Shown piece after piece: positions 1 through 64,000 of a DNA stretch of 64,000 nucleotides; within the stretch, counting starts at the first letter, position 1; each line of letters begins with the position of its first letter. This DNA is from Levilactobacillus acidifarinae DSM 19394 = JCM 15949 (GTDB lineage: Bacteria > Bacillota > Bacilli > Lactobacillales > Lactobacillaceae). The stretch spans positions 186,001-250,000 of the forward strand of contig NZ_AZDV01000026.1 in the NCBI RefSeq assembly GCF_001434835.1. Reading direction: 5' to 3'. The translations under genes were made by a program, and so were the position numbers. The notes beneath the pieces are model-generated. The model searched no databases. It was not told where the DNA came from and saw only the letters and a list, made by a program, of their open reading frames with translations.

Positions 1-1468
1 GGGCGTTACGGTAGAAGATCCAGGCCACGGCCCCGAAGAAGATCGGGCCGATGATGGTCCAGAAGGCCGTGATGTAGTCGTGTTCCAGGATTGGTTGGAG
101 ACAGGTGAAGCCGATTCCCCCGACCAACACGATCAGCACTAACGTGACGATTACGTTGGTCCATAACCGGCTGGTGTAGACCTCAAACGGCCGGTCTAGG
201 TCGGTACGGCGCTTGAAGAACGGGAAGGCCCCAATCAAGAAGAGGTACGGGAAGGACGTCGACACGTTCCCCATGTCGGTCAAAATCAGGTAGAACTGCT
301 TAGCCGCCGAGCCCCCGAAGGCGACCAGGAAGACGAAGACCGCCACGATGATGGCCTGCAGCCACATCGAGTAGGCGGGCATGCCGACCTTGTTGAGCTT
401 GGTCATCTTCTTGGGCCACAGTTTCGGCGAAGACCCCAGGATAAAGGACTTCAGTGGCGAGTAGATCAGCACGAAGAAGGAACCTAAGTACCCCATGAAC
501 ATGCTTAACCCGGTCAGGCGGGCAAACAGGTGGCCTAAGCCCGCGGATGTACCGGCGGATAAATGTAAGGCGTGCCCCAAGACCAACCCTAAGTTATTCA
601 TCAAGACGTAGGTAATGTTCCCTAAATTGACGGCGTTTTTACCGAGAATTTCGTGCCAATTGGTGCTGATCCCCCACAGGAAGATCGACAGGGAGTACAT
701 AATTGTGATGGCAATCGTGGAGATGATCAAGCCTCTGGGGAAGGTCTTTTCGGGCCGATCCATGGAGTCGGTGATGCCCCCCATGGATTCCATCCCGGCG
801 TAGGCAAAGACCGCGTACGTTACGAACGAGATCAGCGCCATGGGCGAGGAGAATTGGGGATTGGGCGACGCAACGAAGCTGTGCATCCCGTTGATGGGTT
901 CGGCCAAGTGGCCACCGTTAGCAATGAGAATCACGATGCTGGCCACGAAGAATAGGGCGGTGAGAAACATCACGAAGATCCCGCCCAACGATGAGATTTT
1001 GGCGATGGAGCTGACCCCGCGCGTGGCAAAGAAGGTCACGACCAGGATCCAGGCGATACCCAGTAACCCGATCGTTTGCGTGGAACTTAAGCCGAACAAC
1101 GACCAAGTTTGGGTCTGGTCACTGCCGGAAATCAGCGTGGATAACGGGATCCACACTTTTGACGAGGTGGACAGCATCCAGATGACCCACGAGGACAACC
1201 AGATGAAGGTCCCGATGAAGGCCCACTTCTCGCCGATGGAACCGGCCAACCAGGAGTAAATCCCCCCCTTGGCTTCCTTGAAGGCGGAGCCGTATTCGGC
1301 CAGCATTAAGGCGCTGGGCAAGAAGAACAGAAGGGCGGCTAAAATGTACCAGATGATACTGGCGTAGCCCATTTGGTCGTAAGCGACCGTGGTGTTAGCG
1401 AAGCCGTAGATGGCCGTAAAAATCATTAAGATTAAAGTCGAAAGTTTAATCTTTTTTTGCTTTTCCAT
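1..1468 (-). CDS. APC-superfamily amino acid transporter, YjeM-like (3' end beyond window)
   Basis: The reverse strand reads as one open frame from an ATG at 1466-1468 to the window edge, about 489 codons without a stop. The start MEKQKKIKLSTL is followed by many hydrophobic helices and the conserved stretch EYGSAFKEAKGGIYSW, typical of the glutamate/GABA-antiporter branch of the APC superfamily and closest in memory to YjeM (about 500 residues), so only a few C-terminal residues should be missing. It is an inner-membrane carrier; the substrate cannot be read from sequence. A GGGAG lies 12 nt before the start. The dipeptidase gene lies just upstream on the same strand, which suggests coupled peptide breakdown and amino acid exchange. 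Confidence 0.8.
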   Translation of the reverse strand, partial: MEKQKKIKLSTLILMIFTAIYGFANTTVAYDQMGYASIIWYILAALLFFLPSALMLAEYGSAFKEAKGGIYSWLAGSIGEKWAFIGTFIWLSSWVIWMLSTSSKVWIPLSTLISGSDQTQTWSLFGLSSTQTIGLLGIAWILVVTFFATRGVSSIAKISSLGGIFVMFLTALFFVASIVILIANGGHLAEPINGMHSFVASPNPQFSSPMALISFVTYAVFAYAGMESMGGITDSMDRPEKTFPRGLIISTIAITIMYSLSIFLWGISTNWHEILGKNAVNLGNITYVLMNNLGLVLGHALHLSAGTSAGLGHLFARLTGLSMFMGYLGSFFVLIYSPLKSFILGSSPKLWPKKMTKLNKVGMPAYSMWLQAIIVAVFVFLVAFGGSAAKQFYLILTDMGNVSTSFPYLFLIGAFPFFKRRTDLDRPFEVYTSRLWTNVIVTLVLIVLVGGIGFTCLQPILEHDYITAFWTIIGPIFFGAVAWIFYRNA

Positions 1469-1513
1469 TTGTCTAATAATCTCCCATTTGGTGGGGCGAA
1501 CGTCCCAGCAAGT

Positions 1514-2926
1514 CTATAAGTTCAAATCTTGATGATAGTTTAGCGGACCCAGGTCAGTCGCCTGGGTGATGAATTGCGCCGCCAAGTCGCGGTATCGCTG
1601 AATACCCAATGCGGCGGCTTTGGTGGACTGGGCGGTCAGGTAGTGCGTTAATTCTAGGCCAGTCAAGTGTTGAGCGACCGCGTCGGTTTGGTGCACCAGG
1701 TGAGCCAGGTCGCTGCGGAGTTGCTTTTGGGTGGCGGTTAACTGAGTCACGGTTTCGTGGTAGTGCGCGTCGTTTAACACGCTGACCAGCTTGTAGACCC
1801 AGTAGGCCGATTGGGCATCGTAGGTCGCCGTGCCGGCTTGGTAGGCCGCGGGTGTCTGGTCGATCCCGGCGTAAAACGGAATGTAGGTGCTTTGCGCGCC
1901 CACGCCCATGGCGAGCCACTGGATGCCGGCTAAGGCCGGTTCGAAAGCGGGGCGTAGCTGAAGAACGTGGGATTCTTGCGTTTTGGCCAAGCTGACGGGC
2001 CGGAACCGTTTGCGGTCGGCCGGGCTACCGGCCCCCACGGGATCGTAGGGCGTGCCCTCGAAGTGACTACTGAGGTAGGCCTGTGCGTCGGTGACGTCCA
2101 GCTGGCGGTCGGCGTATTGGATAAAGGGTAAGTCAAATGATTGCGGTTGCGCGTCGACCTGCGGGGTGAAGCGGTGCTGACCGTACCAGACCCGCGGGGT
2201 GTTGTAGTACAGATCCGACTGGTCGCGGGTCCCGAAGATTTCGCGCCAGTTAAACTGATCGCGGTGCGGGTTTAGGTGATTTTCGTCCACGAACCGTTGC
2301 AGATCGGTGGCGAACAAGAAGTTAGCCGGATCGTGAAAATCAACGGCCTGGATGGCCATCTGGTTGGCCACGACGGCGTAGGCGTGATCCGGGATCCGCT
2401 GGGCGACCCAGTAGTGCCCGGCGCCGGTCTCTAAGTACCAGGCTTCCGTCTGATCGGCAAATAAGATCCCGTTGGACTCGGCGGTGCCGTAGTATTCGAC
2501 CAGTTGGCCTAACCGTCGAACGCCTTCACGGGCGGTACGCACGTACGGTAGAACCACGGTGACCATGGCCTCTTCGGCGATTCCCCGTTTAACCAGGGGA
2601 TCACAGCCTAAGACCCGGTCGTTGGAATACGTGCTTTCGGTGGCACTCATGGCCACGCCGTATTCGTTGATGCCGGCCTCTTCAAAGACCCCGTACTGGT
2701 CCGTCCATTCGGGCGTGGCGGTGTACTTGGCCGCGTGCGCCGGTAACGGCATCGTAAAGCCGTTGTCCGGGCTGACAAACTTGGCGGCGACCGTCTCTTG
2801 GGCGGGATGGACCACGAAGTGTTTGGGCCAAGCGGCCTTGGCATCCTCGTTACGACCGATCATTACCGAACCATCGATGGACGCCTTCGCCCCAATCAAG
2901 ATACTGGTACAAGCGGAATAATTCAT
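1514..2926 (-). CDS. pepD: C69-family dipeptidase
   Basis: This is a 470-residue N-terminal-nucleophile peptidase of family C69, common in lactobacilli, that hydrolyses dipeptides in the cytoplasm. The N-terminus MNYSACTSILIG places the nucleophile at Cys6, and it is followed by DGSVMIGRNED, which is typical of the family. The length is normal. An AAAGGAG sits seven bases before the ATG. The gene is followed after 45 nt by the YjeM-like transporter, so the two are probably cotranscribed. No frameshift or missing core residue is visible. Family assignment is firm; the preferred dipeptides are not known. Confidence 0.9.
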   Translation of the reverse strand: MNYSACTSILIGAKASIDGSVMIGRNEDAKAAWPKHFVVHPAQETVAAKFVSPDNGFTMPLPAHAAKYTATPEWTDQYGVFEEAGINEYGVAMSATESTYSNDRVLGCDPLVKRGIAEEAMVTVVLPYVRTAREGVRRLGQLVEYYGTAESNGILFADQTEAWYLETGAGHYWVAQRIPDHAYAVVANQMAIQAVDFHDPANFLFATDLQRFVDENHLNPHRDQFNWREIFGTRDQSDLYYNTPRVWYGQHRFTPQVDAQPQSFDLPFIQYADRQLDVTDAQAYLSSHFEGTPYDPVGAGSPADRKRFRPVSLAKTQESHVLQLRPAFEPALAGIQWLAMGVGAQSTYIPFYAGIDQTPAAYQAGTATYDAQSAYWVYKLVSVLNDAHYHETVTQLTATQKQLRSDLAHLVHQTDAVAQHLTGLELTHYLTAQSTKAAALGIQRYRDLAAQFITQATDLGPLNYHQDLNL

Positions 2927-3194
2927 GACGACGCTCCTTTCAAAATATGTATAAATTTACGCTTCTTATTCTAACATTTTTTGCATAATCCGGGTTGATT
3001 AGGGGTAAACTCTCATTAATTTGTTTATTATTCTCATGAAAGTAAATATTTATGCATAACTCGTATAGGCTGAAAGACCAAGGATTACTCAGAGGGTCGC
3101 GCTAATTGCCCACTTAACGGTGCTTTTTGTGCTAGTCAGGGCCCCGGGGATGTGGTTAAATAGTGACAATAAACACTGCCGGGAAGGGTGGAAA

Positions 3195-4091
3195 ATGAGA
3201 ATGGCATTAGAACTAAAACAGCGTGGGCGCCAGTTATTGGTGGCCTTAGGCGCGTCGGTGATCAACGCGATCGCCTTGAACGACTTCTTGACGCCGGGAA
3301 AGATCTTTAGTGCGGGAATCAACGGGATCGCCCAGATTGCCGCTCTGGTCGGCGAGACCATGGGCTTCCATATTGGGACTGGGTGGTTCATCATCCTGTT
3401 CAACATTCCGATTGGGTTACTGGGGTGGTTTAAAGTGGGACGGGGCTTTACGGTCTATTCGATCATCGTGGCCGGGACCACGGCCGTCTTGTCCATCTTG
3501 ATTCCGGTGACTTCGATTGCCCATAACGCGTTACTCGCGGCGTTATTCGGGGGGATCTTGACCGGGGTCGGGGTCGCCTATTCGCTCAAATATGGCTTTT
3601 CGACCGGGGGGATGGACATCGTCGCCGTGGTGCTGGAAAAGACCACGGGCCGCACAATCGGCACGCTGATGATGTTAATCAACCTGAGTATTATCTTGTT
3701 AGCCGGGGCGTTATTTGGCTGGGAGAGTGCGCTATACACCATCATCTCCATTTACGCGATGTCGCGGGTGGTCGATAGCATTCACACCCGTCACCAGAAG
3801 CTGACGGCCTTTATCGTGACCACCAAGCAAGACCAGGTGATTCACGAACTGCACCAGACGCTGATTCGCGGGATCACGATTATGCCGTCGGTCGGGGCCT
3901 ACCGACATCAGGCCAGCGCCGTGTTGATGGTGGTGATTTCGCGTTACGAACTCTACGACTTGGAGCACGCGGTCAAGGAGACCGACGCCGGGGCGTTCGT
4001 TAACCTGGTCAGTACCGTGGATATTGAAGGGAAATTCTATAACGAGACCGAGCAACTCCGGGTCCGTCAGAGTGAACAACACCCCCATTAG
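3195..4091 (+). CDS. YitT family membrane protein (DUF161/DUF2179)
   Basis: This is a YitT-type protein of about 298 residues. The N-terminal part has five to six predicted membrane helices and the family stretch NDFLTPGKIFSAGINGIAQ. The last roughly 80 residues form the soluble DUF2179 domain, recognisable from TRGITIMPSVGAY and the run toward VDIEGKFYNE. An upstream extension of 25 codons is open, but GGGAAGGGTGG lies just before the ATG at 3195, and MRMALELKQRG gives the usual N-terminus. The role of the family is unknown; transport or cyclic-nucleotide sensing has been suggested for DUF2179 proteins. The next gene has its own promoter. Confidence 0.85.
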   Translation: MRMALELKQRGRQLLVALGASVINAIALNDFLTPGKIFSAGINGIAQIAALVGETMGFHIGTGWFIILFNIPIGLLGWFKVGRGFTVYSIIVAGTTAVLSILIPVTSIAHNALLAALFGGILTGVGVAYSLKYGFSTGGMDIVAVVLEKTTGRTIGTLMMLINLSIILLAGALFGWESALYTIISIYAMSRVVDSIHTRHQKLTAFIVTTKQDQVIHELHQTLIRGITIMPSVGAYRHQASAVLMVVISRYELYDLEHAVKETDAGAFVNLVSTVDIEGKFYNETEQLRVRQSEQHPH

Positions 4092-4093
4092 AA

Positions 4094-4122
4094 TTGCTCT
4101 AGGCCAAATTTATCGGTATAAT
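4094..4122 (+). promoter_or_regulatory. promoter of the tautomerase gene
   Basis: TTGCTC at 4094-4099 and TATAAT at 4117-4122 are separated by 17 bp and lie immediately after the YitT stop codon. The arrangement fits a housekeeping sigma promoter for the small gene at 4158. Confidence 0.6.
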
Positions 4123-4157
4123 AGAACCTATCCTCAGTTAAGAAGGGAACGAGAAGT

Positions 4158-4346
4158 ATGCCAATCGTCAACATTGATTTGATTGCGGGCCGTTCACAAG
4201 CCCAATTGAAGGCGCTAGTCGCCGACGTCACGGCGGCGGTCACCAAGAATACCGGTGCGCCGGCCGAACACGTTCACGTGATTTTACGCGAAATGCAACC
4301 GAACCGTTACGGGGTTGCCGGCGTGTTAAAGAGCGACGAAAAGTAA
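4158..4346 (+). CDS. 4-oxalocrotonate tautomerase family enzyme
   Basis: This complete 62-residue protein begins MPIVNIDLIAGRS. After removal of Met the N-terminal Pro1 is the catalytic base of 4-oxalocrotonate tautomerase (DmpI-like) enzymes. The size and the later stretch VHVILREM match the family, which forms hexamers of small subunits and interconverts keto and enol forms of small acids. In lactobacilli the natural substrate is not known. It has its own promoter and a strong terminator, so it is likely monocistronic. Confidence 0.88.
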   Translation: MPIVNIDLIAGRSQAQLKALVADVTAAVTKNTGAPAEHVHVILREMQPNRYGVAGVLKSDEK

Positions 4347-4353
4347 GCCCATC

Positions 4354-4409
4354 AAAAGGCCGGTCATTTGTTTCGACGGAAGCGTCGATTCGAACGATCG
4401 GTCTTTTTT
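4354..4409 (+). terminator. intrinsic terminator after the tautomerase gene
   Basis: A long hairpin with an inner perfect stem TCGACG/CGTCGA and a weaker outer stem containing G-T pairs is followed by a run of T. Confidence 0.75.
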
Positions 4410-4500
4410 AACGGCCGTGATAGTGAGCGCAAGAAAAATTTATAAACCGGCACCAACGCTGTGGTAGTCGGGATGGTAGCGGTTTTATTGAGGGCTTTTG

Positions 4501-4529
4501 TTGGCGTGACCGTATCTTTTCGGTATACT
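4501..4529 (+). promoter_or_regulatory. glpK promoter
   Basis: TTGGCG at 4501-4506 and TATACT at 4524-4529 are spaced by 17 bp, about 70 bp upstream of the glpK start. No clear operator was recognised here. Confidence 0.6.
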
Positions 4530-4582
4530 AGACATAATTGTGACAGCACGGTGCCTTGTGCCCGTAGTTAATGAACGTATGA

Positions 4583-6100
<1,518 letters not shown>

Positions 6101-6113
6101 CTAGCTATCGCCG

Positions 6114-6146
6114 AAACGCCCGCGGACAATCGTCGCGGGCGTTTTT
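6114..6146 (+). terminator. glpK terminator
   Basis: Hairpin arms AAACGCCCGCG and CGCGGGCGTTT are followed directly by T residues, 13 bp after the glpK stop. Confidence 0.85.
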
Positions 6147-6192
6147 AAGTGGCTGATTGTGGGAAGAAAACCGGCCGTGACCGTCAAAAAGG

Positions 6193-6233
6193 GTAAAACG
6201 CTTACACCCTTTAAACGATTAATTCGGTATAAT
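6193..6233 (+). promoter_or_regulatory. candidate cre site and -10 box for the ABM gene
   Basis: GTAAAACGCTTACA at 6193-6206 reads TGTAAGCGTTTTAC on the other strand and fits the catabolite-responsive element consensus except at the last two positions. A TATAAT follows at 6228-6233, so a bound CcpA would cover the -35 area. This is a consensus match only. Confidence 0.4.
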
Positions 6234-6266
6234 GGAGGTAAATCCTTTTAGAAAGCGGGCTTTACC

Positions 6267-6917
6267 ATGAAACTCTTACACGCACCCTTGCTTCGATTGT
6301 ATCGTCTGGGAATCGACCCTCAGGACCGGACCGAATTTGTGCAGGTGGGGACCCATAACCTGTTAACCTCGATCGCCCAAGAACCCGGCACCCTGGCCAT
6401 GGGGGCCACCCATCAAGACGTTTTTGGGGCGACCAACTACATCTTTGAACTGTACCGCGATGACGACCACTACCAGGTTCACGCGCAGTCTCCTCAGTTT
6501 CAGCAGTACCAGCAAGTGGCCCAACGGGTGGTGCGTGACAAGACGGTTCTGGAACTGACGCCGCAGGTTTTACGAAGCCAGGCGGCGGCCTTACGGGTCA
6601 GTGGACCGAACGACCTGGTCGTGCGGGGACTGTTCCTAACGGCCAAGCCGGGGCAGACCGCTACGATTCGTCAACGGGTGAGTGAGCGCGTTGACCGGTT
6701 GGCCTTTAGTGAGCCGGACACGTTAGCGGTGTATGCGGCCACGGTAGCCACGGATGAGACCCAGTGGGTGATCTTAGAGGTTTATCGCAACGCGCACGCC
6801 ATCGTCACGGGCGACCACGATTTAACGCACACCTTAGCCGACGTGGTGACCCAACAGTTTAGTCGCCATCTCGCGCCGGATGCGTTGGTGATACAGGGAT
6901 CCTTAAGCTTCGAGTAA
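6267..6917 (+). CDS. duplicated antibiotic-biosynthesis-monooxygenase (ABM) domain protein
   Basis: This 216-residue soluble protein appears to hold two ferredoxin-like ABM half-domains. The first is around residues 8-90, with EPGTLAMGATHQD and YRDDDHYQVHAQSPQFQQYQ. The second is around residues 115-200, with EPDTLAVYAA and EVYRNAHAIVTGDHDLTHTL. ABM proteins include quinol monooxygenases and other small oxidoreductases; the actual substrate here is unknown. An AAGCGGGC precedes the ATG. It stands alone, bounded by a possible cre site upstream and a bidirectional terminator downstream. Confidence 0.72.
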   Translation: MKLLHAPLLRLYRLGIDPQDRTEFVQVGTHNLLTSIAQEPGTLAMGATHQDVFGATNYIFELYRDDDHYQVHAQSPQFQQYQQVAQRVVRDKTVLELTPQVLRSQAAALRVSGPNDLVVRGLFLTAKPGQTATIRQRVSERVDRLAFSEPDTLAVYAATVATDETQWVILEVYRNAHAIVTGDHDLTHTLADVVTQQFSRHLAPDALVIQGSLSFE

Positions 6918-6920
6918 GTC

Positions 6921-6966
6921 AAAAATCCCCAGCGGCGGTTAGGTGCTAACCGTTGTTGGGGATTTT
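6921..6966 (+). terminator. bidirectional terminator
   Basis: Arms AAAATCCCCA and TGGGGATTTT enclose an inner GGTTAG/CTAACC stem. It lies between convergent genes and has T runs on both strands. Confidence 0.85.
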
Positions 6967-6989
6967 ACTTTACATAACTTAAATTATCT

Positions 6990-7640
6990 TTAGCTTTCGT
7001 CCAACGGCGCACCGTTATGTACGGATAGGCTTTGGTTGGGGTAAGCGTTATGCAACAAGGCGTTGGCTGCGGCTCGGGCAAAGGTGGTGCGGTTGATGGC
7101 GAATTCGTTGGCCCGAATGTCGTGATAGTCCGGTGTGTGGGTAATGAGCTGCGTTTCCGGACCATCTTGAATCAAACCGGGGCGAAAAATGGTGAAGGCT
7201 AAACCGGAGTCACGATACCAGTCTAACTTGTGACGTTGATCCCGGGTGTATTGGGGATACATGGTCCGTACGGCCGAGAGGTAGGGCCGTAAACCGGAGC
7301 GAAACTCACCGTAGATGCCGCCCGCGGAAATGTCGACCACGTGCTTGATTGGGGCGTGGGTTTCCTGAATGGCCCGTAAGAGCAGCTGGGTCCAGTTGCC
7401 GGTGTGGACGCCGCCAACCGAGTTGTAGATGTAGGTGACATCCGGTAAGGCCCGCAAGTAGTCGGCGTAGTTCGCGGCGTCACCGACGATAACTGGGAAA
7501 CGGTCGCGTTGATCGGCGGGTAATTTAGCGGGATGACGCACAAATAATTTTAATTGAACGGTGGGATAATCGCGACCCATTAAGTTGATAAAGGCTTGGG
7601 CGGTAGGTGACGTGGCCCCTAAAACTAATACGGTTTCCAT
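6990..7640 (-). CDS. NAD(P)-binding Rossmann-fold (atypical SDR) protein
   Basis: This 216-residue cytoplasmic protein resembles the atypical short-chain dehydrogenases that bind NAD(P). It has an N-terminal Rossmann glycine motif VLVLGATSPTAQAF, a conserved VVDISAGGIYGEFR segment and a later FTIFRPGLIQDGPETQ segment. The classic Tyr-X3-Lys catalytic pair is not obvious, so it may act as a reductase with altered chemistry or as a redox sensor. A TTG nine bases upstream is also open, but AAGGAG lies 11 nt before the ATG at 7640, which is the better start. The merR gene is 15 nt upstream on the same strand, so the pair forms one operon. Confidence 0.75.
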   Translation of the reverse strand: METVLVLGATSPTAQAFINLMGRDYPTVQLKLFVRHPAKLPADQRDRFPVIVGDAANYADYLRALPDVTYIYNSVGGVHTGNWTQLLLRAIQETHAPIKHVVDISAGGIYGEFRSGLRPYLSAVRTMYPQYTRDQRHKLDWYRDSGLAFTIFRPGLIQDGPETQLITHTPDYHDIRANEFAINRTTFARAAANALLHNAYPNQSLSVHNGAPLDES

Positions 7641-7655
7641 GGTAGACAAGACTCC

Positions 7656-8015
7656 TTAATCGGTTGGGTGTTCAGCCAGAAAGTTTTCGATAAACGTAAT
7701 CTGAGCGGCAGTTTCGGCCTGCCGGTGTTTGAGGTGGGCCAGGTGGTCGGCGATGATGGCATTTTGTTGAGCCGCCGTTTGGCGTTTACCGGCTAGCACC
7801 AAGGTCGTTAGGCGCTGAATATCTTTCAGCGGCATGCCCGAATCGATGAACACCTTGACCTGCGTTAACCATGTCACGTTCGCTGCGGTAAACTGGCGAT
7901 AACCGTTGGCGGTCCGTTGCAGGTCGGGGATGATTCCCAACTGGTCATAGTATTGAAGCTGAGAAACGCTCATGTTTAACCGGTCGGCGACTTGTTTGGT
8001 GGTGTAGGTGGTCAT
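7656..8015 (-). CDS. MerR-family transcriptional regulator
   Basis: This 119-residue regulator has an N-terminal winged helix, TTKQVADRLNMSVSQLQYYDQLGIIP, and a C-terminal coiled coil ending in a short tail. No conserved cysteine cluster is present, so a small organic or redox ligand is more likely than a metal. The open frame extends further upstream, but AAGGGAG sits eight bases before the ATG at 8015 and the MerR fold begins right there. It is followed by the NAD(P)-binding gene. The promoter has the 19-bp spacer and central palindrome typical of MerR control, so the operon is probably self-regulated. Confidence 0.88.
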   Translation of the reverse strand: MTTYTTKQVADRLNMSVSQLQYYDQLGIIPDLQRTANGYRQFTAANVTWLTQVKVFIDSGMPLKDIQRLTTLVLAGKRQTAAQQNAIIADHLAHLKHRQAETAAQITFIENFLAEHPTD

Positions 8016-8047
8016 GGAACTGCTCCCTTCTGAACTGACAAGAAGCC

Positions 8048-8078
8048 AGTATAAACTATCAAGTTGACTTGATAGCAA
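8048..8078 (-). promoter_or_regulatory. MerR-type promoter with 19-bp spacer and operator palindrome
   Basis: On the minus strand TTGCTA (8078-8073) and TATACT (8053-8048) are separated by 19 bp. The perfect palindrome CTATCAAG-N4-CTTGATAG at 8056-8075 lies largely between them. This long spacer is the hallmark of promoters activated by MerR proteins through DNA twisting. Confidence 0.8.
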
Positions 8079-8143
8079 GCGAATTTTGTCTTTTTTCAAA
8101 AAAAGGTACTGACTCATCAAGCGAGGCAGCACCAAGAAACCAT

Positions 8144-8962
8144 TTATTCAGCAATTTTTAATTGGAGATAGTCGGCGAGGTAGTTGGCTAACCCGTCGTG
8201 GGCGTTATCTAGCGGGGTGACGTCGTTGGCCAAGCCCTTGATGGTGGCTGTGGCGTTTTGCATGGCCACGCCCCACCCGGCATAGTCTAGCATGGCGGCG
8301 TCGTTGTGTTCGTCCCCGAAGGCCACGATATTTTGCCGTTGTACGTGGTAGTGGTCGGCCAGGACCTCCACACCGGTGGCTTTTTGCACGCCCTTAACGC
8401 CGAGTTCAACCACGGAGTCCGGGCCACCCCACGGGGCCGCATCGATCTGGTCCCCGAAGTGGTGTTGCAGGTAACTCAACAGATGTTCCTGGTGACTGCG
8501 AGCGACCGCAATGGTCAGACTGGTCGGGTTTTGGGTTAACGATTGTTGGTTTAAAATCTGATTACTCTTAAGGACCGACGGGAAAAAGCCAATTTCGCGG
8601 GGCTGATCCTGCATGGCCAAGAAAAGGTTTTTTCCTTCGGCCGCCAGCATTTCGATACCGAGTTCGCGTTGGTGGGCCAGCAGGTCAAAGGCAATCCCGC
8701 GGTCAAACGTGTACTGGTATTCGCCCGCCCACTGGTGGTGGGGGACGTGACCCAGACTGCCGTTGAAGTTGATCATCGGGCCGTCCAAATGAAGCTCATC
8801 GTAGATGTCCGCGGAAAGGCGGTTCGGCCGACCGGTGACGATGCTCACCACGTGACCCGCTTCACGCGCGGCGCGTAAGACGGTTTTGGTTTTTGGACTA
8901 AGCTGCGCTTGTTGATTCAGCGTCGTGCCGTCCAGATCTAGGGCAATTAACTTTCGTTCCAT
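8144..8962 (-). CDS. Cof-type HAD-superfamily phosphatase
   Basis: This 272-residue hydrolase of the Cof/YidA subfamily carries HAD motif I, ALDLDGTTL, with Asp9 and Asp11 as nucleophile and general acid. It also has motif II SIVTGRP and motif IV VAFGDEHNDAAML with the Mg-binding acids. These enzymes dephosphorylate sugar phosphates, flavin mononucleotide or other small phosphates in the cytoplasm; the substrate cannot be assigned. GTGAGGTG is the ribosome site. A 29-bp inverted repeat lies just upstream of the start. Confidence 0.88.
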   Translation of the reverse strand: MERKLIALDLDGTTLNQQAQLSPKTKTVLRAAREAGHVVSIVTGRPNRLSADIYDELHLDGPMINFNGSLGHVPHHQWAGEYQYTFDRGIAFDLLAHQRELGIEMLAAEGKNLFLAMQDQPREIGFFPSVLKSNQILNQQSLTQNPTSLTIAVARSHQEHLLSYLQHHFGDQIDAAPWGGPDSVVELGVKGVQKATGVEVLADHYHVQRQNIVAFGDEHNDAAMLDYAGWGVAMQNATATIKGLANDVTPLDNAHDGLANYLADYLQLKIAE

Positions 8963-8979
8963 TTTCCGAACACCTCACA

Positions 8980-9008
8980 AGATTAGACTGACTAAGTCTT
9001 TCTAATCT
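8980..9008. promoter_or_regulatory. inverted repeat upstream of the HAD gene
   Basis: AGATTAGA (8980-8987) and TCTAATCT (9001-9008) are perfect 8-bp arms with a 13-bp centre that holds a smaller GACT/AGTC pair. It could be an operator or an RNA hairpin in the leader. No regulator is known. Confidence 0.35.
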
Positions 9009-9152
9009 AACATAAACGCGGAGGGATTGCGACCATTTCTCCCTAGTGTGGCTCGGAGGAAACGGGTATAATGGGAACGGTTGAATCCGGAAAAATAGGA
9101 TATATGTAGAATACAAATGGTTAGTTGTAACTAACAAGATGGGAGTATAACG

Positions 9153-10523
9153 GTGAATTTACCAGATGACTTTATAACCAAATATCAAGGACTCTTGGGC
9201 GACGAAGCCCCGGCCTTTTTCGCGAGTCTGACCACGGATGAGAATACGGCCGGCTATCGGGTCAATCCGCAACGGCAAGTGCCGGCCAAGTTGACCGCCG
9301 CCCCCGGTGTCCCATATGCGCCATGGGGGTACTTCGGCGGGGTCAAGGGTCGCAGCCTCGCCCATCAGAGCGGGACCGTCTACAGCCAAGAACCCAGCGC
9401 CATGTTCGTGGGGGCCACGGCGGCTCCGCAGCCCGGCGAAAAGGTCTTAGACCTGTGTGCGGCACCGGGAGGCAAGACCACGCATCTGGCCAGTTATCTG
9501 CAGGGCCGCGGTTTGCTGGTGACCAATGAAATCAACCGCAAGCGCGTCCGGGTCCTGGCCGAGAACGTGGAACGCTTTGGGGTGCCCAACGCGTTGATCT
9601 TAAACGATTCGCCGGACACGTTGAGTCCCGTTTTCCCCGACTTCTTCGATAAGGTGCTGGTGGATGCGCCGTGTTCGGGGGAAGGGATGTTTCGTAAGGA
9701 CCCGGCGGCCATGGACTATTGGTCCCTCGACTACGTGCAAGACTGTGCGACCCGCCAACGTGAAATCTTGACGGAGGCCGTGAAGATGGTGAAGCCCGGG
9801 GGTCAGTTGATTTATTCCACCTGTACGTTTGCGCCGGAAGAAGACGAACAAATGATGGCCTGGTTGGTCCAAACCTTCCCTGACTTCTCCTTAGTGCCCG
9901 TCGAAAAGACCGGTGGCGTGGTGGATGCCCGACCGGAATGGGCCGATGGCAATCCGGACCTGGCGAAGGCGGCCCGGTTGTTCCCGCAATTGCTCCGGGG
10001 TGAGGGACACTTTGTGGCCAAGCTCCAACGCTCAGCGGACGCCCCGGTCCACAAGGTCAAGGGACGCGCCAAGTTGGGGCAGGCGTTAACTAACGACCAG
10101 CGCCAACTCTGGCAGGCCTTTGCGCGAGAAGTTCTGGGGACGGTGCCGACCGGCGACCTCGTAACGGTCAAGGACCAACTATTCTTAGCCCCCAGCGACT
10201 TACCGGATCTGAAACGGGCGCACGTGTTCCGGCCGGGCCTGCACCTGGGAACGTTTAAGAAGAACCGGTTTGAACCGGCTTACGCCCTGGCGTTGGCCAG
10301 TGACCCGCAACGCACGGCCCATACGCTAGCCATCGACCTCGATCAGTGGCAACAGTGGGTCCACGGGGACGCGCTGACGCTGACTGAAGCGCCGGCTAAG
10401 GGCTGGTACCTACTAACTTGTGACGCCCAATCCGTGGGCTTCGGTAAGGTCGTGGGGACGACCGTGAAGAACTTCTTCCCCAAAGGGTTGCGGTTTACGG
10501 TGTACCCAGAAGATCTGCTATAA
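9153..10523 (+). CDS. rsmF: RsmF-like 16S rRNA cytosine-C5 methyltransferase
   Basis: This 456-residue RsmB/RsmF-family enzyme uses S-adenosylmethionine to make 5-methylcytosine in 16S rRNA. The SAM loop DLCAAPGGKT lies around residue 100, the PC motif DAPCSGEGMF around 170 and the catalytic cysteine motif STCTF around 225. The C-terminal third is the extra PUA-like region found in the long Gram-positive proteins. The start is a GTG at 9153, supported by GGGAG seven bases before it. A strong terminator follows, so the gene is monocistronic. Confidence 0.9.
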   Translation: MNLPDDFITKYQGLLGDEAPAFFASLTTDENTAGYRVNPQRQVPAKLTAAPGVPYAPWGYFGGVKGRSLAHQSGTVYSQEPSAMFVGATAAPQPGEKVLDLCAAPGGKTTHLASYLQGRGLLVTNEINRKRVRVLAENVERFGVPNALILNDSPDTLSPVFPDFFDKVLVDAPCSGEGMFRKDPAAMDYWSLDYVQDCATRQREILTEAVKMVKPGGQLIYSTCTFAPEEDEQMMAWLVQTFPDFSLVPVEKTGGVVDARPEWADGNPDLAKAARLFPQLLRGEGHFVAKLQRSADAPVHKVKGRAKLGQALTNDQRQLWQAFAREVLGTVPTGDLVTVKDQLFLAPSDLPDLKRAHVFRPGLHLGTFKKNRFEPAYALALASDPQRTAHTLAIDLDQWQQWVHGDALTLTEAPAKGWYLLTCDAQSVGFGKVVGTTVKNFFPKGLRFTVYPEDLL

Positions 10524-10545
10524 CCCAATAATTAAGCCAATTGCT

Positions 10546-10595
10546 AAAAATCCGACCAGACTGATGAGAACTCATCAAGCTGGTCGGATTTTTTT
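10546..10595 (+). terminator. rsmF terminator
   Basis: Arms AAAATCCGACCAG and CTGGTCGGATTTT enclose an inner TGATGAG/CTCATCA stem and end in a T run. Confidence 0.88.
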
Positions 10596-10705
10596 AGAGT
10601 GTTCATTAAGTTAAGCGCCCTAAGCTCGCAGCGGGAAAACGCTTTGTAAGTAGCTAAAAGGCACTAGGGACGGCCCTAACAGCCGGTAAGCGCAACTCAT
10701 TTCCC

Positions 10706-11251
10706 TTAATAATCGACGTCATCCGGTTCGGTATCGGTGGGCGGGACCAAGGGTAGCTTGGCGAGTTGCTGTTCATCCCATAGGGTGACATGCAATTTGC
10801 GAGCGGCGACGCGCAGTTCCTTTGAGATGGGGTGGGTGGTGGCGATGATGACTTCATCTAAATACAGTGCGGTCAGCGCCTGAGCGTTTTTTTGTAGCTC
10901 GGTCAGAGTCAGCTCACCACAACAGTTGAAGCCCAACCGGTACCCGCGAAACTCGGCAACGAAAGTTAATTTGAAGCGAGAACGGGACTTAATATCGGTG
11001 TAGCCGAGCCAGGCTAGCTGCCGGACGAGGCGTTTCTCTAAGTCGGATCCTCGCAGAAAAATGTCGGTGTGGTAAGGCTGGATGGGCCTTGTCCAACGGA
11101 TGTGTTTTCCCCAATAGTGAAAAATTAGGCCAATGACTAGCCCAGCAATGACCCGCAGAATAAACGCCCAATGCGCGATGGCGAGTAGCAAAACGATGCC
11201 CAACATAGCCAGACTGATCAGACTGCCGGCTAATCCAAATAAGTATCCCAT
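10706..11251 (-). CDS. membrane-anchored Mrr-like (PD-(D/E)XK fold) protein, probably inactive
   Basis: This 181-residue protein has two hydrophobic helices in residues 1-45 and a soluble domain from about residue 65. The domain pattern (DLEKRLVRQLAWLGYTDIK, then LDEVIIATTHPISKELRVAA and VTLWDEQQL) matches the Mrr restriction-endonuclease-like fold seen in many Gram-positive membrane proteins. The expected catalytic Asp and Gln-x-Lys strand is not visible; the region reads KLTFVAEFRGYRLGFNCCGE. It may therefore be a non-catalytic nucleic-acid-binding or stress protein. GGGGGAA lies eight bases before the ATG. No methylase or other restriction gene is nearby. Confidence 0.6.
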   Translation of the reverse strand: MGYLFGLAGSLISLAMLGIVLLLAIAHWAFILRVIAGLVIGLIFHYWGKHIRWTRPIQPYHTDIFLRGSDLEKRLVRQLAWLGYTDIKSRSRFKLTFVAEFRGYRLGFNCCGELTLTELQKNAQALTALYLDEVIIATTHPISKELRVAARKLHVTLWDEQQLAKLPLVPPTDTEPDDVDY

Positions 11252-11286
11252 TTAATAATTTCCCCCAGAATAGTGTTGTCGATAGA

Positions 11287-11325
11287 AAACGACCAAGGCA
11301 CCCAAAAAAGGGCGACCTTGGTCGT
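11287..11325 (-). terminator. terminator of the mevalonate operon
   Basis: Arms ACGACCAAGG and CCTTGGTCGT lie just past the fni stop on the minus strand and are followed by TTTTC. Confidence 0.7.
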
Positions 11326-11331
11326 GTCAGT

Positions 11332-12366
11332 TTAATTTAAGTGGCGTTGTTGCCGGTAGCTTTCCAGCTCCGGTGAGAACAGTAACGGTTGGCGTTGAAG
11401 CTCCCGGATGGTTTTAACTCCCAACAACGTCATGATGGTCCGTAAGCCGGTTTGCCAGGCCAACAGGTGTTGAACCGTGGTGGCTTCGTCGGTCTTGATC
11501 AGGCTGTGTAGGATTTGGCCGGCACTGCCGACCAACGTGGCGCCGAGTGCGAAGGCCTTGGCGATGTCTAACGGGTGACGAATGCCCCCCGTGGCGATCG
11601 TGGTGACGTCCGGTACCCGCTGAGCTTCGAGCAACGATTCCACGGTACTTTGCCCCCAATCGGCCAGATAGTCGAAATCCTTGGCCGGGCGGCGGAAGTT
11701 CTCGATGGTCGCAAAGTTGGTACCCCCGCGACCGCCGAGATCGACGTAACGCACGCCCACGCTTGCCAATTGGGCCAGCGTTTCGTGCGCCATGCCGAAG
11801 CCGACTTCCTTCACGATGACCGGGACGTTTAGGGCCGCGACGGTTTCACCGATGCTGTCCAGCCAGTGAAAACTGCGGTCGCCTTCGGGCATCACCAGCT
11901 CTTGGGCGGTGTTGACGTGGAGTTCTAAGGCGTCGGCCGCGAGGAGGTCGACGACCCGTTGCGCTTGGGCGACGGTGTGTCCGGCCCCGAGGTTGGCGAA
12001 GACCAGGCCGTCGGGGTTGTTCTCCCGTAGCGGCGTGAAGGTCGCAATGGTACTGTCGTCTTGTAAAGCAATGCTTTGCGAGCCGCTGGCGACGGCCATC
12101 CCGGTTTGCGCGGCGATGCGTCCCAGTTGGGCGTTGACCTGGCCCGTTCGCGGACTGCCGCCGGTCATAGCCTCGATCAAGAGCGGTACCGGTAACGTCA
12201 ACGGTCCCAGGTGGGTCGTGAGGTCCGTGTCCGCCACGGCCATTTCGGGTAAACTCTGGTGCACGAAACGCAGCTGGTCAAATTGACTGGTGGCTTGTGG
12301 CGTGTAAAACTTCTCGGCCAACGACAAATGTTCGTCCTTGCGGTGGGCGTGGCGTGACAGTACCAT
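11332..12366 (-). CDS. fni: type 2 isopentenyl-diphosphate delta-isomerase
   Basis: This 344-residue FMN-dependent enzyme interconverts isopentenyl diphosphate and dimethylallyl diphosphate at the end of the mevalonate route. The N-terminus [13 protein letters not shown], the segment [18 protein letters not shown], the [10 protein letters not shown] flavin/phosphate loop and [14 protein letters not shown] are all family hallmarks. AAGGAG is nine bases before the ATG. It is the last gene of the four-gene minus-strand mevalonate operon, 13 nt after mvaK2, and is followed by a terminator. Confidence 0.95.
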
Positions 12367-12379
12367 AGCGATTTTCTCC

Positions 12380-13453
12380 TTATTCGATAACGTTGTGGAC
12401 GTTTAATTTGAGCGGTTCGATGCCGCGGTGTTCCCAATCGTGTAAGAGGTGAGCGAGGTCCTTAGCGGCGTCGATGATCACGATGCCGCAATCGCCACCC
12501 CCGGCCCCGGAGGACTTGGCGGCCCCGCCGAGGTCGACGGCCGTGTCACACATGGTCTTGAGTAGTTTGGTTTCAATGGTGACGTGACTCAGGTGGGCCA
12601 ATTGGTTGAGCAATTGCCGGTTGATCGTGATCTCCCGTTGAATGGCGGTCAAGTCGCCATCGTGAAAGCCCTGAATCATCCGGTGCAGGCAATTGCGGCT
12701 ATCGTCCAAAAAGGCGTGATAACTTTGGCGTTGGGTGGCCTTGAACAGGGCGATCCGGTCGACTAGATGCGACGTCGACGCGGGCGTTCCCGTCCAGCCA
12801 ATCAACAGGCGAAGCGGGGCGGGCGGGGTCAGGAGTTCGATTTCTAGGCCGGGCCAGGTGGTGTTCAGGAGGTCGGTCAGGCTGAGTTCTCTGCGGGCGG
12901 AGGCCAGCCAGTCACGGTCAAAGGCGCGGTAGGCAATCCAGCCCCCGTACACGGAAGCCGCGATGTCGCCGAGTGAGCCGTTGCCTTGAACGTCCAAATG
13001 GGCAATGGCAGCCAACTTAAAGAGTTGGTCCTTACTCAACTGGATGTCGTAGAACTGACAGAGGGCCTTGACGGTCGCCACGGTGACGGCGGCTGACGAT
13101 CCCAGGCCGTACTTTTTTCCGTCGGCGCTATCCAGGTCACTGTTCACGTTTAAGTGATAGACGCCTAACGGTTTACCCACGGATTGGGCGTATTGTTCGG
13201 TCAGGTGAATGGCCGATAAGATGTAGTGGAAGGGATTATCCCGGTTGTCAAAAACCAGTTCGCTTCCCTGGCGTTGCCAGTAGAGGGAGTTCTCTTGGTA
13301 TTGTTTGGAGGCGATGCGACCGTAGTCGTGGCTGGGTTCGATGGTCACCGTAACGAATTGGTTCAACGCAACGATAATGGCCGGGTACCCCGGCTCAACA
13401 ACGGCATATTCGCCGGCAATATAGAGTTTTCCGGGTGCTTGGGCGGAAATCAA
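12380..13453 (-). CDS. mvaK2: phosphomevalonate kinase
   Basis: This GHMP kinase of about 357 residues converts phosphomevalonate to diphosphomevalonate with ATP. The GHMP motif [15 protein letters not shown] binds the phosphate loop, and the C-terminal [12 protein letters not shown] loop completes the site. I choose a TTG start at 13453, giving the usual N-terminus (M)[15 protein letters not shown], because AGAAGGGA lies nine bases before it. A GTG at 13477 would add eight residues without a good ribosome site. A 185-nt gap separates it from mvaD, so an internal promoter is possible, but none is clear. Confidence 0.93.
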
Positions 13454-13638
13454 AAAATCAGGTCCCTTCTGCGACACGAGGTCGCCAATAAATAGATAAG
13501 GTTTAATGCGGCAATGCTGACCAGTTAGTCACTGGTAGAATCATGATTTATGATGAATTGAGGCGGACAACAGCTATTAAATCGACTGTTAATGTAACCA
13601 CTAATCAGTATGCCGTCATATAAATTGATGGATTAACG

Positions 13639-14616
13639 TTATGACCGCCAGCTGAGGCCCGGGCCGGGATGGGCCACGATGACCTGTTCGGCGCCTAAAT
13701 CTTGACGGAAGCGCGCGGTAATGGCGGGGAGGTCGGCGACCTGACAGAAAACTTTGAGGTTGGGACCGGCGTCTAACGTGTAATAACAAGCGATTCCGGT
13801 TGCGCGCAACTCCCGGACCGTTTGCATGGCCTGTAAGGTCGCGCCGTTAAAGTAGCTGTACGCCGGGTCGGCACTCAACGTAAGGGCGTGCATCCGCATG
13901 GCGTTGGTTTCTAAGATCTCACCGACCGTGGTAAAGTCCTGGTCCAAAATGGCCGGTTTGATGGCCGCTAAATCGCGAGCCACCACCTGTTTCCAGGCGG
14001 GGTAGTAGGGCGACGTGGTCACACTACTTTGCATGCCTTGGCGCGAGCTGACCTTCTTGCGGTGCGCGTCTAAGACCAACGCGACCATGGCAATCGGCCA
14101 GGTGACCGGATCGACTAGTGGCTCGGCGTACGAACTGGCGTCGTCGTGACCGGCGTGCCACTCGACGAACCCGCCATAAATCGAGCGGGTGGCCGAACCG
14201 GACCCCCGGCGGGCTAGCCGGGAAAGGTCGCGCGCGCTCAGGTCTAACCCGGCCGCGCGACTCGCCGCTCCGGCCAACGCCGCAAAAGCGGAGGCCGAAG
14301 ACGCTAGGCCCGCCGCCATGGGCACGTGGTTGGCGGAATTAACGTGCGCAAAGGTCTGAATTCCCGCCTGAGCGCGCACTAAGTCGAGCACGTGGCGGAC
14401 TTTGCGGCTCGCGTGCTCGTCTAAAAGGACTTGGTTAACGGTGATCTGGTCGGCCGTAAGCGTCGGGTCGAAGACCACCGTGGTGTCCGTATAAAATTGG
14501 TCGAGGGTTAACGATAAACTACTGGTCTGGGGGAGCATCAGGGTGGCATCCGCCTTCCCCCAGTATTTCACCAGCGCAATGTTGGTGTGGGCCCGTGCGG
14601 TAACGGCTGTGGTCAT
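13639..14616 (-). CDS. mvaD: diphosphomevalonate decarboxylase
   Basis: This 325-residue GHMP-family enzyme decarboxylates mevalonate diphosphate to isopentenyl diphosphate with ATP. The N-terminus ARAHTNIALVKYWGKAD, the loop MAAGLASSASAFAAL and SRLARRGSGSATRS are diagnostic. The start is one of two adjacent ATG codons (14619 or 14616). AAGGAGG is four or seven bases away, and I prefer the second. The TGA of mvaK1 overlaps the start as ATGATGA, which indicates translational coupling. An upstream extension of the frame is only overlap with mvaK1. Confidence 0.95.
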   Translation of the reverse strand: MTTAVTARAHTNIALVKYWGKADATLMLPQTSSLSLTLDQFYTDTTVVFDPTLTADQITVNQVLLDEHASRKVRHVLDLVRAQAGIQTFAHVNSANHVPMAAGLASSASAFAALAGAASRAAGLDLSARDLSRLARRGSGSATRSIYGGFVEWHAGHDDASSYAEPLVDPVTWPIAMVALVLDAHRKKVSSRQGMQSSVTTSPYYPAWKQVVARDLAAIKPAILDQDFTTVGEILETNAMRMHALTLSADPAYSYFNGATLQAMQTVRELRATGIACYYTLDAGPNLKVFCQVADLPAITARFRQDLGAEQVIVAHPGPGLSWRS

Positions 14617-15560
14617 CATGCTTCCTCCTTGTGGTGAAAGGTTTCGGTCCAGGTGGCCGTGGCGCCGGCCGCTAAGACGGCCTGTTTGACGCGCTCGGCA
14701 CTGGCCTTGGTGGCACACAGGGCGATGAGACAACCGCCCATACCGCCTCCCGTTAGTTTAGCGCCTAAAGCACCGGCTTGCAACGCAACTTGAATCAAAT
14801 GGTCCAGTTCGGGCGAGCTAACACCTAACCCAGCCAATTGTGCCTGGGCCTGGGTCAACGCGCCCCCGAGTTCGGTGATGGCCCCGGTCGCCAGGTAGTC
14901 GCGCGCGGCGTAGGTCAGGTCACCTAAACGGTCGATCTGCCGGGTCGTGACCTGCGGAAAAACCGTCTTGCGCCGGGCAACGGCCGCAACGGCCTGACCG
15001 GTCTGGCCCTTGACGCCACTGTCGGCGATCACCAGGTAGCCATCCAGGTTAAAGGGAATCTGACTGATGGTTTGGTGGGGCAACAACCAAATCGGGGTAG
15101 CCGAGCTGGCCGTGGCCGCATCAATGCCGCTGGGATGGCCGTGGGTGATCTTTTCGGCGATGGCCGCGGTATCGAGCAACGTTTCGCGGGTTAAGGGGTG
15201 GTCAAAGAAGTCGTACATGGCGCGGGTGATGGCCACGGCCACGGCGGCCGAAGACCCCATGCCCCGTTCGGCGGGCAGGTCACTACTGATGGCCATGTGA
15301 AACGGTGTGTTGTGGCCGTGGAACCGGTCCAACAACGTAGCAATCAACCGGACCTCGCCGGCTAGATGGTGGTTCAATTGAGCGATGGGGCCGTCAAAGT
15401 AGCGGCTGGCCATGGTCTGCCCGCTGGAAATCGGGGTCATGGTCACCCGGGTGGTGACTGAGGGGAGCGGAAGTGCAATGGCCGGTTGACCATAGACAAC
15501 GCTGTGATCCCCGAGAAGAATGATTTTGGCATTACTGATGCCTTTGCCCGTTCTACCCAA
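14616..15560 (-). CDS. mvaK1: mevalonate kinase
   Basis: This 314-residue GHMP kinase phosphorylates mevalonate at the first ATP-dependent step of the pathway. The motifs NAKIILLGDHSVVYGQPAIA, ERGMGSSAAVAVAI and LTGGGMGGCLIAL are all in place. The first codon is TTG, preceded by a weak GAG-containing site. It opens the operon mvaK1-mvaD-mvaK2-fni, which supplies isoprenoids such as undecaprenyl phosphate. The promoter must lie in the 250-bp divergent region shared with dinG; a TATGAT at about 15603-15608 (minus) is a weak candidate. Confidence 0.93.
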   Translation of the reverse strand: MGRTGKGISNAKIILLGDHSVVYGQPAIALPLPSVTTRVTMTPISSGQTMASRYFDGPIAQLNHHLAGEVRLIATLLDRFHGHNTPFHMAISSDLPAERGMGSSAAVAVAITRAMYDFFDHPLTRETLLDTAAIAEKITHGHPSGIDAATASSATPIWLLPHQTISQIPFNLDGYLVIADSGVKGQTGQAVAAVARRKTVFPQVTTRQIDRLGDLTYAARDYLATGAITELGGALTQAQAQLAGLGVSSPELDHLIQVALQAGALGAKLTGGGMGGCLIALCATKASAERVKQAVLAAGATATWTETFHHKEEA

Positions 15561-15813
15561 ACTAATCGCTCGCTTTCTTTTTCGAATTAATCTACCAGAA
15601 TATCATACTCTACTGATTGTTATTGCGCTAGTTTTGCCGGTCAAAATCCCGAAAAGTGGCAAAAATTAACGTTTTCTATAAGATTTTTTTCGGGGATGGT
15701 CGGAAAACTGACGAGCCGCGGGGGTTACCGGCCAGATGCGTAGCGTTGGGGGGCAAAGTGGTGTATCATAGTGCCAGTTATAATCGCATTTGTGCAGAAA
15801 TTGGTGAGCAGAC

Positions 15814-18657
15814 ATGGATCAAGACACGGTCTACGCGGTCGTCGACATTGAAACGACCGGTACCAGTGTGCAAGATGGCGATCGCATCATTCAAATTGGG
15901 TGCGTCTTCGTCCAGCATAATCAAATTATTAACCACTTCACGACTGACGTGAATCCGCTCCGCGAGATTCCGGCGGCCATTTCACGTTTAACGGGGATTA
16001 CCAACCACCGGGTCCGGCACGCGCCACTGTTTGACGACGTGGCCGGGACGCTTTACAGCCTGTTGACCAATACGGTCTTCGTGGCCCATAACGTCAACTT
16101 TGACTTACCGTTCGTTAACGCCGAGTTGGCCCGCGTCGGCTACCCGGAACTGGAGATCGAGGCCGTCGATACGGTGTCATTGAGTCAAATTTTGTTGCCC
16201 ACGGCCCCCAGTTTTCGCTTGCGGGACTTGAGTGGCTTTTTCAACATTGAACACGATAACCCGCATTCGGCGGACAGCGACGCCTCAGCCACCGCGGAAC
16301 TCTTCATCTTCTTGTTCCGGCGGTTGCGGGCCTTACCGTTGGTGACCCTCCAGCAGATGATCGACTTACAAGCGGACCTCCCCCGGCAAACGGCGACGCT
16401 CTTTCGCGTGGCCCAGGATCTAAACGCCCAGAAGCCGCGGAAGTTACCGGACTATTTGTACGTTAAAAACGGGTTGGCCCTCCGTCACGCGGCCGCGGAC
16501 ACGCCTACGCCGCTGACGGAACCGGCCAAGTACCCGAAGACCAAGAAACAAAAACAAAAGCTGATGCCGGAAAACCTGGAATGGCGCCCGGAACAGGCGA
16601 AGATGATGAATTACATCTATAATAACTACGCCAATGGTGACCAACACCCCGTCAAGCAGATGGTGGTCGAGGCACCGACCGGGATCGGTAAGAGCCTGGG
16701 GTACGCGTTACCGATGGCTTATCTGGGGCAGATCGGTAAACCGGTCGTCATCAGCACGGCCACCACGTTATTACAAGAACAATTAATGGAACAAACCTTA
16801 CCGCTATTGCGGCAGATTGTGCCGTTTCCAATCAACGCCACGGTGGTCAAGGGCAGTCGACACTACCTGGACCTACAACGGTTTGCGGTGACGTTAGGGC
16901 TTAACGAAAGTTCCAAACAAACCCAACTATTGAAGTTACGTCTCTTGGTGTGGTTGACCATGACCACCACCGGGGACCTCGACGAACTGCACCTGGCGAC
17001 GTACCGGGCGCCGTATTTCCAGGAAATCGTCCACGAGGGGACCGTCACGACGGATAATCCGTTTTATGACGACGATTTTTTGCGCCGCCGGGATCAACAA
17101 CTGGCCCAGGCCCAGTTCATCATTGTGAACCACGCCTACTTGAGCGAACACGCTACGGTTTTGGGCGACCAACTGGATCACCCGTACCTGGTCGTTGATG
17201 AGGCCCAGCACTTACCGGACAGCACGTTACGGCAGCGGCGGACCAAGGTCAAGTTTGCCCAGATCTTAAACGAACTCCACCACATCCAACGCGATATCAG
17301 CCGCGAAATCGGGCCCAGTCTGTTAACCTTATTTGACGGTGATCAGGCCACCCAACAGACCCTTCAACACCTCTTAAGGAGTAGCCAGCAGGTGGAAAAG
17401 GCGCTAGTCGCGGTGGTCAACCAGCTGTTCTTAAACTTCCTAGCGGCGAAGCGCGGAAACGCGCAGAATACGCCGATTGAAGAATTGGTGACGCCGGAAG
17501 ACTTGGCACAAAACGCCCACGAACTCCAGCACGCGTTGACCCAGATCGCCGATGGGGACACCCAGCTACTGGTACAGCTCGGGGTGATTCGGCAGCGTTT
17601 CGACCAACAACGGGAGCGGTTCGTGGCTTCGCAACGGTACCTATTCGAGCAACTCGACACCCGCGTGCACCTGGTCGACGAGCGCCTGCAACGCGTCTTA
17701 GCCATCTTTAACGAGGCGACCGCTAGAGAATCCAGCAGTCTCTTTTGGGTCACCATCAATCATGTGGGCGACCGGGGCAGCCTGGAACTGGCGAGTGGCT
17801 TACTAGCGACGCAGGGCTTCTTGCGCCAACAAATTTACGCGGCCTTTCAGCCGGTGCTGCTGACCGGGGCAACGTTGTTCTCATCGGGACGGTCGCAGTA
17901 CGTGCTCGACCAGTTTGACCTGGACCGCGAGGCGGCCGTGACCCACCGGATGCGCAGTAGTTTCGACTACGCTAACCAGGCTCAGTTGTTGTTGGCCGAC
18001 TCGGGACCGAACCTCAGTAGAGTGGCGCCGGCCGATTACGTGACCTACCTGACCAGTGCGTTGACGCAGCTGACCGGAGCGGTGCACAAACAAACGTTGA
18101 TCCTGTTTAATTCATTAAACGTGATCGAACAGGTCTACGAGCAGTTGACCCGCCAACCGGAATTTGCCCAACGTGAGATCTTAGCGCAGGGGATTAGTGG
18201 CAGTCGGGAGCGCATCACCAAACGCTTCGTGACGGGCCACGATTCGATCCTCCTGGGGGCGGCCAGTTTCTGGGAAGGCATCGATTTGCCGGCCGACCAG
18301 CTGGAACTATTGATTGTGACGCGCTTGCCGTTCGATTCGCCCGACCGCGTCTTCGTCAAGGCCAACTACGCCCGGCTAGAGGCGGCGGGCAAGAACCCGT
18401 TCTATAACGCGGCCTTACCGGCGGCGACTTTGAAATTACGTCAGGGCGTCGGTCGGTTGATTCGAACACCGAACGATCGCGGCACCGTGGTCATCTTGGA
18501 TCAGCGGTTGGTCGACCGGCAGTACGGCCAAAGCATCTTGCGGGCCTTACCCGCCGATTTACCACGGGTTACCGGGGATGTCGGAACGTTGACGCAGGCA
18601 CTGATTAAATTTTTTGAAAAAACGCCCACATCGTCCGTGACGCCACCCGAAATTTGA
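15814..18657 (+). CDS. dinG: DinG-family protein: DEDDh exonuclease fused to a superfamily 2 helicase
   Basis: This 947-residue Gram-positive DinG combines an N-terminal DEDDh 3'-5' exonuclease (VVDIETTGTS, VFVAHNVNFDLPFVNAEL, HSADSDASA within residues 1-170) with a helicase-like part. The helicase-like part has Walker A APTGIGKSLGYALP near residue 287, the box DEAQHL and the late motif ASFWEGIDLP. The iron-sulphur cysteines of enterobacterial DinG are not visible, as expected for this branch, in which nuclease rather than helicase activity has been shown in Staphylococcus. TATAAT at 15779-15784 is a likely -10 box. ypmB and aspB follow, as in Bacillus. Confidence 0.92.
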   Translation: MDQDTVYAVVDIETTGTSVQDGDRIIQIGCVFVQHNQIINHFTTDVNPLREIPAAISRLTGITNHRVRHAPLFDDVAGTLYSLLTNTVFVAHNVNFDLPFVNAELARVGYPELEIEAVDTVSLSQILLPTAPSFRLRDLSGFFNIEHDNPHSADSDASATAELFIFLFRRLRALPLVTLQQMIDLQADLPRQTATLFRVAQDLNAQKPRKLPDYLYVKNGLALRHAAADTPTPLTEPAKYPKTKKQKQKLMPENLEWRPEQAKMMNYIYNNYANGDQHPVKQMVVEAPTGIGKSLGYALPMAYLGQIGKPVVISTATTLLQEQLMEQTLPLLRQIVPFPINATVVKGSRHYLDLQRFAVTLGLNESSKQTQLLKLRLLVWLTMTTTGDLDELHLATYRAPYFQEIVHEGTVTTDNPFYDDDFLRRRDQQLAQAQFIIVNHAYLSEHATVLGDQLDHPYLVVDEAQHLPDSTLRQRRTKVKFAQILNELHHIQRDISREIGPSLLTLFDGDQATQQTLQHLLRSSQQVEKALVAVVNQLFLNFLAAKRGNAQNTPIEELVTPEDLAQNAHELQHALTQIADGDTQLLVQLGVIRQRFDQQRERFVASQRYLFEQLDTRVHLVDERLQRVLAIFNEATARESSSLFWVTINHVGDRGSLELASGLLATQGFLRQQIYAAFQPVLLTGATLFSSGRSQYVLDQFDLDREAAVTHRMRSSFDYANQAQLLLADSGPNLSRVAPADYVTYLTSALTQLTGAVHKQTLILFNSLNVIEQVYEQLTRQPEFAQREILAQGISGSRERITKRFVTGHDSILLGAASFWEGIDLPADQLELLIVTRLPFDSPDRVFVKANYARLEAAGKNPFYNAALPAATLKLRQGVGRLIRTPNDRGTVVILDQRLVDRQYGQSILRALPADLPRVTGDVGTLTQALIKFFEKTPTSSVTPPEI

Positions 18658-18702
18658 TATAATTAACGCAGATTGAACACAAGGGAGTACGATGGTAAAT
18701 TG

Positions 18703-19206
18703 ATGAGACAACAGTACCAACGGCGCCGCCGACCCCGGCATTGGGTTTTATTAGGGATTCTGGTGGTGATTCTCGTGTTGCTTTTGAGTGGCGGTTACGC
18801 GATTCACAAGGCAACCCATCCGTTTAACCAGGCCCAGATACACGCCGAAAAAGTGGCGCGCAACTCGGGCCACCTGACGAAGACCACGCAGTTTTACTGG
18901 ACGAATTTAGACACCACCTACTACACGGTGGCGGGGACCAACAAGGCCAAGCAAAACGTGTACGCCATTGTACCGAAAACGGGCAAGAACGTTACCGTGC
19001 TCAAGCAAAGCGACGGCATGTCACGCAACGTGGCGCTCAAAAAGGCTTGGCAACGCAATCCCAAGAAGGTCCTATCGGCCGCACTGAGTATCTTTAACGG
19101 CAAGCCGGCCTGGCAGATCAGTTACCTGAGCCAGAGTGGTAAATTATGTTACCTCACGCTACAATATAGTAATGGAAAAGTGCTCCAACAAATTTCGAAC
19201 CTTTAA
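18703..19206 (+). CDS. ypmB: YpmB-like membrane-anchored protein (DUF5590)
   Basis: This protein of about 167 residues has a basic N-terminus (MRQQYQRRRRPRH), a single membrane helix at about residues 15-35 and an extracellular domain of about 130 residues rich in Lys, Thr and Asn. Its place between dinG and aspB is the same as ypmB in Bacillus, which supports the name more than any motif does. The function is unknown. The start is uncertain: AAGGGAG at 18681-18687 is 15 nt before this ATG and 12 nt before an in-frame TTG at 18700. It is only four bases before an out-of-frame ATG that opens a three-codon ORF ending at TGATG, overlapping this start. Confidence 0.75.
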   Translation: MRQQYQRRRRPRHWVLLGILVVILVLLLSGGYAIHKATHPFNQAQIHAEKVARNSGHLTKTTQFYWTNLDTTYYTVAGTNKAKQNVYAIVPKTGKNVTVLKQSDGMSRNVALKKAWQRNPKKVLSAALSIFNGKPAWQISYLSQSGKLCYLTLQYSNGKVLQQISNL

Positions 19207-19224
19207 CTCATGAGGAGGGTGTCT

Positions 19225-20406
19225 ATGAAACAATTAGCCCAACGTGCCAGAGCCGTGCAGCCCTCGGCCACGCTTCAAGCGTCGCAACGTGCCAAGGCTT
19301 TGATGGCCAGCGGCGTCGATGTGATCAATCTGGGGGTCGGCCAACCCGACTTTCAAACGCCGGTTGCCATTAAACAGGCCGCCATTCGCGCCATCGAGGC
19401 CGACCAGGTCGACGGGTACACCGCGACGACGGGGATTGCCCCGTTGCGTCAAGCCGTCGCCGATCATTTACAGGCCACGCAAAACGTGACCGTCACGGCC
19501 GACCAGGTGGTGGTCACGACGGGCGCCAAGATGGCGCTGTACGCGTTGTTCCAAGTGATGTTGGACCCCGGCGACGACGTGTTGTTACCGGCACCTTACT
19601 GGGTCAGCTACGCCGAACAAATTCGTTTGGCGGGCGGTCACGTCTTAGAAGTGGCCCCGACGGCCGATTTGAAGGTCACGCCGGCGCAACTCGATAGCGC
19701 CGTGACCCCGGCCACCAAGGCTATCGTCTTGAATTCACCGCAAAATCCGTCCGGCGTGGTCTATACGCCAGATGAATTAAAGGCGATCGGCGAATGGGCC
19801 GTGGCCCACGACTTGTGGATCGTGTCCGACGAAATTTATGGCGATCTGGTCTACGATCGACCGGCGCCGGAACCGTCGATGTTGACGTTGAGTGACGCCA
19901 TTACCGACCACACCATCGTGATCAACGGGGTCTCCAAGACCTACGCGATGACCGGTTGGCGGATCGGGTGGGTCATCGGTCCTAAGGCCGTTACGGCGGC
20001 GTTGGGCAAGGTTCTCTCCCACATGACCGGGAATCCGGCGGCGGTCAGTCAATACGCGGCGTTAGACGCGTTGACCGGTGACCAGGCGTCCGTGACCAAG
20101 ATGAACGCCAGCTTCCAGGAACGTCTAGATACGATTTACCCGTTACTCACGGCGTTACCGGGTTTCAAGTTAGTGGCCAAGCCGCAGGGGGCCTTCTACC
20201 TGTTCCCTGACGTGCGTGAAGCTATGGCCATCAAGCACTGCACCACAACCAGTGAGTTCGTGACGCGGGTGCTCGAAGAGGCCCACGTGGCGGTGGTGCC
20301 GGGTGAGGCGTTTGGCTTACCGCAACACATCCGCATGAGTTACGCGGCGGACCGCGACCAGTTGCTAACGGCGATGACGCGGTTAAAGGAATTTATGCAA
20401 AGCTAA
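19225..20406 (+). CDS. aspB: class I aspartate aminotransferase
   Basis: This 393-residue PLP enzyme moves an amino group between aspartate and 2-oxoglutarate. Motifs include INLGVGQPDFQTP, NSPQNPSGVVY, the lysine that carries PLP in NGVSKTYAMTGWRIGW, and the C-terminal arginine in HIRMSYA that binds the substrate carboxylate. GAGGAGGG at 19212-19219 lies five bases before the ATG at 19225, which is preferred over an in-frame start at 19210. It follows ypmB by 18 nt and is likely the last gene of the dinG transcript. Confidence 0.9.
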   Translation: MKQLAQRARAVQPSATLQASQRAKALMASGVDVINLGVGQPDFQTPVAIKQAAIRAIEADQVDGYTATTGIAPLRQAVADHLQATQNVTVTADQVVVTTGAKMALYALFQVMLDPGDDVLLPAPYWVSYAEQIRLAGGHVLEVAPTADLKVTPAQLDSAVTPATKAIVLNSPQNPSGVVYTPDELKAIGEWAVAHDLWIVSDEIYGDLVYDRPAPEPSMLTLSDAITDHTIVINGVSKTYAMTGWRIGWVIGPKAVTAALGKVLSHMTGNPAAVSQYAALDALTGDQASVTKMNASFQERLDTIYPLLTALPGFKLVAKPQGAFYLFPDVREAMAIKHCTTTSEFVTRVLEEAHVAVVPGEAFGLPQHIRMSYAADRDQLLTAMTRLKEFMQS

Positions 20407-20420
20407 ATCTAAGATAATTA

Positions 20421-20457
20421 AAAAACGGCCGAGCGCCTTTACGGGCTCGGCCGTTTT
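20421..20457 (+). terminator. terminator after aspB
   Basis: Arms AAAACGGCCGAGC and GCTCGGCCGTTTT form a strong hairpin. The T run is only four long and the dnaD ribosome site follows at once, so read-through into dnaD is possible. Confidence 0.7.
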
Positions 20458-20477
20458 GTGTGAGGAGCGAACAACCG

Positions 20478-21233
20478 ATGGATGAGTTTACACGACGGTA
20501 TTTACAGGCCGGCCAGACCAGCGTGGCCAATTTCTTGATCGATCATTTTCAAGAGGTGGGGATGACCACCGACCAGTTATTGGTCTACCTGCAGTTGAAA
20601 CGGTGGTTGGACCGGGGCGACTACTTGCCCGAAAGTGACGTGTTGGCCCAGAACCTGGGCTGGGACACCAAGCGGGTCTTCGAGGTGCTCCACGAGCTGA
20701 TTGCCCAGAAGCTGATGACCATTAACACGGTGACCAACGATCAGGGGCAAAAGGTCGATCGCTACGATTTCCAGCTGTTAGAAGAAAAACTAAGCCACGT
20801 GCCGGACGCGGAGGTGACCCAACCGACGCCGACGGCCACCACGGATTCGACGGCGCCGACCAGCGCCACAGCGACCCAGCCAGCGGCCAATCCGGATTCA
20901 CAACGGGCGACGGTGTTTAACCAGATCGAAACGGAATTCGGTCAGATGCTGTCGCCGATTCAGATGGACACGGTTAGCCAGTGGTTGGATGTCGACCACT
21001 ACAAGCCGGAGTTGATCCAATTGGCGCTACGCGAGGCGGTGTTAAATCAGGTCTATAACCTGAAGTACATGGACCGCATCCTGTTGAATTGGGAGAAAAA
21101 ACACCTGACCACGGCGGCGCAGGTACAACAAGAACAGGAACGCCAACACCCGCGGCGCAAGAGCAGCGGGGACGGCGGTGCCGGGGATGCGGGGATTCCG
21201 GACGTGCCGATTTTTAAGTTGACGGATGATTAG
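20478..21233 (+). CDS. dnaD: DnaD-domain primosomal protein
   Basis: This 251-residue replication-initiation protein has an N-terminal winged-helix DnaD domain in residues 1-110, an alanine-, threonine- and proline-rich linker of about 35 residues, and a C-terminal DnaB_2 domain ending near ILLNWEKKHL. In Bacillus, DnaD helps load the replicative helicase. GAGGAG at 20462-20467 is ten bases before the ATG at 20478. The usual neighbour nth does not follow; the CRISPR-Cas locus begins here instead. Confidence 0.9.
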   Translation: MDEFTRRYLQAGQTSVANFLIDHFQEVGMTTDQLLVYLQLKRWLDRGDYLPESDVLAQNLGWDTKRVFEVLHELIAQKLMTINTVTNDQGQKVDRYDFQLLEEKLSHVPDAEVTQPTPTATTDSTAPTSATATQPAANPDSQRATVFNQIETEFGQMLSPIQMDTVSQWLDVDHYKPELIQLALREAVLNQVYNLKYMDRILLNWEKKHLTTAAQVQQEQERQHPRRKSSGDGGAGDAGIPDVPIFKLTDD

Positions 21234-21243
21234 GAAAAACGTT

Positions 21244-21300
21244 AAAAAACTAGACAGTTCGCTCAAAGATTAATTTTTAAGTGAACTGTCTAGTTTTTTA
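21244..21300 (+). terminator. dnaD terminator
   Basis: Arms AAAAAACTAGACAGTTC and GAACTGTCTAGTTTTTT flank an AT-rich loop and end in T residues. Confidence 0.88.
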
Positions 21301-21349
21301 ATCATTAGGTGCTTAGGGGCGAATTTCCCGGGGAAAGGGTAGTCGACGC

Positions 21350-21379
21350 TTGCTCTGGCCAATTGAAAAATGCTAGAAT
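21350..21379 (+). promoter_or_regulatory. candidate promoter of the crRNA-like RNA
   Basis: TTGCTC at 21350-21355 and TAGAAT at 21374-21379 are 18 bp apart, and TGC just before TAGAAT makes an extended -10. Transcription would begin near 21386, at the 5' edge of the first degenerate repeat. Confidence 0.55.
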
Positions 21380-21383
21380 TACA

Positions 21384-21466
21384 ATATTCCTCACGGTTGT
21401 GAGGGTGATTCGTTGTAATTATGCTATTTTATCTGATGGCATTTAGTAATCCCCACAAGTGTGGGG
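21384..21466 (+). ncRNA. crRNA-like RNA upstream of cas3 (candidate cas autorepressor)
   Basis: Two degenerate I-E repeats frame one guide. Repeat 1 (21384-21411) differs from the array consensus at a few sites, but its stem CCTCAC/GTGAGG shows a compensatory pair change and the handle GTGATTC is intact. The guide is 21413-21445 (33 nt). Repeat 2 (21446-21466) keeps CCCCAC-AAGT-GTGGGG, but the handle has decayed to TAAAAAA. Processing by Cas6e would give an 8-nt handle, a 33-nt guide and a 21-nt hairpin, the normal shape of an I-E crRNA. The guide matches 21483-21505 in the cas promoter. Structure is seen directly; expression and repression are inferred. Confidence 0.75.
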
Positions 21467-21479
21467 TAAAAAATAAAAG

Positions 21480-21512
21480 AACTTGTAATTATGATATTTA
21501 ATTTGTGATAAT
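21480..21512 (+). promoter_or_regulatory. cas operon promoter and target of the crRNA-like RNA
   Basis: TTGTAA (21483-21488) and GATAAT (21507-21512) are 18 bp apart, and TGT before GATAAT makes an extended -10. The guide pairs with 21483-21505, covering the -35 and the spacer. AAC at 21480-21482 stands in the PAM position and fits the AA-type PAM reported for related I-E systems. The remaining 160 bp to cas3 are AT-rich and otherwise show only a doubtful short ORF at 21607-21699. Confidence 0.6.
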
Positions 21513-21676
21513 CTTTTATTTTTTAATCTTATGTGCTAAAGTAAGGATATAAGTTCAAGGCATAATCAGAAATTATTGGTAATAGAAGGTTGTCTTTATT
21601 CGAAAAATGATACCGCTTACCAATTTAATTATAAAACGAAACGTTATACATATAAACACTTGGGAAGTGAAAAATA

Positions 21677-24547
21677 GTGAATTCGAAATTATCTGCTGAT
21701 GAAACTAGCCTGTGGGCCAAAAAAAATACGGAAAACGGGGAACAGCGCTGGTTACCCCTCGTGGTCCATTTGACGGATGCTGCGAATGTGATGAATTGGC
21801 TATATTACCATTGGCTAGACGAGGGGCAACGCCAGTTTTTAACGACTACGTTACCAGATGAAGAGATGCAAAAATTGGTTAAATTTCTCGGATTCTTTCA
21901 CGATTTCGGCAAGGCCACCCCAGCGTTTCAGACCAAGAAATCTTACGACGGTAATCGGTCTTTGGATGCCGAATTGTTGGAATTGTTAAGTCGGCACGGG
22001 TTTGCCGATTTAACGAACTTGGTGTTAGCTTCTCCCCAAAAATCGCCGCACGCACTAGCGGGAGAGGCCTTACTAGAAAGTGACCGTTTTAACGTCCCGG
22101 CGGCTATCGGGGCCATTATTGGTGGGCATCACGGTAAACCGGGACGGTGGGCGCCCAAACGCCAGCTAAAGGATTACCCAGCCAATTATTGTCAGATTGA
22201 TGGTATCCCGGACGATCCACAAGAGCGGGAACGCGAACAGTGGATTAAATTAAACTGGGAAGACGTTCAGCAACGATTATTTGCTTACGGACTAGAGCTT
22301 GCGGGCTACCAAGATGCCGCGGAAATCCCGACGGTGAATCAGCCCCAGGCCGTTATCTTAGAGGGCCTCTTGATTATGGCCGATTGGCTGGCATCGAGTG
22401 AATATTTAGATGCCGCGCAGACCATCCCGTTGTTTCCGTTGATTCGGTTGGATGAGTCTTATCAAGACGTTGATTTAACGGCCCGTTACCAACACGCTAT
22501 TCTAACGTGGAAACGCACGGATAAGTGGGAACCCCACCAAGTGGCGGTAAACGATAGTCAGGATCAACAGCAACATCGCGATCCTTATTTTGACCGCTGG
22601 GGCTTCACGGCCCGAGACGTACAATTGATCATGACCCAGGCCGTCCAAGCCACGACGGACCCTGGAATGGTGATCGTTGAAGCCGGCATGGGGGTGGGGA
22701 AGACCGAAATTGCGTTGGTCGCCGCCGAACAGTTAGCCGCTAAAACGGGTAGAAATGGGGTCTTTATGGGACTTCCGACTCAGGCGACGACTAACGCCAT
22801 GTTTAGCCGGGTGGTAGCCTGGGCCCGACAGTTGGCCAATGCCGAGGGGAAGAAGCTACCGATTAATTTGATGCACGGGAAAAAGCAGTTTAATCAAAAC
22901 TTTCAGAATCTTCCGGACGCGGCAAACGTGTATGACCACGACCAGCAGTTAGTAGGTAACCAATCTGAGACCAAGGCCCAAAGTGAAGCCGGGGCGGTGG
23001 TCGTGAACGGGTGGTTCTCGGGGAAAAAATCGATTTTAGCGGACTTTACGGTGGGAACGATCGACAATCTACTGTTGATGGGACTCAAGAAGAAGCATTT
23101 GTTCCTCCGTCACCTAGGGTTTAGCGGCAAGGTTGTCATTATCGACGAAGTGCACGCCTATGACACCTATATGAATAGTTATCTGTATAAAGCAATTAAT
23201 TGGCTAGGCGCCTATCATGTACCCATTATTGTTTTATCGGCGACGCTTCCCATTGCTAAACGTAACAAATTGATTTATGCCTATTTAAAAGGAAAATACG
23301 GACGTCAATACAAAAAAAGGTTACAAGCTCCAGCTGGTTGGGACCAAGCCCAGGCCTATCCCCTGTTAACCTTGGTAGATGGCCAGACGATTAAGCAAAC
23401 TACGGACTTTAATCAGCGTCAAGCGGCGAACACCACGGTCCAGATTCAACGACTCAATCTGGACGATGCCGCATTGATCAAAGCCGTCATGGTAAAGATT
23501 CAAGCCGGCGGAGTAGCGGGAGTGATTGTTAACACGGTCAAGCGGGCTCAGGCGTTAGCTAAGTTAGTTTTAGCTCATCCAGGTGACGTTCAACTAATGG
23601 TTCTACATTCGGCTTTTCTCGCTCCCGACCGGTCTAAACAAGAGCAAGCGCTGCAACGTGCGATTGGTAAGGGCGGGACCCGGCCGAAGAAGTTGATTGT
23701 GATTGGAACACAGGTGTTGGAACAATCCTTAGATATTGATTTCGACGTTTTGTACACCGATATCGCACCGATGGACTTGATCCTCCAACGGATCGGTCGG
23801 TTACACCGGCATCAAATTACCCGGCCAGTAGCGTTGCAGCACCCCCAAACCTTTATTCTAGGGGTACAGGGACCGGGCGATTACGGAGATGCCAATGAGG
23901 CCGTCTACGAAAAGTACTTACTCATGAAAACGGACCATTTCTTAGGTGAGACGGTGGCCTTACCCCGAGATATTTCTCGGCTGGTCCAAAAGGTGTACGA
24001 CCCAGCGACCGATGATGAAGTGGCTGGAATTGAATTGGCCAAGGAAGACTTTGAGGATGACCGTGATCGCGAAAAAGCCCGTTCCAAGGTCTTTCAAGTG
24101 GCTCCACCCAAGTTGAAGGCGGGGCAAACCATTCACGGATGGTTAGATTGGGATGACCAAAGCTTGGACAAGGATGAGCAAAATGCCAGTGCGGCGGTCC
24201 GGGATATTCAGGAGTCGATTGAGGTTGTCTTAGTGCAACATACGGCCCATGGTGACTATTTGCTCGATGGACGACCGTTAAATACCGTTAAGCCGCAAGA
24301 AATTGCCGAACAAGTGCTGCGGTTGCCAACGGCGGTGACGCCTAGAAATTCAGTGGTTGCGCAAGTAATCACGACATTGGAGCAACGAACGGGGGACCAA
24401 TTTGCCGATTGGCAATTAAGTCCTTGGTTACGCGGGGCGTTGGCCTTATCGCTAGATGACCAGGCCACGACAACTTTGGGGAGGTGGTCCTTAACGTACT
24501 CAACTAAGCTCGGACTGAGCTATGAAAAGGAGGATGAGCATGACTGA
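21677..24547 (+). CDS. cas3: Cas3 nuclease-helicase, type I-E
   Basis: This 956-residue Cas3 degrades DNA after Cascade marks a target. The N-terminal HD nuclease has His31 in VVHLTDAANV and His75-Asp76 in FFHDFGKATP. The SF2 helicase has Walker A EAGMGVGKTEIAL near residue 340, the DEVH box IIDEVHAYD, LSATLP and RIGRLHRHQ. The start is GTG with GGGAAG nine bases upstream. It opens the cas operon, overlaps cas8e by eight bases and is preceded by the crRNA-like RNA. No frameshift or lost catalytic residue is visible, so the effector appears intact. Confidence 0.95.
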   Translation: MNSKLSADETSLWAKKNTENGEQRWLPLVVHLTDAANVMNWLYYHWLDEGQRQFLTTTLPDEEMQKLVKFLGFFHDFGKATPAFQTKKSYDGNRSLDAELLELLSRHGFADLTNLVLASPQKSPHALAGEALLESDRFNVPAAIGAIIGGHHGKPGRWAPKRQLKDYPANYCQIDGIPDDPQEREREQWIKLNWEDVQQRLFAYGLELAGYQDAAEIPTVNQPQAVILEGLLIMADWLASSEYLDAAQTIPLFPLIRLDESYQDVDLTARYQHAILTWKRTDKWEPHQVAVNDSQDQQQHRDPYFDRWGFTARDVQLIMTQAVQATTDPGMVIVEAGMGVGKTEIALVAAEQLAAKTGRNGVFMGLPTQATTNAMFSRVVAWARQLANAEGKKLPINLMHGKKQFNQNFQNLPDAANVYDHDQQLVGNQSETKAQSEAGAVVVNGWFSGKKSILADFTVGTIDNLLLMGLKKKHLFLRHLGFSGKVVIIDEVHAYDTYMNSYLYKAINWLGAYHVPIIVLSATLPIAKRNKLIYAYLKGKYGRQYKKRLQAPAGWDQAQAYPLLTLVDGQTIKQTTDFNQRQAANTTVQIQRLNLDDAALIKAVMVKIQAGGVAGVIVNTVKRAQALAKLVLAHPGDVQLMVLHSAFLAPDRSKQEQALQRAIGKGGTRPKKLIVIGTQVLEQSLDIDFDVLYTDIAPMDLILQRIGRLHRHQITRPVALQHPQTFILGVQGPGDYGDANEAVYEKYLLMKTDHFLGETVALPRDISRLVQKVYDPATDDEVAGIELAKEDFEDDRDREKARSKVFQVAPPKLKAGQTIHGWLDWDDQSLDKDEQNASAAVRDIQESIEVVLVQHTAHGDYLLDGRPLNTVKPQEIAEQVLRLPTAVTPRNSVVAQVITTLEQRTGDQFADWQLSPWLRGALALSLDDQATTTLGRWSLTYSTKLGLSYEKEDEHD

Positions 24548-26258
24548 ACAACATTTTAACCTGACAACGGATCCGTGGATTAAAGTGATCCGGCGGGATA
24601 CCAGCCAGGAAACCAAAGTGTCATTGATTGAGCTTTTTGCCCACGCCCAGGATTACCGCCAATTAGCGGGCGAAATGAAATCCCAGGATTTGGCGATTCT
24701 ACGCCTGTTATTGGCAATTTTGACCACGGTGTATTCACGATTCGATGCCGAGGGTGAAGCCTATAGCTGGTTGCAATTTGACGACGATACGTTCCAAGCC
24801 ATTGACGTGAATCCGGATGATGATACCGAGGAATCCGAAATGGCAGGCGACCTATTAGCGACTTGGACACAGGTCTATCAGACGGGCCACTTTTCCGATA
24901 TCGTGACTCGCTATTTACAACGGTATGCTGATCGGTTTGACTTCTTTGGCGACCATCCCTTTTATCAGGTCACGACCCAGGATTACGATGCTTTGGTGCC
25001 CGCTAATAAGCAGGTGGCTAAGGGCAAAGGCCGGGTGGCCGTTAAACAGTTAAACCGACGGATTTCAGAGAGTGCCAATACCCCCGCCGTTTTTGCCCCG
25101 AAGACTGGGGCACTAAAGAATCAATTACCGATAGATGAACTGGTACGGTGGCTCATTACTTATCAGAACTTTACGGGGGTCACGGATAAAACCAAAGTGG
25201 TCACCACTGAAAAGTTTTCGAATCCCGCGGGTTGGCTGTACCGGTTAGGCCCCGTCTACGCGCAGGGGCAGACGGTCTTTGAAACCTTGATGCTGAATCT
25301 AGTTTTAGTGGGCGACAAGTTGGACGTTACGGCGGTTCAGCGGCCGGTGTGGGAATTTACAACGGTGCAAGAATATGTGGCTGACCGCAAAAAGCAAGCC
25401 AAACCGACTAATTTATCGGAACTCTACACGGCCTGGTCGAGAATTCTACATATTGAATGGGTTGATCAACAACCTAATATCTTTAGTGCGGGGATCCCCA
25501 TGTTTGCGCCGGAAGATACGTTAATCGAACCGATGACCACTTGGCGGTGGGATAAGAAGGAAAAGCAGTTCAGACCCGCCGTTAAGGGATTACGGTCACT
25601 GGGAATTTCGATGTGGCGGAACTTTGGTCAGTACGTTAAGGTCAATGACGAAAAGACCGAACGGCAACCAGGAGTGGTTGATTGGTTGCAGAAGTTGAAG
25701 CACCAAGAAGAGACGGTGATTCCCGATGAACAGCCGTTGACCCTAGCTTCGGTTGCTTTGATTAGCGACGGAAACGCGACGTCTCAATCACCGGCCGCAG
25801 AAGTGGCCGACGACTTGCAAATGCAGGCGGATGTGCTATTTGATCCGGAGATTGAAGACCATTGGCCGGTCAGAATTGAGGACGCGGTTGAGGTGACTCA
25901 GAATGTTGGAACGGATTTTTATCACTTTGCTGCGGATATTGCACAGATTCGCGACATTGACTCGCGTGACTTTGCGGGAAAATGGAGTGCGCAGTTCTAC
26001 GCGAACTTAGATGCACCGTTTAAGGACTGGCTGGCGCAACTAACGGGTCATGATAACCGGGAAGTTAAAATTAACGACTGGAAGTTGCAGTTGCAGGGCC
26101 TGTTACGTCAAGCTGTACAGGCCGTCCTGGAAACCAGTTCACCGCGCGACATTACGGGGATTAAGGACAGTAAGGACCGACCGTTCAATATTTTTACGGC
26201 GCAGAGTCGCTTAAGTTACAACGTGCACATCCATTTGAACCTAACTAAGAAGGCGTGA
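24540..26258 (+). CDS. casA: Cas8e (Cse1/CasA), Cascade large subunit
   Basis: This 572-residue large subunit of type I-E Cascade recognises the PAM and recruits Cas3. The opening HFNLTTDPWIKVI and the later MFAPEDTLIEPMTTWRWDKK region are typical of Cse1. AAGGAGG is seated six bases before the ATG at 24540; an ATG at 24534 is too close to it. It overlaps the end of cas3 by eight bases and almost touches cse2, which fits tight translational coupling. Family members vary greatly, so identity rests on both the N-terminus and the gene order. Confidence 0.92.
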   Translation: MTEQHFNLTTDPWIKVIRRDTSQETKVSLIELFAHAQDYRQLAGEMKSQDLAILRLLLAILTTVYSRFDAEGEAYSWLQFDDDTFQAIDVNPDDDTEESEMAGDLLATWTQVYQTGHFSDIVTRYLQRYADRFDFFGDHPFYQVTTQDYDALVPANKQVAKGKGRVAVKQLNRRISESANTPAVFAPKTGALKNQLPIDELVRWLITYQNFTGVTDKTKVVTTEKFSNPAGWLYRLGPVYAQGQTVFETLMLNLVLVGDKLDVTAVQRPVWEFTTVQEYVADRKKQAKPTNLSELYTAWSRILHIEWVDQQPNIFSAGIPMFAPEDTLIEPMTTWRWDKKEKQFRPAVKGLRSLGISMWRNFGQYVKVNDEKTERQPGVVDWLQKLKHQEETVIPDEQPLTLASVALISDGNATSQSPAAEVADDLQMQADVLFDPEIEDHWPVRIEDAVEVTQNVGTDFYHFAADIAQIRDIDSRDFAGKWSAQFYANLDAPFKDWLAQLTGHDNREVKINDWKLQLQGLLRQAVQAVLETSSPRDITGIKDSKDRPFNIFTAQSRLSYNVHIHLNLTKKA

Positions 26259-26263
26259 TGATT

Positions 26264-26881
26264 ATGGGAAATAAAGTAAAAAAAACTGTTGAGGAGACGA
26301 CGGATACCATCATCCGGGCGCTTTATCGTGAAGGTAATCCGAATAAAGCGGTATTGGCGGGTCTGAGAAGTACCACCACGTTGACCGGTCACCGGGCGCA
26401 AGCAGTCTGGCCCATCATGTTGGCTAACCTGGATGAGGGGATGTTGAGTAAGACCGGTCAACCCACCTATGCGGAAATGGCGATTTTTGCCGCGTTACGG
26501 TTTTACGCTATCCAACAACAAGGGGTCGAGGGTCACATGGTTTATGGCTCCGCTAAGGCTAAAGACGAAGATGACAAAGGTGTTGCATTGTTTAAGGCCC
26601 TAGCTCAATTACGAAGTCAAGAGGGCCAGCAAGTTGCCTTAGATCGCCGAGTTCGCGCTGTGCTGGAAACAACGAACGTGACGAGCATGATCAATTCGTT
26701 GTCCCATTTAATTAGTATTTTAAAGTCCCATAATCGGGGACAAAAAATTGATTATGCGGCTCTAGCTCAGGATCTGTACAACGCGCAGTGGGGGAACCGT
26801 CAAGCAAATCAGGTTCACCTGTACTGGGGGCAACAATACTATTGGAATGGTTCTACGACAAATGAAGGGAAGAAAAACTAA
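26264..26881 (+). CDS. casB: Cse2 (CasB), Cascade small subunit
   Basis: This all-helical protein of about 205 residues is the small Cascade subunit, present in two copies, that stabilises the R-loop. The stretches AQAVWPIMLANLDE, AIFAALRFYAIQQQG and RVRAVLETTNVTSMINSLSH agree with the Cse2 family. Three start codons are possible (26255, 26258, 26264); AAGAAGG lies ten bases before the last, which gives MGNKVKK. The stop overlaps the cas7e start as TAATG. Confidence 0.9.
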   Translation: MGNKVKKTVEETTDTIIRALYREGNPNKAVLAGLRSTTTLTGHRAQAVWPIMLANLDEGMLSKTGQPTYAEMAIFAALRFYAIQQQGVEGHMVYGSAKAKDEDDKGVALFKALAQLRSQEGQQVALDRRVRAVLETTNVTSMINSLSHLISILKSHNRGQKIDYAALAQDLYNAQWGNRQANQVHLYWGQQYYWNGSTTNEGKKN

Positions 26882-27954
26882 TGACTACTCAAAACTTATA
26901 CCTCGACATTAACGTGTTACAGACGGTCCCATCCTCTAACTTAAACCGAGATGATACGGGTGCCCCAAAGACGGCTCTGTACGGTGGCGTGACGCGAGCA
27001 CGGGTTTCTTCGCAAAGTTGGAAACGTGCCGTCCGCTCAACTTTTCGGGAAGATAATGTCGATGTCGGAACACGGACCAAGGAAGCTGCCCAATTATTGG
27101 TCAACGAACTGAAGCAACAAGACACCACGTTAGACGACGATGCGGCGTGGGCTAAGACTGACGCGGCCTTCAAGGCGGCGGGCGTTAAACTAAACAAAGA
27201 CCATGAAACGGGTGCGCTGCTACTGATTAGTCGCGGACAACTTGAAAAATTGGCCCAATATTTATTGGCTAACGATGATCTTGATAAAAAAGAAGTCAAG
27301 AAGGTCTTAAAGGGTGATCAATCCCTAGACTTAGCGTTATTTGGTCGCATGGTGGCCGATAATCCGGAACTAAACGTGGATGCAGCGGCGCAAGTGGCCC
27401 ATGCTATTTCCACGCACGAAGTTGTTCCAGAATATGACTACTTTACGGCTTTGGATGATTTACAAGGCGAGGACGAAACCGGTGCGGCCATGCTGGGGAG
27501 TATTGAATACAACTCATCAACCCTTTATCGCTACGCCAACGTGAACGTGAACGAATTAGTGCACAACTTAAATGCGGAAGATGCGGTTCACGGTGTTGCT
27601 GATTTCATCAAGGATTTTCTCTTGTCGATGCCAACGGGGAAGCAAAACACCTTTGCCAACAAGACCTTACCAAGCTATGTGCTGATCACGTTGCGTCCAG
27701 ATACGCCGGTTAACCTGGTCTCGGCCTTTGAAAAGCCAGTGGACTCACGTGATGGCTACGTTGCCGCTTCAATTGACCGGTTGGAAGCAGAGTATCAAAC
27801 GACCCAACAATTTGTCGACACGCCACGGTTGAACGTGGTCCTAGGAAAGGCCGATTCTCAAATTGGTGAAGTGGCGACGAACTTAGCTGATTTACTTAGC
27901 AAGGTTACCGGCAGCTTGACGGAGGCGATTCAGGATGAAGACACTAACGCTTAG
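26881..27954 (+). CDS. casC: Cas7e (Cse4/CasC), Cascade backbone subunit
   Basis: This 357-residue backbone protein forms the six-copy helical filament that holds the crRNA and kinks it at every sixth base. The N-terminal NLYLDINVLQTVPSSNLNRDD, GGVTRARVSSQSWKRA and the C-terminal half with SMPTGKQNTFANKTLPSYV are diagnostic of Cas7e. It starts in the TAATG overlap with cse2 and overlaps cas5e by 20 bases. Confidence 0.95.
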   Translation: MTTQNLYLDINVLQTVPSSNLNRDDTGAPKTALYGGVTRARVSSQSWKRAVRSTFREDNVDVGTRTKEAAQLLVNELKQQDTTLDDDAAWAKTDAAFKAAGVKLNKDHETGALLLISRGQLEKLAQYLLANDDLDKKEVKKVLKGDQSLDLALFGRMVADNPELNVDAAAQVAHAISTHEVVPEYDYFTALDDLQGEDETGAAMLGSIEYNSSTLYRYANVNVNELVHNLNAEDAVHGVADFIKDFLLSMPTGKQNTFANKTLPSYVLITLRPDTPVNLVSAFEKPVDSRDGYVAASIDRLEAEYQTTQQFVDTPRLNVVLGKADSQIGEVATNLADLLSKVTGSLTEAIQDEDTNA

Positions 27955-28660
27955 ACTCACGGCACCTTTGCAGTCGTATGGTAACCAAGCGACCTTTGAA
28001 CGCCGAACTTCTGGCGATTTTCCGTCCAAGAGCGCCATTATCGGGATGATGGCGGCAGCACTGGGTTACCGCCGCGACGATGACCGTATTCTGGCACTTA
28101 ATGACCTGGTCTTTGCGGTCAGAGTGGACCAAGGAGGCAAGCCCCTGACTGAGTTTCAAACGGTTGAGTGGAAGCAGGGCACCCGTAAGTTGACGCACCG
28201 AGACTATCTCCAGGATGCCGTTTTTATGGTGGCCGTGGGGAGCGAGGATGAAACCACGATAACGCGGATTCATGAGGCACTGCAACGCCCCAAGTTCCAG
28301 TTATTTCTTGGTCGCCGGGCCAGTGTTCCCGCGGGGGTGCTACAAATTCGCGAATTTGCCGATCAGACCCCGATTACGATCTTAAAAAGGCTGGCTTGGC
28401 AGGCGTCGGGCTGGTACCAAAAGCGGTATACCAAGTGGCACCCTCAGGCAGCGACCGTGACGTTAGATATGTACGCGGATGCGGTGTTATTACCCAATAA
28501 GCATCGGGTCATGGTCAGAGACCGAGTTGAGTCATTTGATCAACGTAATCGCCGCTATGGATTTCGACCGTTGGCGACGGAGCGGGTAACGTTGCCCAAT
28601 TCACTGGTTGAAAAGGTTGACCAGGTTGCCACGGAACATGACCCGTTTAGCGTACTTTAG
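27935..28660 (+). CDS. casD: Cas5e (CasD), Cascade subunit binding the crRNA 5' handle
   Basis: This 241-residue Cas5e caps the Cascade filament at the crRNA 5' handle. MKTLTLRLTAPLQSYGNQA and TSGDFPSKSAIIGMMAAALG are strong family motifs, and the C-terminal half contains the usual KHRVMVRDRVESFD. The gene starts inside the end of cas7e, a common arrangement. It would read the same GTGATTC handle in array crRNAs and in the crRNA-like RNA upstream of cas3. Confidence 0.94.
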   Translation: MKTLTLRLTAPLQSYGNQATFERRTSGDFPSKSAIIGMMAAALGYRRDDDRILALNDLVFAVRVDQGGKPLTEFQTVEWKQGTRKLTHRDYLQDAVFMVAVGSEDETTITRIHEALQRPKFQLFLGRRASVPAGVLQIREFADQTPITILKRLAWQASGWYQKRYTKWHPQAATVTLDMYADAVLLPNKHRVMVRDRVESFDQRNRRYGFRPLATERVTLPNSLVEKVDQVATEHDPFSVL

Positions 28661-28675
28661 AAGGGAGTTAGCTGT

Positions 28676-29347
28676 ATGTATCTATCACGAGTTGAAGTTG
28701 ATAGTCGTAATCGTCAAAAAATAAAAGACCTAACTCACTTAGGCGCTTACCATAATTGGGTTGAACAGAGTTTTCCAAAAGAGATTGCCCAAAAGGAACG
28801 TCACCGCCACCTTTGGCGACTGGATAATTTGGGAGGCAAACAATACTTACTAGTCCTCAGTGAAGAGAAGCCGGATATTCAAAAATTAGTGACCTACGGA
28901 GTTACTGGCACGGCTATGATCAAAACCTATGATTCATTCTTAGATAAGATTCAGACGGGCCAGATTATGCAATTTCGATTGACGGCTAATCCTTCGCGTA
29001 AGATTAGTCGTCCGGGTCAAAAACAGGGACGGGTTGTGCCCCACATTACGGTAGACCAGCAACGAAACTGGCTGATTGAGCGGGCTGCGGCAAGTGGGTT
29101 TGAGTTAGTTCAACAAGAAATCGTTGATGAGCCAGAGGCTCCCGTTAGCCGGGCGTTTGATATCGTCGCGCGGGATTGGCCGGTATTACACCATAAAAAG
29201 GAACATAGCGTGCGTCTTAGTCGGGTAACTTTTGAAGGCCTTTTACGGGTAACGGACGTTGAGGCGTTTAAGACCACGTTAACGCAAGGCCTCGGCCGTG
29301 AAAAAGCATTTGGCATGGGTCTGATGACGGTAATTCCGGAAAGGTAG
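28676..29347 (+). CDS. casE: Cas6e (CasE), pre-crRNA endoribonuclease
   Basis: This 223-residue Cas6e cuts pre-crRNA at the base of each repeat hairpin and stays bound to the 3' stem. His26 (in HLGAYHNWVEQ) sits where the catalytic histidine lies in Thermus Cas6e, and the C-terminal glycine-rich loop GLGREKAFGMGLMTV is complete. GAAGGGAG precedes the ATG. The repeat stem-loop CCCCAC-ACGT-GTGGGG and the two degenerate stems upstream of cas3 are its expected substrates. Confidence 0.94.
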   Translation: MYLSRVEVDSRNRQKIKDLTHLGAYHNWVEQSFPKEIAQKERHRHLWRLDNLGGKQYLLVLSEEKPDIQKLVTYGVTGTAMIKTYDSFLDKIQTGQIMQFRLTANPSRKISRPGQKQGRVVPHITVDQQRNWLIERAAASGFELVQQEIVDEPEAPVSRAFDIVARDWPVLHHKKEHSVRLSRVTFEGLLRVTDVEAFKTTLTQGLGREKAFGMGLMTVIPER

Positions 29348-31215
<1,868 letters not shown>

Positions 31216-31244
31216 GAATGCCGATTTAACGGGATTTGTTTAGT

Positions 31245-32922
31245 GTATTCCCCACACGTGTGGGGGTGATTCCCAGTCGACGGGCTGGCGGATCTAAATC
31301 CTTCAGTATTCCCCACACGTGTGGGGGTGATTCTTAGGTGACACGGCTATTGATACGGACGTTGAAGTATTCCCCACACGTGTGGGGGTGATTCCCATGA
31401 AATATCTAATCAAGCCGCCCCAAGGTAGTATTCCCCACACGTGTGGGGGTGATTCTCACCCATCCGTCTAGCTTCGGTCTTGCCGTCTGTATTCCCCACA
31501 CGTGTGGGGGTGATTCTGCACGTCGGATTATACGGACCGAATCGGCCCGGTATTCCCCACACGTGTGGGGGTGATTCTTGTACGTGAAGTACGGGATTCC
31601 GTTTGGCGAGTAGTATTCCCCACACGTGTGGGGGTGATTCCATCACCATCAATCTTAAGGGGGTCTGATTATGGTATTCCCCACACGTGTGGGGGTGATT
31701 CCCAGCCGCACTCTTTGAAAGACGACCATATAAAGTATTCCCCACACGTGTGGGGGTGATTCCAGAAACGCCTAGTGTTTTTGCAACTTGCGTTAGTATT
31801 CCCCACACGTGTGGGGGTGATTCCATTATTTAGTACCTCCGTTCATAGATGCGATTGTATTCCCCACACGTGTGGGGGTGATTCCAAAGTTCTGCTCATT
31901 ATCGCTTAAACGGTTAAGTATTCCCCACACGTGTGGGGGTGATTCTCAGGTTAGCCTTCCGGCCGCCAAGCCATTGGCGTATTCCCCACACGTGTGGGGG
32001 TGATTCTAACACTGACTATGCCATGAAGATAGCTTGGTTGTATTCCCCACACGTGTGGGGGTGATTCTGATTTGCCACGTTATCATATTAAAATTGATGG
32101 GTATTCCCCACACGTGTGGGGGTGATTCCGACGAAAGCGACGGGCGCCCCCGCCGCTTTTTGTATTCCCCACACGTGTGGGGGTGATTCTACTTCAACGA
32201 AATCAATTTTTAGTGTTGATGTGTATTCCCCACACGTGTGGGGGTGATTCCATTAAACCCATGAAATGCAAGAAAACAAGCCGGTATTCCCCACACGTGT
32301 GGGGGTGATTCACTTATCGCCCAACACTTGGCTGGGGGCGATTAGTATTCCCCACACGTGTGGGGGTGATTCTTAGATTAGTCTATAAAATCCAGTTGAC
32401 TCTTAGTATTCCCCACACGTGTGGGGGTGATTCCCACCTTCGGGCTGATCGTAAGACCGACTCGATGTATTCCCCACACGTGTGGGGGTGATTCCTCACG
32501 GTCGGCGGAGTCCATCCGAATTAAAATGTATTCCCCACACGTGTGGGGGTGATTCCGATACCGGTCATCAGGTCCATCATCACCGCCCGTATTCCCCACA
32601 CGTGTGGGGGTGATTCTAAAGGGTTAGGCATTAACTGTCTGGCCCTTTTGTATTCCCCACACGTGTGGGGGTGATTCTAAACGTTGACAAGCCTTTAAAT
32701 AGTATGGTATGTATTCCCCACACGTGTGGGGGTGATTCCGTGGGCGCCCTCAAGTCCGTAGGTGGTCGTTCGTATTCCCCACACGTGTGGGGGTGATTCC
32801 GAAATGTCGCTGGCCAACGAGACGGCTTTTAAGTATTCCCCACATGTGTGGGGGTGATTCCTACGCCCAATCCGAGATGGCAACTAACTATTTGTATTTC
32901 CCACATGCGTGTGGGAGTGAAC
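31245..32922 (+). CRISPR. type I-E CRISPR array, 28 repeats and 27 spacers
   Basis: The repeat is GTATTC, then the palindrome CCCCACACGTGTGGGG, then GTGATTC (28 nt), with a 61-bp period. Repeats start at 31245, 31306, 31367, 31428, 31489, 31550, 31613 and then every 61 bp to 32894. All spacers are 33 nt except spacer 6, which is 35. The first base of the spacer is C or T in 26 of 27 cases, so the true repeat is probably 29 nt with a PAM-derived last base. Repeat 27 has one change; repeat 28 is degenerate with a paired stem change, so the leader lies at the cas2 end. Small reading frames over this region are repeat artefacts. Confidence 0.98.
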
Positions 32923-33061
32923 TTTTACAAAAGAGAATAATTCCTATGCTACTAGGATTGGTTGAGGTTATCATGATTTATACTGATTTCCGAACTTGCT
33001 ATTGTAGAGCCCTGTATGTGAGTAGAGAAAATTAACATTCTCGATGGATCAAACTAAGCAT

Positions 33062-33096
33062 AAAAATGACTGCCAGTCTTCAAACTAGCAGTCATT
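33062..33096 (-). terminator. terminator of the minus-strand gene at 33108
   Basis: Perfect arms AATGACTGC and GCAGTCATT are followed on the minus strand by a T run, right after the stop codon. Confidence 0.75.
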
Positions 33097-33107
33097 ATGA
33101 GTCAAAA

Positions 33108-33446
33108 TTAATCAGCCGAACCAATCAGCTGTCCCCGAACCACATCGTCCCGTTGTTCGTAGGCTAATTGTTGTGCCGGCGTTCGCGGTTGATGCTCATC
33201 GACAGGCGTTAGTGTAATCGTCGAGACCTGTGAACGGCTATTGCGTAATGGCGCTAAGGCTTTCAGGCCGCCATTCGCTTGTGGAATTAGCGTGTAGTGC
33301 CGGTCCCGGAGTGCCGCAAAGTAGGTCTCGTAATTTGGGGCTTCCAAGTATTGGGGGGCTAGGTGGATCACTTCTCCTGTGGCGTGTTCGACAAAAGAGG
33401 GGTCAATCCAAACCGCTGGTGTTTTTAGTTGTTCCTCCATGGTCAT
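33108..33446 (-). CDS. hypothetical protein, 112 residues
   Basis: I do not recognise this protein. It is hydrophilic, with no signal peptide or membrane segment. It opens MTMEEQLKTPAVWIDP and has a tyrosine-rich middle (YLEAPNYETYFAALRDRHY). GAAGGGAAGT lies just before two close in-frame ATG codons. A good terminator follows, and GC and codon use are like those of its neighbours, so the frame is probably real. It stands alone between the array and the ABC exporter genes on the opposite strand. Confidence 0.6.
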   Translation of the reverse strand: MTMEEQLKTPAVWIDPSFVEHATGEVIHLAPQYLEAPNYETYFAALRDRHYTLIPQANGGLKALAPLRNSRSQVSTITLTPVDEHQPRTPAQQLAYEQRDDVVRGQLIGSAD

Positions 33447-33511
33447 ACTTCCCTTCAGTGTTGTGTGATTAATTCTCTTAGAATTAACTTATCCATCTCC
33501 AGTATAGCCAA

Positions 33512-33556
33512 TTAGGCCCCAAGTCACGAGCAAACGGACTTGGGGCCTAACTTTTT
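33512..33556 (+). terminator. strong plus-strand terminator with no obvious plus-strand gene
   Basis: A perfect 14-bp stem TTAGGCCCCAAGTC with an 11-nt loop is followed by CTTTTTAG. The nearest plus-strand transcription unit upstream is the CRISPR array, so it may end pre-crRNA read-through. The rest of 33447-33689 shows nothing else clear. Confidence 0.7.
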
Positions 33557-33689
33557 AGCTTATTTAAGTGATGAGGCTTTCAATTATCTCGCGATAAATT
33601 AGGAACTTACCGGATTGCCTTCACCTATTAAAAGGGTCACACTGAGATTATTAAACCAAAACTAGTTTTGAAAAGGGGTTCATGGACTG

Positions 33690-35384
33690 ATGATTAAACG
33701 GTTATGGCAGCTTGGGGCGGCCCAACGCTGGAAAATGGGGGTTCAACTTTTAGGGCAATGGTTGAGTCGGTTGTTAGTGGTCACGTTGGTCTGGGCCGGT
33801 GCGCAGTGGGCGTTACGGGGCACCGTTAATGTCGGCTTACTCAGTCTAATTGGCATTCAATTAGTCGTTACGGTACTTTACCTGTTGGCGAGTGGCTGGT
33901 TGAGCCGCAACGGGTGGGCGGCCGCGGCCAGTCAGGACCTCCAAGAACAATTTTTAAACGCCACCTTCCGGCCGACGCAGACCACAACCGACGTGATGCA
34001 GGGGCTCCAACAAGACCTCAGCACGTTGCGAGCGGTGACCATCTTTTTTGACACCATCATTCCGACCATCTTGCAACTGATCTTAACCGGGGTAGTGCTG
34101 ATTGGCGTGGTTCTGAGCGTTCACGCCCGGACGGTGGCGATTCCCGTCGGCGGTATTTTATTGTTAGGCATGGGGATGGGCCTGTTACAGGGCCTGGGGA
34201 ACCGGCAAAACCTGGCCTACATTCAAAGTTTTAACCAGATGGGTCAACGGTTTCTCGACGACTTTCTAGGAATGAGTACGCTCATCATGTACCAGCGCCA
34301 ACACCGCTACGCCCGCGACTTTGCGGCCGATTCGGAAGACTACCGGCAAAAGACCATGGGCGTCTTACGCTATCAGCTCCAGTCGCTCACCATCATGGAT
34401 TTTTGCCTGTACGGGGCGATTGGTTATTTCTTACTGGCTCAGGTCAACGCGGTGAAGGCGCACACGTTAGCCTTGAGTACGGCGCTGGGCATCGGTACGC
34501 TAACCGCGGTCTGGCTGATCGACTTTCGGCAGTTTGGGTACTTCATGCACGTCTTCATGTCGACGTTGCCAAAATTACGGCACCTGTTTGCCGTGATCGA
34601 CGCGGCCGCGGCACCCCAGAAAACCGCGGCGGCAGTCACGCTTGACGCGCCGGTCACCCGCTTGCAACTCACCGGCACGGTGGGCCACACTGATCAGCCC
34701 TTACTGACGACGGATTTAACGTTAACGGCGGGGCAACTGGTGGGACTGACTGGCCCCAGTGGGAGCGGGAAAAGCACGTTAGCCCAAACCTTAATGCAAC
34801 GCCAACCGCTTTTAGCCGGGAAGGTGCTGGTCAACGGCACCACGGACCTGGCGACGGTGGCGCCGACCGATTGGTTAACCCATCTAGTCTACCTGGGACC
34901 CACGGCGAAACTTTTTGCCGGCAGCATTCAAGATAACTTATTATTGGGCAATCGGACCGCCGATTGGCAGCAGCGCTTGCACGATCTGGGGCTCTGTCGC
35001 TTCGTGGCGGACTTGCCCGCGGGGTACGCCACCCCGGTCGGCGAAAACGGGGCACAATTGTCGCCGGGTCAACGCCAACAGGTGGCCGTCGCCCGCGCCG
35101 TTTTGGCGAACAAGGACGGGTATGTCTTTGACGAGGTGACGTCCAACATCGATCCGGATAACGCCAATCAGATCTTGGCCGTGATCCAGCAATTGGCCCA
35201 AACCAAGCTGGTACTTCTGATCACGCACCGCCTAGACGACCTGCAACGACTCGACCACTTGGCCTTCTTGACGGATCAACGACTAGTGCAAGGGACCTTT
35301 ACCAGTCTACAAGCGCAGGTCCCGGCGTTTGCCCAATTGGTTCAAGCACAACAACGCTTACTCAAGGAGGTGGCGACTGTATGA
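33690..35384 (+). CDS. ABC exporter half-transporter, CydD-like
   Basis: This 564-residue protein joins an N-terminal six-helix membrane domain (residues 1-300) to an ATPase with Walker A GLTGPSGSGKSTLAQ, signature LSPGQRQQVAVARA, Walker B YVFDEVTSNID and a switch histidine in LLITHRLDDL. The membrane part resembles CydD. In CydDC the pair exports thiols and supports cytochrome bd assembly, but no cydAB lies nearby, so another substrate is possible. AAAAGGGG precedes the ATG. The next gene overlaps by four bases as ATGA, which indicates a heterodimer. Confidence 0.82.
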   Translation: MIKRLWQLGAAQRWKMGVQLLGQWLSRLLVVTLVWAGAQWALRGTVNVGLLSLIGIQLVVTVLYLLASGWLSRNGWAAAASQDLQEQFLNATFRPTQTTTDVMQGLQQDLSTLRAVTIFFDTIIPTILQLILTGVVLIGVVLSVHARTVAIPVGGILLLGMGMGLLQGLGNRQNLAYIQSFNQMGQRFLDDFLGMSTLIMYQRQHRYARDFAADSEDYRQKTMGVLRYQLQSLTIMDFCLYGAIGYFLLAQVNAVKAHTLALSTALGIGTLTAVWLIDFRQFGYFMHVFMSTLPKLRHLFAVIDAAAAPQKTAAAVTLDAPVTRLQLTGTVGHTDQPLLTTDLTLTAGQLVGLTGPSGSGKSTLAQTLMQRQPLLAGKVLVNGTTDLATVAPTDWLTHLVYLGPTAKLFAGSIQDNLLLGNRTADWQQRLHDLGLCRFVADLPAGYATPVGENGAQLSPGQRQQVAVARAVLANKDGYVFDEVTSNIDPDNANQILAVIQQLAQTKLVLLITHRLDDLQRLDHLAFLTDQRLVQGTFTSLQAQVPAFAQLVQAQQRLLKEVATV

Positions 35385-36997
35385 GCCTATTTAAACGGTT
35401 ACTAGTGACCGCTGGCCGCTTGAACTGGGTCCTGGCCGCCAGTATTTTGGCCGGACTCGCCGCCACCGGGTTTCAACTAGGCCTGTTGTGGGGCGGGTTT
35501 ACGGTGTTGTTTCACCCCATCCCGTTCTGGTGGGTCTGGTTACTGGTCCTGGCGTTGGTCGGGGGGCTTTGTCGTTTCGGCGAACAGTATCTGGGACACT
35601 TGGCGGCCTTTAAAATCCTGGCACACCTGCGCAACCTGACCTACCAACAGCTCCTACGTTTAGCCCCCGCCAAGTTGGACGATCAACGCAGTAGCGACGT
35701 CCTCAAACTCCTGGCTCAAGACATCGGGCTGATTGAAATCTTCTACGCCCACACACTGGCCCCGGTGGTGATCGGAAGTCTGACGGCAGTGAGCTTCGTG
35801 ATCATTTTTGGTCTTGCTTCGCCCTGGTTGGGTTTAATTGCTTTGATTGCTTACGCGGGCATTGGTCTGGGGGTACCCCTGGCGACGCACCGACGGTTAA
35901 AACCGCTGACCACCGAGCTCAATGCCCGGGACTTGCAGGAACAACGCCAACTGGCCGAAGCCCTCACGGGACAACGGGAGCTGCAACAGTATCAAGCCAC
36001 GTCCACGCGGTTGGCGCAACTCGACCAAGCCACGCACGCCTACTGGCAGGTGAACCGGCAAAAGGCGTTACGGCAGACCCAAACGGCCGTGATCATGCAG
36101 TTGATCGTGGTGCTGAGCTTGATGGCCGTGATCGGCGTCGTGGTTACGCAACACCTGTCGTTGGTCTGGGCAGTTCTCTTTCCCTTCACGTTCAGCCGGT
36201 TGTTAGCGCTGGGTAATTTACCAGGATCGTTGAGCGGGGGACTTCTCGCCGCGCAAAACGTCTTTGACTTTTTGGACGAAACGCCACGGGTGACGGCGGG
36301 TTCGGCGCAGTTGGGGCCTCTACAACGGACGCAACTGCAGCAAGTGGACTTTGCCTACCCGCAGCGGCCCACGGAGCCCATCTTACGGCACACCGATTTA
36401 ACGGTGACGGCGGGAGAACGCCTCGGCCTGGTGGGTCCCAGTGGGGCCGGTAAGTCGACCATTGTGAAACTCATCATGCGCTGGTACGCGGCCGACCGGG
36501 GGACCGTCACGTTTAACGGTCAAGCCGGCGAGACGTTATCGTTAGCGGCGGTGCGCCAAGCCATCAACTACGTGCCTCAAACTGCACAAATTTTTACCGG
36601 GACGTTACGAGAAAATCTGACCTTACGCGACGAACAATTGACGGATGAGCGGCTCTGGCAGGTCTTGGACTGGCTGGACTTGGCTGCCACCGTACGCCGG
36701 TTGCCCGACCAACTGAACACCCGGGTGTCGCCCAACCGACCGGTACTTTCGGCCGGGGAGGGGCAACGCTTAGAACTGGCCCGGGCACTGGTCCAGCCGA
36801 GTGCCTTATTAATCCTAGACGAGCCCACCAGTAACCTGGACGTGCTTAACGAGGCCCTCATTTTAAAGACGGTGCGGCAGCACTACGCCGGCACCGTCAT
36901 CCTGGTCACCCACCGGCCAAGTTCGTTAGCCCTGTGTGACCGGGTGCTGGCCTTACGGGACGGGCGCTTGGTTCCCGTTGATCGCGGCGCCGTTTGA
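35381..36997 (+). CDS. ABC exporter half-transporter, CydC-like
   Basis: This is the 538-residue partner of the preceding gene. It has a six-helix membrane domain (residues 1-300) and an ATPase with Walker A GLVGPSGAGKSTIVKL, Walker B LLILDEPTSNLD and H-loop ILVTHRPSSL. The signature reads LSAGEGQRLELARA rather than LSGGQ, a modest variation that suggests the two ATP sites are unequal. AAGGAGG lies just inside the end of the first gene. A family role as a CydC-like subunit is likely; the substrate is unknown. Confidence 0.82.
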   Translation: MSLFKRLLVTAGRLNWVLAASILAGLAATGFQLGLLWGGFTVLFHPIPFWWVWLLVLALVGGLCRFGEQYLGHLAAFKILAHLRNLTYQQLLRLAPAKLDDQRSSDVLKLLAQDIGLIEIFYAHTLAPVVIGSLTAVSFVIIFGLASPWLGLIALIAYAGIGLGVPLATHRRLKPLTTELNARDLQEQRQLAEALTGQRELQQYQATSTRLAQLDQATHAYWQVNRQKALRQTQTAVIMQLIVVLSLMAVIGVVVTQHLSLVWAVLFPFTFSRLLALGNLPGSLSGGLLAAQNVFDFLDETPRVTAGSAQLGPLQRTQLQQVDFAYPQRPTEPILRHTDLTVTAGERLGLVGPSGAGKSTIVKLIMRWYAADRGTVTFNGQAGETLSLAAVRQAINYVPQTAQIFTGTLRENLTLRDEQLTDERLWQVLDWLDLAATVRRLPDQLNTRVSPNRPVLSAGEGQRLELARALVQPSALLILDEPTSNLDVLNEALILKTVRQHYAGTVILVTHRPSSLALCDRVLALRDGRLVPVDRGAV

Positions 36998-37074
36998 CGA
37001 CTCACCGAGAAAAGTAGGGGTCTAACGGTTTATTTACCCGTGAGTTGTGGCAAACTAGAAGGTGAGGTGTTGAC

Positions 37075-37917
37075 ATGACAAAAATTGCGTTAATTTCAGA
37101 CGTGCACGGCGACGTAACGGCCTTAAAGGCGGTGGTCGCCGACGCCAGGCAAGCCGGTTGTACGGTTTTTTGGCTGATTGGCGACCTCTTCTTGCCGGGA
37201 CCGGGGGCCCACGACCTGCTGGCGGTGCTGGATCAATTGCCGTTAACCGCGTACGTGCGGGGCAACTGGGAAGATAACCTCTTGGAGGCCATCGACGGGC
37301 CGATTCAACTGGCCCGCCCACGCAAGATCTACCTGGCCATCTTAGGTGACTACGTGCGGGCCCAACTGACGGCGGCCGACATTGATCGGCTGCACCACTT
37401 ACCCCTCACGCAAACGCGAACGGTGGACGGGCTAACGGTTCAGCTCAGCCACAACCTGCCCACGCAAAATTGGGGGAAGACCTTACGACCGGTGGGCGAC
37501 CAGGCGGCCTTCGATCAGCTGGCGGGGCCCACGACGGACGTAGCCGTTTACGGGCACACCCACCAACAGCTGATGCGCTGGAGTAGTGCCGGGCAGCTGA
37601 TCATCAATCCCGGGACCGTGGGAATGCCCTATCCCGACTGGCCGAGCTTCACGACGGACTTGCGGGCCCAGTACGCCATCGTGACCACGCACGGTGTGGC
37701 ACTGCCCACCGTTGACTTTCGGCACGTGGCGTACGACGTTGAGGCAGAATTGGCCCTAGCACGGAACCGCCAACTGCCGTATTTAACGATGTATGCGCGG
37801 CAACTGCGCGAGGGGATGGTCAACACCCACGACGCCACGGCTTTGACCCAGTTGACCACCCAACTAGGCTATAATCGGCGGTTACAAGCGATTTTGACCC
37901 GGTTACACCAGAACTGA
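37075..37917 (+). CDS. calcineurin-like metallophosphoesterase
   Basis: This 280-residue protein has the metal ligands of the metallophosphoesterase fold in order: SDVHGD near the N-terminus, IGDLFLPG, GNWED in place of the usual GNHE/D, an isolated SHN and GHTH. The order and spacing fit the YfcE/DNA-repair phosphoesterase-like group acting on phosphodiesters or phosphomonoesters in the cytoplasm. The last 80 residues are helical and extra. GGTGAGG precedes the start. No partner gene gives a hint of substrate. Confidence 0.85.
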   Translation: MTKIALISDVHGDVTALKAVVADARQAGCTVFWLIGDLFLPGPGAHDLLAVLDQLPLTAYVRGNWEDNLLEAIDGPIQLARPRKIYLAILGDYVRAQLTAADIDRLHHLPLTQTRTVDGLTVQLSHNLPTQNWGKTLRPVGDQAAFDQLAGPTTDVAVYGHTHQQLMRWSSAGQLIINPGTVGMPYPDWPSFTTDLRAQYAIVTTHGVALPTVDFRHVAYDVEAELALARNRQLPYLTMYARQLREGMVNTHDATALTQLTTQLGYNRRLQAILTRLHQN

Positions 37918-37966
37918 CGCGACTAAATCGGTGTTGAAATTCGGTGGGGAAAGGGGCATCCTTAAG

Positions 37967-37990
37967 TTGACAGGATGAAATCGATTTCAT
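37967..37990 (+). promoter_or_regulatory. consensus -35 box with adjoining palindrome upstream of the cupin gene
   Basis: TTGACA at 37967-37972 is followed at 37975-37990 by the perfect 16-bp palindrome ATGAAATCGATTTCAT. No good -10 is seen at 17 bp. The layout suggests a regulated promoter with an operator between the boxes. Confidence 0.5.
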
Positions 37991-38036
37991 AAGCCTATCG
38001 ATGGACGCTTAACTGATGAATGAGGGGATGCGCAAC

Positions 38037-38387
38037 ATGTTTTTTAAAGCAGAGAATTTAAAGTTAGAACGGGTCGACGATAATACGCTACGCCAGGTGG
38101 GCGCACACGGTGAGGGGCTAATGGACGCGTTGGTGATTTTCGAACACGCGGTGCCCGCCGACACGCCGATCCCGTTTCACCACCACGTGCACGTCCAGAC
38201 CACGTACGTGTTGCGCGGTACGTTTTTGTTTGCGGTGAAGTATCCCGACCACACCGAGGTTCAAAAGGTGCAGACCGGCGATAGCATTTATTTCCCCAGC
38301 AACTACGAGCACGGTTGCATTCCGTTAGCCGACGATAGCCGGTTGCTGGACGCCTTTACGCCGATTCGCGAGGACTTCTTACATTAA
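38037..38387 (+). CDS. cupin-domain protein
   Basis: This 116-residue single-domain cupin has the metal-ligand cluster PFHHHVHVQTTYVLRG and the second cupin motif GDSIYFPSNYEHG. Such proteins act as small dioxygenases, isomerases or sensors; the substrate is unknown. I choose the ATG at 38037 because GAGGGG lies nine bases before it, whereas it directly abuts an earlier ATG. It is a single-gene unit with a palindromic promoter region and its own terminator. Confidence 0.82.
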   Translation: MFFKAENLKLERVDDNTLRQVGAHGEGLMDALVIFEHAVPADTPIPFHHHVHVQTTYVLRGTFLFAVKYPDHTEVQKVQTGDSIYFPSNYEHGCIPLADDSRLLDAFTPIREDFLH

Positions 38388-38403
38388 CGACGTGATCACT
38401 AAC

Positions 38404-38439
38404 AAGCGCCATCCCGACAAGATTCGAGATGGCGCTTTT
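38404..38439 (+). terminator. terminator after the cupin gene
   Basis: Arms AAGCGCCATC and GATGGCGCTT are followed by TTT. It lies between convergent genes and may serve both strands. Confidence 0.8.
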
Positions 38440-38456
38440 GTAAGGCGTTAGAAACG

Positions 38457-40112
38457 TTAGGCCCGTCCCATGTAGGCGTGGGTGAAGTCAAACGGGACGC
38501 CGGCGGGGTTGTAGATGATGCCCTTAACGGTCGTCCGGAGGAGTTGGGACTTGGCCTGCTGGAACAGCGGAATCGTGGCTTGTTGGGTCATCAGGACCTT
38601 TTCGGCGGCCACTAGCTTTTGCCAACGGACGGCCGGCTGATTGCCGTCTTGGTTATCGGCCTGATCCATTAGCCGGTCGAACTGGGCGTTGGTAAAGCCG
38701 GTGATGTTGTCGCTGGTGTGGGTGAGGTAGTTGTCCAGAAATTCGTTGGGATCGGCCATGACGGACTGGGCCCCGCTTAGCGTTAACTGGTAGTTCCCGG
38801 CGCTTTGTTGGTTGATCAACTGGACGTAGGGCACCGCCTTGACCGCGATTTTGACGCCCGGCAATTTTTCCAGCGAACTCTGGAGAAATTCGGCCGTTTG
38901 TTTGGTGGCGTCCACATCACCCACGGATAGGGTCAGGTGTAACTGGTGGGTGTGCGTGGCCCGGTACCCCTTTTGCAGTAACGCCTTAGCGCGGGAAAGG
39001 TCGTAAGCGGTGGCTTGTGGCACCCCGGCCTCGCGACTGAAATCCTCACCGGTCTGGGGATTATTGCCCATCCCCACGGGGACTAAACCGCTCGAGGCGA
39101 CCGAGCCGTCCTGTAAGACGTTTTTGACCAACTGTTGGCGGTTGATGGCCGCCGATAACGCCTGGCGCACCTGAACGTTACGCAGGGCCGGCACCTTCTT
39201 TTGGTTGAGGTCGAGGCGTTGGGTTCCAGTGGGCAGACGCTTGACGAAGTTGGGGTTGTTCAGGTTATTTTTGACCTGTTGCCCACTCAGTAACGTTTCG
39301 TCGGCCTTCTTGGCGGTGAAAATGTTGTAGCTGGTGGTGGTGCTTTCGTTGACCTGGTAGTTGATGGCGGTCAGATGCACGTTGGCGTGGTTCCAGTAGT
39401 GCGGGTTCTTCGCCAGCGTCCAGGTCTTACTGGTCCCGTTCCACTTGGTCAGTTGGTAGGGGCCGTCGGAAACCACGCGCGCCGACGAGGTCCCGTAACG
39501 ATTGCCGTTCTTGGTGACCACCTTGGCGTTTTCGGGGTAGAAGAGGGGCCAGGCCAGTAAGGTCTTCCAGTAGGCGACCGGCTTGGTGAGGTTGACCACC
39601 AGGCGGTACTTCCCCTGCGCGTGGATCCCTAGCGCACTAGCGGGCAGCTTACCGGCGTTAATGGCCTTAGCGTTGACCACCGGAAACAGGTAACTTTGCA
39701 TCTGGGCGGCCGTCTTGGGTGTCAACGTCCGCCGCCACGAATAGACGAAGTCCTGGGCCGTGACCGGATCGCCGTTGGACCAGTGGGCGTTGTGCCGTAG
39801 GTCGAAGGTGTAGGTCTTAGCGCCGTTAGACAACCGCGCGTGCGTGGCAATCGCCAGTTGGGGTTTGCCCTTAGCGTCTAGACGGTACAGGCCCTCCTGG
39901 GTGCTTTGTAACATGGTGAAACTCACGGTATCGGTGACCTTCGATAGGTCGGCCGTGGAGAGTTCTTGTAGCTCCGTCCAGTTCAACGTCTGGTTGGCCG
40001 CGTATTTGCCGTGCCCGCTGTGGCCACTGGCCTGTTGCCCGCACCCGGCGAGGGTCAAGAGGCTCACTGCCCCCAGCGCCGCAAAACTTAGGTATAACTT
40101 GTGATACTTCAT
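38457..40112 (-). CDS. oppA: oligopeptide ABC transporter substrate-binding lipoprotein
   Basis: This 551-residue SBP_bac_5 lipoprotein starts MKYHKLYLSFAALG and has the lipobox LAGC, so it is anchored outside the membrane. NGAKTYTFDLRHNAHWSNGD and VTAQDFVYSWRRTL are typical OppA motifs. The ATG at 40112 is chosen because GAGGAG is nine bases before it. No oppBCDF genes are in the window, so it must work with a permease encoded elsewhere. A T-box leader upstream ties its expression to an uncharged tRNA, and a candidate Met specifier suggests import of methionine-containing peptides. Confidence 0.92.
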   Translation of the reverse strand: MKYHKLYLSFAALGAVSLLTLAGCGQQASGHSGHGKYAANQTLNWTELQELSTADLSKVTDTVSFTMLQSTQEGLYRLDAKGKPQLAIATHARLSNGAKTYTFDLRHNAHWSNGDPVTAQDFVYSWRRTLTPKTAAQMQSYLFPVVNAKAINAGKLPASALGIHAQGKYRLVVNLTKPVAYWKTLLAWPLFYPENAKVVTKNGNRYGTSSARVVSDGPYQLTKWNGTSKTWTLAKNPHYWNHANVHLTAINYQVNESTTTSYNIFTAKKADETLLSGQQVKNNLNNPNFVKRLPTGTQRLDLNQKKVPALRNVQVRQALSAAINRQQLVKNVLQDGSVASSGLVPVGMGNNPQTGEDFSREAGVPQATAYDLSRAKALLQKGYRATHTHQLHLTLSVGDVDATKQTAEFLQSSLEKLPGVKIAVKAVPYVQLINQQSAGNYQLTLSGAQSVMADPNEFLDNYLTHTSDNITGFTNAQFDRLMDQADNQDGNQPAVRWQKLVAAEKVLMTQQATIPLFQQAKSQLLRTTVKGIIYNPAGVPFDFTHAYMGRA

Positions 40113-40130
40113 GAACGCCATCTCCTCTGA

Positions 40131-40397
40131 GAACTAAAAAAATCGTCGACATGTTGTAAACATGAGGACGATTTCCCGTGGTGCCACCCCGCTTTGGACT
40201 GAACTCACGCCCAGCCGCTCCGTAACTTCTGTTGCCAAAAGTCGGTGACGATAACGGGTCACAAGGTCGGGTAATCGGCTGGCACCGGTTACTAGCAATC
40301 AGGCTCATCTTGGGTTAACGACCGGGTCTCCTTTACAGCAAACGGAGAATCTCTGCATCGGGGCCGCTTAACTTACTCTTCCTGATCTGGCGTTAAA
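40131..40397 (-). promoter_or_regulatory. T-box riboswitch controlling oppA, candidate Met specifier
   Basis: On the minus strand GGGGTGGCACCACGGG (about 40177-40192) is the T-box sequence. It is followed by a terminator with arms AAATCGTC and GACGATTT and a T run at 40135-40174. Stem I closes with ATCAGG/CCTGAT. Its internal loop has AGTA on one side and CCAAGATGAG on the other, where ATG at 40308-40306 is the best specifier codon. A -10 TATAAT lies at 40508-40503, giving a leader of about 380 nt. The T-box is certain; the codon is less so. Confidence 0.88.
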
Positions 40398-40635
40398 TAT
40401 TGTGGTTTCAAACTTGCCCCTTACGGTAGGCCGGTTAGTGGGGGATGTCAACACGGAAATTTAGGATAGGATCTTAACTATCATGGGGGATTTGGCGGAC
40501 TTATTATAGTAACTGATTGTATAAATTATTTAATATGTTTTTTGGTACCTTCACTCGAGGTCTTCCAGTTCCGGGGGTGGCTGGTGTGTGGTATATTTTA
40601 GTTAATTAACTAGCCAATCGAAGGGGGGCTCTGGT

Positions 40636-42234
40636 ATGAGCCAAATGATTTCGACCTTTATTCTGGTGTTGACCGCCGTGATTAGTATTTTCTTATCGCA
40701 GGCCTTTCCCCGAATCTCGGTCAGTTACATTAGCATGGTGGGGGGCGCCATCATTTATTTGATTCCGGTGCTGGGGCACCACGTGGCGGCGTTTAACTCG
40801 GACATCTTCATCGGGATGATCGTGGCGCCGCTCCTGTTTTTCGAGGGCCAGGCCACCCGGTTAAACGCGGTGGGCCAGGAATTGCGCCACATTATCCAAA
40901 CCGCCGTCATCTTGGTGGTGCTGTGCCTGATTCTGGCGGGCTTTGGTGTCTGGGCGGCCGCCGGCGTTAGCTTACCGTTAGCTTTTATCCTAGCGGCCAT
41001 CAGCACGCCGACCGACGCGACGGCCATGGAGTCGGTGACCAACGGCCTGCGGAGTCCGCAAAAGGAGGGCGTCTTCCTCAAGATGGAGTCGCTGTTTAAC
41101 GACGCGTCCGGCATTATCCTGTTGAATATGGCCGCGCTGTGGTACGTCAACGGCTACATCAACTACCAAGAAACCATCGTCGACTTCCTGATTTCGGCGG
41201 TGGGCGGGGCGTTGTTCGGTTTTGTGGCGGCCTGGGTGATGACCCTGTTCCGCCAAATTCTGATGCGCACGTCGTATAACTCGTTAAACGCGCAGATCCT
41301 GTTGTACGTGGTCACGCCGTTTGTCCTGTACTACGCGTCGGAGGCCATTCGGGTGTCCGGAATCATTGCCGTGGTCTGCGCCGGGCTGGTCAGCAACGCG
41401 GAAGCCCAACGGAGCCGCCTGTTGAACCCGCGGCAGATTCACCTGGGGTTCGACTTAGAAAACATGATTACTGAGATCTTTAACAGCATCGTGTTCGTGG
41501 TATTGGGCTTCATGTTTTTAAAGATCATCGCCGACGAACGCATCACCACCAATTCACTCAACTGGTTGGGAATCGGCGTGTTATTGTACCTGATCAATGT
41601 GATGGTGCGTTACGTTTTCGGCCGGTTGCGGCTGCATTTTAGTAACCGTTCCGGCTGGATTTTTGCGTTGGGCGGGGTCCACGGCGCCGTCACGTTGGCG
41701 TTGGCCTACACGTTAGCCGATATGCCCGTGCGCCACGGCGACTTTAATCTGGTGTTGATGGCCGAAAGCACGTTGATTATTTTGAGTTTGTTGGTGCCGA
41801 CCGTGGTCTTTCGGTTCATCTTACCCAAGGACGTGACGAACCGTGATGCGGCGACGGAACTAGCCGAGGTGCGCACGACCATGGTGCGTCAAGCAATTGA
41901 GGCGGTTCAAAAGATGTATTTACCGGAAAACGTCAAAACGTCGGTGATTTTCGATTTGCGGGCGCAGAAACAAAAAACGCGGGTGCGCGACTTCACCAAG
42001 GCTTGGATGGACGTGGTACGCCACCCCGACTTTACCGGGGCCGAAAAGGAGCTGGAGATGCGGGCGTTCATCAACGCCTTCGCGCAAGAACGACAATACC
42101 TAGACATGATTTCGCAAAGTGAAGTCAAGTATCAGGATTACATTTTTCAGTTGTATAACGAGATTCTGCTGGCCGAGTCGTTGGTGATTGGTCCGGCAAT
42201 CGACCGGCACGAAGAAGACCCGAACGATATCTAA
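40636..42234 (+). CDS. CPA1-family sodium/proton antiporter
   Basis: This 532-residue antiporter has about 12 membrane helices up to residue 400 and a cytoplasmic helical tail. The CPA1 hallmarks APLLFFEGQATR, STPTDATAMESV and the ND ion-site motif MESLFNDASGIILL are intact, and a late GGVHGAVTLALAYTL is typical. It exchanges Na+ or K+ for protons and helps pH homeostasis. GAAGGGGGG lies about nine bases before the ATG. It is a single-gene unit facing away from oppA. Confidence 0.9.
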   Translation: MSQMISTFILVLTAVISIFLSQAFPRISVSYISMVGGAIIYLIPVLGHHVAAFNSDIFIGMIVAPLLFFEGQATRLNAVGQELRHIIQTAVILVVLCLILAGFGVWAAAGVSLPLAFILAAISTPTDATAMESVTNGLRSPQKEGVFLKMESLFNDASGIILLNMAALWYVNGYINYQETIVDFLISAVGGALFGFVAAWVMTLFRQILMRTSYNSLNAQILLYVVTPFVLYYASEAIRVSGIIAVVCAGLVSNAEAQRSRLLNPRQIHLGFDLENMITEIFNSIVFVVLGFMFLKIIADERITTNSLNWLGIGVLLYLINVMVRYVFGRLRLHFSNRSGWIFALGGVHGAVTLALAYTLADMPVRHGDFNLVLMAESTLIILSLLVPTVVFRFILPKDVTNRDAATELAEVRTTMVRQAIEAVQKMYLPENVKTSVIFDLRAQKQKTRVRDFTKAWMDVVRHPDFTGAEKELEMRAFINAFAQERQYLDMISQSEVKYQDYIFQLYNEILLAESLVIGPAIDRHEEDPNDI

Positions 42235-42333
42235 GGCGGTTTGAAAAGCGGCGGGATTTAGGGAATAATCTCGAAATTTAAAATGGTCTCCAAACCAATT
42301 GATTAACCGGTTTGGGGGCTATTTTGGGTCATA

Positions 42334-42442
42334 CCTAAAGTTTGAAAGTACAAAAATAGACTTCAACAGTTGAGCCTGTTGAGATTTGATAATAAAGTAT
42401 ATTTTTTTACATCATGAAGCATTACCTGGGAGGCTGATGAGG
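42334..42442 (+). repeat. left direct-repeat copy of the cassette end
   Basis: About 109 bp matches 44913-45022 at roughly 90 percent by eye, starting CCTAAAG and containing GTACAAAAATAGACTTCAAC. It lacks the second arm of the hairpin found in the other copy. The rest of 42235-42462 holds no gene. Confidence 0.85.
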
Positions 42443-42462
42443 TCATATCACTTCTTCAAGAA

Positions 42463-43365
42463 CTAAATTTCCGATTGGGGAGTTGCTAAATTAGAGTTAT
42501 GTTTTATCAGCGAGAGAAATTTTTTTGTGGCACTTTCCTGAGAAATCCCTTTTTTCCAAATTACCGAATGGCTAATATCTGGTAAAGATTTTATGGGAAT
42601 AAATTTCAAATCAGCTATATTTTCTGGTAAAGCACCGCTAGTGCATAAAATATCAGCCGTACCTTGACGGCACAAATTTAATGAGTTGGTGACAAGATTT
42701 TGTGTTCCAACAACATTCATTAAATTAGCCTTTAACTTCATTTGATTCAATAAATCAAGTTGAATAACCAAATTTTGTGGAATCAGTAAAGGTAATTTTT
42801 GAATATCCTTAATTTCAAAACTACTTTTGTTACTAAATTGAGAGTAATTAGGGACAATGATGCCCCAATTATCAACCATATCAAGTTGAATAACATTAAA
42901 TCTATCAGTATCTGAAGGATTCATGATAAATCCTATGTCGAGCATCCCGTCATCAAGGTAGGACTTAATATCTTTCACACTAAGGTCATAAATATTGAAT
43001 TTTACGCTTGGATGCTCGTTTTTGAAAAGCGCAATTACTTTGGACATAAATTTGGCCACATTGGTTTGAGTACAACCAATCGTGATGGTACCAACTAATT
43101 CAGTTGTGTCTGTTTGTTGTATTTCAGATTTTGTTTGATCTAGTATTTTTAGAAGCTGTTCAGCCTTTCGTTGAAATATTTTTCCTGATTTGGTCAAGAT
43201 GAGTTCACGATGACCCCTGATAAAGAGGGTCGTATTCAGTTCTTCTTCTAATGATTTCAGTTGTCGACTCAATGTCGGTTGTGACATATGAAGTTTATTA
43301 GCAGCGGAGGAGAGGGAACCTTCTTGAATGATCTTTAAAAAGTATTGTAAATGCTTTGTTTCCAT
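42463..43365 (-). CDS. LysR-family transcriptional regulator
   Basis: This 300-residue regulator has the LysR winged helix (METKHLQYFLKIIQEGSLSS then KLHMSQPTLSRQLKSLEEEL) and a C-terminal two-lobe ligand domain. It is AT-rich relative to the chromosome around it. It faces away from the acetyltransferase and aldo-keto reductase genes, with a T-N11-A type operator between them, so it most likely controls those genes and itself. The effector is unknown. Confidence 0.92.
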   Translation of the reverse strand: METKHLQYFLKIIQEGSLSSAANKLHMSQPTLSRQLKSLEEELNTTLFIRGHRELILTKSGKIFQRKAEQLLKILDQTKSEIQQTDTTELVGTITIGCTQTNVAKFMSKVIALFKNEHPSVKFNIYDLSVKDIKSYLDDGMLDIGFIMNPSDTDRFNVIQLDMVDNWGIIVPNYSQFSNKSSFEIKDIQKLPLLIPQNLVIQLDLLNQMKLKANLMNVVGTQNLVTNSLNLCRQGTADILCTSGALPENIADLKFIPIKSLPDISHSVIWKKGISQESATKKFLSLIKHNSNLATPQSEI

Positions 43366-43407
43366 TTTGTTCTCCTATTCATAAAACGAAACGAATTCTA
43401 TTCAATA

Positions 43408-43430
43408 TTCATATTTTACATGTATATGAA
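43408..43430. promoter_or_regulatory. LysR-type operator in the divergent promoter region
   Basis: TTCATAT (43408-43414) and ATATGAA (43424-43430) are perfect arms around 9 bp, which gives the T-N11-A pattern of LysR sites. It lies between the lysR start and the divergent operon. Confidence 0.6.
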
Positions 43431-43482
43431 ATGGCTGTAAACTTGCTAACTGTAATATTAATTTTTATGAGGCGATAATGTG

Positions 43483-44013
43483 ATGAAGACCCAATATGAC
43501 ATGAATAGTGGCAGCTATCAAGAAGAAACGGCAGAAATGGTAAGATCAAAGCATTTCTGTTATTTAATCAATCAAGAAGATCCTACAAATGAAACAAATA
43601 TCAACGGATTACTTTCAAGTTTATTTAAGGATCGTCTTCCGACTTCAAGCAAGATCTGGGTACCAACACAAATTGATCGAGCTAACAAAATAGTTATTGG
43701 GAAAAACGTTTTTATCAATCTGGGACTTACGACAGTAGCTTTGGGTGGCATCAATATTGGAGACAACGTTCAAATTGGCCCCAATGTTACTTTGATAACA
43801 GCTAATCATGATATTAAACAGATGAACATTTTGAATACTGAATCAATTGAAATTGGGAAAAATGCTTGGGTAGGGGCAAATGTAACAATTCTTCCGGGCG
43901 TAACTATCGGTAATGACTCAATAGTTGGCGCGGGTTCAATTGTTACCAAGAACATACCGGCTGGAGTCATTGCAGTTGGTAATCCAGCAAAAGTAATAAA
44001 AAAGATAAAGTAG
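43483..44013 (+). CDS. hexapeptide-repeat O-acetyltransferase (maltose/galactoside type)
   Basis: This 176-residue left-handed beta-helix acetyltransferase shows successive hexapeptide repeats from residue 70 on, the catalytic histidine in LITANHDI, and the C-terminal GNPAKVIKKIK. It would move acetyl from acetyl-CoA to a sugar or related hydroxyl. GAGG is ten bases before the ATG at 43483, better than a GTG three bases earlier. It is followed after ten bases by the aldo-keto reductase, forming a two-gene operon. Confidence 0.88.
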   Translation: MKTQYDMNSGSYQEETAEMVRSKHFCYLINQEDPTNETNINGLLSSLFKDRLPTSSKIWVPTQIDRANKIVIGKNVFINLGLTTVALGGINIGDNVQIGPNVTLITANHDIKQMNILNTESIEIGKNAWVGANVTILPGVTIGNDSIVGAGSIVTKNIPAGVIAVGNPAKVIKKIK

Positions 44014-44023
44014 GTATAAAATA

Positions 44024-44860
44024 ATGAAATCAATCAAATTAAATAGTGGGGTTCAAATGCCTTTATTAGGTTTTGGAACATATCAAATCACTGAACCAAG
44101 TGAGTGTAAACAAACCGTTAAAAATGCCTTAAACGTCGGTTATCGTCTAATCGATACCGCAGCTGCTTATGGTAATGAAGCATACGTTGGACAAGCAATC
44201 AAAGAAAGCTCAGTTAAACGAGATGAAGTATTTTTGACGACCAAACTTTGGTTCAATGATTTTGAAAACCCAGAGTTAGCACTGGAAAATTCTTTGAAGA
44301 AGTTAGGGGTAGATTATATTGATCTAGTTTTACTCCACTGGCCATATGGGAATACATATAAGGCTTATCGAGCTTTAGAAACAGCATTTCAAAAGGGATT
44401 TGTTCGAGCAATCGGTGTTTCAAATTATGCGGGGAGTCAACTAATTGATTTGATTCACTTCAATAAAATAGTCCCAGCGGTTAATCAAATTGAAACCAAT
44501 TTATTATCGCAACAACAGCAGATGCATGAGTTAATGGCTCAATATGGTGTTCAACACCAAGGATATGCTCCATTTGGTCAAGGGCAGATGAATAGCATGT
44601 TTAATAATAAAATTTTAGTCGAAATTGCTGATCAGTATAATAAAACAACGCATCAAATTGCCTTGAAGTTTTTTGTTCAACAAGGTATTGCAGTTATTCC
44701 TAAATCAATTCATCTTGATCGTATGAAAGATAATTTGAACATCGATGACTTTACTTTGACACAACAGGAAATTACATCACTTAAAACCTTGGATACTAAT
44801 ATTCCGTTAATTGGCAATCCTCAGAGTATGGATAAAACCAAAGCTGCTATGCAATGGTAG
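44024..44860 (+). CDS. aldo/keto reductase
   Basis: This 278-residue NADPH-dependent reductase of the 2,5-diketo-D-gluconate reductase type has a complete catalytic tetrad: Asp44 (LIDTAAAYGNE), Tyr49, Lys74 (TTKLW) and His105 (LLHWPYG). The NADP-binding IPKSIHLDRMKDN is also present. It reduces aldehydes or ketones; the substrate is unknown. It ends the cassette operon, with a terminator supplied by the neighbouring repeat. Confidence 0.92.
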   Translation: MKSIKLNSGVQMPLLGFGTYQITEPSECKQTVKNALNVGYRLIDTAAAYGNEAYVGQAIKESSVKRDEVFLTTKLWFNDFENPELALENSLKKLGVDYIDLVLLHWPYGNTYKAYRALETAFQKGFVRAIGVSNYAGSQLIDLIHFNKIVPAVNQIETNLLSQQQQMHELMAQYGVQHQGYAPFGQGQMNSMFNNKILVEIADQYNKTTHQIALKFFVQQGIAVIPKSIHLDRMKDNLNIDDFTLTQQEITSLKTLDTNIPLIGNPQSMDKTKAAMQW

Positions 44861-44912
44861 GAGTATAGAAACTAATACAAAAAGAACCATAACGGTTCTT
44901 TCTATTTATAAG

Positions 44913-45111
44913 CCTAAAGGTTGAAAGTACAAAAATAGACTTCAACAGTTGATTCTGTTGAGGTTTGATAATAAAATATAGTTTTTTTTACATCATGAAG
45001 CATTACCTAGGAGCCTGACAAGGCCACTAGGTAATGCTTTTATAAATTCATCGAAAATTTTATCTAATACGCTAGAATCCATATTCGTATTTTCAACTTT
45101 CAACCTTTGGA
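44913..45111. repeat. MITE-like right end of the cassette
   Basis: This 199-bp sequence starts CCTAAAGGTTGAAAGT and ends with its inverse (14 of 18 positions match). It has no coding frame, holds an internal perfect hairpin and lacks a target duplication of its own on the left. The remainder of 44861-45232 holds no gene. Confidence 0.65.
44998..45041 (+). terminator. terminator inside the MITE-like end
   Basis: A perfect 13-bp stem AAGCATTACCTAG/CTAGGTAATGCTT is followed by TT and AT-rich sequence. It ends the acetyltransferase-reductase transcript. Confidence 0.7.
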
Positions 45112-45232
45112 TCATACTGCAAGGTCAGGGCTGAACGGCCGAAACCTTACCCGGTATTTGTGGTGCAGTGGGGTGGTTTGGCGAAACCCCAGAATCGGTG
45201 CCGCTGAAAAAGTGGCCACTAATCTTCTGGGG

Positions 45233-46046
45233 TTACTTAAACGGTGGGATTAAAAGAACCATCGCTTCACCATAGCGCCCGGACCCCTTAGGGAACGCGT
45301 AGGCCCCAATATGGTAGCCTACATAATCGTTAAACTTAGGACGGCCCGTTAACGCCACGCTTAATTGGTGTTTTTCAAACTTTAGGAAACTGGTCTTCGG
45401 ATTAGTCAGCCGTTTTATGGAGACGACCTGTCGTTCCGTCCAGACATCTTTAGGATAGGCGCTACTTACGTCATCGTTAAACGCATCCGTGGGCTCAAAT
45501 TTAAGGGCAAGGTAATAATTCTCTGCCAGAAGCTGGGTTTTAGGATCGTTAATCGTTCCGGGAAATAGACTCAGCAGCTGTCGGTCGAGAGAATTATCGA
45601 TATCCGCCGTGGTCATGGTGTGACCCAGGTAATCCGTGGCCACGATCGTAGCGGGTTTATTGGGGGCCGTTTCCTGGCTAGATTGAATGGGACTACTGTA
45701 TTTTCCCTTGGTTAGATAACCATGCCAAACGTAGCCGGATTCATGGCCATTTCCGCTAGTCACCTTGAAGTAAACGAGCTTCTGATGATCTAAGCTCATG
45801 GTAACGGTTTTTTGTGCATACCAGGTCGTGTGGGGGAAATTTCTTAAATTATGAACCTCGGTTCGGTGATGTTGATCCCAGACGTAGGCCGATGTCCGTC
45901 TTAGCATGGTAGGCAACCGGTTTATACGATACCGATTTGATGATTCTAGCAGATGCTTGGGCCTTAGTTGGCCGGCTTTGACTAATGGTTGCCCCGGCAC
46001 TTAGTAGTACAAGCAGGCTGCCACCAAAAATAAACGTTTTTTTCAT
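45233..46046 (-). pseudogene. secreted protein gene with a frameshift
   Basis: The first frame starts MKKTFIFGGSLLVLLSAG, a clear signal peptide, and runs SYKPVAYHAKT before going wrong. The +1 frame continues at once as TSAYVWDQHHRTEVHNLRNF and stays open for about 220 residues to the stop. One extra G in the CGG at about 45895-45898 would account for the break. The protein resembles small secreted lactobacillus proteins of unknown role. It may be a decayed gene, a phase-variable allele or a sequencing error. Confidence 0.75.
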
Positions 46047-46245
46047 TTTACTGGTGCTCCTTCAGTTATCGAGCGTAACACGCGGCTTTATCACGTAAAC
46101 CAAAGAGGCACGATTCTTGACGGCAAAGAACTTTCTACTTTCTAACCCTGTTTTTTACGGATGATGGTAGCCATTTAGGGACTAATTTTACGACTAACTA
46201 AATTTTTGCGGACCGAAAGAGACTTAAGCCTGGTTCATAGAATTG

Positions 46246-47400
46246 TTAATGGTGGTTGGCCAACCGGTGAGCTAAGCGAAAACCCAGGCCGATGGTCAGG
46301 CCCATCAACAGGAGAAACAGGCCTAAAACGGGGAACCAGGTATGGGTCACGTCGTGCAGTTGTCCGAGGAGCACCGGCCCCGTTGCGGCCAATAGGTAAC
46401 CCACGGATTGGGCCAGGGCCGAGCGGTGGGCGACCGTAGTTACTACCGCACTACTGGTGGCGATGAGGTTTAAGGCCAGGCTGAAAATCAACGCGGCGGT
46501 AAAGCCCAGCACGCTAGCGGCGACCCACCAACCGGCGCCCGTCCAGGCCAGACTGAGGAGGCCCACTAAATAACCGGCACCCAGGCCCCAGAGCAGGTGG
46601 CGTGGGTTGGTCACCCAGTTTAAGACCAGCGCGGCGGGGATCCCCACCAGTTGGAAGACGGCCAGTAAGTTGCCGGCCTGCGTGGTGGTGGCACCCAGGG
46701 CGTGGAAAATGTCGGGGAGCCAGGCAATCAGACTGTAGAAGACCAGGGATTGCAGGCCCATGAACAGGGTCAATAACCGGGCGGTCCGGTCGTGCACCAA
46801 GAGCGACAACAGATTCGCGTGATCGGCGGTCGTGGATTGAGTCTGGCGGGGCGACCGTGGGAGTTTCACCCAGAGGGTCACGCCTAAGGTCACGGCGGCG
46901 GGTAACGCAAAGCTGCGCAGGACGGTGGCCCAGCCCCAGAGTTGAGCGAGGGGGATGGCCAGGGCGGTCCCGACGGCGGCGACCACGTTCATGGTGACGG
47001 CGTAGTAGCTGGTCAACCGCGTGGTGGTCGCGTGAGACGAGCTGGTTTGCGCAATCATGATGGGCACCAAGACGTTTAACGCAGCAATGGCTAGCCCGAT
47101 TAATAGGGTACCGATTAACAGGCAAAAGGTGTTGGTCGGGCGCAGCAGGTTGGCGATGACCAGTAGTCCGGTCGACGTAAGCAGTAGGGGCTGAGCGCCA
47201 AACCGCTGGTGTAACCGCGGTGTTAAAAGCGCCCCGCCGGCAAAGCAGAGTAACGGAATGGTGACTAATAGGGCGGTGGTGGCGCTGGTCACGTGTAGTG
47301 CTCGTTGGATGGTCCCGAACAGGGGCGTGATGGCGGTGACGGCCAGCCGTAGGTTCATGGCGGTCAAGAGAATTAAAGTCGTTTTAGCATTTTTGAACAT
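46246..47400 (-). CDS. CynX/NimT-type MFS transporter
   Basis: This 384-residue, 12-helix major facilitator protein has the CynX-type N-terminus MNLRLAVTAITPLFGTI and the segment WLPDIFHALG. CynX-type carriers move cyanate, nitroimidazoles or other small compounds, but the substrate here is unknown. The gene follows a 93-nt leader with two hairpins, the second overlapping the ribosome site, so expression is likely regulated after transcription starts. The TetM-like gene diverges from it. Confidence 0.88.
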   Translation of the reverse strand: MFKNAKTTLILLTAMNLRLAVTAITPLFGTIQRALHVTSATTALLVTIPLLCFAGGALLTPRLHQRFGAQPLLLTSTGLLVIANLLRPTNTFCLLIGTLLIGLAIAALNVLVPIMIAQTSSSHATTTRLTSYYAVTMNVVAAVGTALAIPLAQLWGWATVLRSFALPAAVTLGVTLWVKLPRSPRQTQSTTADHANLLSLLVHDRTARLLTLFMGLQSLVFYSLIAWLPDIFHALGATTTQAGNLLAVFQLVGIPAALVLNWVTNPRHLLWGLGAGYLVGLLSLAWTGAGWWVAASVLGFTAALIFSLALNLIATSSAVVTTVAHRSALAQSVGYLLAATGPVLLGQLHDVTHTWFPVLGLFLLLMGLTIGLGFRLAHRLANHH

Positions 47401-47528
47401 AAAAAAGACACTCCTTTAGGCTCTTCCAGCCTAGCAGCAGTGTCTACTAGTAAACATGACGAACGCGCGGTTCGCTATCGGAATTAATTTGATGACCAGA
47501 GTATACCCGAAATTACGGCGCGTGACAA
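47401..47528 (-). promoter_or_regulatory. promoter and attenuator-like leader of the CynX-type gene
   Basis: On the minus strand TTGTCA (47528-47523) and TATACT (47505-47500) are 17 bp apart. The leader then has a CGAAC/GTTCG hairpin (47474-47460) and a second hairpin AGACACT...AGTGTCT, with inner AGGCT/AGCCT, followed by six T and at once the ATG. The Shine-Dalgarno AAAGGAG is inside this stem. It could act as a terminator or as a translation block. Confidence 0.6.
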
Positions 47529-47640
47529 GCCACAATTAAACGGCAGTTGTAAAAGTGTCGCAATGGGAGCGAATCTGATAAACTTAAACGGGAAAGATTT
47601 TTAGCGAATCAATTAATTAAACTTAAAGGAAGTCATGAAC

Positions 47641-49623
47641 ATGACACACATCGTAACGGGCATCGTGGCCCACGTCGATGCCGGCAAGACCACGTTATCC
47701 GAAGCGCTTCTGTACCGCTCCGGTGAGTTGCGGCAACTGGGTCGCGTCGACAACGGGGATGCCTTTTTGGACCCCAACGAGCTGGAAAAACAGCGCGGCA
47801 TCACCATTTTTTCACACGAAGCTAATCTTCGGTATCACGACTTGAAGCTGACGATGTTGGACACCCCGGGACACGTGGACTTTGCGGCCCAAACCGAACA
47901 GGTGCTGAGCGTCTTGGATTACGCCATCCTGGTGGTATCGGGGACCGATGGCATTCAGGGCTACACGCGTACCCTGTGGCGTTTGCTGGAACGCTACCAC
48001 GTGCCGGTATTCATCTTCGTCAATAAAATGGACGTGACCGGCACCAACCAGGCGCAAGTCCTATCCCAGCTCCAGGCCAATTTTTCGGCGGGCTGTTTGG
48101 CCTTTGACGCGGACGCTACTACTCCACAGTTGAGTGAAGATACCATCGAGGACGTGGCCTCACAAGACGATGACGTGCTGGCCGACTTTTTAGAGGCCGG
48201 TCAGCTGAGCGACGACACAATCCGGCAACTGATCCAACGCCGCAAGGTTTTCCCGTGTTACTTCGGGTCGGCCCTAAAGGTCGCCGGGGTGGACGCCTTA
48301 CTGGCGGGACTGGACCACTGGACCGCCGCACCCACCTATCCGGCTGAATTTGGCGCACAGGTCTTTAAGATTTCTCACACGGACAAGCACGAGCGCCTGA
48401 CCTGGGTGCGGGTGACTGGCGGCGACCTCAAGCCTAAAGACGTGGTGTTAGGCGACCAAAAGGCTAACCAGCTCCGCCAATATAACGGCGAAAAGTTCAC
48501 CGCCCAACCGGTGATCCACGCCGGCGAAGTTTGTGCGATTCCGGGTTTGACCGACACGCAACCGGGACAGGGCCTCGGGAGCCAGGCCAACGCCGCAACG
48601 CCGGCCATGCAACCGGTCCTGACCTACGCGTTGGACCCACAAGCTGAAGACCTGCACGCCTGTCTGGCCGCGTTGCGCGAACTCGAGGACGAAGACCCAC
48701 AGCTGCACGTGTCGTGGTCCAGCCAGCTACAGGAATTACGGGTCCAGATCATGGGCGACGTCCAGTTGGAAATTCTCCAACAGATTTTAACGGACCGCTT
48801 CCACCTGACCGTGGGCTTCGATGCCGGCAGTATCCTGTACCGCGAAACCATCACGCACGCCGTTGAAGGGGTCGGGCACTTTGAACCGCTGCGGCACTAC
48901 GCCGAGGTGCACGTACTGATGCAGCCCACGCCGCGCGGTAGCGGATTAACGTTTGCGGCTGATTGTAGTTTAGAAATTTTGGGCAAAAACTGGCAACATC
49001 AGGTCTTGACCAACCTACAAGCGAAGACCCAACTCGGAGTCTTAGTGGGCGCGCCGTTGACCGACATGCGGGTCACCCTGGTCACGGGCCGCGCCAGCAT
49101 CGTTCATTCGGTGGGCGGCGACTTTCGGGAGGCCACCTGGCGTTCGGTCCGGCAGGGCTTGATGATGCTGAAAACCCAAAATCAATGTCAATTGTTAGAA
49201 CCCTGGTACCGGTTCCGCCTCGAAGTGGGCCAGGACCAGCTGGGGCGGGCCATGAGCGACATCCAACGTCTACACGGTGACTTTGACACGCCGGACGGGA
49301 CCACCAACGCCACGGGCCTGGTCGCCTTGACCGGGGTGGCCCCGGTCAGTGAAATGCAGGGGTATTCTCAAGAGGTCCGGGCCTACACCCACGGTCAGGG
49401 ACAACTGGAATGCCTGATTGACGGCTACCGACCGTGCCATAACGCGGCCGAGGTGATAGCCGCTCAGGCTTACGACCCGGTGGCGGACCTCCCCAACACG
49501 CCGGATTCGGTGTTCTGTGCCCACGGGGCCGGGTACCCGGTCAAGTGGGACCAGGTTCCATCAATGGCCCACGTGCCGTACGCGTATACGGCTGCGGCAT
49601 TGGAGCAATTACCGTTAGATTAG
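47641..49623 (+). CDS. TetM/EF-G-like ribosome-associated GTPase
   Basis: This protein of about 660 residues has the G domain of translation GTPases: G1 AHVDAGKTT, G2-region EKQRGITI, G3 DTPGH and G4 FVNKMD, followed by EF-G-like domains. It is closest to the TetM/TetO ribosomal-protection group, but many lactobacilli carry such a gene in the chromosome. The ATG at 47641 is preferred, with AAAGGAAG eight bases before it. Codon use and GC match the host, so there is no sign of recent transfer. Tetracycline protection is possible but not shown. Confidence 0.8.
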   Translation: MTHIVTGIVAHVDAGKTTLSEALLYRSGELRQLGRVDNGDAFLDPNELEKQRGITIFSHEANLRYHDLKLTMLDTPGHVDFAAQTEQVLSVLDYAILVVSGTDGIQGYTRTLWRLLERYHVPVFIFVNKMDVTGTNQAQVLSQLQANFSAGCLAFDADATTPQLSEDTIEDVASQDDDVLADFLEAGQLSDDTIRQLIQRRKVFPCYFGSALKVAGVDALLAGLDHWTAAPTYPAEFGAQVFKISHTDKHERLTWVRVTGGDLKPKDVVLGDQKANQLRQYNGEKFTAQPVIHAGEVCAIPGLTDTQPGQGLGSQANAATPAMQPVLTYALDPQAEDLHACLAALRELEDEDPQLHVSWSSQLQELRVQIMGDVQLEILQQILTDRFHLTVGFDAGSILYRETITHAVEGVGHFEPLRHYAEVHVLMQPTPRGSGLTFAADCSLEILGKNWQHQVLTNLQAKTQLGVLVGAPLTDMRVTLVTGRASIVHSVGGDFREATWRSVRQGLMMLKTQNQCQLLEPWYRFRLEVGQDQLGRAMSDIQRLHGDFDTPDGTTNATGLVALTGVAPVSEMQGYSQEVRAYTHGQGQLECLIDGYRPCHNAAEVIAAQAYDPVADLPNTPDSVFCAHGAGYPVKWDQVPSMAHVPYAYTAAALEQLPLD

Positions 49624-49632
49624 ATATACCAT

Positions 49633-49675
49633 AAAAAATCAGACGTCGTGCCGGTGGGCACTCGTCTGATTTTTA
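49633..49675 (+). terminator. terminator of the TetM-like gene
   Basis: Arms AAAATCAGACG and CGTCTGATTTTT enclose a GC-rich loop, just after the stop. Confidence 0.85.
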
Positions 49676-49844
49676 AGCTTATTGATATTTGGGCGAGAAG
49701 ACACGTTCTTTTAAGGACGTGATGAATCGCCTTAACTTTTTCGTGTACTTGTAAACCGTATTACTAGTAAGGCAGCTATATACTGATATTGGAATAGTCA
49801 CTTGAACAACCAATGAGATAGGCTCCGCGAAAGGTGGTGAGCCG

Positions 49845-49913
49845 ATGCTAAAAGGCATCAAGCTTCGTCTGTACCCAACTCGGACTCAGGAAGGCCAGTT
49901 ATGGCAATTATAA
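49845..49913 (+). pseudogene. TnpB (IS200/IS605) N-terminal remnant
   Basis: Only 22 codons remain. MLKGIKLRLYPTRTQEGQLW is the usual start of TnpB/OrfB proteins, and the frame stops exactly where it meets the truncated minus-strand gene. A GGCTC/GAGCC hairpin just upstream could be part of the element's left end. The rest of 49624-49844 shows no gene. Confidence 0.7.
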
Positions 49914-50039
49914 GGTATTGGCTCGATCTAGGGCCTTGGTCTGAGCACAGCGCGCATTATAGTCCGTAACGAACTGGCGCGGATTCCAACTAATGGTGGT
50001 TAATTGCGTCAGAGTTTTAGAATCGATTTTGGTTAACAT
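49908..50039 (-). pseudogene. small minus-strand ORF cut by the TnpB remnant
   Basis: This 43-codon frame starts MLTKIDSKTLTQLTTISWN with AAGGAG eight bases before the ATG, and ends where the TnpB fragment begins. It is therefore probably the 5' end of a longer gene destroyed by the insertion. The product is not recognised. It lies 48 nt after the hypothetical gene at 50088, probably in the same transcript. Confidence 0.5.
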
Positions 50040-50087
50040 GACTTTCACTCCTTATAGGTCACCAAATTAAAGGCGTTGGGAAAATTA

Positions 50088-50513
50088 CTAGGATTTGTGA
50101 TGCGAGGGTCCGGGGTCTTTGGGCCACAAACCTTTTTTGATTAGATAGCACTTTTGCCAATAAAAGTGGATTCGGTTAAATTGACGCTTGAACCAATTAG
50201 CGTTGGGCGTAAATGTCAAATTTACCCTAGTAATCACGGGGCCGCTAGCAACGGTGCTTGGGTCTGCTAAGATGTCTAAACGTGCGTCCGGTATTCTGGG
50301 GCCGTGATGAATCACGGCTTGCGGAATCGCAAACGTGTAAAAGATTCGTTTCTTGCCATGGCCATTGACCATCACGACCAATGTCATGTCCCCAACTTCT
50401 TGCAATCCAACATAGGTATCGTCGGTGACGTCATACCCTTTAGTTTTGACCTGGCCCATGGTTTGATGGGCCAGGTCGTTTAGCGCCTGCTGCATATCAA
50501 TTATCTGTGTCAT
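50088..50513 (-). CDS. hypothetical protein, 141 residues
   Basis: I do not recognise this protein. It is soluble and has a beta-rich centre (TYVGLQEVGDMTLVVMVNGH, then RIFYTFAIPQAVIHHG). The C-terminal end is strongly basic (FKRQFNRIHFYWQKCYLIKK). GAAAGGAG lies a few bases before the start. It is followed by the truncated ORF at 49908, and both may descend from a small gene cluster damaged by the IS605-type insertion. Confidence 0.6.
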   Translation of the reverse strand: MTQIIDMQQALNDLAHQTMGQVKTKGYDVTDDTYVGLQEVGDMTLVVMVNGHGKKRIFYTFAIPQAVIHHGPRIPDARLDILADPSTVASGPVITRVNLTFTPNANWFKRQFNRIHFYWQKCYLIKKGLWPKDPGPSHHKS

Positions 50514-50656
50514 CGCTTTTCTCCTTTCGAGCGACCTTCAAAAAATAAATTTACCGCTAATAGATCCCTTTTAACGTACCTAGGCGCCAGCCTTGTATAG
50601 GATACGCAAAATGCAAAAACGATTGCGACTCACAGTGACTACTAAACTTATTTTGA

Positions 50657-50690
50657 TAAAAAAAGGCTCAGCCTGTTGGCTGAGTCTTAG
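50657..50690 (-). terminator. terminator after the HigBA pair
   Basis: Arms AAGACTCAGCC and GGCTGAGCCTT are followed by a long T run on the minus strand, just after the antitoxin stop. Confidence 0.85.
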
Positions 50691-50692
50691 GA

Positions 50693-50980
50693 TTACGAAA
50701 TAATTGATTCTAAATTCCATGTTAATTTTAAATCCAGGCCATTAGCAACCTGCTGCAAGGTCTTTAACGGGACCTCTTCGCCACGCTCAATTTGGCCGAT
50801 ATCGTTAGCGGAAAGACCAACTTTTTGGGCCAATTGTTGCCGGGATAAGTTGGCTTTTTGTCGTGCTTGATATAACTGGTAACCAACTTCAAATTTAACG
50901 TTGGCCTCTTCAAAGAGCTTACGTTCTTGAGGGTCATTTAAACGGTCATTTAAGAAGTCGTCAAATGAAATATTAGCCAT
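50693..50980 (-). CDS. higA: HigA-like antitoxin, XRE family
   Basis: This 95-residue protein has a helix-turn-helix of the XRE family from about residue 37: ARQKANLSRQQLAQKVGLSA followed by NDIGQIERGEEVPLKTLQQ. GGAGG is four to six bases before the ATG at 50980; a longer frame exists but overlaps the toxin gene. It sits second in a toxin-first pair, the HigBA order, and would bind the toxin and repress the promoter. A strong terminator follows. Confidence 0.85.
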   Translation of the reverse strand: MANISFDDFLNDRLNDPQERKLFEEANVKFEVGYQLYQARQKANLSRQQLAQKVGLSANDIGQIERGEEVPLKTLQQVANGLDLKLTWNLESIIS

Positions 50981-51338
50981 GATTGCCTCCTGAAAGATAT
51001 TCATTGCGTAGTTGCTTTTCGTGCGTGATTTCTTTTTGTGGGGTCCGTTGAGTTTTCTTGGTGAACCCGTGAGTGATGACATACTGTGAACCCGCAACAT
51101 GAAAATACAGGGCTCGATGGATACTTTTGCCGTTACGTGAGCGAATCTCATAAAGGTTAGTATCCAATTTCTTCACCCATTGTACGCGCTGCGCGTGCAT
51201 CAAGCCAATATTTTCAACTTTCTGAATCGTCAATAAGAGGTCACGTGTATCGCGGTCGGGCAAGGTTGCTAAAAATTCCGTGAATTCAACGTGTCCATTC
51301 ATGCGTTGGTAAAATTCAAATTTCGGCTTATCAATCAT
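50973..51338 (-). CDS. higB: HigB-like toxin (Gp49/RelE superfamily)
   Basis: This 121-residue toxin of the phage Gp49-like RelE superfamily cleaves mRNA on the ribosome in studied relatives. FLATLPDRDTRDLLLTIQKV, LYEIRSRNGKSIHRALYF and ITHGFTKKTQRTPQKEITHE are typical. It overlaps the antitoxin gene by eight bases. Both genes look intact, so the pair may be active; the cell needs the antitoxin to tolerate it. Confidence 0.85.
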   Translation of the reverse strand: MIDKPKFEFYQRMNGHVEFTEFLATLPDRDTRDLLLTIQKVENIGLMHAQRVQWVKKLDTNLYEIRSRNGKSIHRALYFHVAGSQYVITHGFTKKTQRTPQKEITHEKQLRNEYLSGGNHG

Positions 51339-51430
51339 TGTTATTTAGCCCGCAAAGTATTCTGCCCCGTGGCCATCCATCTCCTTTATCCGATTAGTCT
51401 GTTCGCACTCTGGCCACTAGCCGGCACGGC

Positions 51431-51538
51431 TTATGCTTCAGATGATCGGTTAGGAGATCCCTTAGCCGTCGTGGTTAAACCGGTCCATAAGCCGAGGCCT
51501 AAGCCCACGACCAGAACCCCCTGAATCAATTTTTGCAT
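51431..51538 (-). CDS. small membrane or secreted peptide, 35 residues
   Basis: This short frame starts MQKLIQGVLVVGLGLGLWTG, a signal-like hydrophobic N-terminus, and ends after KGSPNRSSEA. GGGAGG lies nine bases before the ATG. It could be a true small peptide or the stub of a decayed secreted protein. The rest of 51339-51720 shows nothing else clear. Confidence 0.4.
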   Translation of the reverse strand: MQKLIQGVLVVGLGLGLWTGLTTTAKGSPNRSSEA

Positions 51539-51720
51539 GAAAATCATCCTCCCGGTGAATCTGATTTTAGTCTACACTTTTGCGGGTTTAGGGATTAAAA
51601 GGTTGGCCGGTTTATGAAAATCTTTATAGGAAGGTTGGCGTTGCCAGACCGTCAACGTGGGGTTTTGGTCGTCAATTTAGTAGACTAAAAGAAACGGACA
51701 ACAGGGGGATAATCGACGTT

Positions 51721-52386
51721 ATGGATATCACGTTTAACACCGCGTTTGCGGAACAGCTGCAAGCCGCCGGTCATGCGGTTTTGGCCTTGCCGTTAGCACT
51801 GCAAGTCGGCAACCTTGAGCGGTTAACCGACCCGCAGGACGCCTTTTGGACTTGGCAAGGTGGGGAGTCTGCCGGTCAGGGGTTCCAGCGGAGTCAAGAT
51901 CGGGTGCGGCAACTGAAAAAAGTTATCGCAACGGGTGACACTTTAACCGTCTGGGTCAGCGCCACCGCCGACGACCAACTGGGATACTGGTGGCTGTGTG
52001 TGCTGTTGGGGGCGGCCCCGAACCGTCTTACGCAAGTCACCGTGCCGTTAATGGGGCCGGGGCCGACCCCGGGAACCTGGCAAACCTGGGCCCATTTAGG
52101 GGAAGTCGTCTTGCCAGTCGAGCGGACTAGCCGCCGAGACATCGCACTAACGGAACGAACCGCGGCCGGCGTGGCGTGGTCGGGAATGGTGCGGGCAGCC
52201 AGCGCATTACGGGTGTTGCTCAACGGGAACCTGGTCGCGGTGCCCGTGACGTTTTACGACAATTTGCTGCACGCGCAACAGCGGCCATCCCGTTCAGCCC
52301 AGCAGATTGCCGAGGCCACCTGGTTAAGTTTACCGAGTGGCCCCCCAATTTGGTGGTACGAGTGGCGGTTAGCGATGCTGCGTTAA
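51721..52386 (+). CDS. DUF1835-like protein
   Basis: This soluble protein of about 221 residues has an N-terminal MDITFNTAFAEQLQAAGHAV strand-helix and a later TVWVSATADDQLGYWWLC that resemble the DUF1835 family. The C-terminal part RSAQQIAEATWLSL also fits. The function of the family is unknown. An AGGGGG site precedes the ATG. The gene is isolated and GC-rich like its surroundings. The identification is tentative. Confidence 0.5.
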   Translation: MDITFNTAFAEQLQAAGHAVLALPLALQVGNLERLTDPQDAFWTWQGGESAGQGFQRSQDRVRQLKKVIATGDTLTVWVSATADDQLGYWWLCVLLGAAPNRLTQVTVPLMGPGPTPGTWQTWAHLGEVVLPVERTSRRDIALTERTAAGVAWSGMVRAASALRVLLNGNLVAVPVTFYDNLLHAQQRPSRSAQQIAEATWLSLPSGPPIWWYEWRLAMLR

Positions 52387-52511
52387 TTAGCAGGAGGGAT
52401 TTGAACGGCAGGGAATTACTAGCAGACACCTGAAACCCCAATCACCACAAACCGGCGGTCCCTTAAAATTACGCAGGGCCGCCGGTCGAGAGAGAGTAGG
52501 GTGTTAAAGTT

Positions 52512-52715
52512 TTAAGCTTCGTGTTGCGGTGTCATGAATGGCGTGCATTGGCCTAACGCGGCCGTGATAATCGCTTGGGCGGTTTCAAAGTCCCGTTTAC
52601 TGATCACCACCACGTCCGCGTTGGCCTGATGGACCATTACCGGATGATGAGTGACCGTTACTTGCCGGGCCATTTGCGCGAAACTAGCTGGTTTTGCGGT
52701 GAGTTTAGTGGTCAT
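52512..52715 (-). CDS. Phd/YefM-like antitoxin, orphan
   Basis: This protein of 67 residues starts MTTKLTAKPASFAQMARQVT and contains HHPVMVHQANADVVVISKRDFE. It resembles the DNA-binding part of Phd/YefM antitoxins. AGGGGGT lies about seven bases before the ATG. No toxin gene is adjacent on either side, so it is an orphan or a remnant of a pair. Confidence 0.6.
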   Translation of the reverse strand: MTTKLTAKPASFAQMARQVTVTHHPVMVHQANADVVVISKRDFETAQAIITAALGQCTPFMTPQHEA

Positions 52716-52818
52716 CGAATTACCCCCTAAAGTTAGAATATGAAGCTTGGCGAGGTTCAACCTCTATAAGGACAGTTTAACCGGTCGGTCGGCAACTTGC
52801 AGGGGGGCTTCGCTAAAG

Positions 52819-52843
52819 TTTTTCTGAAAAATTCTCAGAGACT
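52819..52843. promoter_or_regulatory. shared motif, possible response-regulator site 1
   Basis: TTTTTCTGAAAAATTCTCAG followed by AGACT lies about 105 bp upstream of the Phd-like gene. The core TTCTCAGAGACT recurs at 57824-57835. The rest of 52716-52987 holds no gene. Confidence 0.35.
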
Positions 52844-52987
52844 AGTGAACTAGGTTGGCGGATAACGGTACTACCGAAACACACGTCAACGTGAGGCCCT
52901 GGGCGACCAGCGCCACCCCCTTTCCCTTATTCAACTTAAATCCCCGGTAACGTCGGTTAATGCTGACGTTACCGGGGATTTTGATGC

Positions 52988-54367
52988 TTAGTCGTTAGGC
53001 AGTAAGGTGGCAAGTTGTAACGTAAAGACGGTGCCGTGCGGCTGGTTGTCAGTCACGGTGATGGTGGCGTGGTTTAACTCCACCAACCGTGCGACGATGG
53101 CCAGGCCTAAGCCGGTCCCCGGAATCTCTTGGGAGCGGGCCTGATCCACCCGGTAGAAGCGTTCGAAGATGTGGGCCTTTTCGTCGGCGGGCACGCCCAT
53201 CCCCAGATCGGCCACGCTAAGCGTTGGTCCGGTCGGTTCGTCGGTGACGGTCACGGTGATGGGCGTGGTGGCTGGCGAATACTTACTGGCGTTACTGAGA
53301 AGGGCCAAGAGGATCTGGCGCAAACTGTTCACGTTAACGGCAGCCACCGTTGGCTGGGTCGGCAAGACGACGTGAATCGCCTGGGGGATCCCCGGTTGGT
53401 TATCGTTGACCGTTTCGGTCACCACGTCCTGTAAGGTCACGTAATCCAGTTTCAGATCGGTGTGGTCCATCCGCGATAACCGTAATAGACTCTCGACCAA
53501 CGCCTGCATGCGGTGCGATTCGTGGTCGATGGCGTCTAGGGATTTGGGAATGATTTCCGGTTTCTGCTGACCGTGACGCTTGATCAGACTGACGTGACCC
53601 TGAATCGAGGTCAGCGGGGTACGTAGCTCGTGGGAGGCGTCCGAAACGAATTGGTGGTCGCGTAAGACTTGTTGGTTCAACGAAGCTAACAGGTCGTTGA
53701 TTTCGGTGCCTAAGTCGTGCACCTCCACGGGACTTTGCGGTACGGGCAAGGCCTCGTGGTACGAGACGTTTTCGGCGTGGTTGATCTGCTTGGCAGCCTC
53801 CGTTAGGTGGGCCAGCGGTTGATTTAGCCGTTTAGCCAGTAAGCGGATGATGTAATAGCTGAGGACGCTACAGAACAGTAACACGAAGACCAGGTCCATC
53901 AGAATCAACCGAAAGATGTGCACGACGCTGTTTAGGCTGGTCCAGGTTTCGTAGTAAATGTGTTTGGCTTCTAACCCCGAGCGGTAGTATAGCCCGTAGC
54001 CGGCGCGGTACCGCACGGCCGGGAAGACCGGCAGGGTGGTTTCCTGAGCGGCCAAGAATTTTTTGGCGTGGGGGGAATAGAATTGTTCTTGTTTTTTACC
54101 GGGCAACTTGGTGTGGACCTTGACGAAGGTGTCGTGGGTGTCGATGGGACTGTTGAGCTTCCACTGACGCCAGTCGGGTGCGTCGTCGATGAAGGAGCGG
54201 TTGAGGCTCTTTTCCAGGGTGACGGCGTCCTGCATGCGACTGCGGGTCAAGCGGTAACCGACCACCAGCGAAATGGAGATCCCGGTAATGGCCACAATCA
54301 GTAACATGGTCCAGGTAAACGTCCGGGTAATCTGCGCGGCGTTGGACCGCCCGCGAAAGTTAGACAT
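52988..54367 (-). CDS. sensor histidine kinase
   Basis: This 459-residue membrane kinase has two helices flanking an extracellular domain of about 120 residues, a HAMP linker, the phospho-acceptor histidine in SDASHELRTPLTSIQGHV, and an ATPase with NASKYSPATTPI and GTGLGLAIV. It is of the ArlS/CroS type common in Gram-positives. The start ATG at 54367 overlaps the end of the response regulator gene by eight bases. The signal sensed is unknown; the gene neighbourhood points to cell-envelope stress. Confidence 0.9.
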   Translation of the reverse strand: MSNFRGRSNAAQITRTFTWTMLLIVAITGISISLVVGYRLTRSRMQDAVTLEKSLNRSFIDDAPDWRQWKLNSPIDTHDTFVKVHTKLPGKKQEQFYSPHAKKFLAAQETTLPVFPAVRYRAGYGLYYRSGLEAKHIYYETWTSLNSVVHIFRLILMDLVFVLLFCSVLSYYIIRLLAKRLNQPLAHLTEAAKQINHAENVSYHEALPVPQSPVEVHDLGTEINDLLASLNQQVLRDHQFVSDASHELRTPLTSIQGHVSLIKRHGQQKPEIIPKSLDAIDHESHRMQALVESLLRLSRMDHTDLKLDYVTLQDVVTETVNDNQPGIPQAIHVVLPTQPTVAAVNVNSLRQILLALLSNASKYSPATTPITVTVTDEPTGPTLSVADLGMGVPADEKAHIFERFYRVDQARSQEIPGTGLGLAIVARLVELNHATITVTDNQPHGTVFTLQLATLLPND

Positions 54368-55052
54368 CGGCATCATCTCGCAGACAGTAACCCACCCCGC
54401 GGACCGTGTGAATCAACTTCCGGTCGGCGTTAGTGTCGACCTTGTGGCGTAAATAGCGGACGTAGACGTCCACAATGTTGGGTTCACCGTCGAAGTCCAC
54501 CCCCCACACGGCGTCTAGGAGTTCGTCTCTGGTCAGGGTTTCCTTGGCGTGGCGCATCAAGGTCAAGAGCAGTTCGTATTCCCGTTGGGTCAGTTGAATC
54601 AATTGGTGGTTCCGGTGAACCTGCCGGGCCTTGGTGTCGAGTTCTAGGTCGGCAAATTGGTACAGGGCTTGGGGCTGCTGGGCCTGTTGCTCGTGGCGCA
54701 AGATCACGCGGACGCGGGCCAGTAGTTCCTCGGTTTCGAAGGGCTTGGTGATGTAGTCGTCGGCCCCGCCGTCGAGCCCGGCGACCTTATCGCCCACGTA
54801 GTCTCTGGCGGTCATCATGATCACCGGAATCGTATCGTGTTTACGAATGCGCCGCAGGACCTCCAGCCCGTCCATTTTAGGCAACATCCAGTCGAGGATG
54901 ATTAAATCCAACCCGTGCTGGTGTTTTTGGTAGAGTTGGTAGGCTTGTTGGCCGTCGTAAGCGGTCAGAACGTCGTAACCTTCAAATTGAAGTTCTTCTT
55001 TCACGAAATCGACGACGCTTTTTTCATCGTCGACCAATAAGATTTTAGCCAT
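54360..55052 (-). CDS. OmpR/PhoB-family response regulator
   Basis: This 230-residue regulator has a receiver domain with phospho-acceptor Asp54 (LIILDWMLPKMDG), a conserved Lys in TKPFETEEL, and a C-terminal winged helix with LTQREYELLLTLMRH and YVRYLRHKVD. GGGAGGG lies about eight bases before the ATG. It is cotranscribed with the kinase. Repeated TTCTCAGAGACT-type sites near the Phd-like, glycosyltransferase and DedA genes are candidate targets. Confidence 0.93.
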   Translation of the reverse strand: MAKILLVDDEKSVVDFVKEELQFEGYDVLTAYDGQQAYQLYQKHQHGLDLIILDWMLPKMDGLEVLRRIRKHDTIPVIMMTARDYVGDKVAGLDGGADDYITKPFETEELLARVRVILRHEQQAQQPQALYQFADLELDTKARQVHRNHQLIQLTQREYELLLTLMRHAKETLTRDELLDAVWGVDFDGEPNIVDVYVRYLRHKVDTNADRKLIHTVRGVGYCLRDDADV

Positions 55053-55113
55053 AAGTAAGACCCTCCCGGGATAGTATAGGCTTAGTATAACGGATTTTAG
55101 GGGGAACGGGGAC

Positions 55114-57729
<2,616 letters not shown>

Positions 57730-57812
57730 CTATGAAAGCGACGCGTCCCGTCTTGTTTTAACGTCATTATAGGAAGTCGCTTGGCGGGCAGCCAGTAAGA
57801 AAAAAGAAAAGA

Positions 57813-57835
57813 TTTTTGAGATTTTCTCAGAGACT
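57813..57835. promoter_or_regulatory. shared motif, possible response-regulator site 2
   Basis: TTTTTGAGATTTTCTCAGAG followed by ACT lies in the divergent region of yfhO and the glycosyltransferase gene, upstream of TATACT near 57875. It shares TTCTCAGAGACT with 52819-52843. Confidence 0.35.
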
Positions 57836-57912
57836 CTTTAGTTGACCGCCCTAGTCCAAAAATTAGTTGCCCGGTATACTCAAGGCATTCAAGTTAAAGG
57901 GGGGCGTTAGTT

Positions 57913-58926
57913 ATGCGATTACCACGACTAACCATTGTTGTCCCGTGCTATAACGAGGCATTGGGATTGCCGCAAACGGCGAAGGTCTTATTGGCTAGCC
58001 TAGCCCAATTACGGCAGCAGCAACAAATCAGTGTGCATAGCCAGCTGATCTTGGTGGATGACGGGAGTCACGACCAGACCTGGGCCGTGATTCGGCGTTT
58101 AGAGGCGCAAAACGACAACGTCTTTGGGGTGCGTTTTAGTCGTAACTTTGGTCATCAAAATGCGTTATTGGCGGGGATGCAGGCGGCCGATTCGCTGTCC
58201 GACATCGTGCTGACCCTCGACGCGGATTTACAAGACGACCCACGCTTGATTCCCGCGATGGTGGCCTGCTACCGGGCGGGCAACGACGTGGTCTTAGGCG
58301 TTCGCGATGACCGGCAGACGGACCGATGGGCCAAACGGTGGTCGGCCGAACGTTTTTACGGGTTACTCACCAAACTAGGGGTGCCCATTGTCCCGAACCA
58401 TGCCGACTATCGCCTGTTGAGTCACCGGGCGCTCCAGGCACTCCTACAGTACCATGAACGCAACCTCTTCTTGCGCGGCATCGTCCCGCAGCTCGGTTTT
58501 CCCACGACCCGGGTCTATTATCACCGGCAACCGCGGGTGGCGGGCCACTCAAAATACACGTTGAAAAAGATGTTGGCGCTCGCCCAAACCGGGGTGTTGA
58601 GTTTCTCTAACGCGCCGCTCCGGTGGATCTTGGGGACGGGCGTGGGGTTAAGCGTCGTGAGCGCTGTGAGTCTAGCGGTCATCTTAGGCCATGATTGGTG
58701 GCAGGGGGCCCTCAGTTGGAATCCGCTGTTCAGTGGTTTAGGCGTTTTGAGTGGCCTGCAACTCTTGGGAATTGGTCTGGTGGGGGCCTACGTGGGTCAG
58801 GTGCTCACGGAAGTCCAGCACCGGCCGCGCTATGTGGTGGCACAAAACGACGTGCCCAATCACCGAACGGTCGCGGTGCCCGCGACGCGGGTGTTGCAGC
58901 CGTCGCAAAAGGGGCAGCCATTCTGA
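57913..58926 (+). CDS. CsbB/GtrB-type undecaprenyl-phosphate glycosyltransferase
   Basis: This 337-residue family-2 glycosyltransferase has the nucleotide-binding LTIVVPCYNEALGLP, the metal motif LDADLQDDP and two C-terminal membrane helices. It would load a sugar onto undecaprenyl phosphate at the inner face of the membrane. In Bacillus the partner of CsbB is YfhO, which lies divergently here. AAAGGGGGG precedes the ATG. It is followed after 87 nt by dedA. Confidence 0.92.
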   Translation: MRLPRLTIVVPCYNEALGLPQTAKVLLASLAQLRQQQQISVHSQLILVDDGSHDQTWAVIRRLEAQNDNVFGVRFSRNFGHQNALLAGMQAADSLSDIVLTLDADLQDDPRLIPAMVACYRAGNDVVLGVRDDRQTDRWAKRWSAERFYGLLTKLGVPIVPNHADYRLLSHRALQALLQYHERNLFLRGIVPQLGFPTTRVYYHRQPRVAGHSKYTLKKMLALAQTGVLSFSNAPLRWILGTGVGLSVVSAVSLAVILGHDWWQGALSWNPLFSGLGVLSGLQLLGIGLVGAYVGQVLTEVQHRPRYVVAQNDVPNHRTVAVPATRVLQPSQKGQPF

Positions 58927-58944
58927 GAAATTGTCAGAAGTTCT
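58921..58944 (+). promoter_or_regulatory. shared motif, possible response-regulator site 3
   Basis: TTCTGAGAAATTGTCAGAAG followed by TTCT overlaps the glycosyltransferase stop and lies about 70 bp upstream of dedA. It resembles the motifs at 52819 and 57813, but the match is looser. Confidence 0.3.
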
Positions 58945-59013
58945 TCAGCAAAGCCCCCCAGAACGACGCAGTGAGATTGAGTATGCTGGGGTCAAAGAGG
59001 AGGAGAAGGCCAC

Positions 59014-59652
59014 ATGACAATCATTGCAGCGAGTTTGTTGAATTTAAACACCCTGGTCCCGCAATTACTGGGACAATACGGTGCCTGGCTCTACGCGGGC
59101 CTGTTTTTACTGATCTTTATCGAAACCGGGTTGGTGGTGTTTCCGTTTTTACCCGGGGATTCCATTCTGTTTTTATGCGGGTCGCTAGCGGCCGGCAGTG
59201 GTAATCTACACCTGGGTGTTTTACTGGTGACCCTCACCATTGCGGCCGTTCTGGGTGACTTCGTTAATTTTGAGATTGGGAAACGCTTTGGACATTACAT
59301 GGTGACCCATGACCGGTTTAAGCGGTGGCTCAAGCCGCAACACCTGGACCGGGCAAGTGCCTTCTTTGCCAAATACGGGGGTCTCGCCATTTTCCTCGGC
59401 CGCTTTATCCCCATTATTCGCACCCTGGTGCCGTTCACGGCGGGAATGGGGCGGATGCCGTATTTGAGCTTTGCTCGGTACAACGTGATGGGCGGGGTGA
59501 CCTGGATGGCCGTGGTCTTGGGTGCCGGGTACCTCTTTGGTAACATTCCGGTGGTCCAACAAAACTTTGAATTGATCATGGTGGCCATCGTGCTGATTTC
59601 GCTCTTACCGGTGGGCCTCGCGATGCTGAAGCGCCGGGGAACGGTGAAGTAA
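59014..59652 (+). CDS. DedA-family membrane protein
   Basis: This 212-residue DedA protein has five to six membrane helices and the family segments FIETGLVVFPFLPGDSILF, FFAKYGGLAIFLGRFIPIIR and FTAGMGRMPYLSFARYN. Proteins of this family return undecaprenyl phosphate or phospholipids across the membrane. Next to a CsbB/YfhO pair, a role in recycling the lipid carrier is plausible. GAGGAGAAGG precedes the ATG. Confidence 0.9.
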   Translation: MTIIAASLLNLNTLVPQLLGQYGAWLYAGLFLLIFIETGLVVFPFLPGDSILFLCGSLAAGSGNLHLGVLLVTLTIAAVLGDFVNFEIGKRFGHYMVTHDRFKRWLKPQHLDRASAFFAKYGGLAIFLGRFIPIIRTLVPFTAGMGRMPYLSFARYNVMGGVTWMAVVLGAGYLFGNIPVVQQNFELIMVAIVLISLLPVGLAMLKRRGTVK

Positions 59653-59748
59653 ACCTGAACGGTGGCCGGTGCGTTTACTGGTGACTGAGGAAACAATCCA
59701 ATATATGATAAAGCGAGTTTGGGATATAAGTCCCTAAATTCCAGTAAT

Positions 59749-59797
59749 TAAAAATTGGTCCTAGAAATCGTTTGGTGATTTCTAAGACCAATTTTTT
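59749..59797. terminator. bidirectional terminator between dedA and tetR
   Basis: Arms AAAATTGGTC and GACCAATTTT, with an inner AGAAATC/GATTTCT stem, have T runs on both strands between convergent genes. Confidence 0.85.
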
Positions 59798-59846
59798 CGT
59801 TACTCATTTGCTTTACCGGTATTCAGACTAAGGGGCCGGGGGAGCC

Positions 59847-60437
59847 TCAGACATCCGGCGTCGTTTGATTAGATAATCGCTGGAGATAATTTAACGGGCC
59901 CTCCGCCATAATTTGGGTCATCACGGTGGCAATTTCGGTCGTTGAAATCTTTTCGGGATTAAATAACCAATATTTTAACATCTGGAGGGACATGGCGGTG
60001 ATGGAAACCCGGATGAGTTCGTAATTCACACCGGTGGCGGTAATGACCTGGGCGTAGCGCTGATCAAAGCCCACTTCCAGTTGATTTTCAAACTGGTGAT
60101 CGCCGTTGGGTCCCAGTAGGGCGTGGAACTCCTTGAAATTTTCTTGGAAGTACTGCAAGCCGGATTCTAATGATGTTTGAATGAAATGCTGGTCCGTCGT
60201 GGTTAACGGGGTGACCCGTTGCCGTTGGTGCTCAATCTTCTTGAGCAGTTGGCCTTCAATCGTTTGCAAGAGGTCGTACTTGTCATCGTAATAGCGGTAA
60301 AAAGTACTACGGGCGCAATGCACCACGCCGATGATATCGTTGACGCTAATCTGCTCGAATGGTTTTTGTTCGATTAGCGTTAATAAGGCGGTTTGAATCT
60401 GTTGATTCGTATAGTCCGTTTTATGGAAGTAGTTCAC
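59847..60437 (-). CDS. TetR-family regulator
   Basis: This 196-residue regulator has the N-terminal helix-turn-helix with PFEQISVNDIIGVVHCARST and FYRYYDDKYDLLQTIEGQLL, and a C-terminal ligand and dimer domain. It diverges from the MFS pump gene, and a perfect TGTTCGA-TT-TCGAACA palindrome lies between them, so it probably represses the pump and possibly itself. A -10 TATAAT lies at 60467-60462 on its strand. The ligand is likely a drug or another toxic compound. Confidence 0.9.
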   Translation of the reverse strand: MNYFHKTDYTNQQIQTALLTLIEQKPFEQISVNDIIGVVHCARSTFYRYYDDKYDLLQTIEGQLLKKIEHQRQRVTPLTTTDQHFIQTSLESGLQYFQENFKEFHALLGPNGDHQFENQLEVGFDQRYAQVITATGVNYELIRVSITAMSLQMLKYWLFNPEKISTTEIATVMTQIMAEGPLNYLQRLSNQTTPDV

Positions 60438-60506
60438 GATAATCCCGTCCTTTTAGGGGCAATTATAGCAGATTAGGGAGCAAAAATCGGTTGATTTAGG
60501 TCGGTG

Positions 60507-60522
60507 TGTTCGATTTCGAACA
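60507..60522. promoter_or_regulatory. TetR operator palindrome
   Basis: TGTTCGATTTCGAACA is a 16-bp palindrome with perfect 7-bp arms in the divergent region between tetR and the MFS gene. Confidence 0.75.
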
Positions 60523-60600
60523 TTATAGCTTAAACCGGCCTAGCCATTAGTCGCGCAAACTGATAAAACTAAACCCATCACTTAAGAGAGAAGGACTTTT

Positions 60601-62109
60601 ATGACACACACGCGGCCCGTGGACGTCCACGGTAACGGCTATAATCGTTGGTTATTATTTATTTTAATGCTTCTCGCCACCTTAGCGGGTTCCCTGATGC
60701 AATCAACCCTGGGAACGGCATTGCCGACACTGATGAAGAAGTTTGAGATTGATCTAAATACGGCTCAACAGGCCACCACTTGGTTTTTATTGGCATTAGC
60801 CATCATGGTGCCGGTCTCGGCTTATTTGGTGAAGCGATTTCCGACTAAGCATCTGACTTTGGTGACCTATTGCCTGCTACTCGGTGGAATTTGCCTCACG
60901 GCGTTTACCCCCGAAAAACATGCGATGTGGACCATGTTCGTCATCGGCCGAGTGATTGCGGCCGCAGCCGTGGGGATTTTGATGCCACTGTTGCAGATCA
61001 CGATTTTAAACATTTTCTCAGCGAATGAACGGAGCCTTGCGATGGGGTTGATGGGGCTTGTGGTGGGAATGTCGCCCGCCATCGGTCCGACGTTAACGGG
61101 GTGGATTCTAGATCAATCCCATCATTTTATGGGGCTGACCTTAGCGGCCTCCTGGCAGACCATCTTTTATATTCCGATGGTGGTGTTGATCATCGTGCTA
61201 GTGCTAACTCCGTTTATCATGCGCGACGTTATTCCCACCGAAGCGACCATTCACCTGGACAGTCTGTCACTGATCTTATCTAGCTTCGGGTTCGGCCTGT
61301 TTCTCCTCGGGTTTACCAACGTCTCAACGGACGGATGGGGCGACTTATGGTCGGTGGATGCGCCAATTGTTACTGGCTTGCTGATTATTGGGTTGTTTAC
61401 TTGGCGTCAATTGACGATTCCCCATCCTTTCTTGGATTTACGGGTTTTTAAATCGTGGAACTTTACCATCACCACGATCACTACCATTATGGCCATGATG
61501 GCCATGATGGGTGTTGAAATGATGTTACCGACTTACCTGCAAAACGTGCATGGTATGACGGCACTCGATTCCGGCCTGACCTTACTACCAGGAGCCCTGT
61601 TCGTGGGCATCCTGTCGCCGATTGCCGGACTTCTGTACGCCAAGGCGGGGATTAAACGGCTGGCAATCGCGGCGTTTGTGGTGCTAATTGCCGGCACGAT
61701 TCCCTTTGCGTTTCTGACGACCTCAACGCCCGCCATCGTGATTACTTTGATGTATACGGTTCGCATGATTGGGGTGGCGTTGGCGCTGATGCCGTTAACG
61801 ACGGCGGCGATGGATGCCTTACCCCAAGCTCAAACCACTGATGGCACGGCGGTAAACAATACGGCCCGTCAGTTAGCGTCCTCCGTGGGCGTGGCCGTTT
61901 TAACCTCGGTCACGCAAAACGTGATTAATACGAATAAACCCCACCATCAACTGAGTACGGTGGATCCCCTGAAGTACGCCGCTAAGAGTTTAGACGCGTC
62001 GATGCAGGGGTTCCAGGTAGCGTTTAGTGTCGGCCTAGCCTTTGCTGTGATTGGGCTAGTGGTGGCGCTGTTCTTTAAACGAGCTAAGAAAGTGGGGGCT
62101 AATTCATGA
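60601..62109 (+). CDS. DHA2-family MFS multidrug transporter (EmrB/QacA type)
   Basis: This 502-residue transporter has 14 predicted helices, the DHA2 early segment LGTALPTLMKKFEIDLNTAQ, and motif C-like GLMGLVVGMSPAIGPTLTGW. It exports drugs or other toxic compounds with protons. AGAGAGAAGGAC lies before the ATG. The next gene overlaps by four bases. A TetR gene and its operator are adjacent, which supports an inducible efflux unit. Confidence 0.92.
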   Translation: MTHTRPVDVHGNGYNRWLLFILMLLATLAGSLMQSTLGTALPTLMKKFEIDLNTAQQATTWFLLALAIMVPVSAYLVKRFPTKHLTLVTYCLLLGGICLTAFTPEKHAMWTMFVIGRVIAAAAVGILMPLLQITILNIFSANERSLAMGLMGLVVGMSPAIGPTLTGWILDQSHHFMGLTLAASWQTIFYIPMVVLIIVLVLTPFIMRDVIPTEATIHLDSLSLILSSFGFGLFLLGFTNVSTDGWGDLWSVDAPIVTGLLIIGLFTWRQLTIPHPFLDLRVFKSWNFTITTITTIMAMMAMMGVEMMLPTYLQNVHGMTALDSGLTLLPGALFVGILSPIAGLLYAKAGIKRLAIAAFVVLIAGTIPFAFLTTSTPAIVITLMYTVRMIGVALALMPLTTAAMDALPQAQTTDGTAVNNTARQLASSVGVAVLTSVTQNVINTNKPHHQLSTVDPLKYAAKSLDASMQGFQVAFSVGLAFAVIGLVVALFFKRAKKVGANS

Positions 62110-62792
62110 TTATTTATGCGATCTTTAGTCTAATTGTCGCGGTGACGTTAGCGTGGACGTTAATTAAGCAGAAAGTCGTCCGTGCCGTATTGGGCCTTGC
62201 GACCACCGTGGCCTTGATTGGTGCCACCACGATCTTAACGCTGAACTTTACGACCCATTACGGGATGCACCAGGTCACTACGGTGACGACCCAACGAATC
62301 TATTCCGCCACCGGCAAGCGATCGGCGGCCGGGGTCGTAATCGCCAAGCCATTGGGAACACAATCCGATAACTACGTCTTGGTTTATAGCGATCACGCCG
62401 CGGGGAAGGCCACGCCCCACTTTGTGCCGAACCGTCAGTCGGTGACGACCATGGTTAAGAAACGGGCGACCTATCAAGCAAGCGCAGCGACGCAGGCAAC
62501 GGTGCAAACGACGACGGTTCGGTGGCAATGGCGAAACGCGACGGCCAAACGTTGGCTAAACGTGGGGGACCAAGCGGGTGAGTTGGTTCGCCAGAAGCGA
62601 CTCGTCAAGGTTCCACGGAAAACGTGGGTTGTCTTATCTCCAGACCAGATGAAGACGTTGAAAAAGGCTTTGCAGACGGAGGCGAAGGCGACCACGACCG
62701 CCAGCGCTGCTCAACAGGCGGCGATACAGTCAATGTCTCAAGAACAACGAGCAAAGTTAGCGGTTAAACAGATTAAACAAGTGTTGAAATAA
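62106..62792 (+). CDS. DUF4811-domain protein
   Basis: This 228-residue protein starts in a four-base overlap with the pump gene. It has two N-terminal membrane helices (about residues 1-50) and an extracellular part rich in Thr, Ala and Lys, ending in a helical tail. It matches the DUF4811 proteins that lie next to DHA2 pumps in many lactobacilli. It may assist the pump, but its role is not known. Confidence 0.75.
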   Translation: MIIYAIFSLIVAVTLAWTLIKQKVVRAVLGLATTVALIGATTILTLNFTTHYGMHQVTTVTTQRIYSATGKRSAAGVVIAKPLGTQSDNYVLVYSDHAAGKATPHFVPNRQSVTTMVKKRATYQASAATQATVQTTTVRWQWRNATAKRWLNVGDQAGELVRQKRLVKVPRKTWVVLSPDQMKTLKKALQTEAKATTTASAAQQAAIQSMSQEQRAKLAVKQIKQVLK

Positions 62793-62925
62793 ATCAATAA
62801 CGCTTAGAAAGGCAGGGAGGCGCTGAAGATGGATCGGGTAATCTAAACAAGGTTGTCTGGTTAAATCGCCCAAAGCCCAATCAAGTAATGGGGTCAATCG
62901 TAACCAACCAGGACGTTCATTTTAG

Positions 62926-62978
62926 TTGACAAAGCGGCAAATACCATTAAAATTAAGCTATTCAATTACTTGATTGAT
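62926..62978 (+). promoter_or_regulatory. promoter and operator of the ArsR-rhodanese gene
   Basis: TTGACA (62926-62931) and TAAAAT (62948-62953) are 16 bp apart. Four bases after the -10 comes CTATTCAATT followed by ACTTGATTGAT (62958-62978), a relative of the operator at 63778. The rest of 62793-63012 shows no gene. Confidence 0.7.
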
Positions 62979-63012
62979 TATTTGCCGGCAATTGAGTTAA
63001 GGGGGAATTTTA

Positions 63013-63678
63013 ATGGCAATGGATCAAGCGGCAACGACCTACAAAACGAGCTTATACGCGGAACTGGCCAAGATTGGCAAAAGTCTGTCTAGTGATCGAC
63101 GCTTGGAATTGTTAGATCTGCTATCGCAGAGTCCCAAAACGGTCGAATCACTGGCCCAGCAAGCCGAGATGAGTGTGGCTAACACTTCCCGGCACCTCCA
63201 AACGCTACGCGAAGCGAACCTGGTGAGTCGGGAAAAACGGGGTAATTATGTGGTTTATGAATTGGCGTCCGCGCAGGTCGAACACCTTTTTTATCTGTTA
63301 CGAGACGTGGGCGAGACGCAATTACTTGCAATGAAACAAATTCAACGCAACTTTGATGCGAGTGAACAGGTTCAGACCCTAGACCTCCCGGCTGCCACCA
63401 AACTGTTAAACCGTGACGACGTGCAATTGTTGGACGTTCGCCCGACCGAGGAATACGCGGCGGGGCACATCCCCGGGGCGCTTAACGTACCGATTGAGGA
63501 ACTCGCCGACCGGTTGGATGAGTTAGCACCCACCAAAGATATTATTGTCTACTGTCGGGGCCACCTCTGTGCCTTTACGAATCAAGCGACGCGGTTATTA
63601 AACGAGCACGGCCGCCACGCTTATAGCCTAAACGAAAGCTACTACGATTGGCGGCAATTTAACCAACAACCGTCTTAA
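63013..63678 (+). CDS. ArsR-family regulator with a rhodanese domain
   Basis: This 221-residue protein joins an N-terminal ArsR winged helix (SSDRRLELLDLLSQSPKTVE, then MSVANTSRHLQTLREANLV) to a C-terminal rhodanese domain (VQLLDVRPTEEYAAGHIPGA). The rhodanese loop VYCRGHLCAF carries the active cysteine plus a second one. Such proteins sense reactive sulphur or redox stress. AAGGGGGAA precedes the ATG. Two matching promoter-operator units suggest it controls itself and the DsbA-like gene. Confidence 0.92.
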   Translation: MAMDQAATTYKTSLYAELAKIGKSLSSDRRLELLDLLSQSPKTVESLAQQAEMSVANTSRHLQTLREANLVSREKRGNYVVYELASAQVEHLFYLLRDVGETQLLAMKQIQRNFDASEQVQTLDLPAATKLLNRDDVQLLDVRPTEEYAAGHIPGALNVPIEELADRLDELAPTKDIIVYCRGHLCAFTNQATRLLNEHGRHAYSLNESYYDWRQFNQQPS

Positions 63679-63687
63679 AACACAGTG

Positions 63688-63726
63688 ATCCCGCTGCACC
63701 AGCGTTGGTACGGCGGGATTTTTTTG
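63688..63726 (+). terminator. terminator after the ArsR-rhodanese gene
   Basis: Arms ATCCCGC and GCGGGAT with a longer loop are followed by seven T residues. Confidence 0.85.
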
Positions 63727-63745
63727 TCGGGCAGGAACTTTAAAA

Positions 63746-63801
63746 TTGACAATTCAGGAGAGTATGCTAATATCTAACTATTCAATTGATTAGTTGAATA
63801 G
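63746..63801 (+). promoter_or_regulatory. promoter and operator of the DsbA-like gene
   Basis: TTGACA (63746-63751) and TAATAT (63768-63773) are 16 bp apart. Four bases after the -10 begins a perfect inverted repeat CTATTCAA-N8-TTGAATAG (63778-63801), so the layout is the same as at the ArsR gene. Confidence 0.75.
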
Positions 63802-63875
63802 ATAAAACTAATTAATTTGACCAGTTGACCGGCAACCGGTCATCGGCAGAAACGATCATCCGAGGGGGTTACGAA

Positions 63876-64000
63876 ATGGAAATTGAGTATTGGTCAGACA
63901 TTGCCTGTCCGTTTTGTTACATTGGGTCAACGCGCATGAAACGAGCGTTGCGCGAACTGGGTTTAGCGGCGACGACGCTCTTAAAATTAAAGGCCTTTCA
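63876..64000 (+). CDS. DsbA-family (FrnE-like) thiol oxidoreductase, 5' part only
   Basis: Forty-one codons are seen before the window ends. MEIEYWSDIACPFCYIGSTR has the CPFC active site and the YWSD start of FrnE-type DsbA proteins, which act in the cytoplasm on thiols and redox stress. GAGGGGG precedes the ATG. A palindromic ArsR-type operator lies upstream. The remaining protein is beyond the window. Confidence 0.85.
   Translation, partial: MEIEYWSDIACPFCYIGSTRMKRALRELGLAATTLLKLKAF

Follow-up and report, generated by a model that had tools for sequence, protein, structure and literature searches.

A candidate CreR-type RNA ahead of cas3 in Levilactobacillus acidifarinae and the recurrence of its guide-target arrangement in the Lactobacillaceae

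The question raised by this locus is whether a small unit of two degenerate CRISPR repeats and one spacer encodes a crRNA-like RNA that acts on the cas genes next to it. The unit precedes a complete set of type I-E genes and lies 9.8 kb before the CRISPR array. The window referred to below is the whole stretch of DNA analyzed, 64,000 nucleotides of the genome of L. acidifarinae DSM 19394. Judged from sequence comparison, the unit very likely specifies a crRNA-like RNA of the CreR type that directs Cascade to repress the cas3-cas operon.

Anatomy of the mini-array and of its target

The features of the locus are listed below, with coordinates of the window.

21350..21379, + strand: candidate promoter of the mini-array (TTGCTC, 18 nt, extended -10 TGCTAGAAT at 21371-21379)
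21384..21411, + strand: degenerate repeat 1, with a Cas6e-type hairpin and an intact handle GTGATTC (21405-21411)
21405..21466, + strand: predicted mature crRNA-like RNA of approximately 62 nt, starting GUGAUUCG, as expected from type I-E processing rules (8-nt handle, 33-nt guide and 21-nt hairpin)
21413..21445, + strand: 33-nt guide between the two degenerate repeats
21446..21466, + strand: degenerate repeat 2, hairpin retained, handle gone (6 mismatches)
21480..21482, + strand: AAC in the PAM position (AAY agrees with the base after the repeat in arrays)
21483..21505, + strand: target of guide positions 1-23 (20/23 identical)
21483..21512, + strand: predicted promoter of the cas3 operon (TTGTAA, 18 nt, GATAAT with a TG extension; consensus scan)
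21677..24547, + strand: cas3 (TIGR01587 and TIGR01596 above cut-off)
24522..29347, + strand: cse1, cse2, cas7, cas5 and cas6e, the complete Cascade gene set (NCBIfam type I-E models above cut-off)
29351..31215, + strand: cas1e and a cas2e-DnaQ fusion (profile matches)
31245..32922, + strand: CRISPR array with the repeat GTATTCCCCACACGTGTGGGGGTGATTC

Repeats 1 and 2 are the best two repeat-like sites on the + strand of the window outside the array, with 22/28 and 20/28 positions identical to the array repeat; the next site has 19/28. The repeat register comprises 28 nt and one further base (21412), which puts the first base of the guide at 21413; the repeat spacing is 62. As read from the sequence, a T-A pair replaces a C-G pair in the stem of repeat 1 with pairing preserved. 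The predicted hairpin energies are -9.6 kcal/mol for repeat 1 and -10.8 kcal/mol for repeat 2. A first-pass annotation of this DNA had described two degenerate I-E repeats framing a guide about 10 kb from the array, the first with a covarying stem and an intact GTGATTC handle and the second with its hairpin but not its handle; all of this was recovered by the repeat scan and the folds. As in CreR loci, two repeat-like sequences thus surround one spacer near a cas operon, and the cognate Cas6 and effector genes are present and open. The candidate promoter of the mini-array was defined by a -10-like box with a score of 6 and a -35 read by eye. Within the window, no match to Rfam was obtained at the gathering thresholds. 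In the adjacent cas genes, Cas2e is joined to a DnaQ-like exonuclease domain (30301-31215), and at 31544-31607 the array departs once from its repeat-to-repeat spacing of 61, with a value of 63.

Guide and target were realigned. Positions 1-11 match 21483-21505 perfectly, mismatches occur at 12, 18 and 21, and AAC lies ahead, exactly as the first-pass annotation had it; over 32 positions, 23 are identical. A direct-repeat finder that is blind to the repeat register begins the match exactly at 21413. On either strand of the 64-kb window, the runner-up 23-mer for the guide reaches 16/23, and a genome-wide search for the PAM and seed pattern with up to 2 mismatches returned the target, the guide itself and one further site (2 mismatches). 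The target coincides with the -35 TTGTAA and the spacer of an extended -10 promoter-like site ahead of cas3. This placement, also claimed before, was found again by a consensus promoter scan that returned 4 sites vs 2.1 +/- 1.7 in shuffles, a result that is weak taken alone. The guide therefore combines a seed match with partial complementarity to a predicted cas promoter behind a PAM, which is the pattern of CreR. Antisense pairing with the cas3 mRNA was rejected as an explanation, because the guide reads in the sense of the cas3-coding strand.

Survey of cas3 loci and coevolution of guide and target

The survey covered 82 cas3 loci in 80 genomes of Lactobacillaceae, with each species represented by a single genome. 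The window's genus contributed 22 loci, from 21 of the 35 genomes; the remaining 60 were taken from 59 further genomes out of 397 of the family. Family loci were strong cas3 matches (two matched in pieces); weak partial matches were left out, and L023, a second copy of L172, was excluded from the counts. Upstream sequence was shorter than 600 nt in 4 of the 82 loci. In the strict screen, up to 4 kb of upstream sequence, where present, was searched for repeat-like elements that had both a hairpin and a near-intact handle. The 32 bases following each such element were aligned to the locus's own downstream region, with AA required before the target and guide positions 6, 12, 18, 24 and 30 ignored. 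The counts were taken from screens with repeats masked; unmasked ones were swamped by array repeats matching each other.

Fifteen species scored 11-17 on their own region in the strict screen of the 82 loci, against a maximum of 10 in 5,899 guide-to-foreign-locus pairings. With tighter repeat criteria and 1.5 kb of upstream sequence, candidates were present in 57 of 83 loci and 13 species scored at least 11; own scores were empty between 7 and 11, and the maximum of 3,296 foreign pairings was 9. Looser screens added five loci (L151, L167, L178, L179 and L186), which come from other repeat rules and are less certain, for a total of 20 of 82 loci in seven genera (4 in the window's genus, 4 in g14, 4 in g20, 3 in g38, 2 in g37, 2 in g10 and 1 in g33). 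One looser screen gave high foreign scores, which were attributed to unmasked repeats. Nothing above 9 was returned by a minus-strand screen of the loci, which places the matches on the cas3-coding strand. Given this family comparison, chance is an untenable explanation for the guide-target match. In 62 of the 82 loci, 18 of them among the 22 of the window's genus, no guide-target pair was detectable, and the arrangement is not general in the family.

Outside the family, 74 of 79 loci (L024-L102) were put through two crude screens, and no convincing case was found among the 74. The first screen scanned 59 loci with their own repeats and kept only the best match per locus, which was sometimes a repeat or a duplicated spacer, behind which weaker true matches could hide. 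The second scanned all 74 loci, 52 of them with their own in-register repeats. One type I-E locus of Nocardiopsis (L035, -1438 and -81 from cas3) has a degenerate-handle repeat whose spacer scores 13 points against a site 81 nt before cas3, behind ATG and with mismatches at 6 and 12; this match is not significant alone and is a weak lead. This match was not recovered in the second screen, in which foreign pairings matched in 28 of 6,308 cases.

Over 14 guide positions (1-16 without 6 and 12), the 20 own pairs are identical at 11-14. The 380 swapped pairs average 5.5 of 14 with a maximum of 12, and the three swapped values of 11-12 all fall inside one genus. A sister species (G034), with a cas3 95% identical to that of the window, has an orthologous mini-array, 1.8 kb upstream of cas3, and an orthologous target. 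When the two species are compared at the 20 non-flipped positions of 1-24, the own pairs agree at 19 and 16 and the swapped pairs at 10 and 13. Both guide and target were altered between the two, so that the match has been kept via changes on both sides, which was the criterion adopted here. The first-pass annotation had proposed alignment across relatives as a check for guide-target covariation, and such covariation is found in 15 (strict screen) to 20 of the 82 family loci. Own matches far above foreign ones and the coordinated change in the sister species support, at the level of sequence, the CreR-like reading.

These data bear on the possibility that the mini-array is a functionless trailer-end relic left by an older CRISPR array in the upstream region. 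Repeats often decay in this location: in many relatives of the genus an array lies just upstream of cas3 and its cas3-proximal repeats are degenerating. A dead spacer, however, would not have preserved a match, behind AAY, to the region ahead of cas3 in its own locus in 15-20 species, nor would it change together with its target between sister species, and we consider a relic very improbable. An older upstream array may nevertheless be the evolutionary origin of the mini-array. Separate repeat pairs were seen upstream of cas3 in L111 (-242), L113 (-384), L119 (-376) and L123 (-118). The spacers of these four pairs have no match near cas3 in the screens, and the pairs may aim elsewhere or be relics. 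The upstream array of L109 (-2646 to -2402; -538 and -477) contains duplicated spacers.

The position of the target was compared across the 20 loci. In 14 of them it lies 30-206 nt ahead of cas3, and in L122, L162 and L179 it lies 287-458 nt ahead. A PRiA4_ORF3-family gene (PF07929; L172:2246-2821) separates target and cas3 in L172 and may be co-regulated; in L188 they are separated by an OrfB-like frame. The sister species G034 has approximately 1.7 kb of unrelated sequence between target and cas3, carrying an ISL3-type transposase gene (PF01610; L104:16171-17445), and its cas3 stays open. By consensus matching, no good -10 was found after the target in several loci (e.g., L167, L188 and L190).

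CreT toxins are tiny, and in the manner of CreTA or CrePA the crRNA-like RNA could silence something else, with the promoter driving a tiny toxin and not cas3. A 33-aa TTG-started frame at 21576-21677 between promoter and cas3 would be compatible with this, as would L172, in which another gene precedes cas3. Between target and cas3 of the window, however, the ORF list has no frame of at least 70 aa (tiny toxins could escape such lists), and the short distance to cas3 of the 14 targets mentioned above counts against a toxin. The chance of this arrangement is put as slight.

Read by eye, seven pairless relatives in the genus (L107, L109, L112, L115, L116, L118 and L120) have another type of cas3 promoter in the last 400 nt, with a TTGAC-like -35, a TGTATCTT-like -10 and an ATTATTT-rich stretch upstream. 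Several of the seven also have a TGAATACGNTTACA-like box there, noted by eye, which we take to resemble a catabolite-control (cre) site.

Cascade signature and parts of the predicted RNA

In Cascade, every sixth base is flipped out of pairing. Positions 6 and 12 match in 7 and 5 of the 20 pairs, respectively. As the screen had ignored both positions, a control with other phases was needed: skipping phase 6 gave 14 loci with scores of at least 11, other phases gave 3-4, and no skipping gave 8. When pairs were selected without any positional preference (13/17 identical; 14 matches in 13 loci), mismatches were concentrated at positions 6 (9), 12 (9) and 17 (7), with 0-2 elsewhere. These alignments show no constraint on positions 6 and 12, which agrees with what Cascade would predict. 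The first-pass annotation had placed both mismatched positions 12 and 18 of the window's guide among the flipped-out ones. In the relatives, mismatches do cluster at 12; position 18 matches in 14 of the 20 and does not behave as free, which counts against a perfect picture.

The base that follows the repeat in type I-E arrays stems from the PAM. In 1,238 of 1,261 array units it is a pyrimidine (C or T), and the third PAM base of the targets is C (12) or T (8) in 20/20, although the search required AA only. At the corresponding site of the mini-arrays themselves, after repeat 1, C or T stands in only 11 of 20. For the type I-E Cascade of Ligilactobacillus salivarius, an excerpt of the published study reports AAT as a PAM verified cell-free and AAY at self-targets (PMC11288051). 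To the left of the guide, 0/20 pairs match at -3 and -2; this is uninformative, as the search demanded AA at these two positions and the handle differs from AA.

The same alignments leave hardly any room for the two 23-bp copies as direct-repeat operators of a DNA-binding protein with coincidental CRISPR-like repeats: two similar AT-rich sites close to a promoter, at a distance of 70 bp, are a common operator layout, the shared left edge is partly imposed by a screen that searched the relatives from guide position 1 only, and -5 and -4 also match (15/20 and 10/20, attributed to AT-rich sequence), but the register-blind finder starts the window's match at the first guide base, the copies differ so much among genera (mean of 5.5/14 in swapped pairs) that no single protein could read all of them, and the mismatches cluster at 6 and 12.

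For an RNA guiding Cascade, Cas6e cuts below both hairpins, so that repeat 1 supplies the 5' handle and repeat 2 the 3' hairpin. The handle of repeat 1 is perfect in 17 of the 20 loci (a near-intact handle was a selection criterion for 15), and the hairpin of repeat 2, which was chosen partly by its stem, has 5-6 of 6 pairs in 20/20. The handle of repeat 2 has at least 3 mismatches in 16/20. This pattern of conservation, a handle from repeat 1 and a hairpin from repeat 2, is what a single crRNA would need. A -10 box scoring at least 6 lies within 32 nt of repeat 1 in 10/20 loci, compared to 6.7% of AT-matched background windows; this enrichment, TGCTAGAAT in the window included, suggests that the mini-array probably has a promoter of its own.

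The repeat spacing of the mini-arrays is 60-62 in 12 of the 20 and 49-51 in the other 8, with nothing between. The short-spacing mini-arrays (L151, L161, L181, L193, L167, L192, L173 and L178) belong to four genera. The difference of approximately 12 nt corresponds to two six-base Cascade modules. According to part of the published account (PMC10989794), a spacer shortened to 24 bases no longer supported interference in a type I-B archaeon but still gave repression. The Lactobacillaceae could thus have a dedicated class of regulatory guides, shorter by about two Cascade subunits, with a reduced Cascade that binds and cannot license Cas3; we hold this to be a tentative proposal, somewhat short of probable. 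A Cascade assembled on a short RNA would lack two of the Cas7 units and would bind without licensing Cas3, and the long class, to which the window belongs, would reach binding without cutting via mismatches beyond approximately position 23. From the type I-B finding and the 12-nt difference, short guides and distal mismatches would be two ways to bind a target that is left uncut.

Relation to known systems and proposed mechanism

CreR of type I-B, I-E and V-A systems is reportedly described in a primary paper by Liu et al. in Cell Host Microbe in 2023. Shmakov et al. are said to have surveyed crRNA-like mini-arrays in NAR in 2023, aimed at cas8 in particular. The unit described here shares with those mini-arrays the paired standalone repeats and a spacer partly matching a cas promoter; unlike them, which are reportedly cas8-directed, it has its target ahead of cas3. 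The relevant portions of two reviews present CreR as cas-regulating RNAs of type I-B, I-E and V-A systems (PMC13131331, PMC12737573), and one of them mentions CreR autorepression as already reported for type I-E (PMC13131331). The mini-array therefore adds to a known kind of RNA and is not a new kind: its sequence features make it very probably a CreR-type RNA of the kind already known from other bacteria. Like CreR, it would be a crRNA-like RNA partly matching a cas promoter, with Cascade-guided autorepression to be expected. Unlike CreR as described in those portions, it is hosted by a species of the Lactobacillaceae, and its relatives include a recurrent short-guide class. This class, with guides approximately 12 nt shorter, looks like the freshest part of the results. 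No CreR in lactobacilli appeared in titles or abstract openings among the literature matches listed, which says little.

Two further groups of RNAs are similar in part. CreA of CreTA and CrePA, as summarized in a section of a review (PMC12737573), is likewise a crRNA-like RNA with partial pairing and Cascade as the repressor; it silences a toxin gene, whereas the promoter in the window leads into cas3. Racr RNA anti-CRISPRs, as outlined in part of their description (PMC10651486), are also stray CRISPR-repeat RNAs engaging Cas proteins. They are solitary repeats on phages or mobile elements, whereas the present unit has a guide and a cis target. It lies on a 746-kb contig, and the region 21300-21680 has no match in 50,697 phage and 72,556 plasmid records.

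Transcription, processing, loading, repression and feedback, which we infer, would take the following course. The one-spacer mini-array upstream of cas3 would be transcribed from its own promoter, Cas6e would cut at the hairpins of both degenerate repeats, and the type I-E Cascade encoded downstream would take up the RNA. Its guide would bring Cascade to the AAC-flanked site on the promoter of the cas3 operon. With pairing perfect on the PAM side and failing beyond approximately position 23, Cascade would stay and block RNA polymerase, and Cas3 would not be called. When Cascade is scarce or occupied by crRNAs of the array, the operon would be released, which would constitute a negative feedback.

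If this is true, a good share of the lactobacilli that carry type I-E systems dampen their CRISPR immunity by RNA-guided feedback, which would be relevant to the use of native systems of lactobacilli for editing or phage resistance. The 15-20 coevolved pairs would also be a natural experiment on what silencing by Cascade needs, namely the PAM and positions 1-5, 7-11 and 13, but neither 6 nor 12. The short-guide class may be the natural counterpart of engineered shortened spacers that, in the part of the report concerned (PMC10989794), repress a target left uncut.
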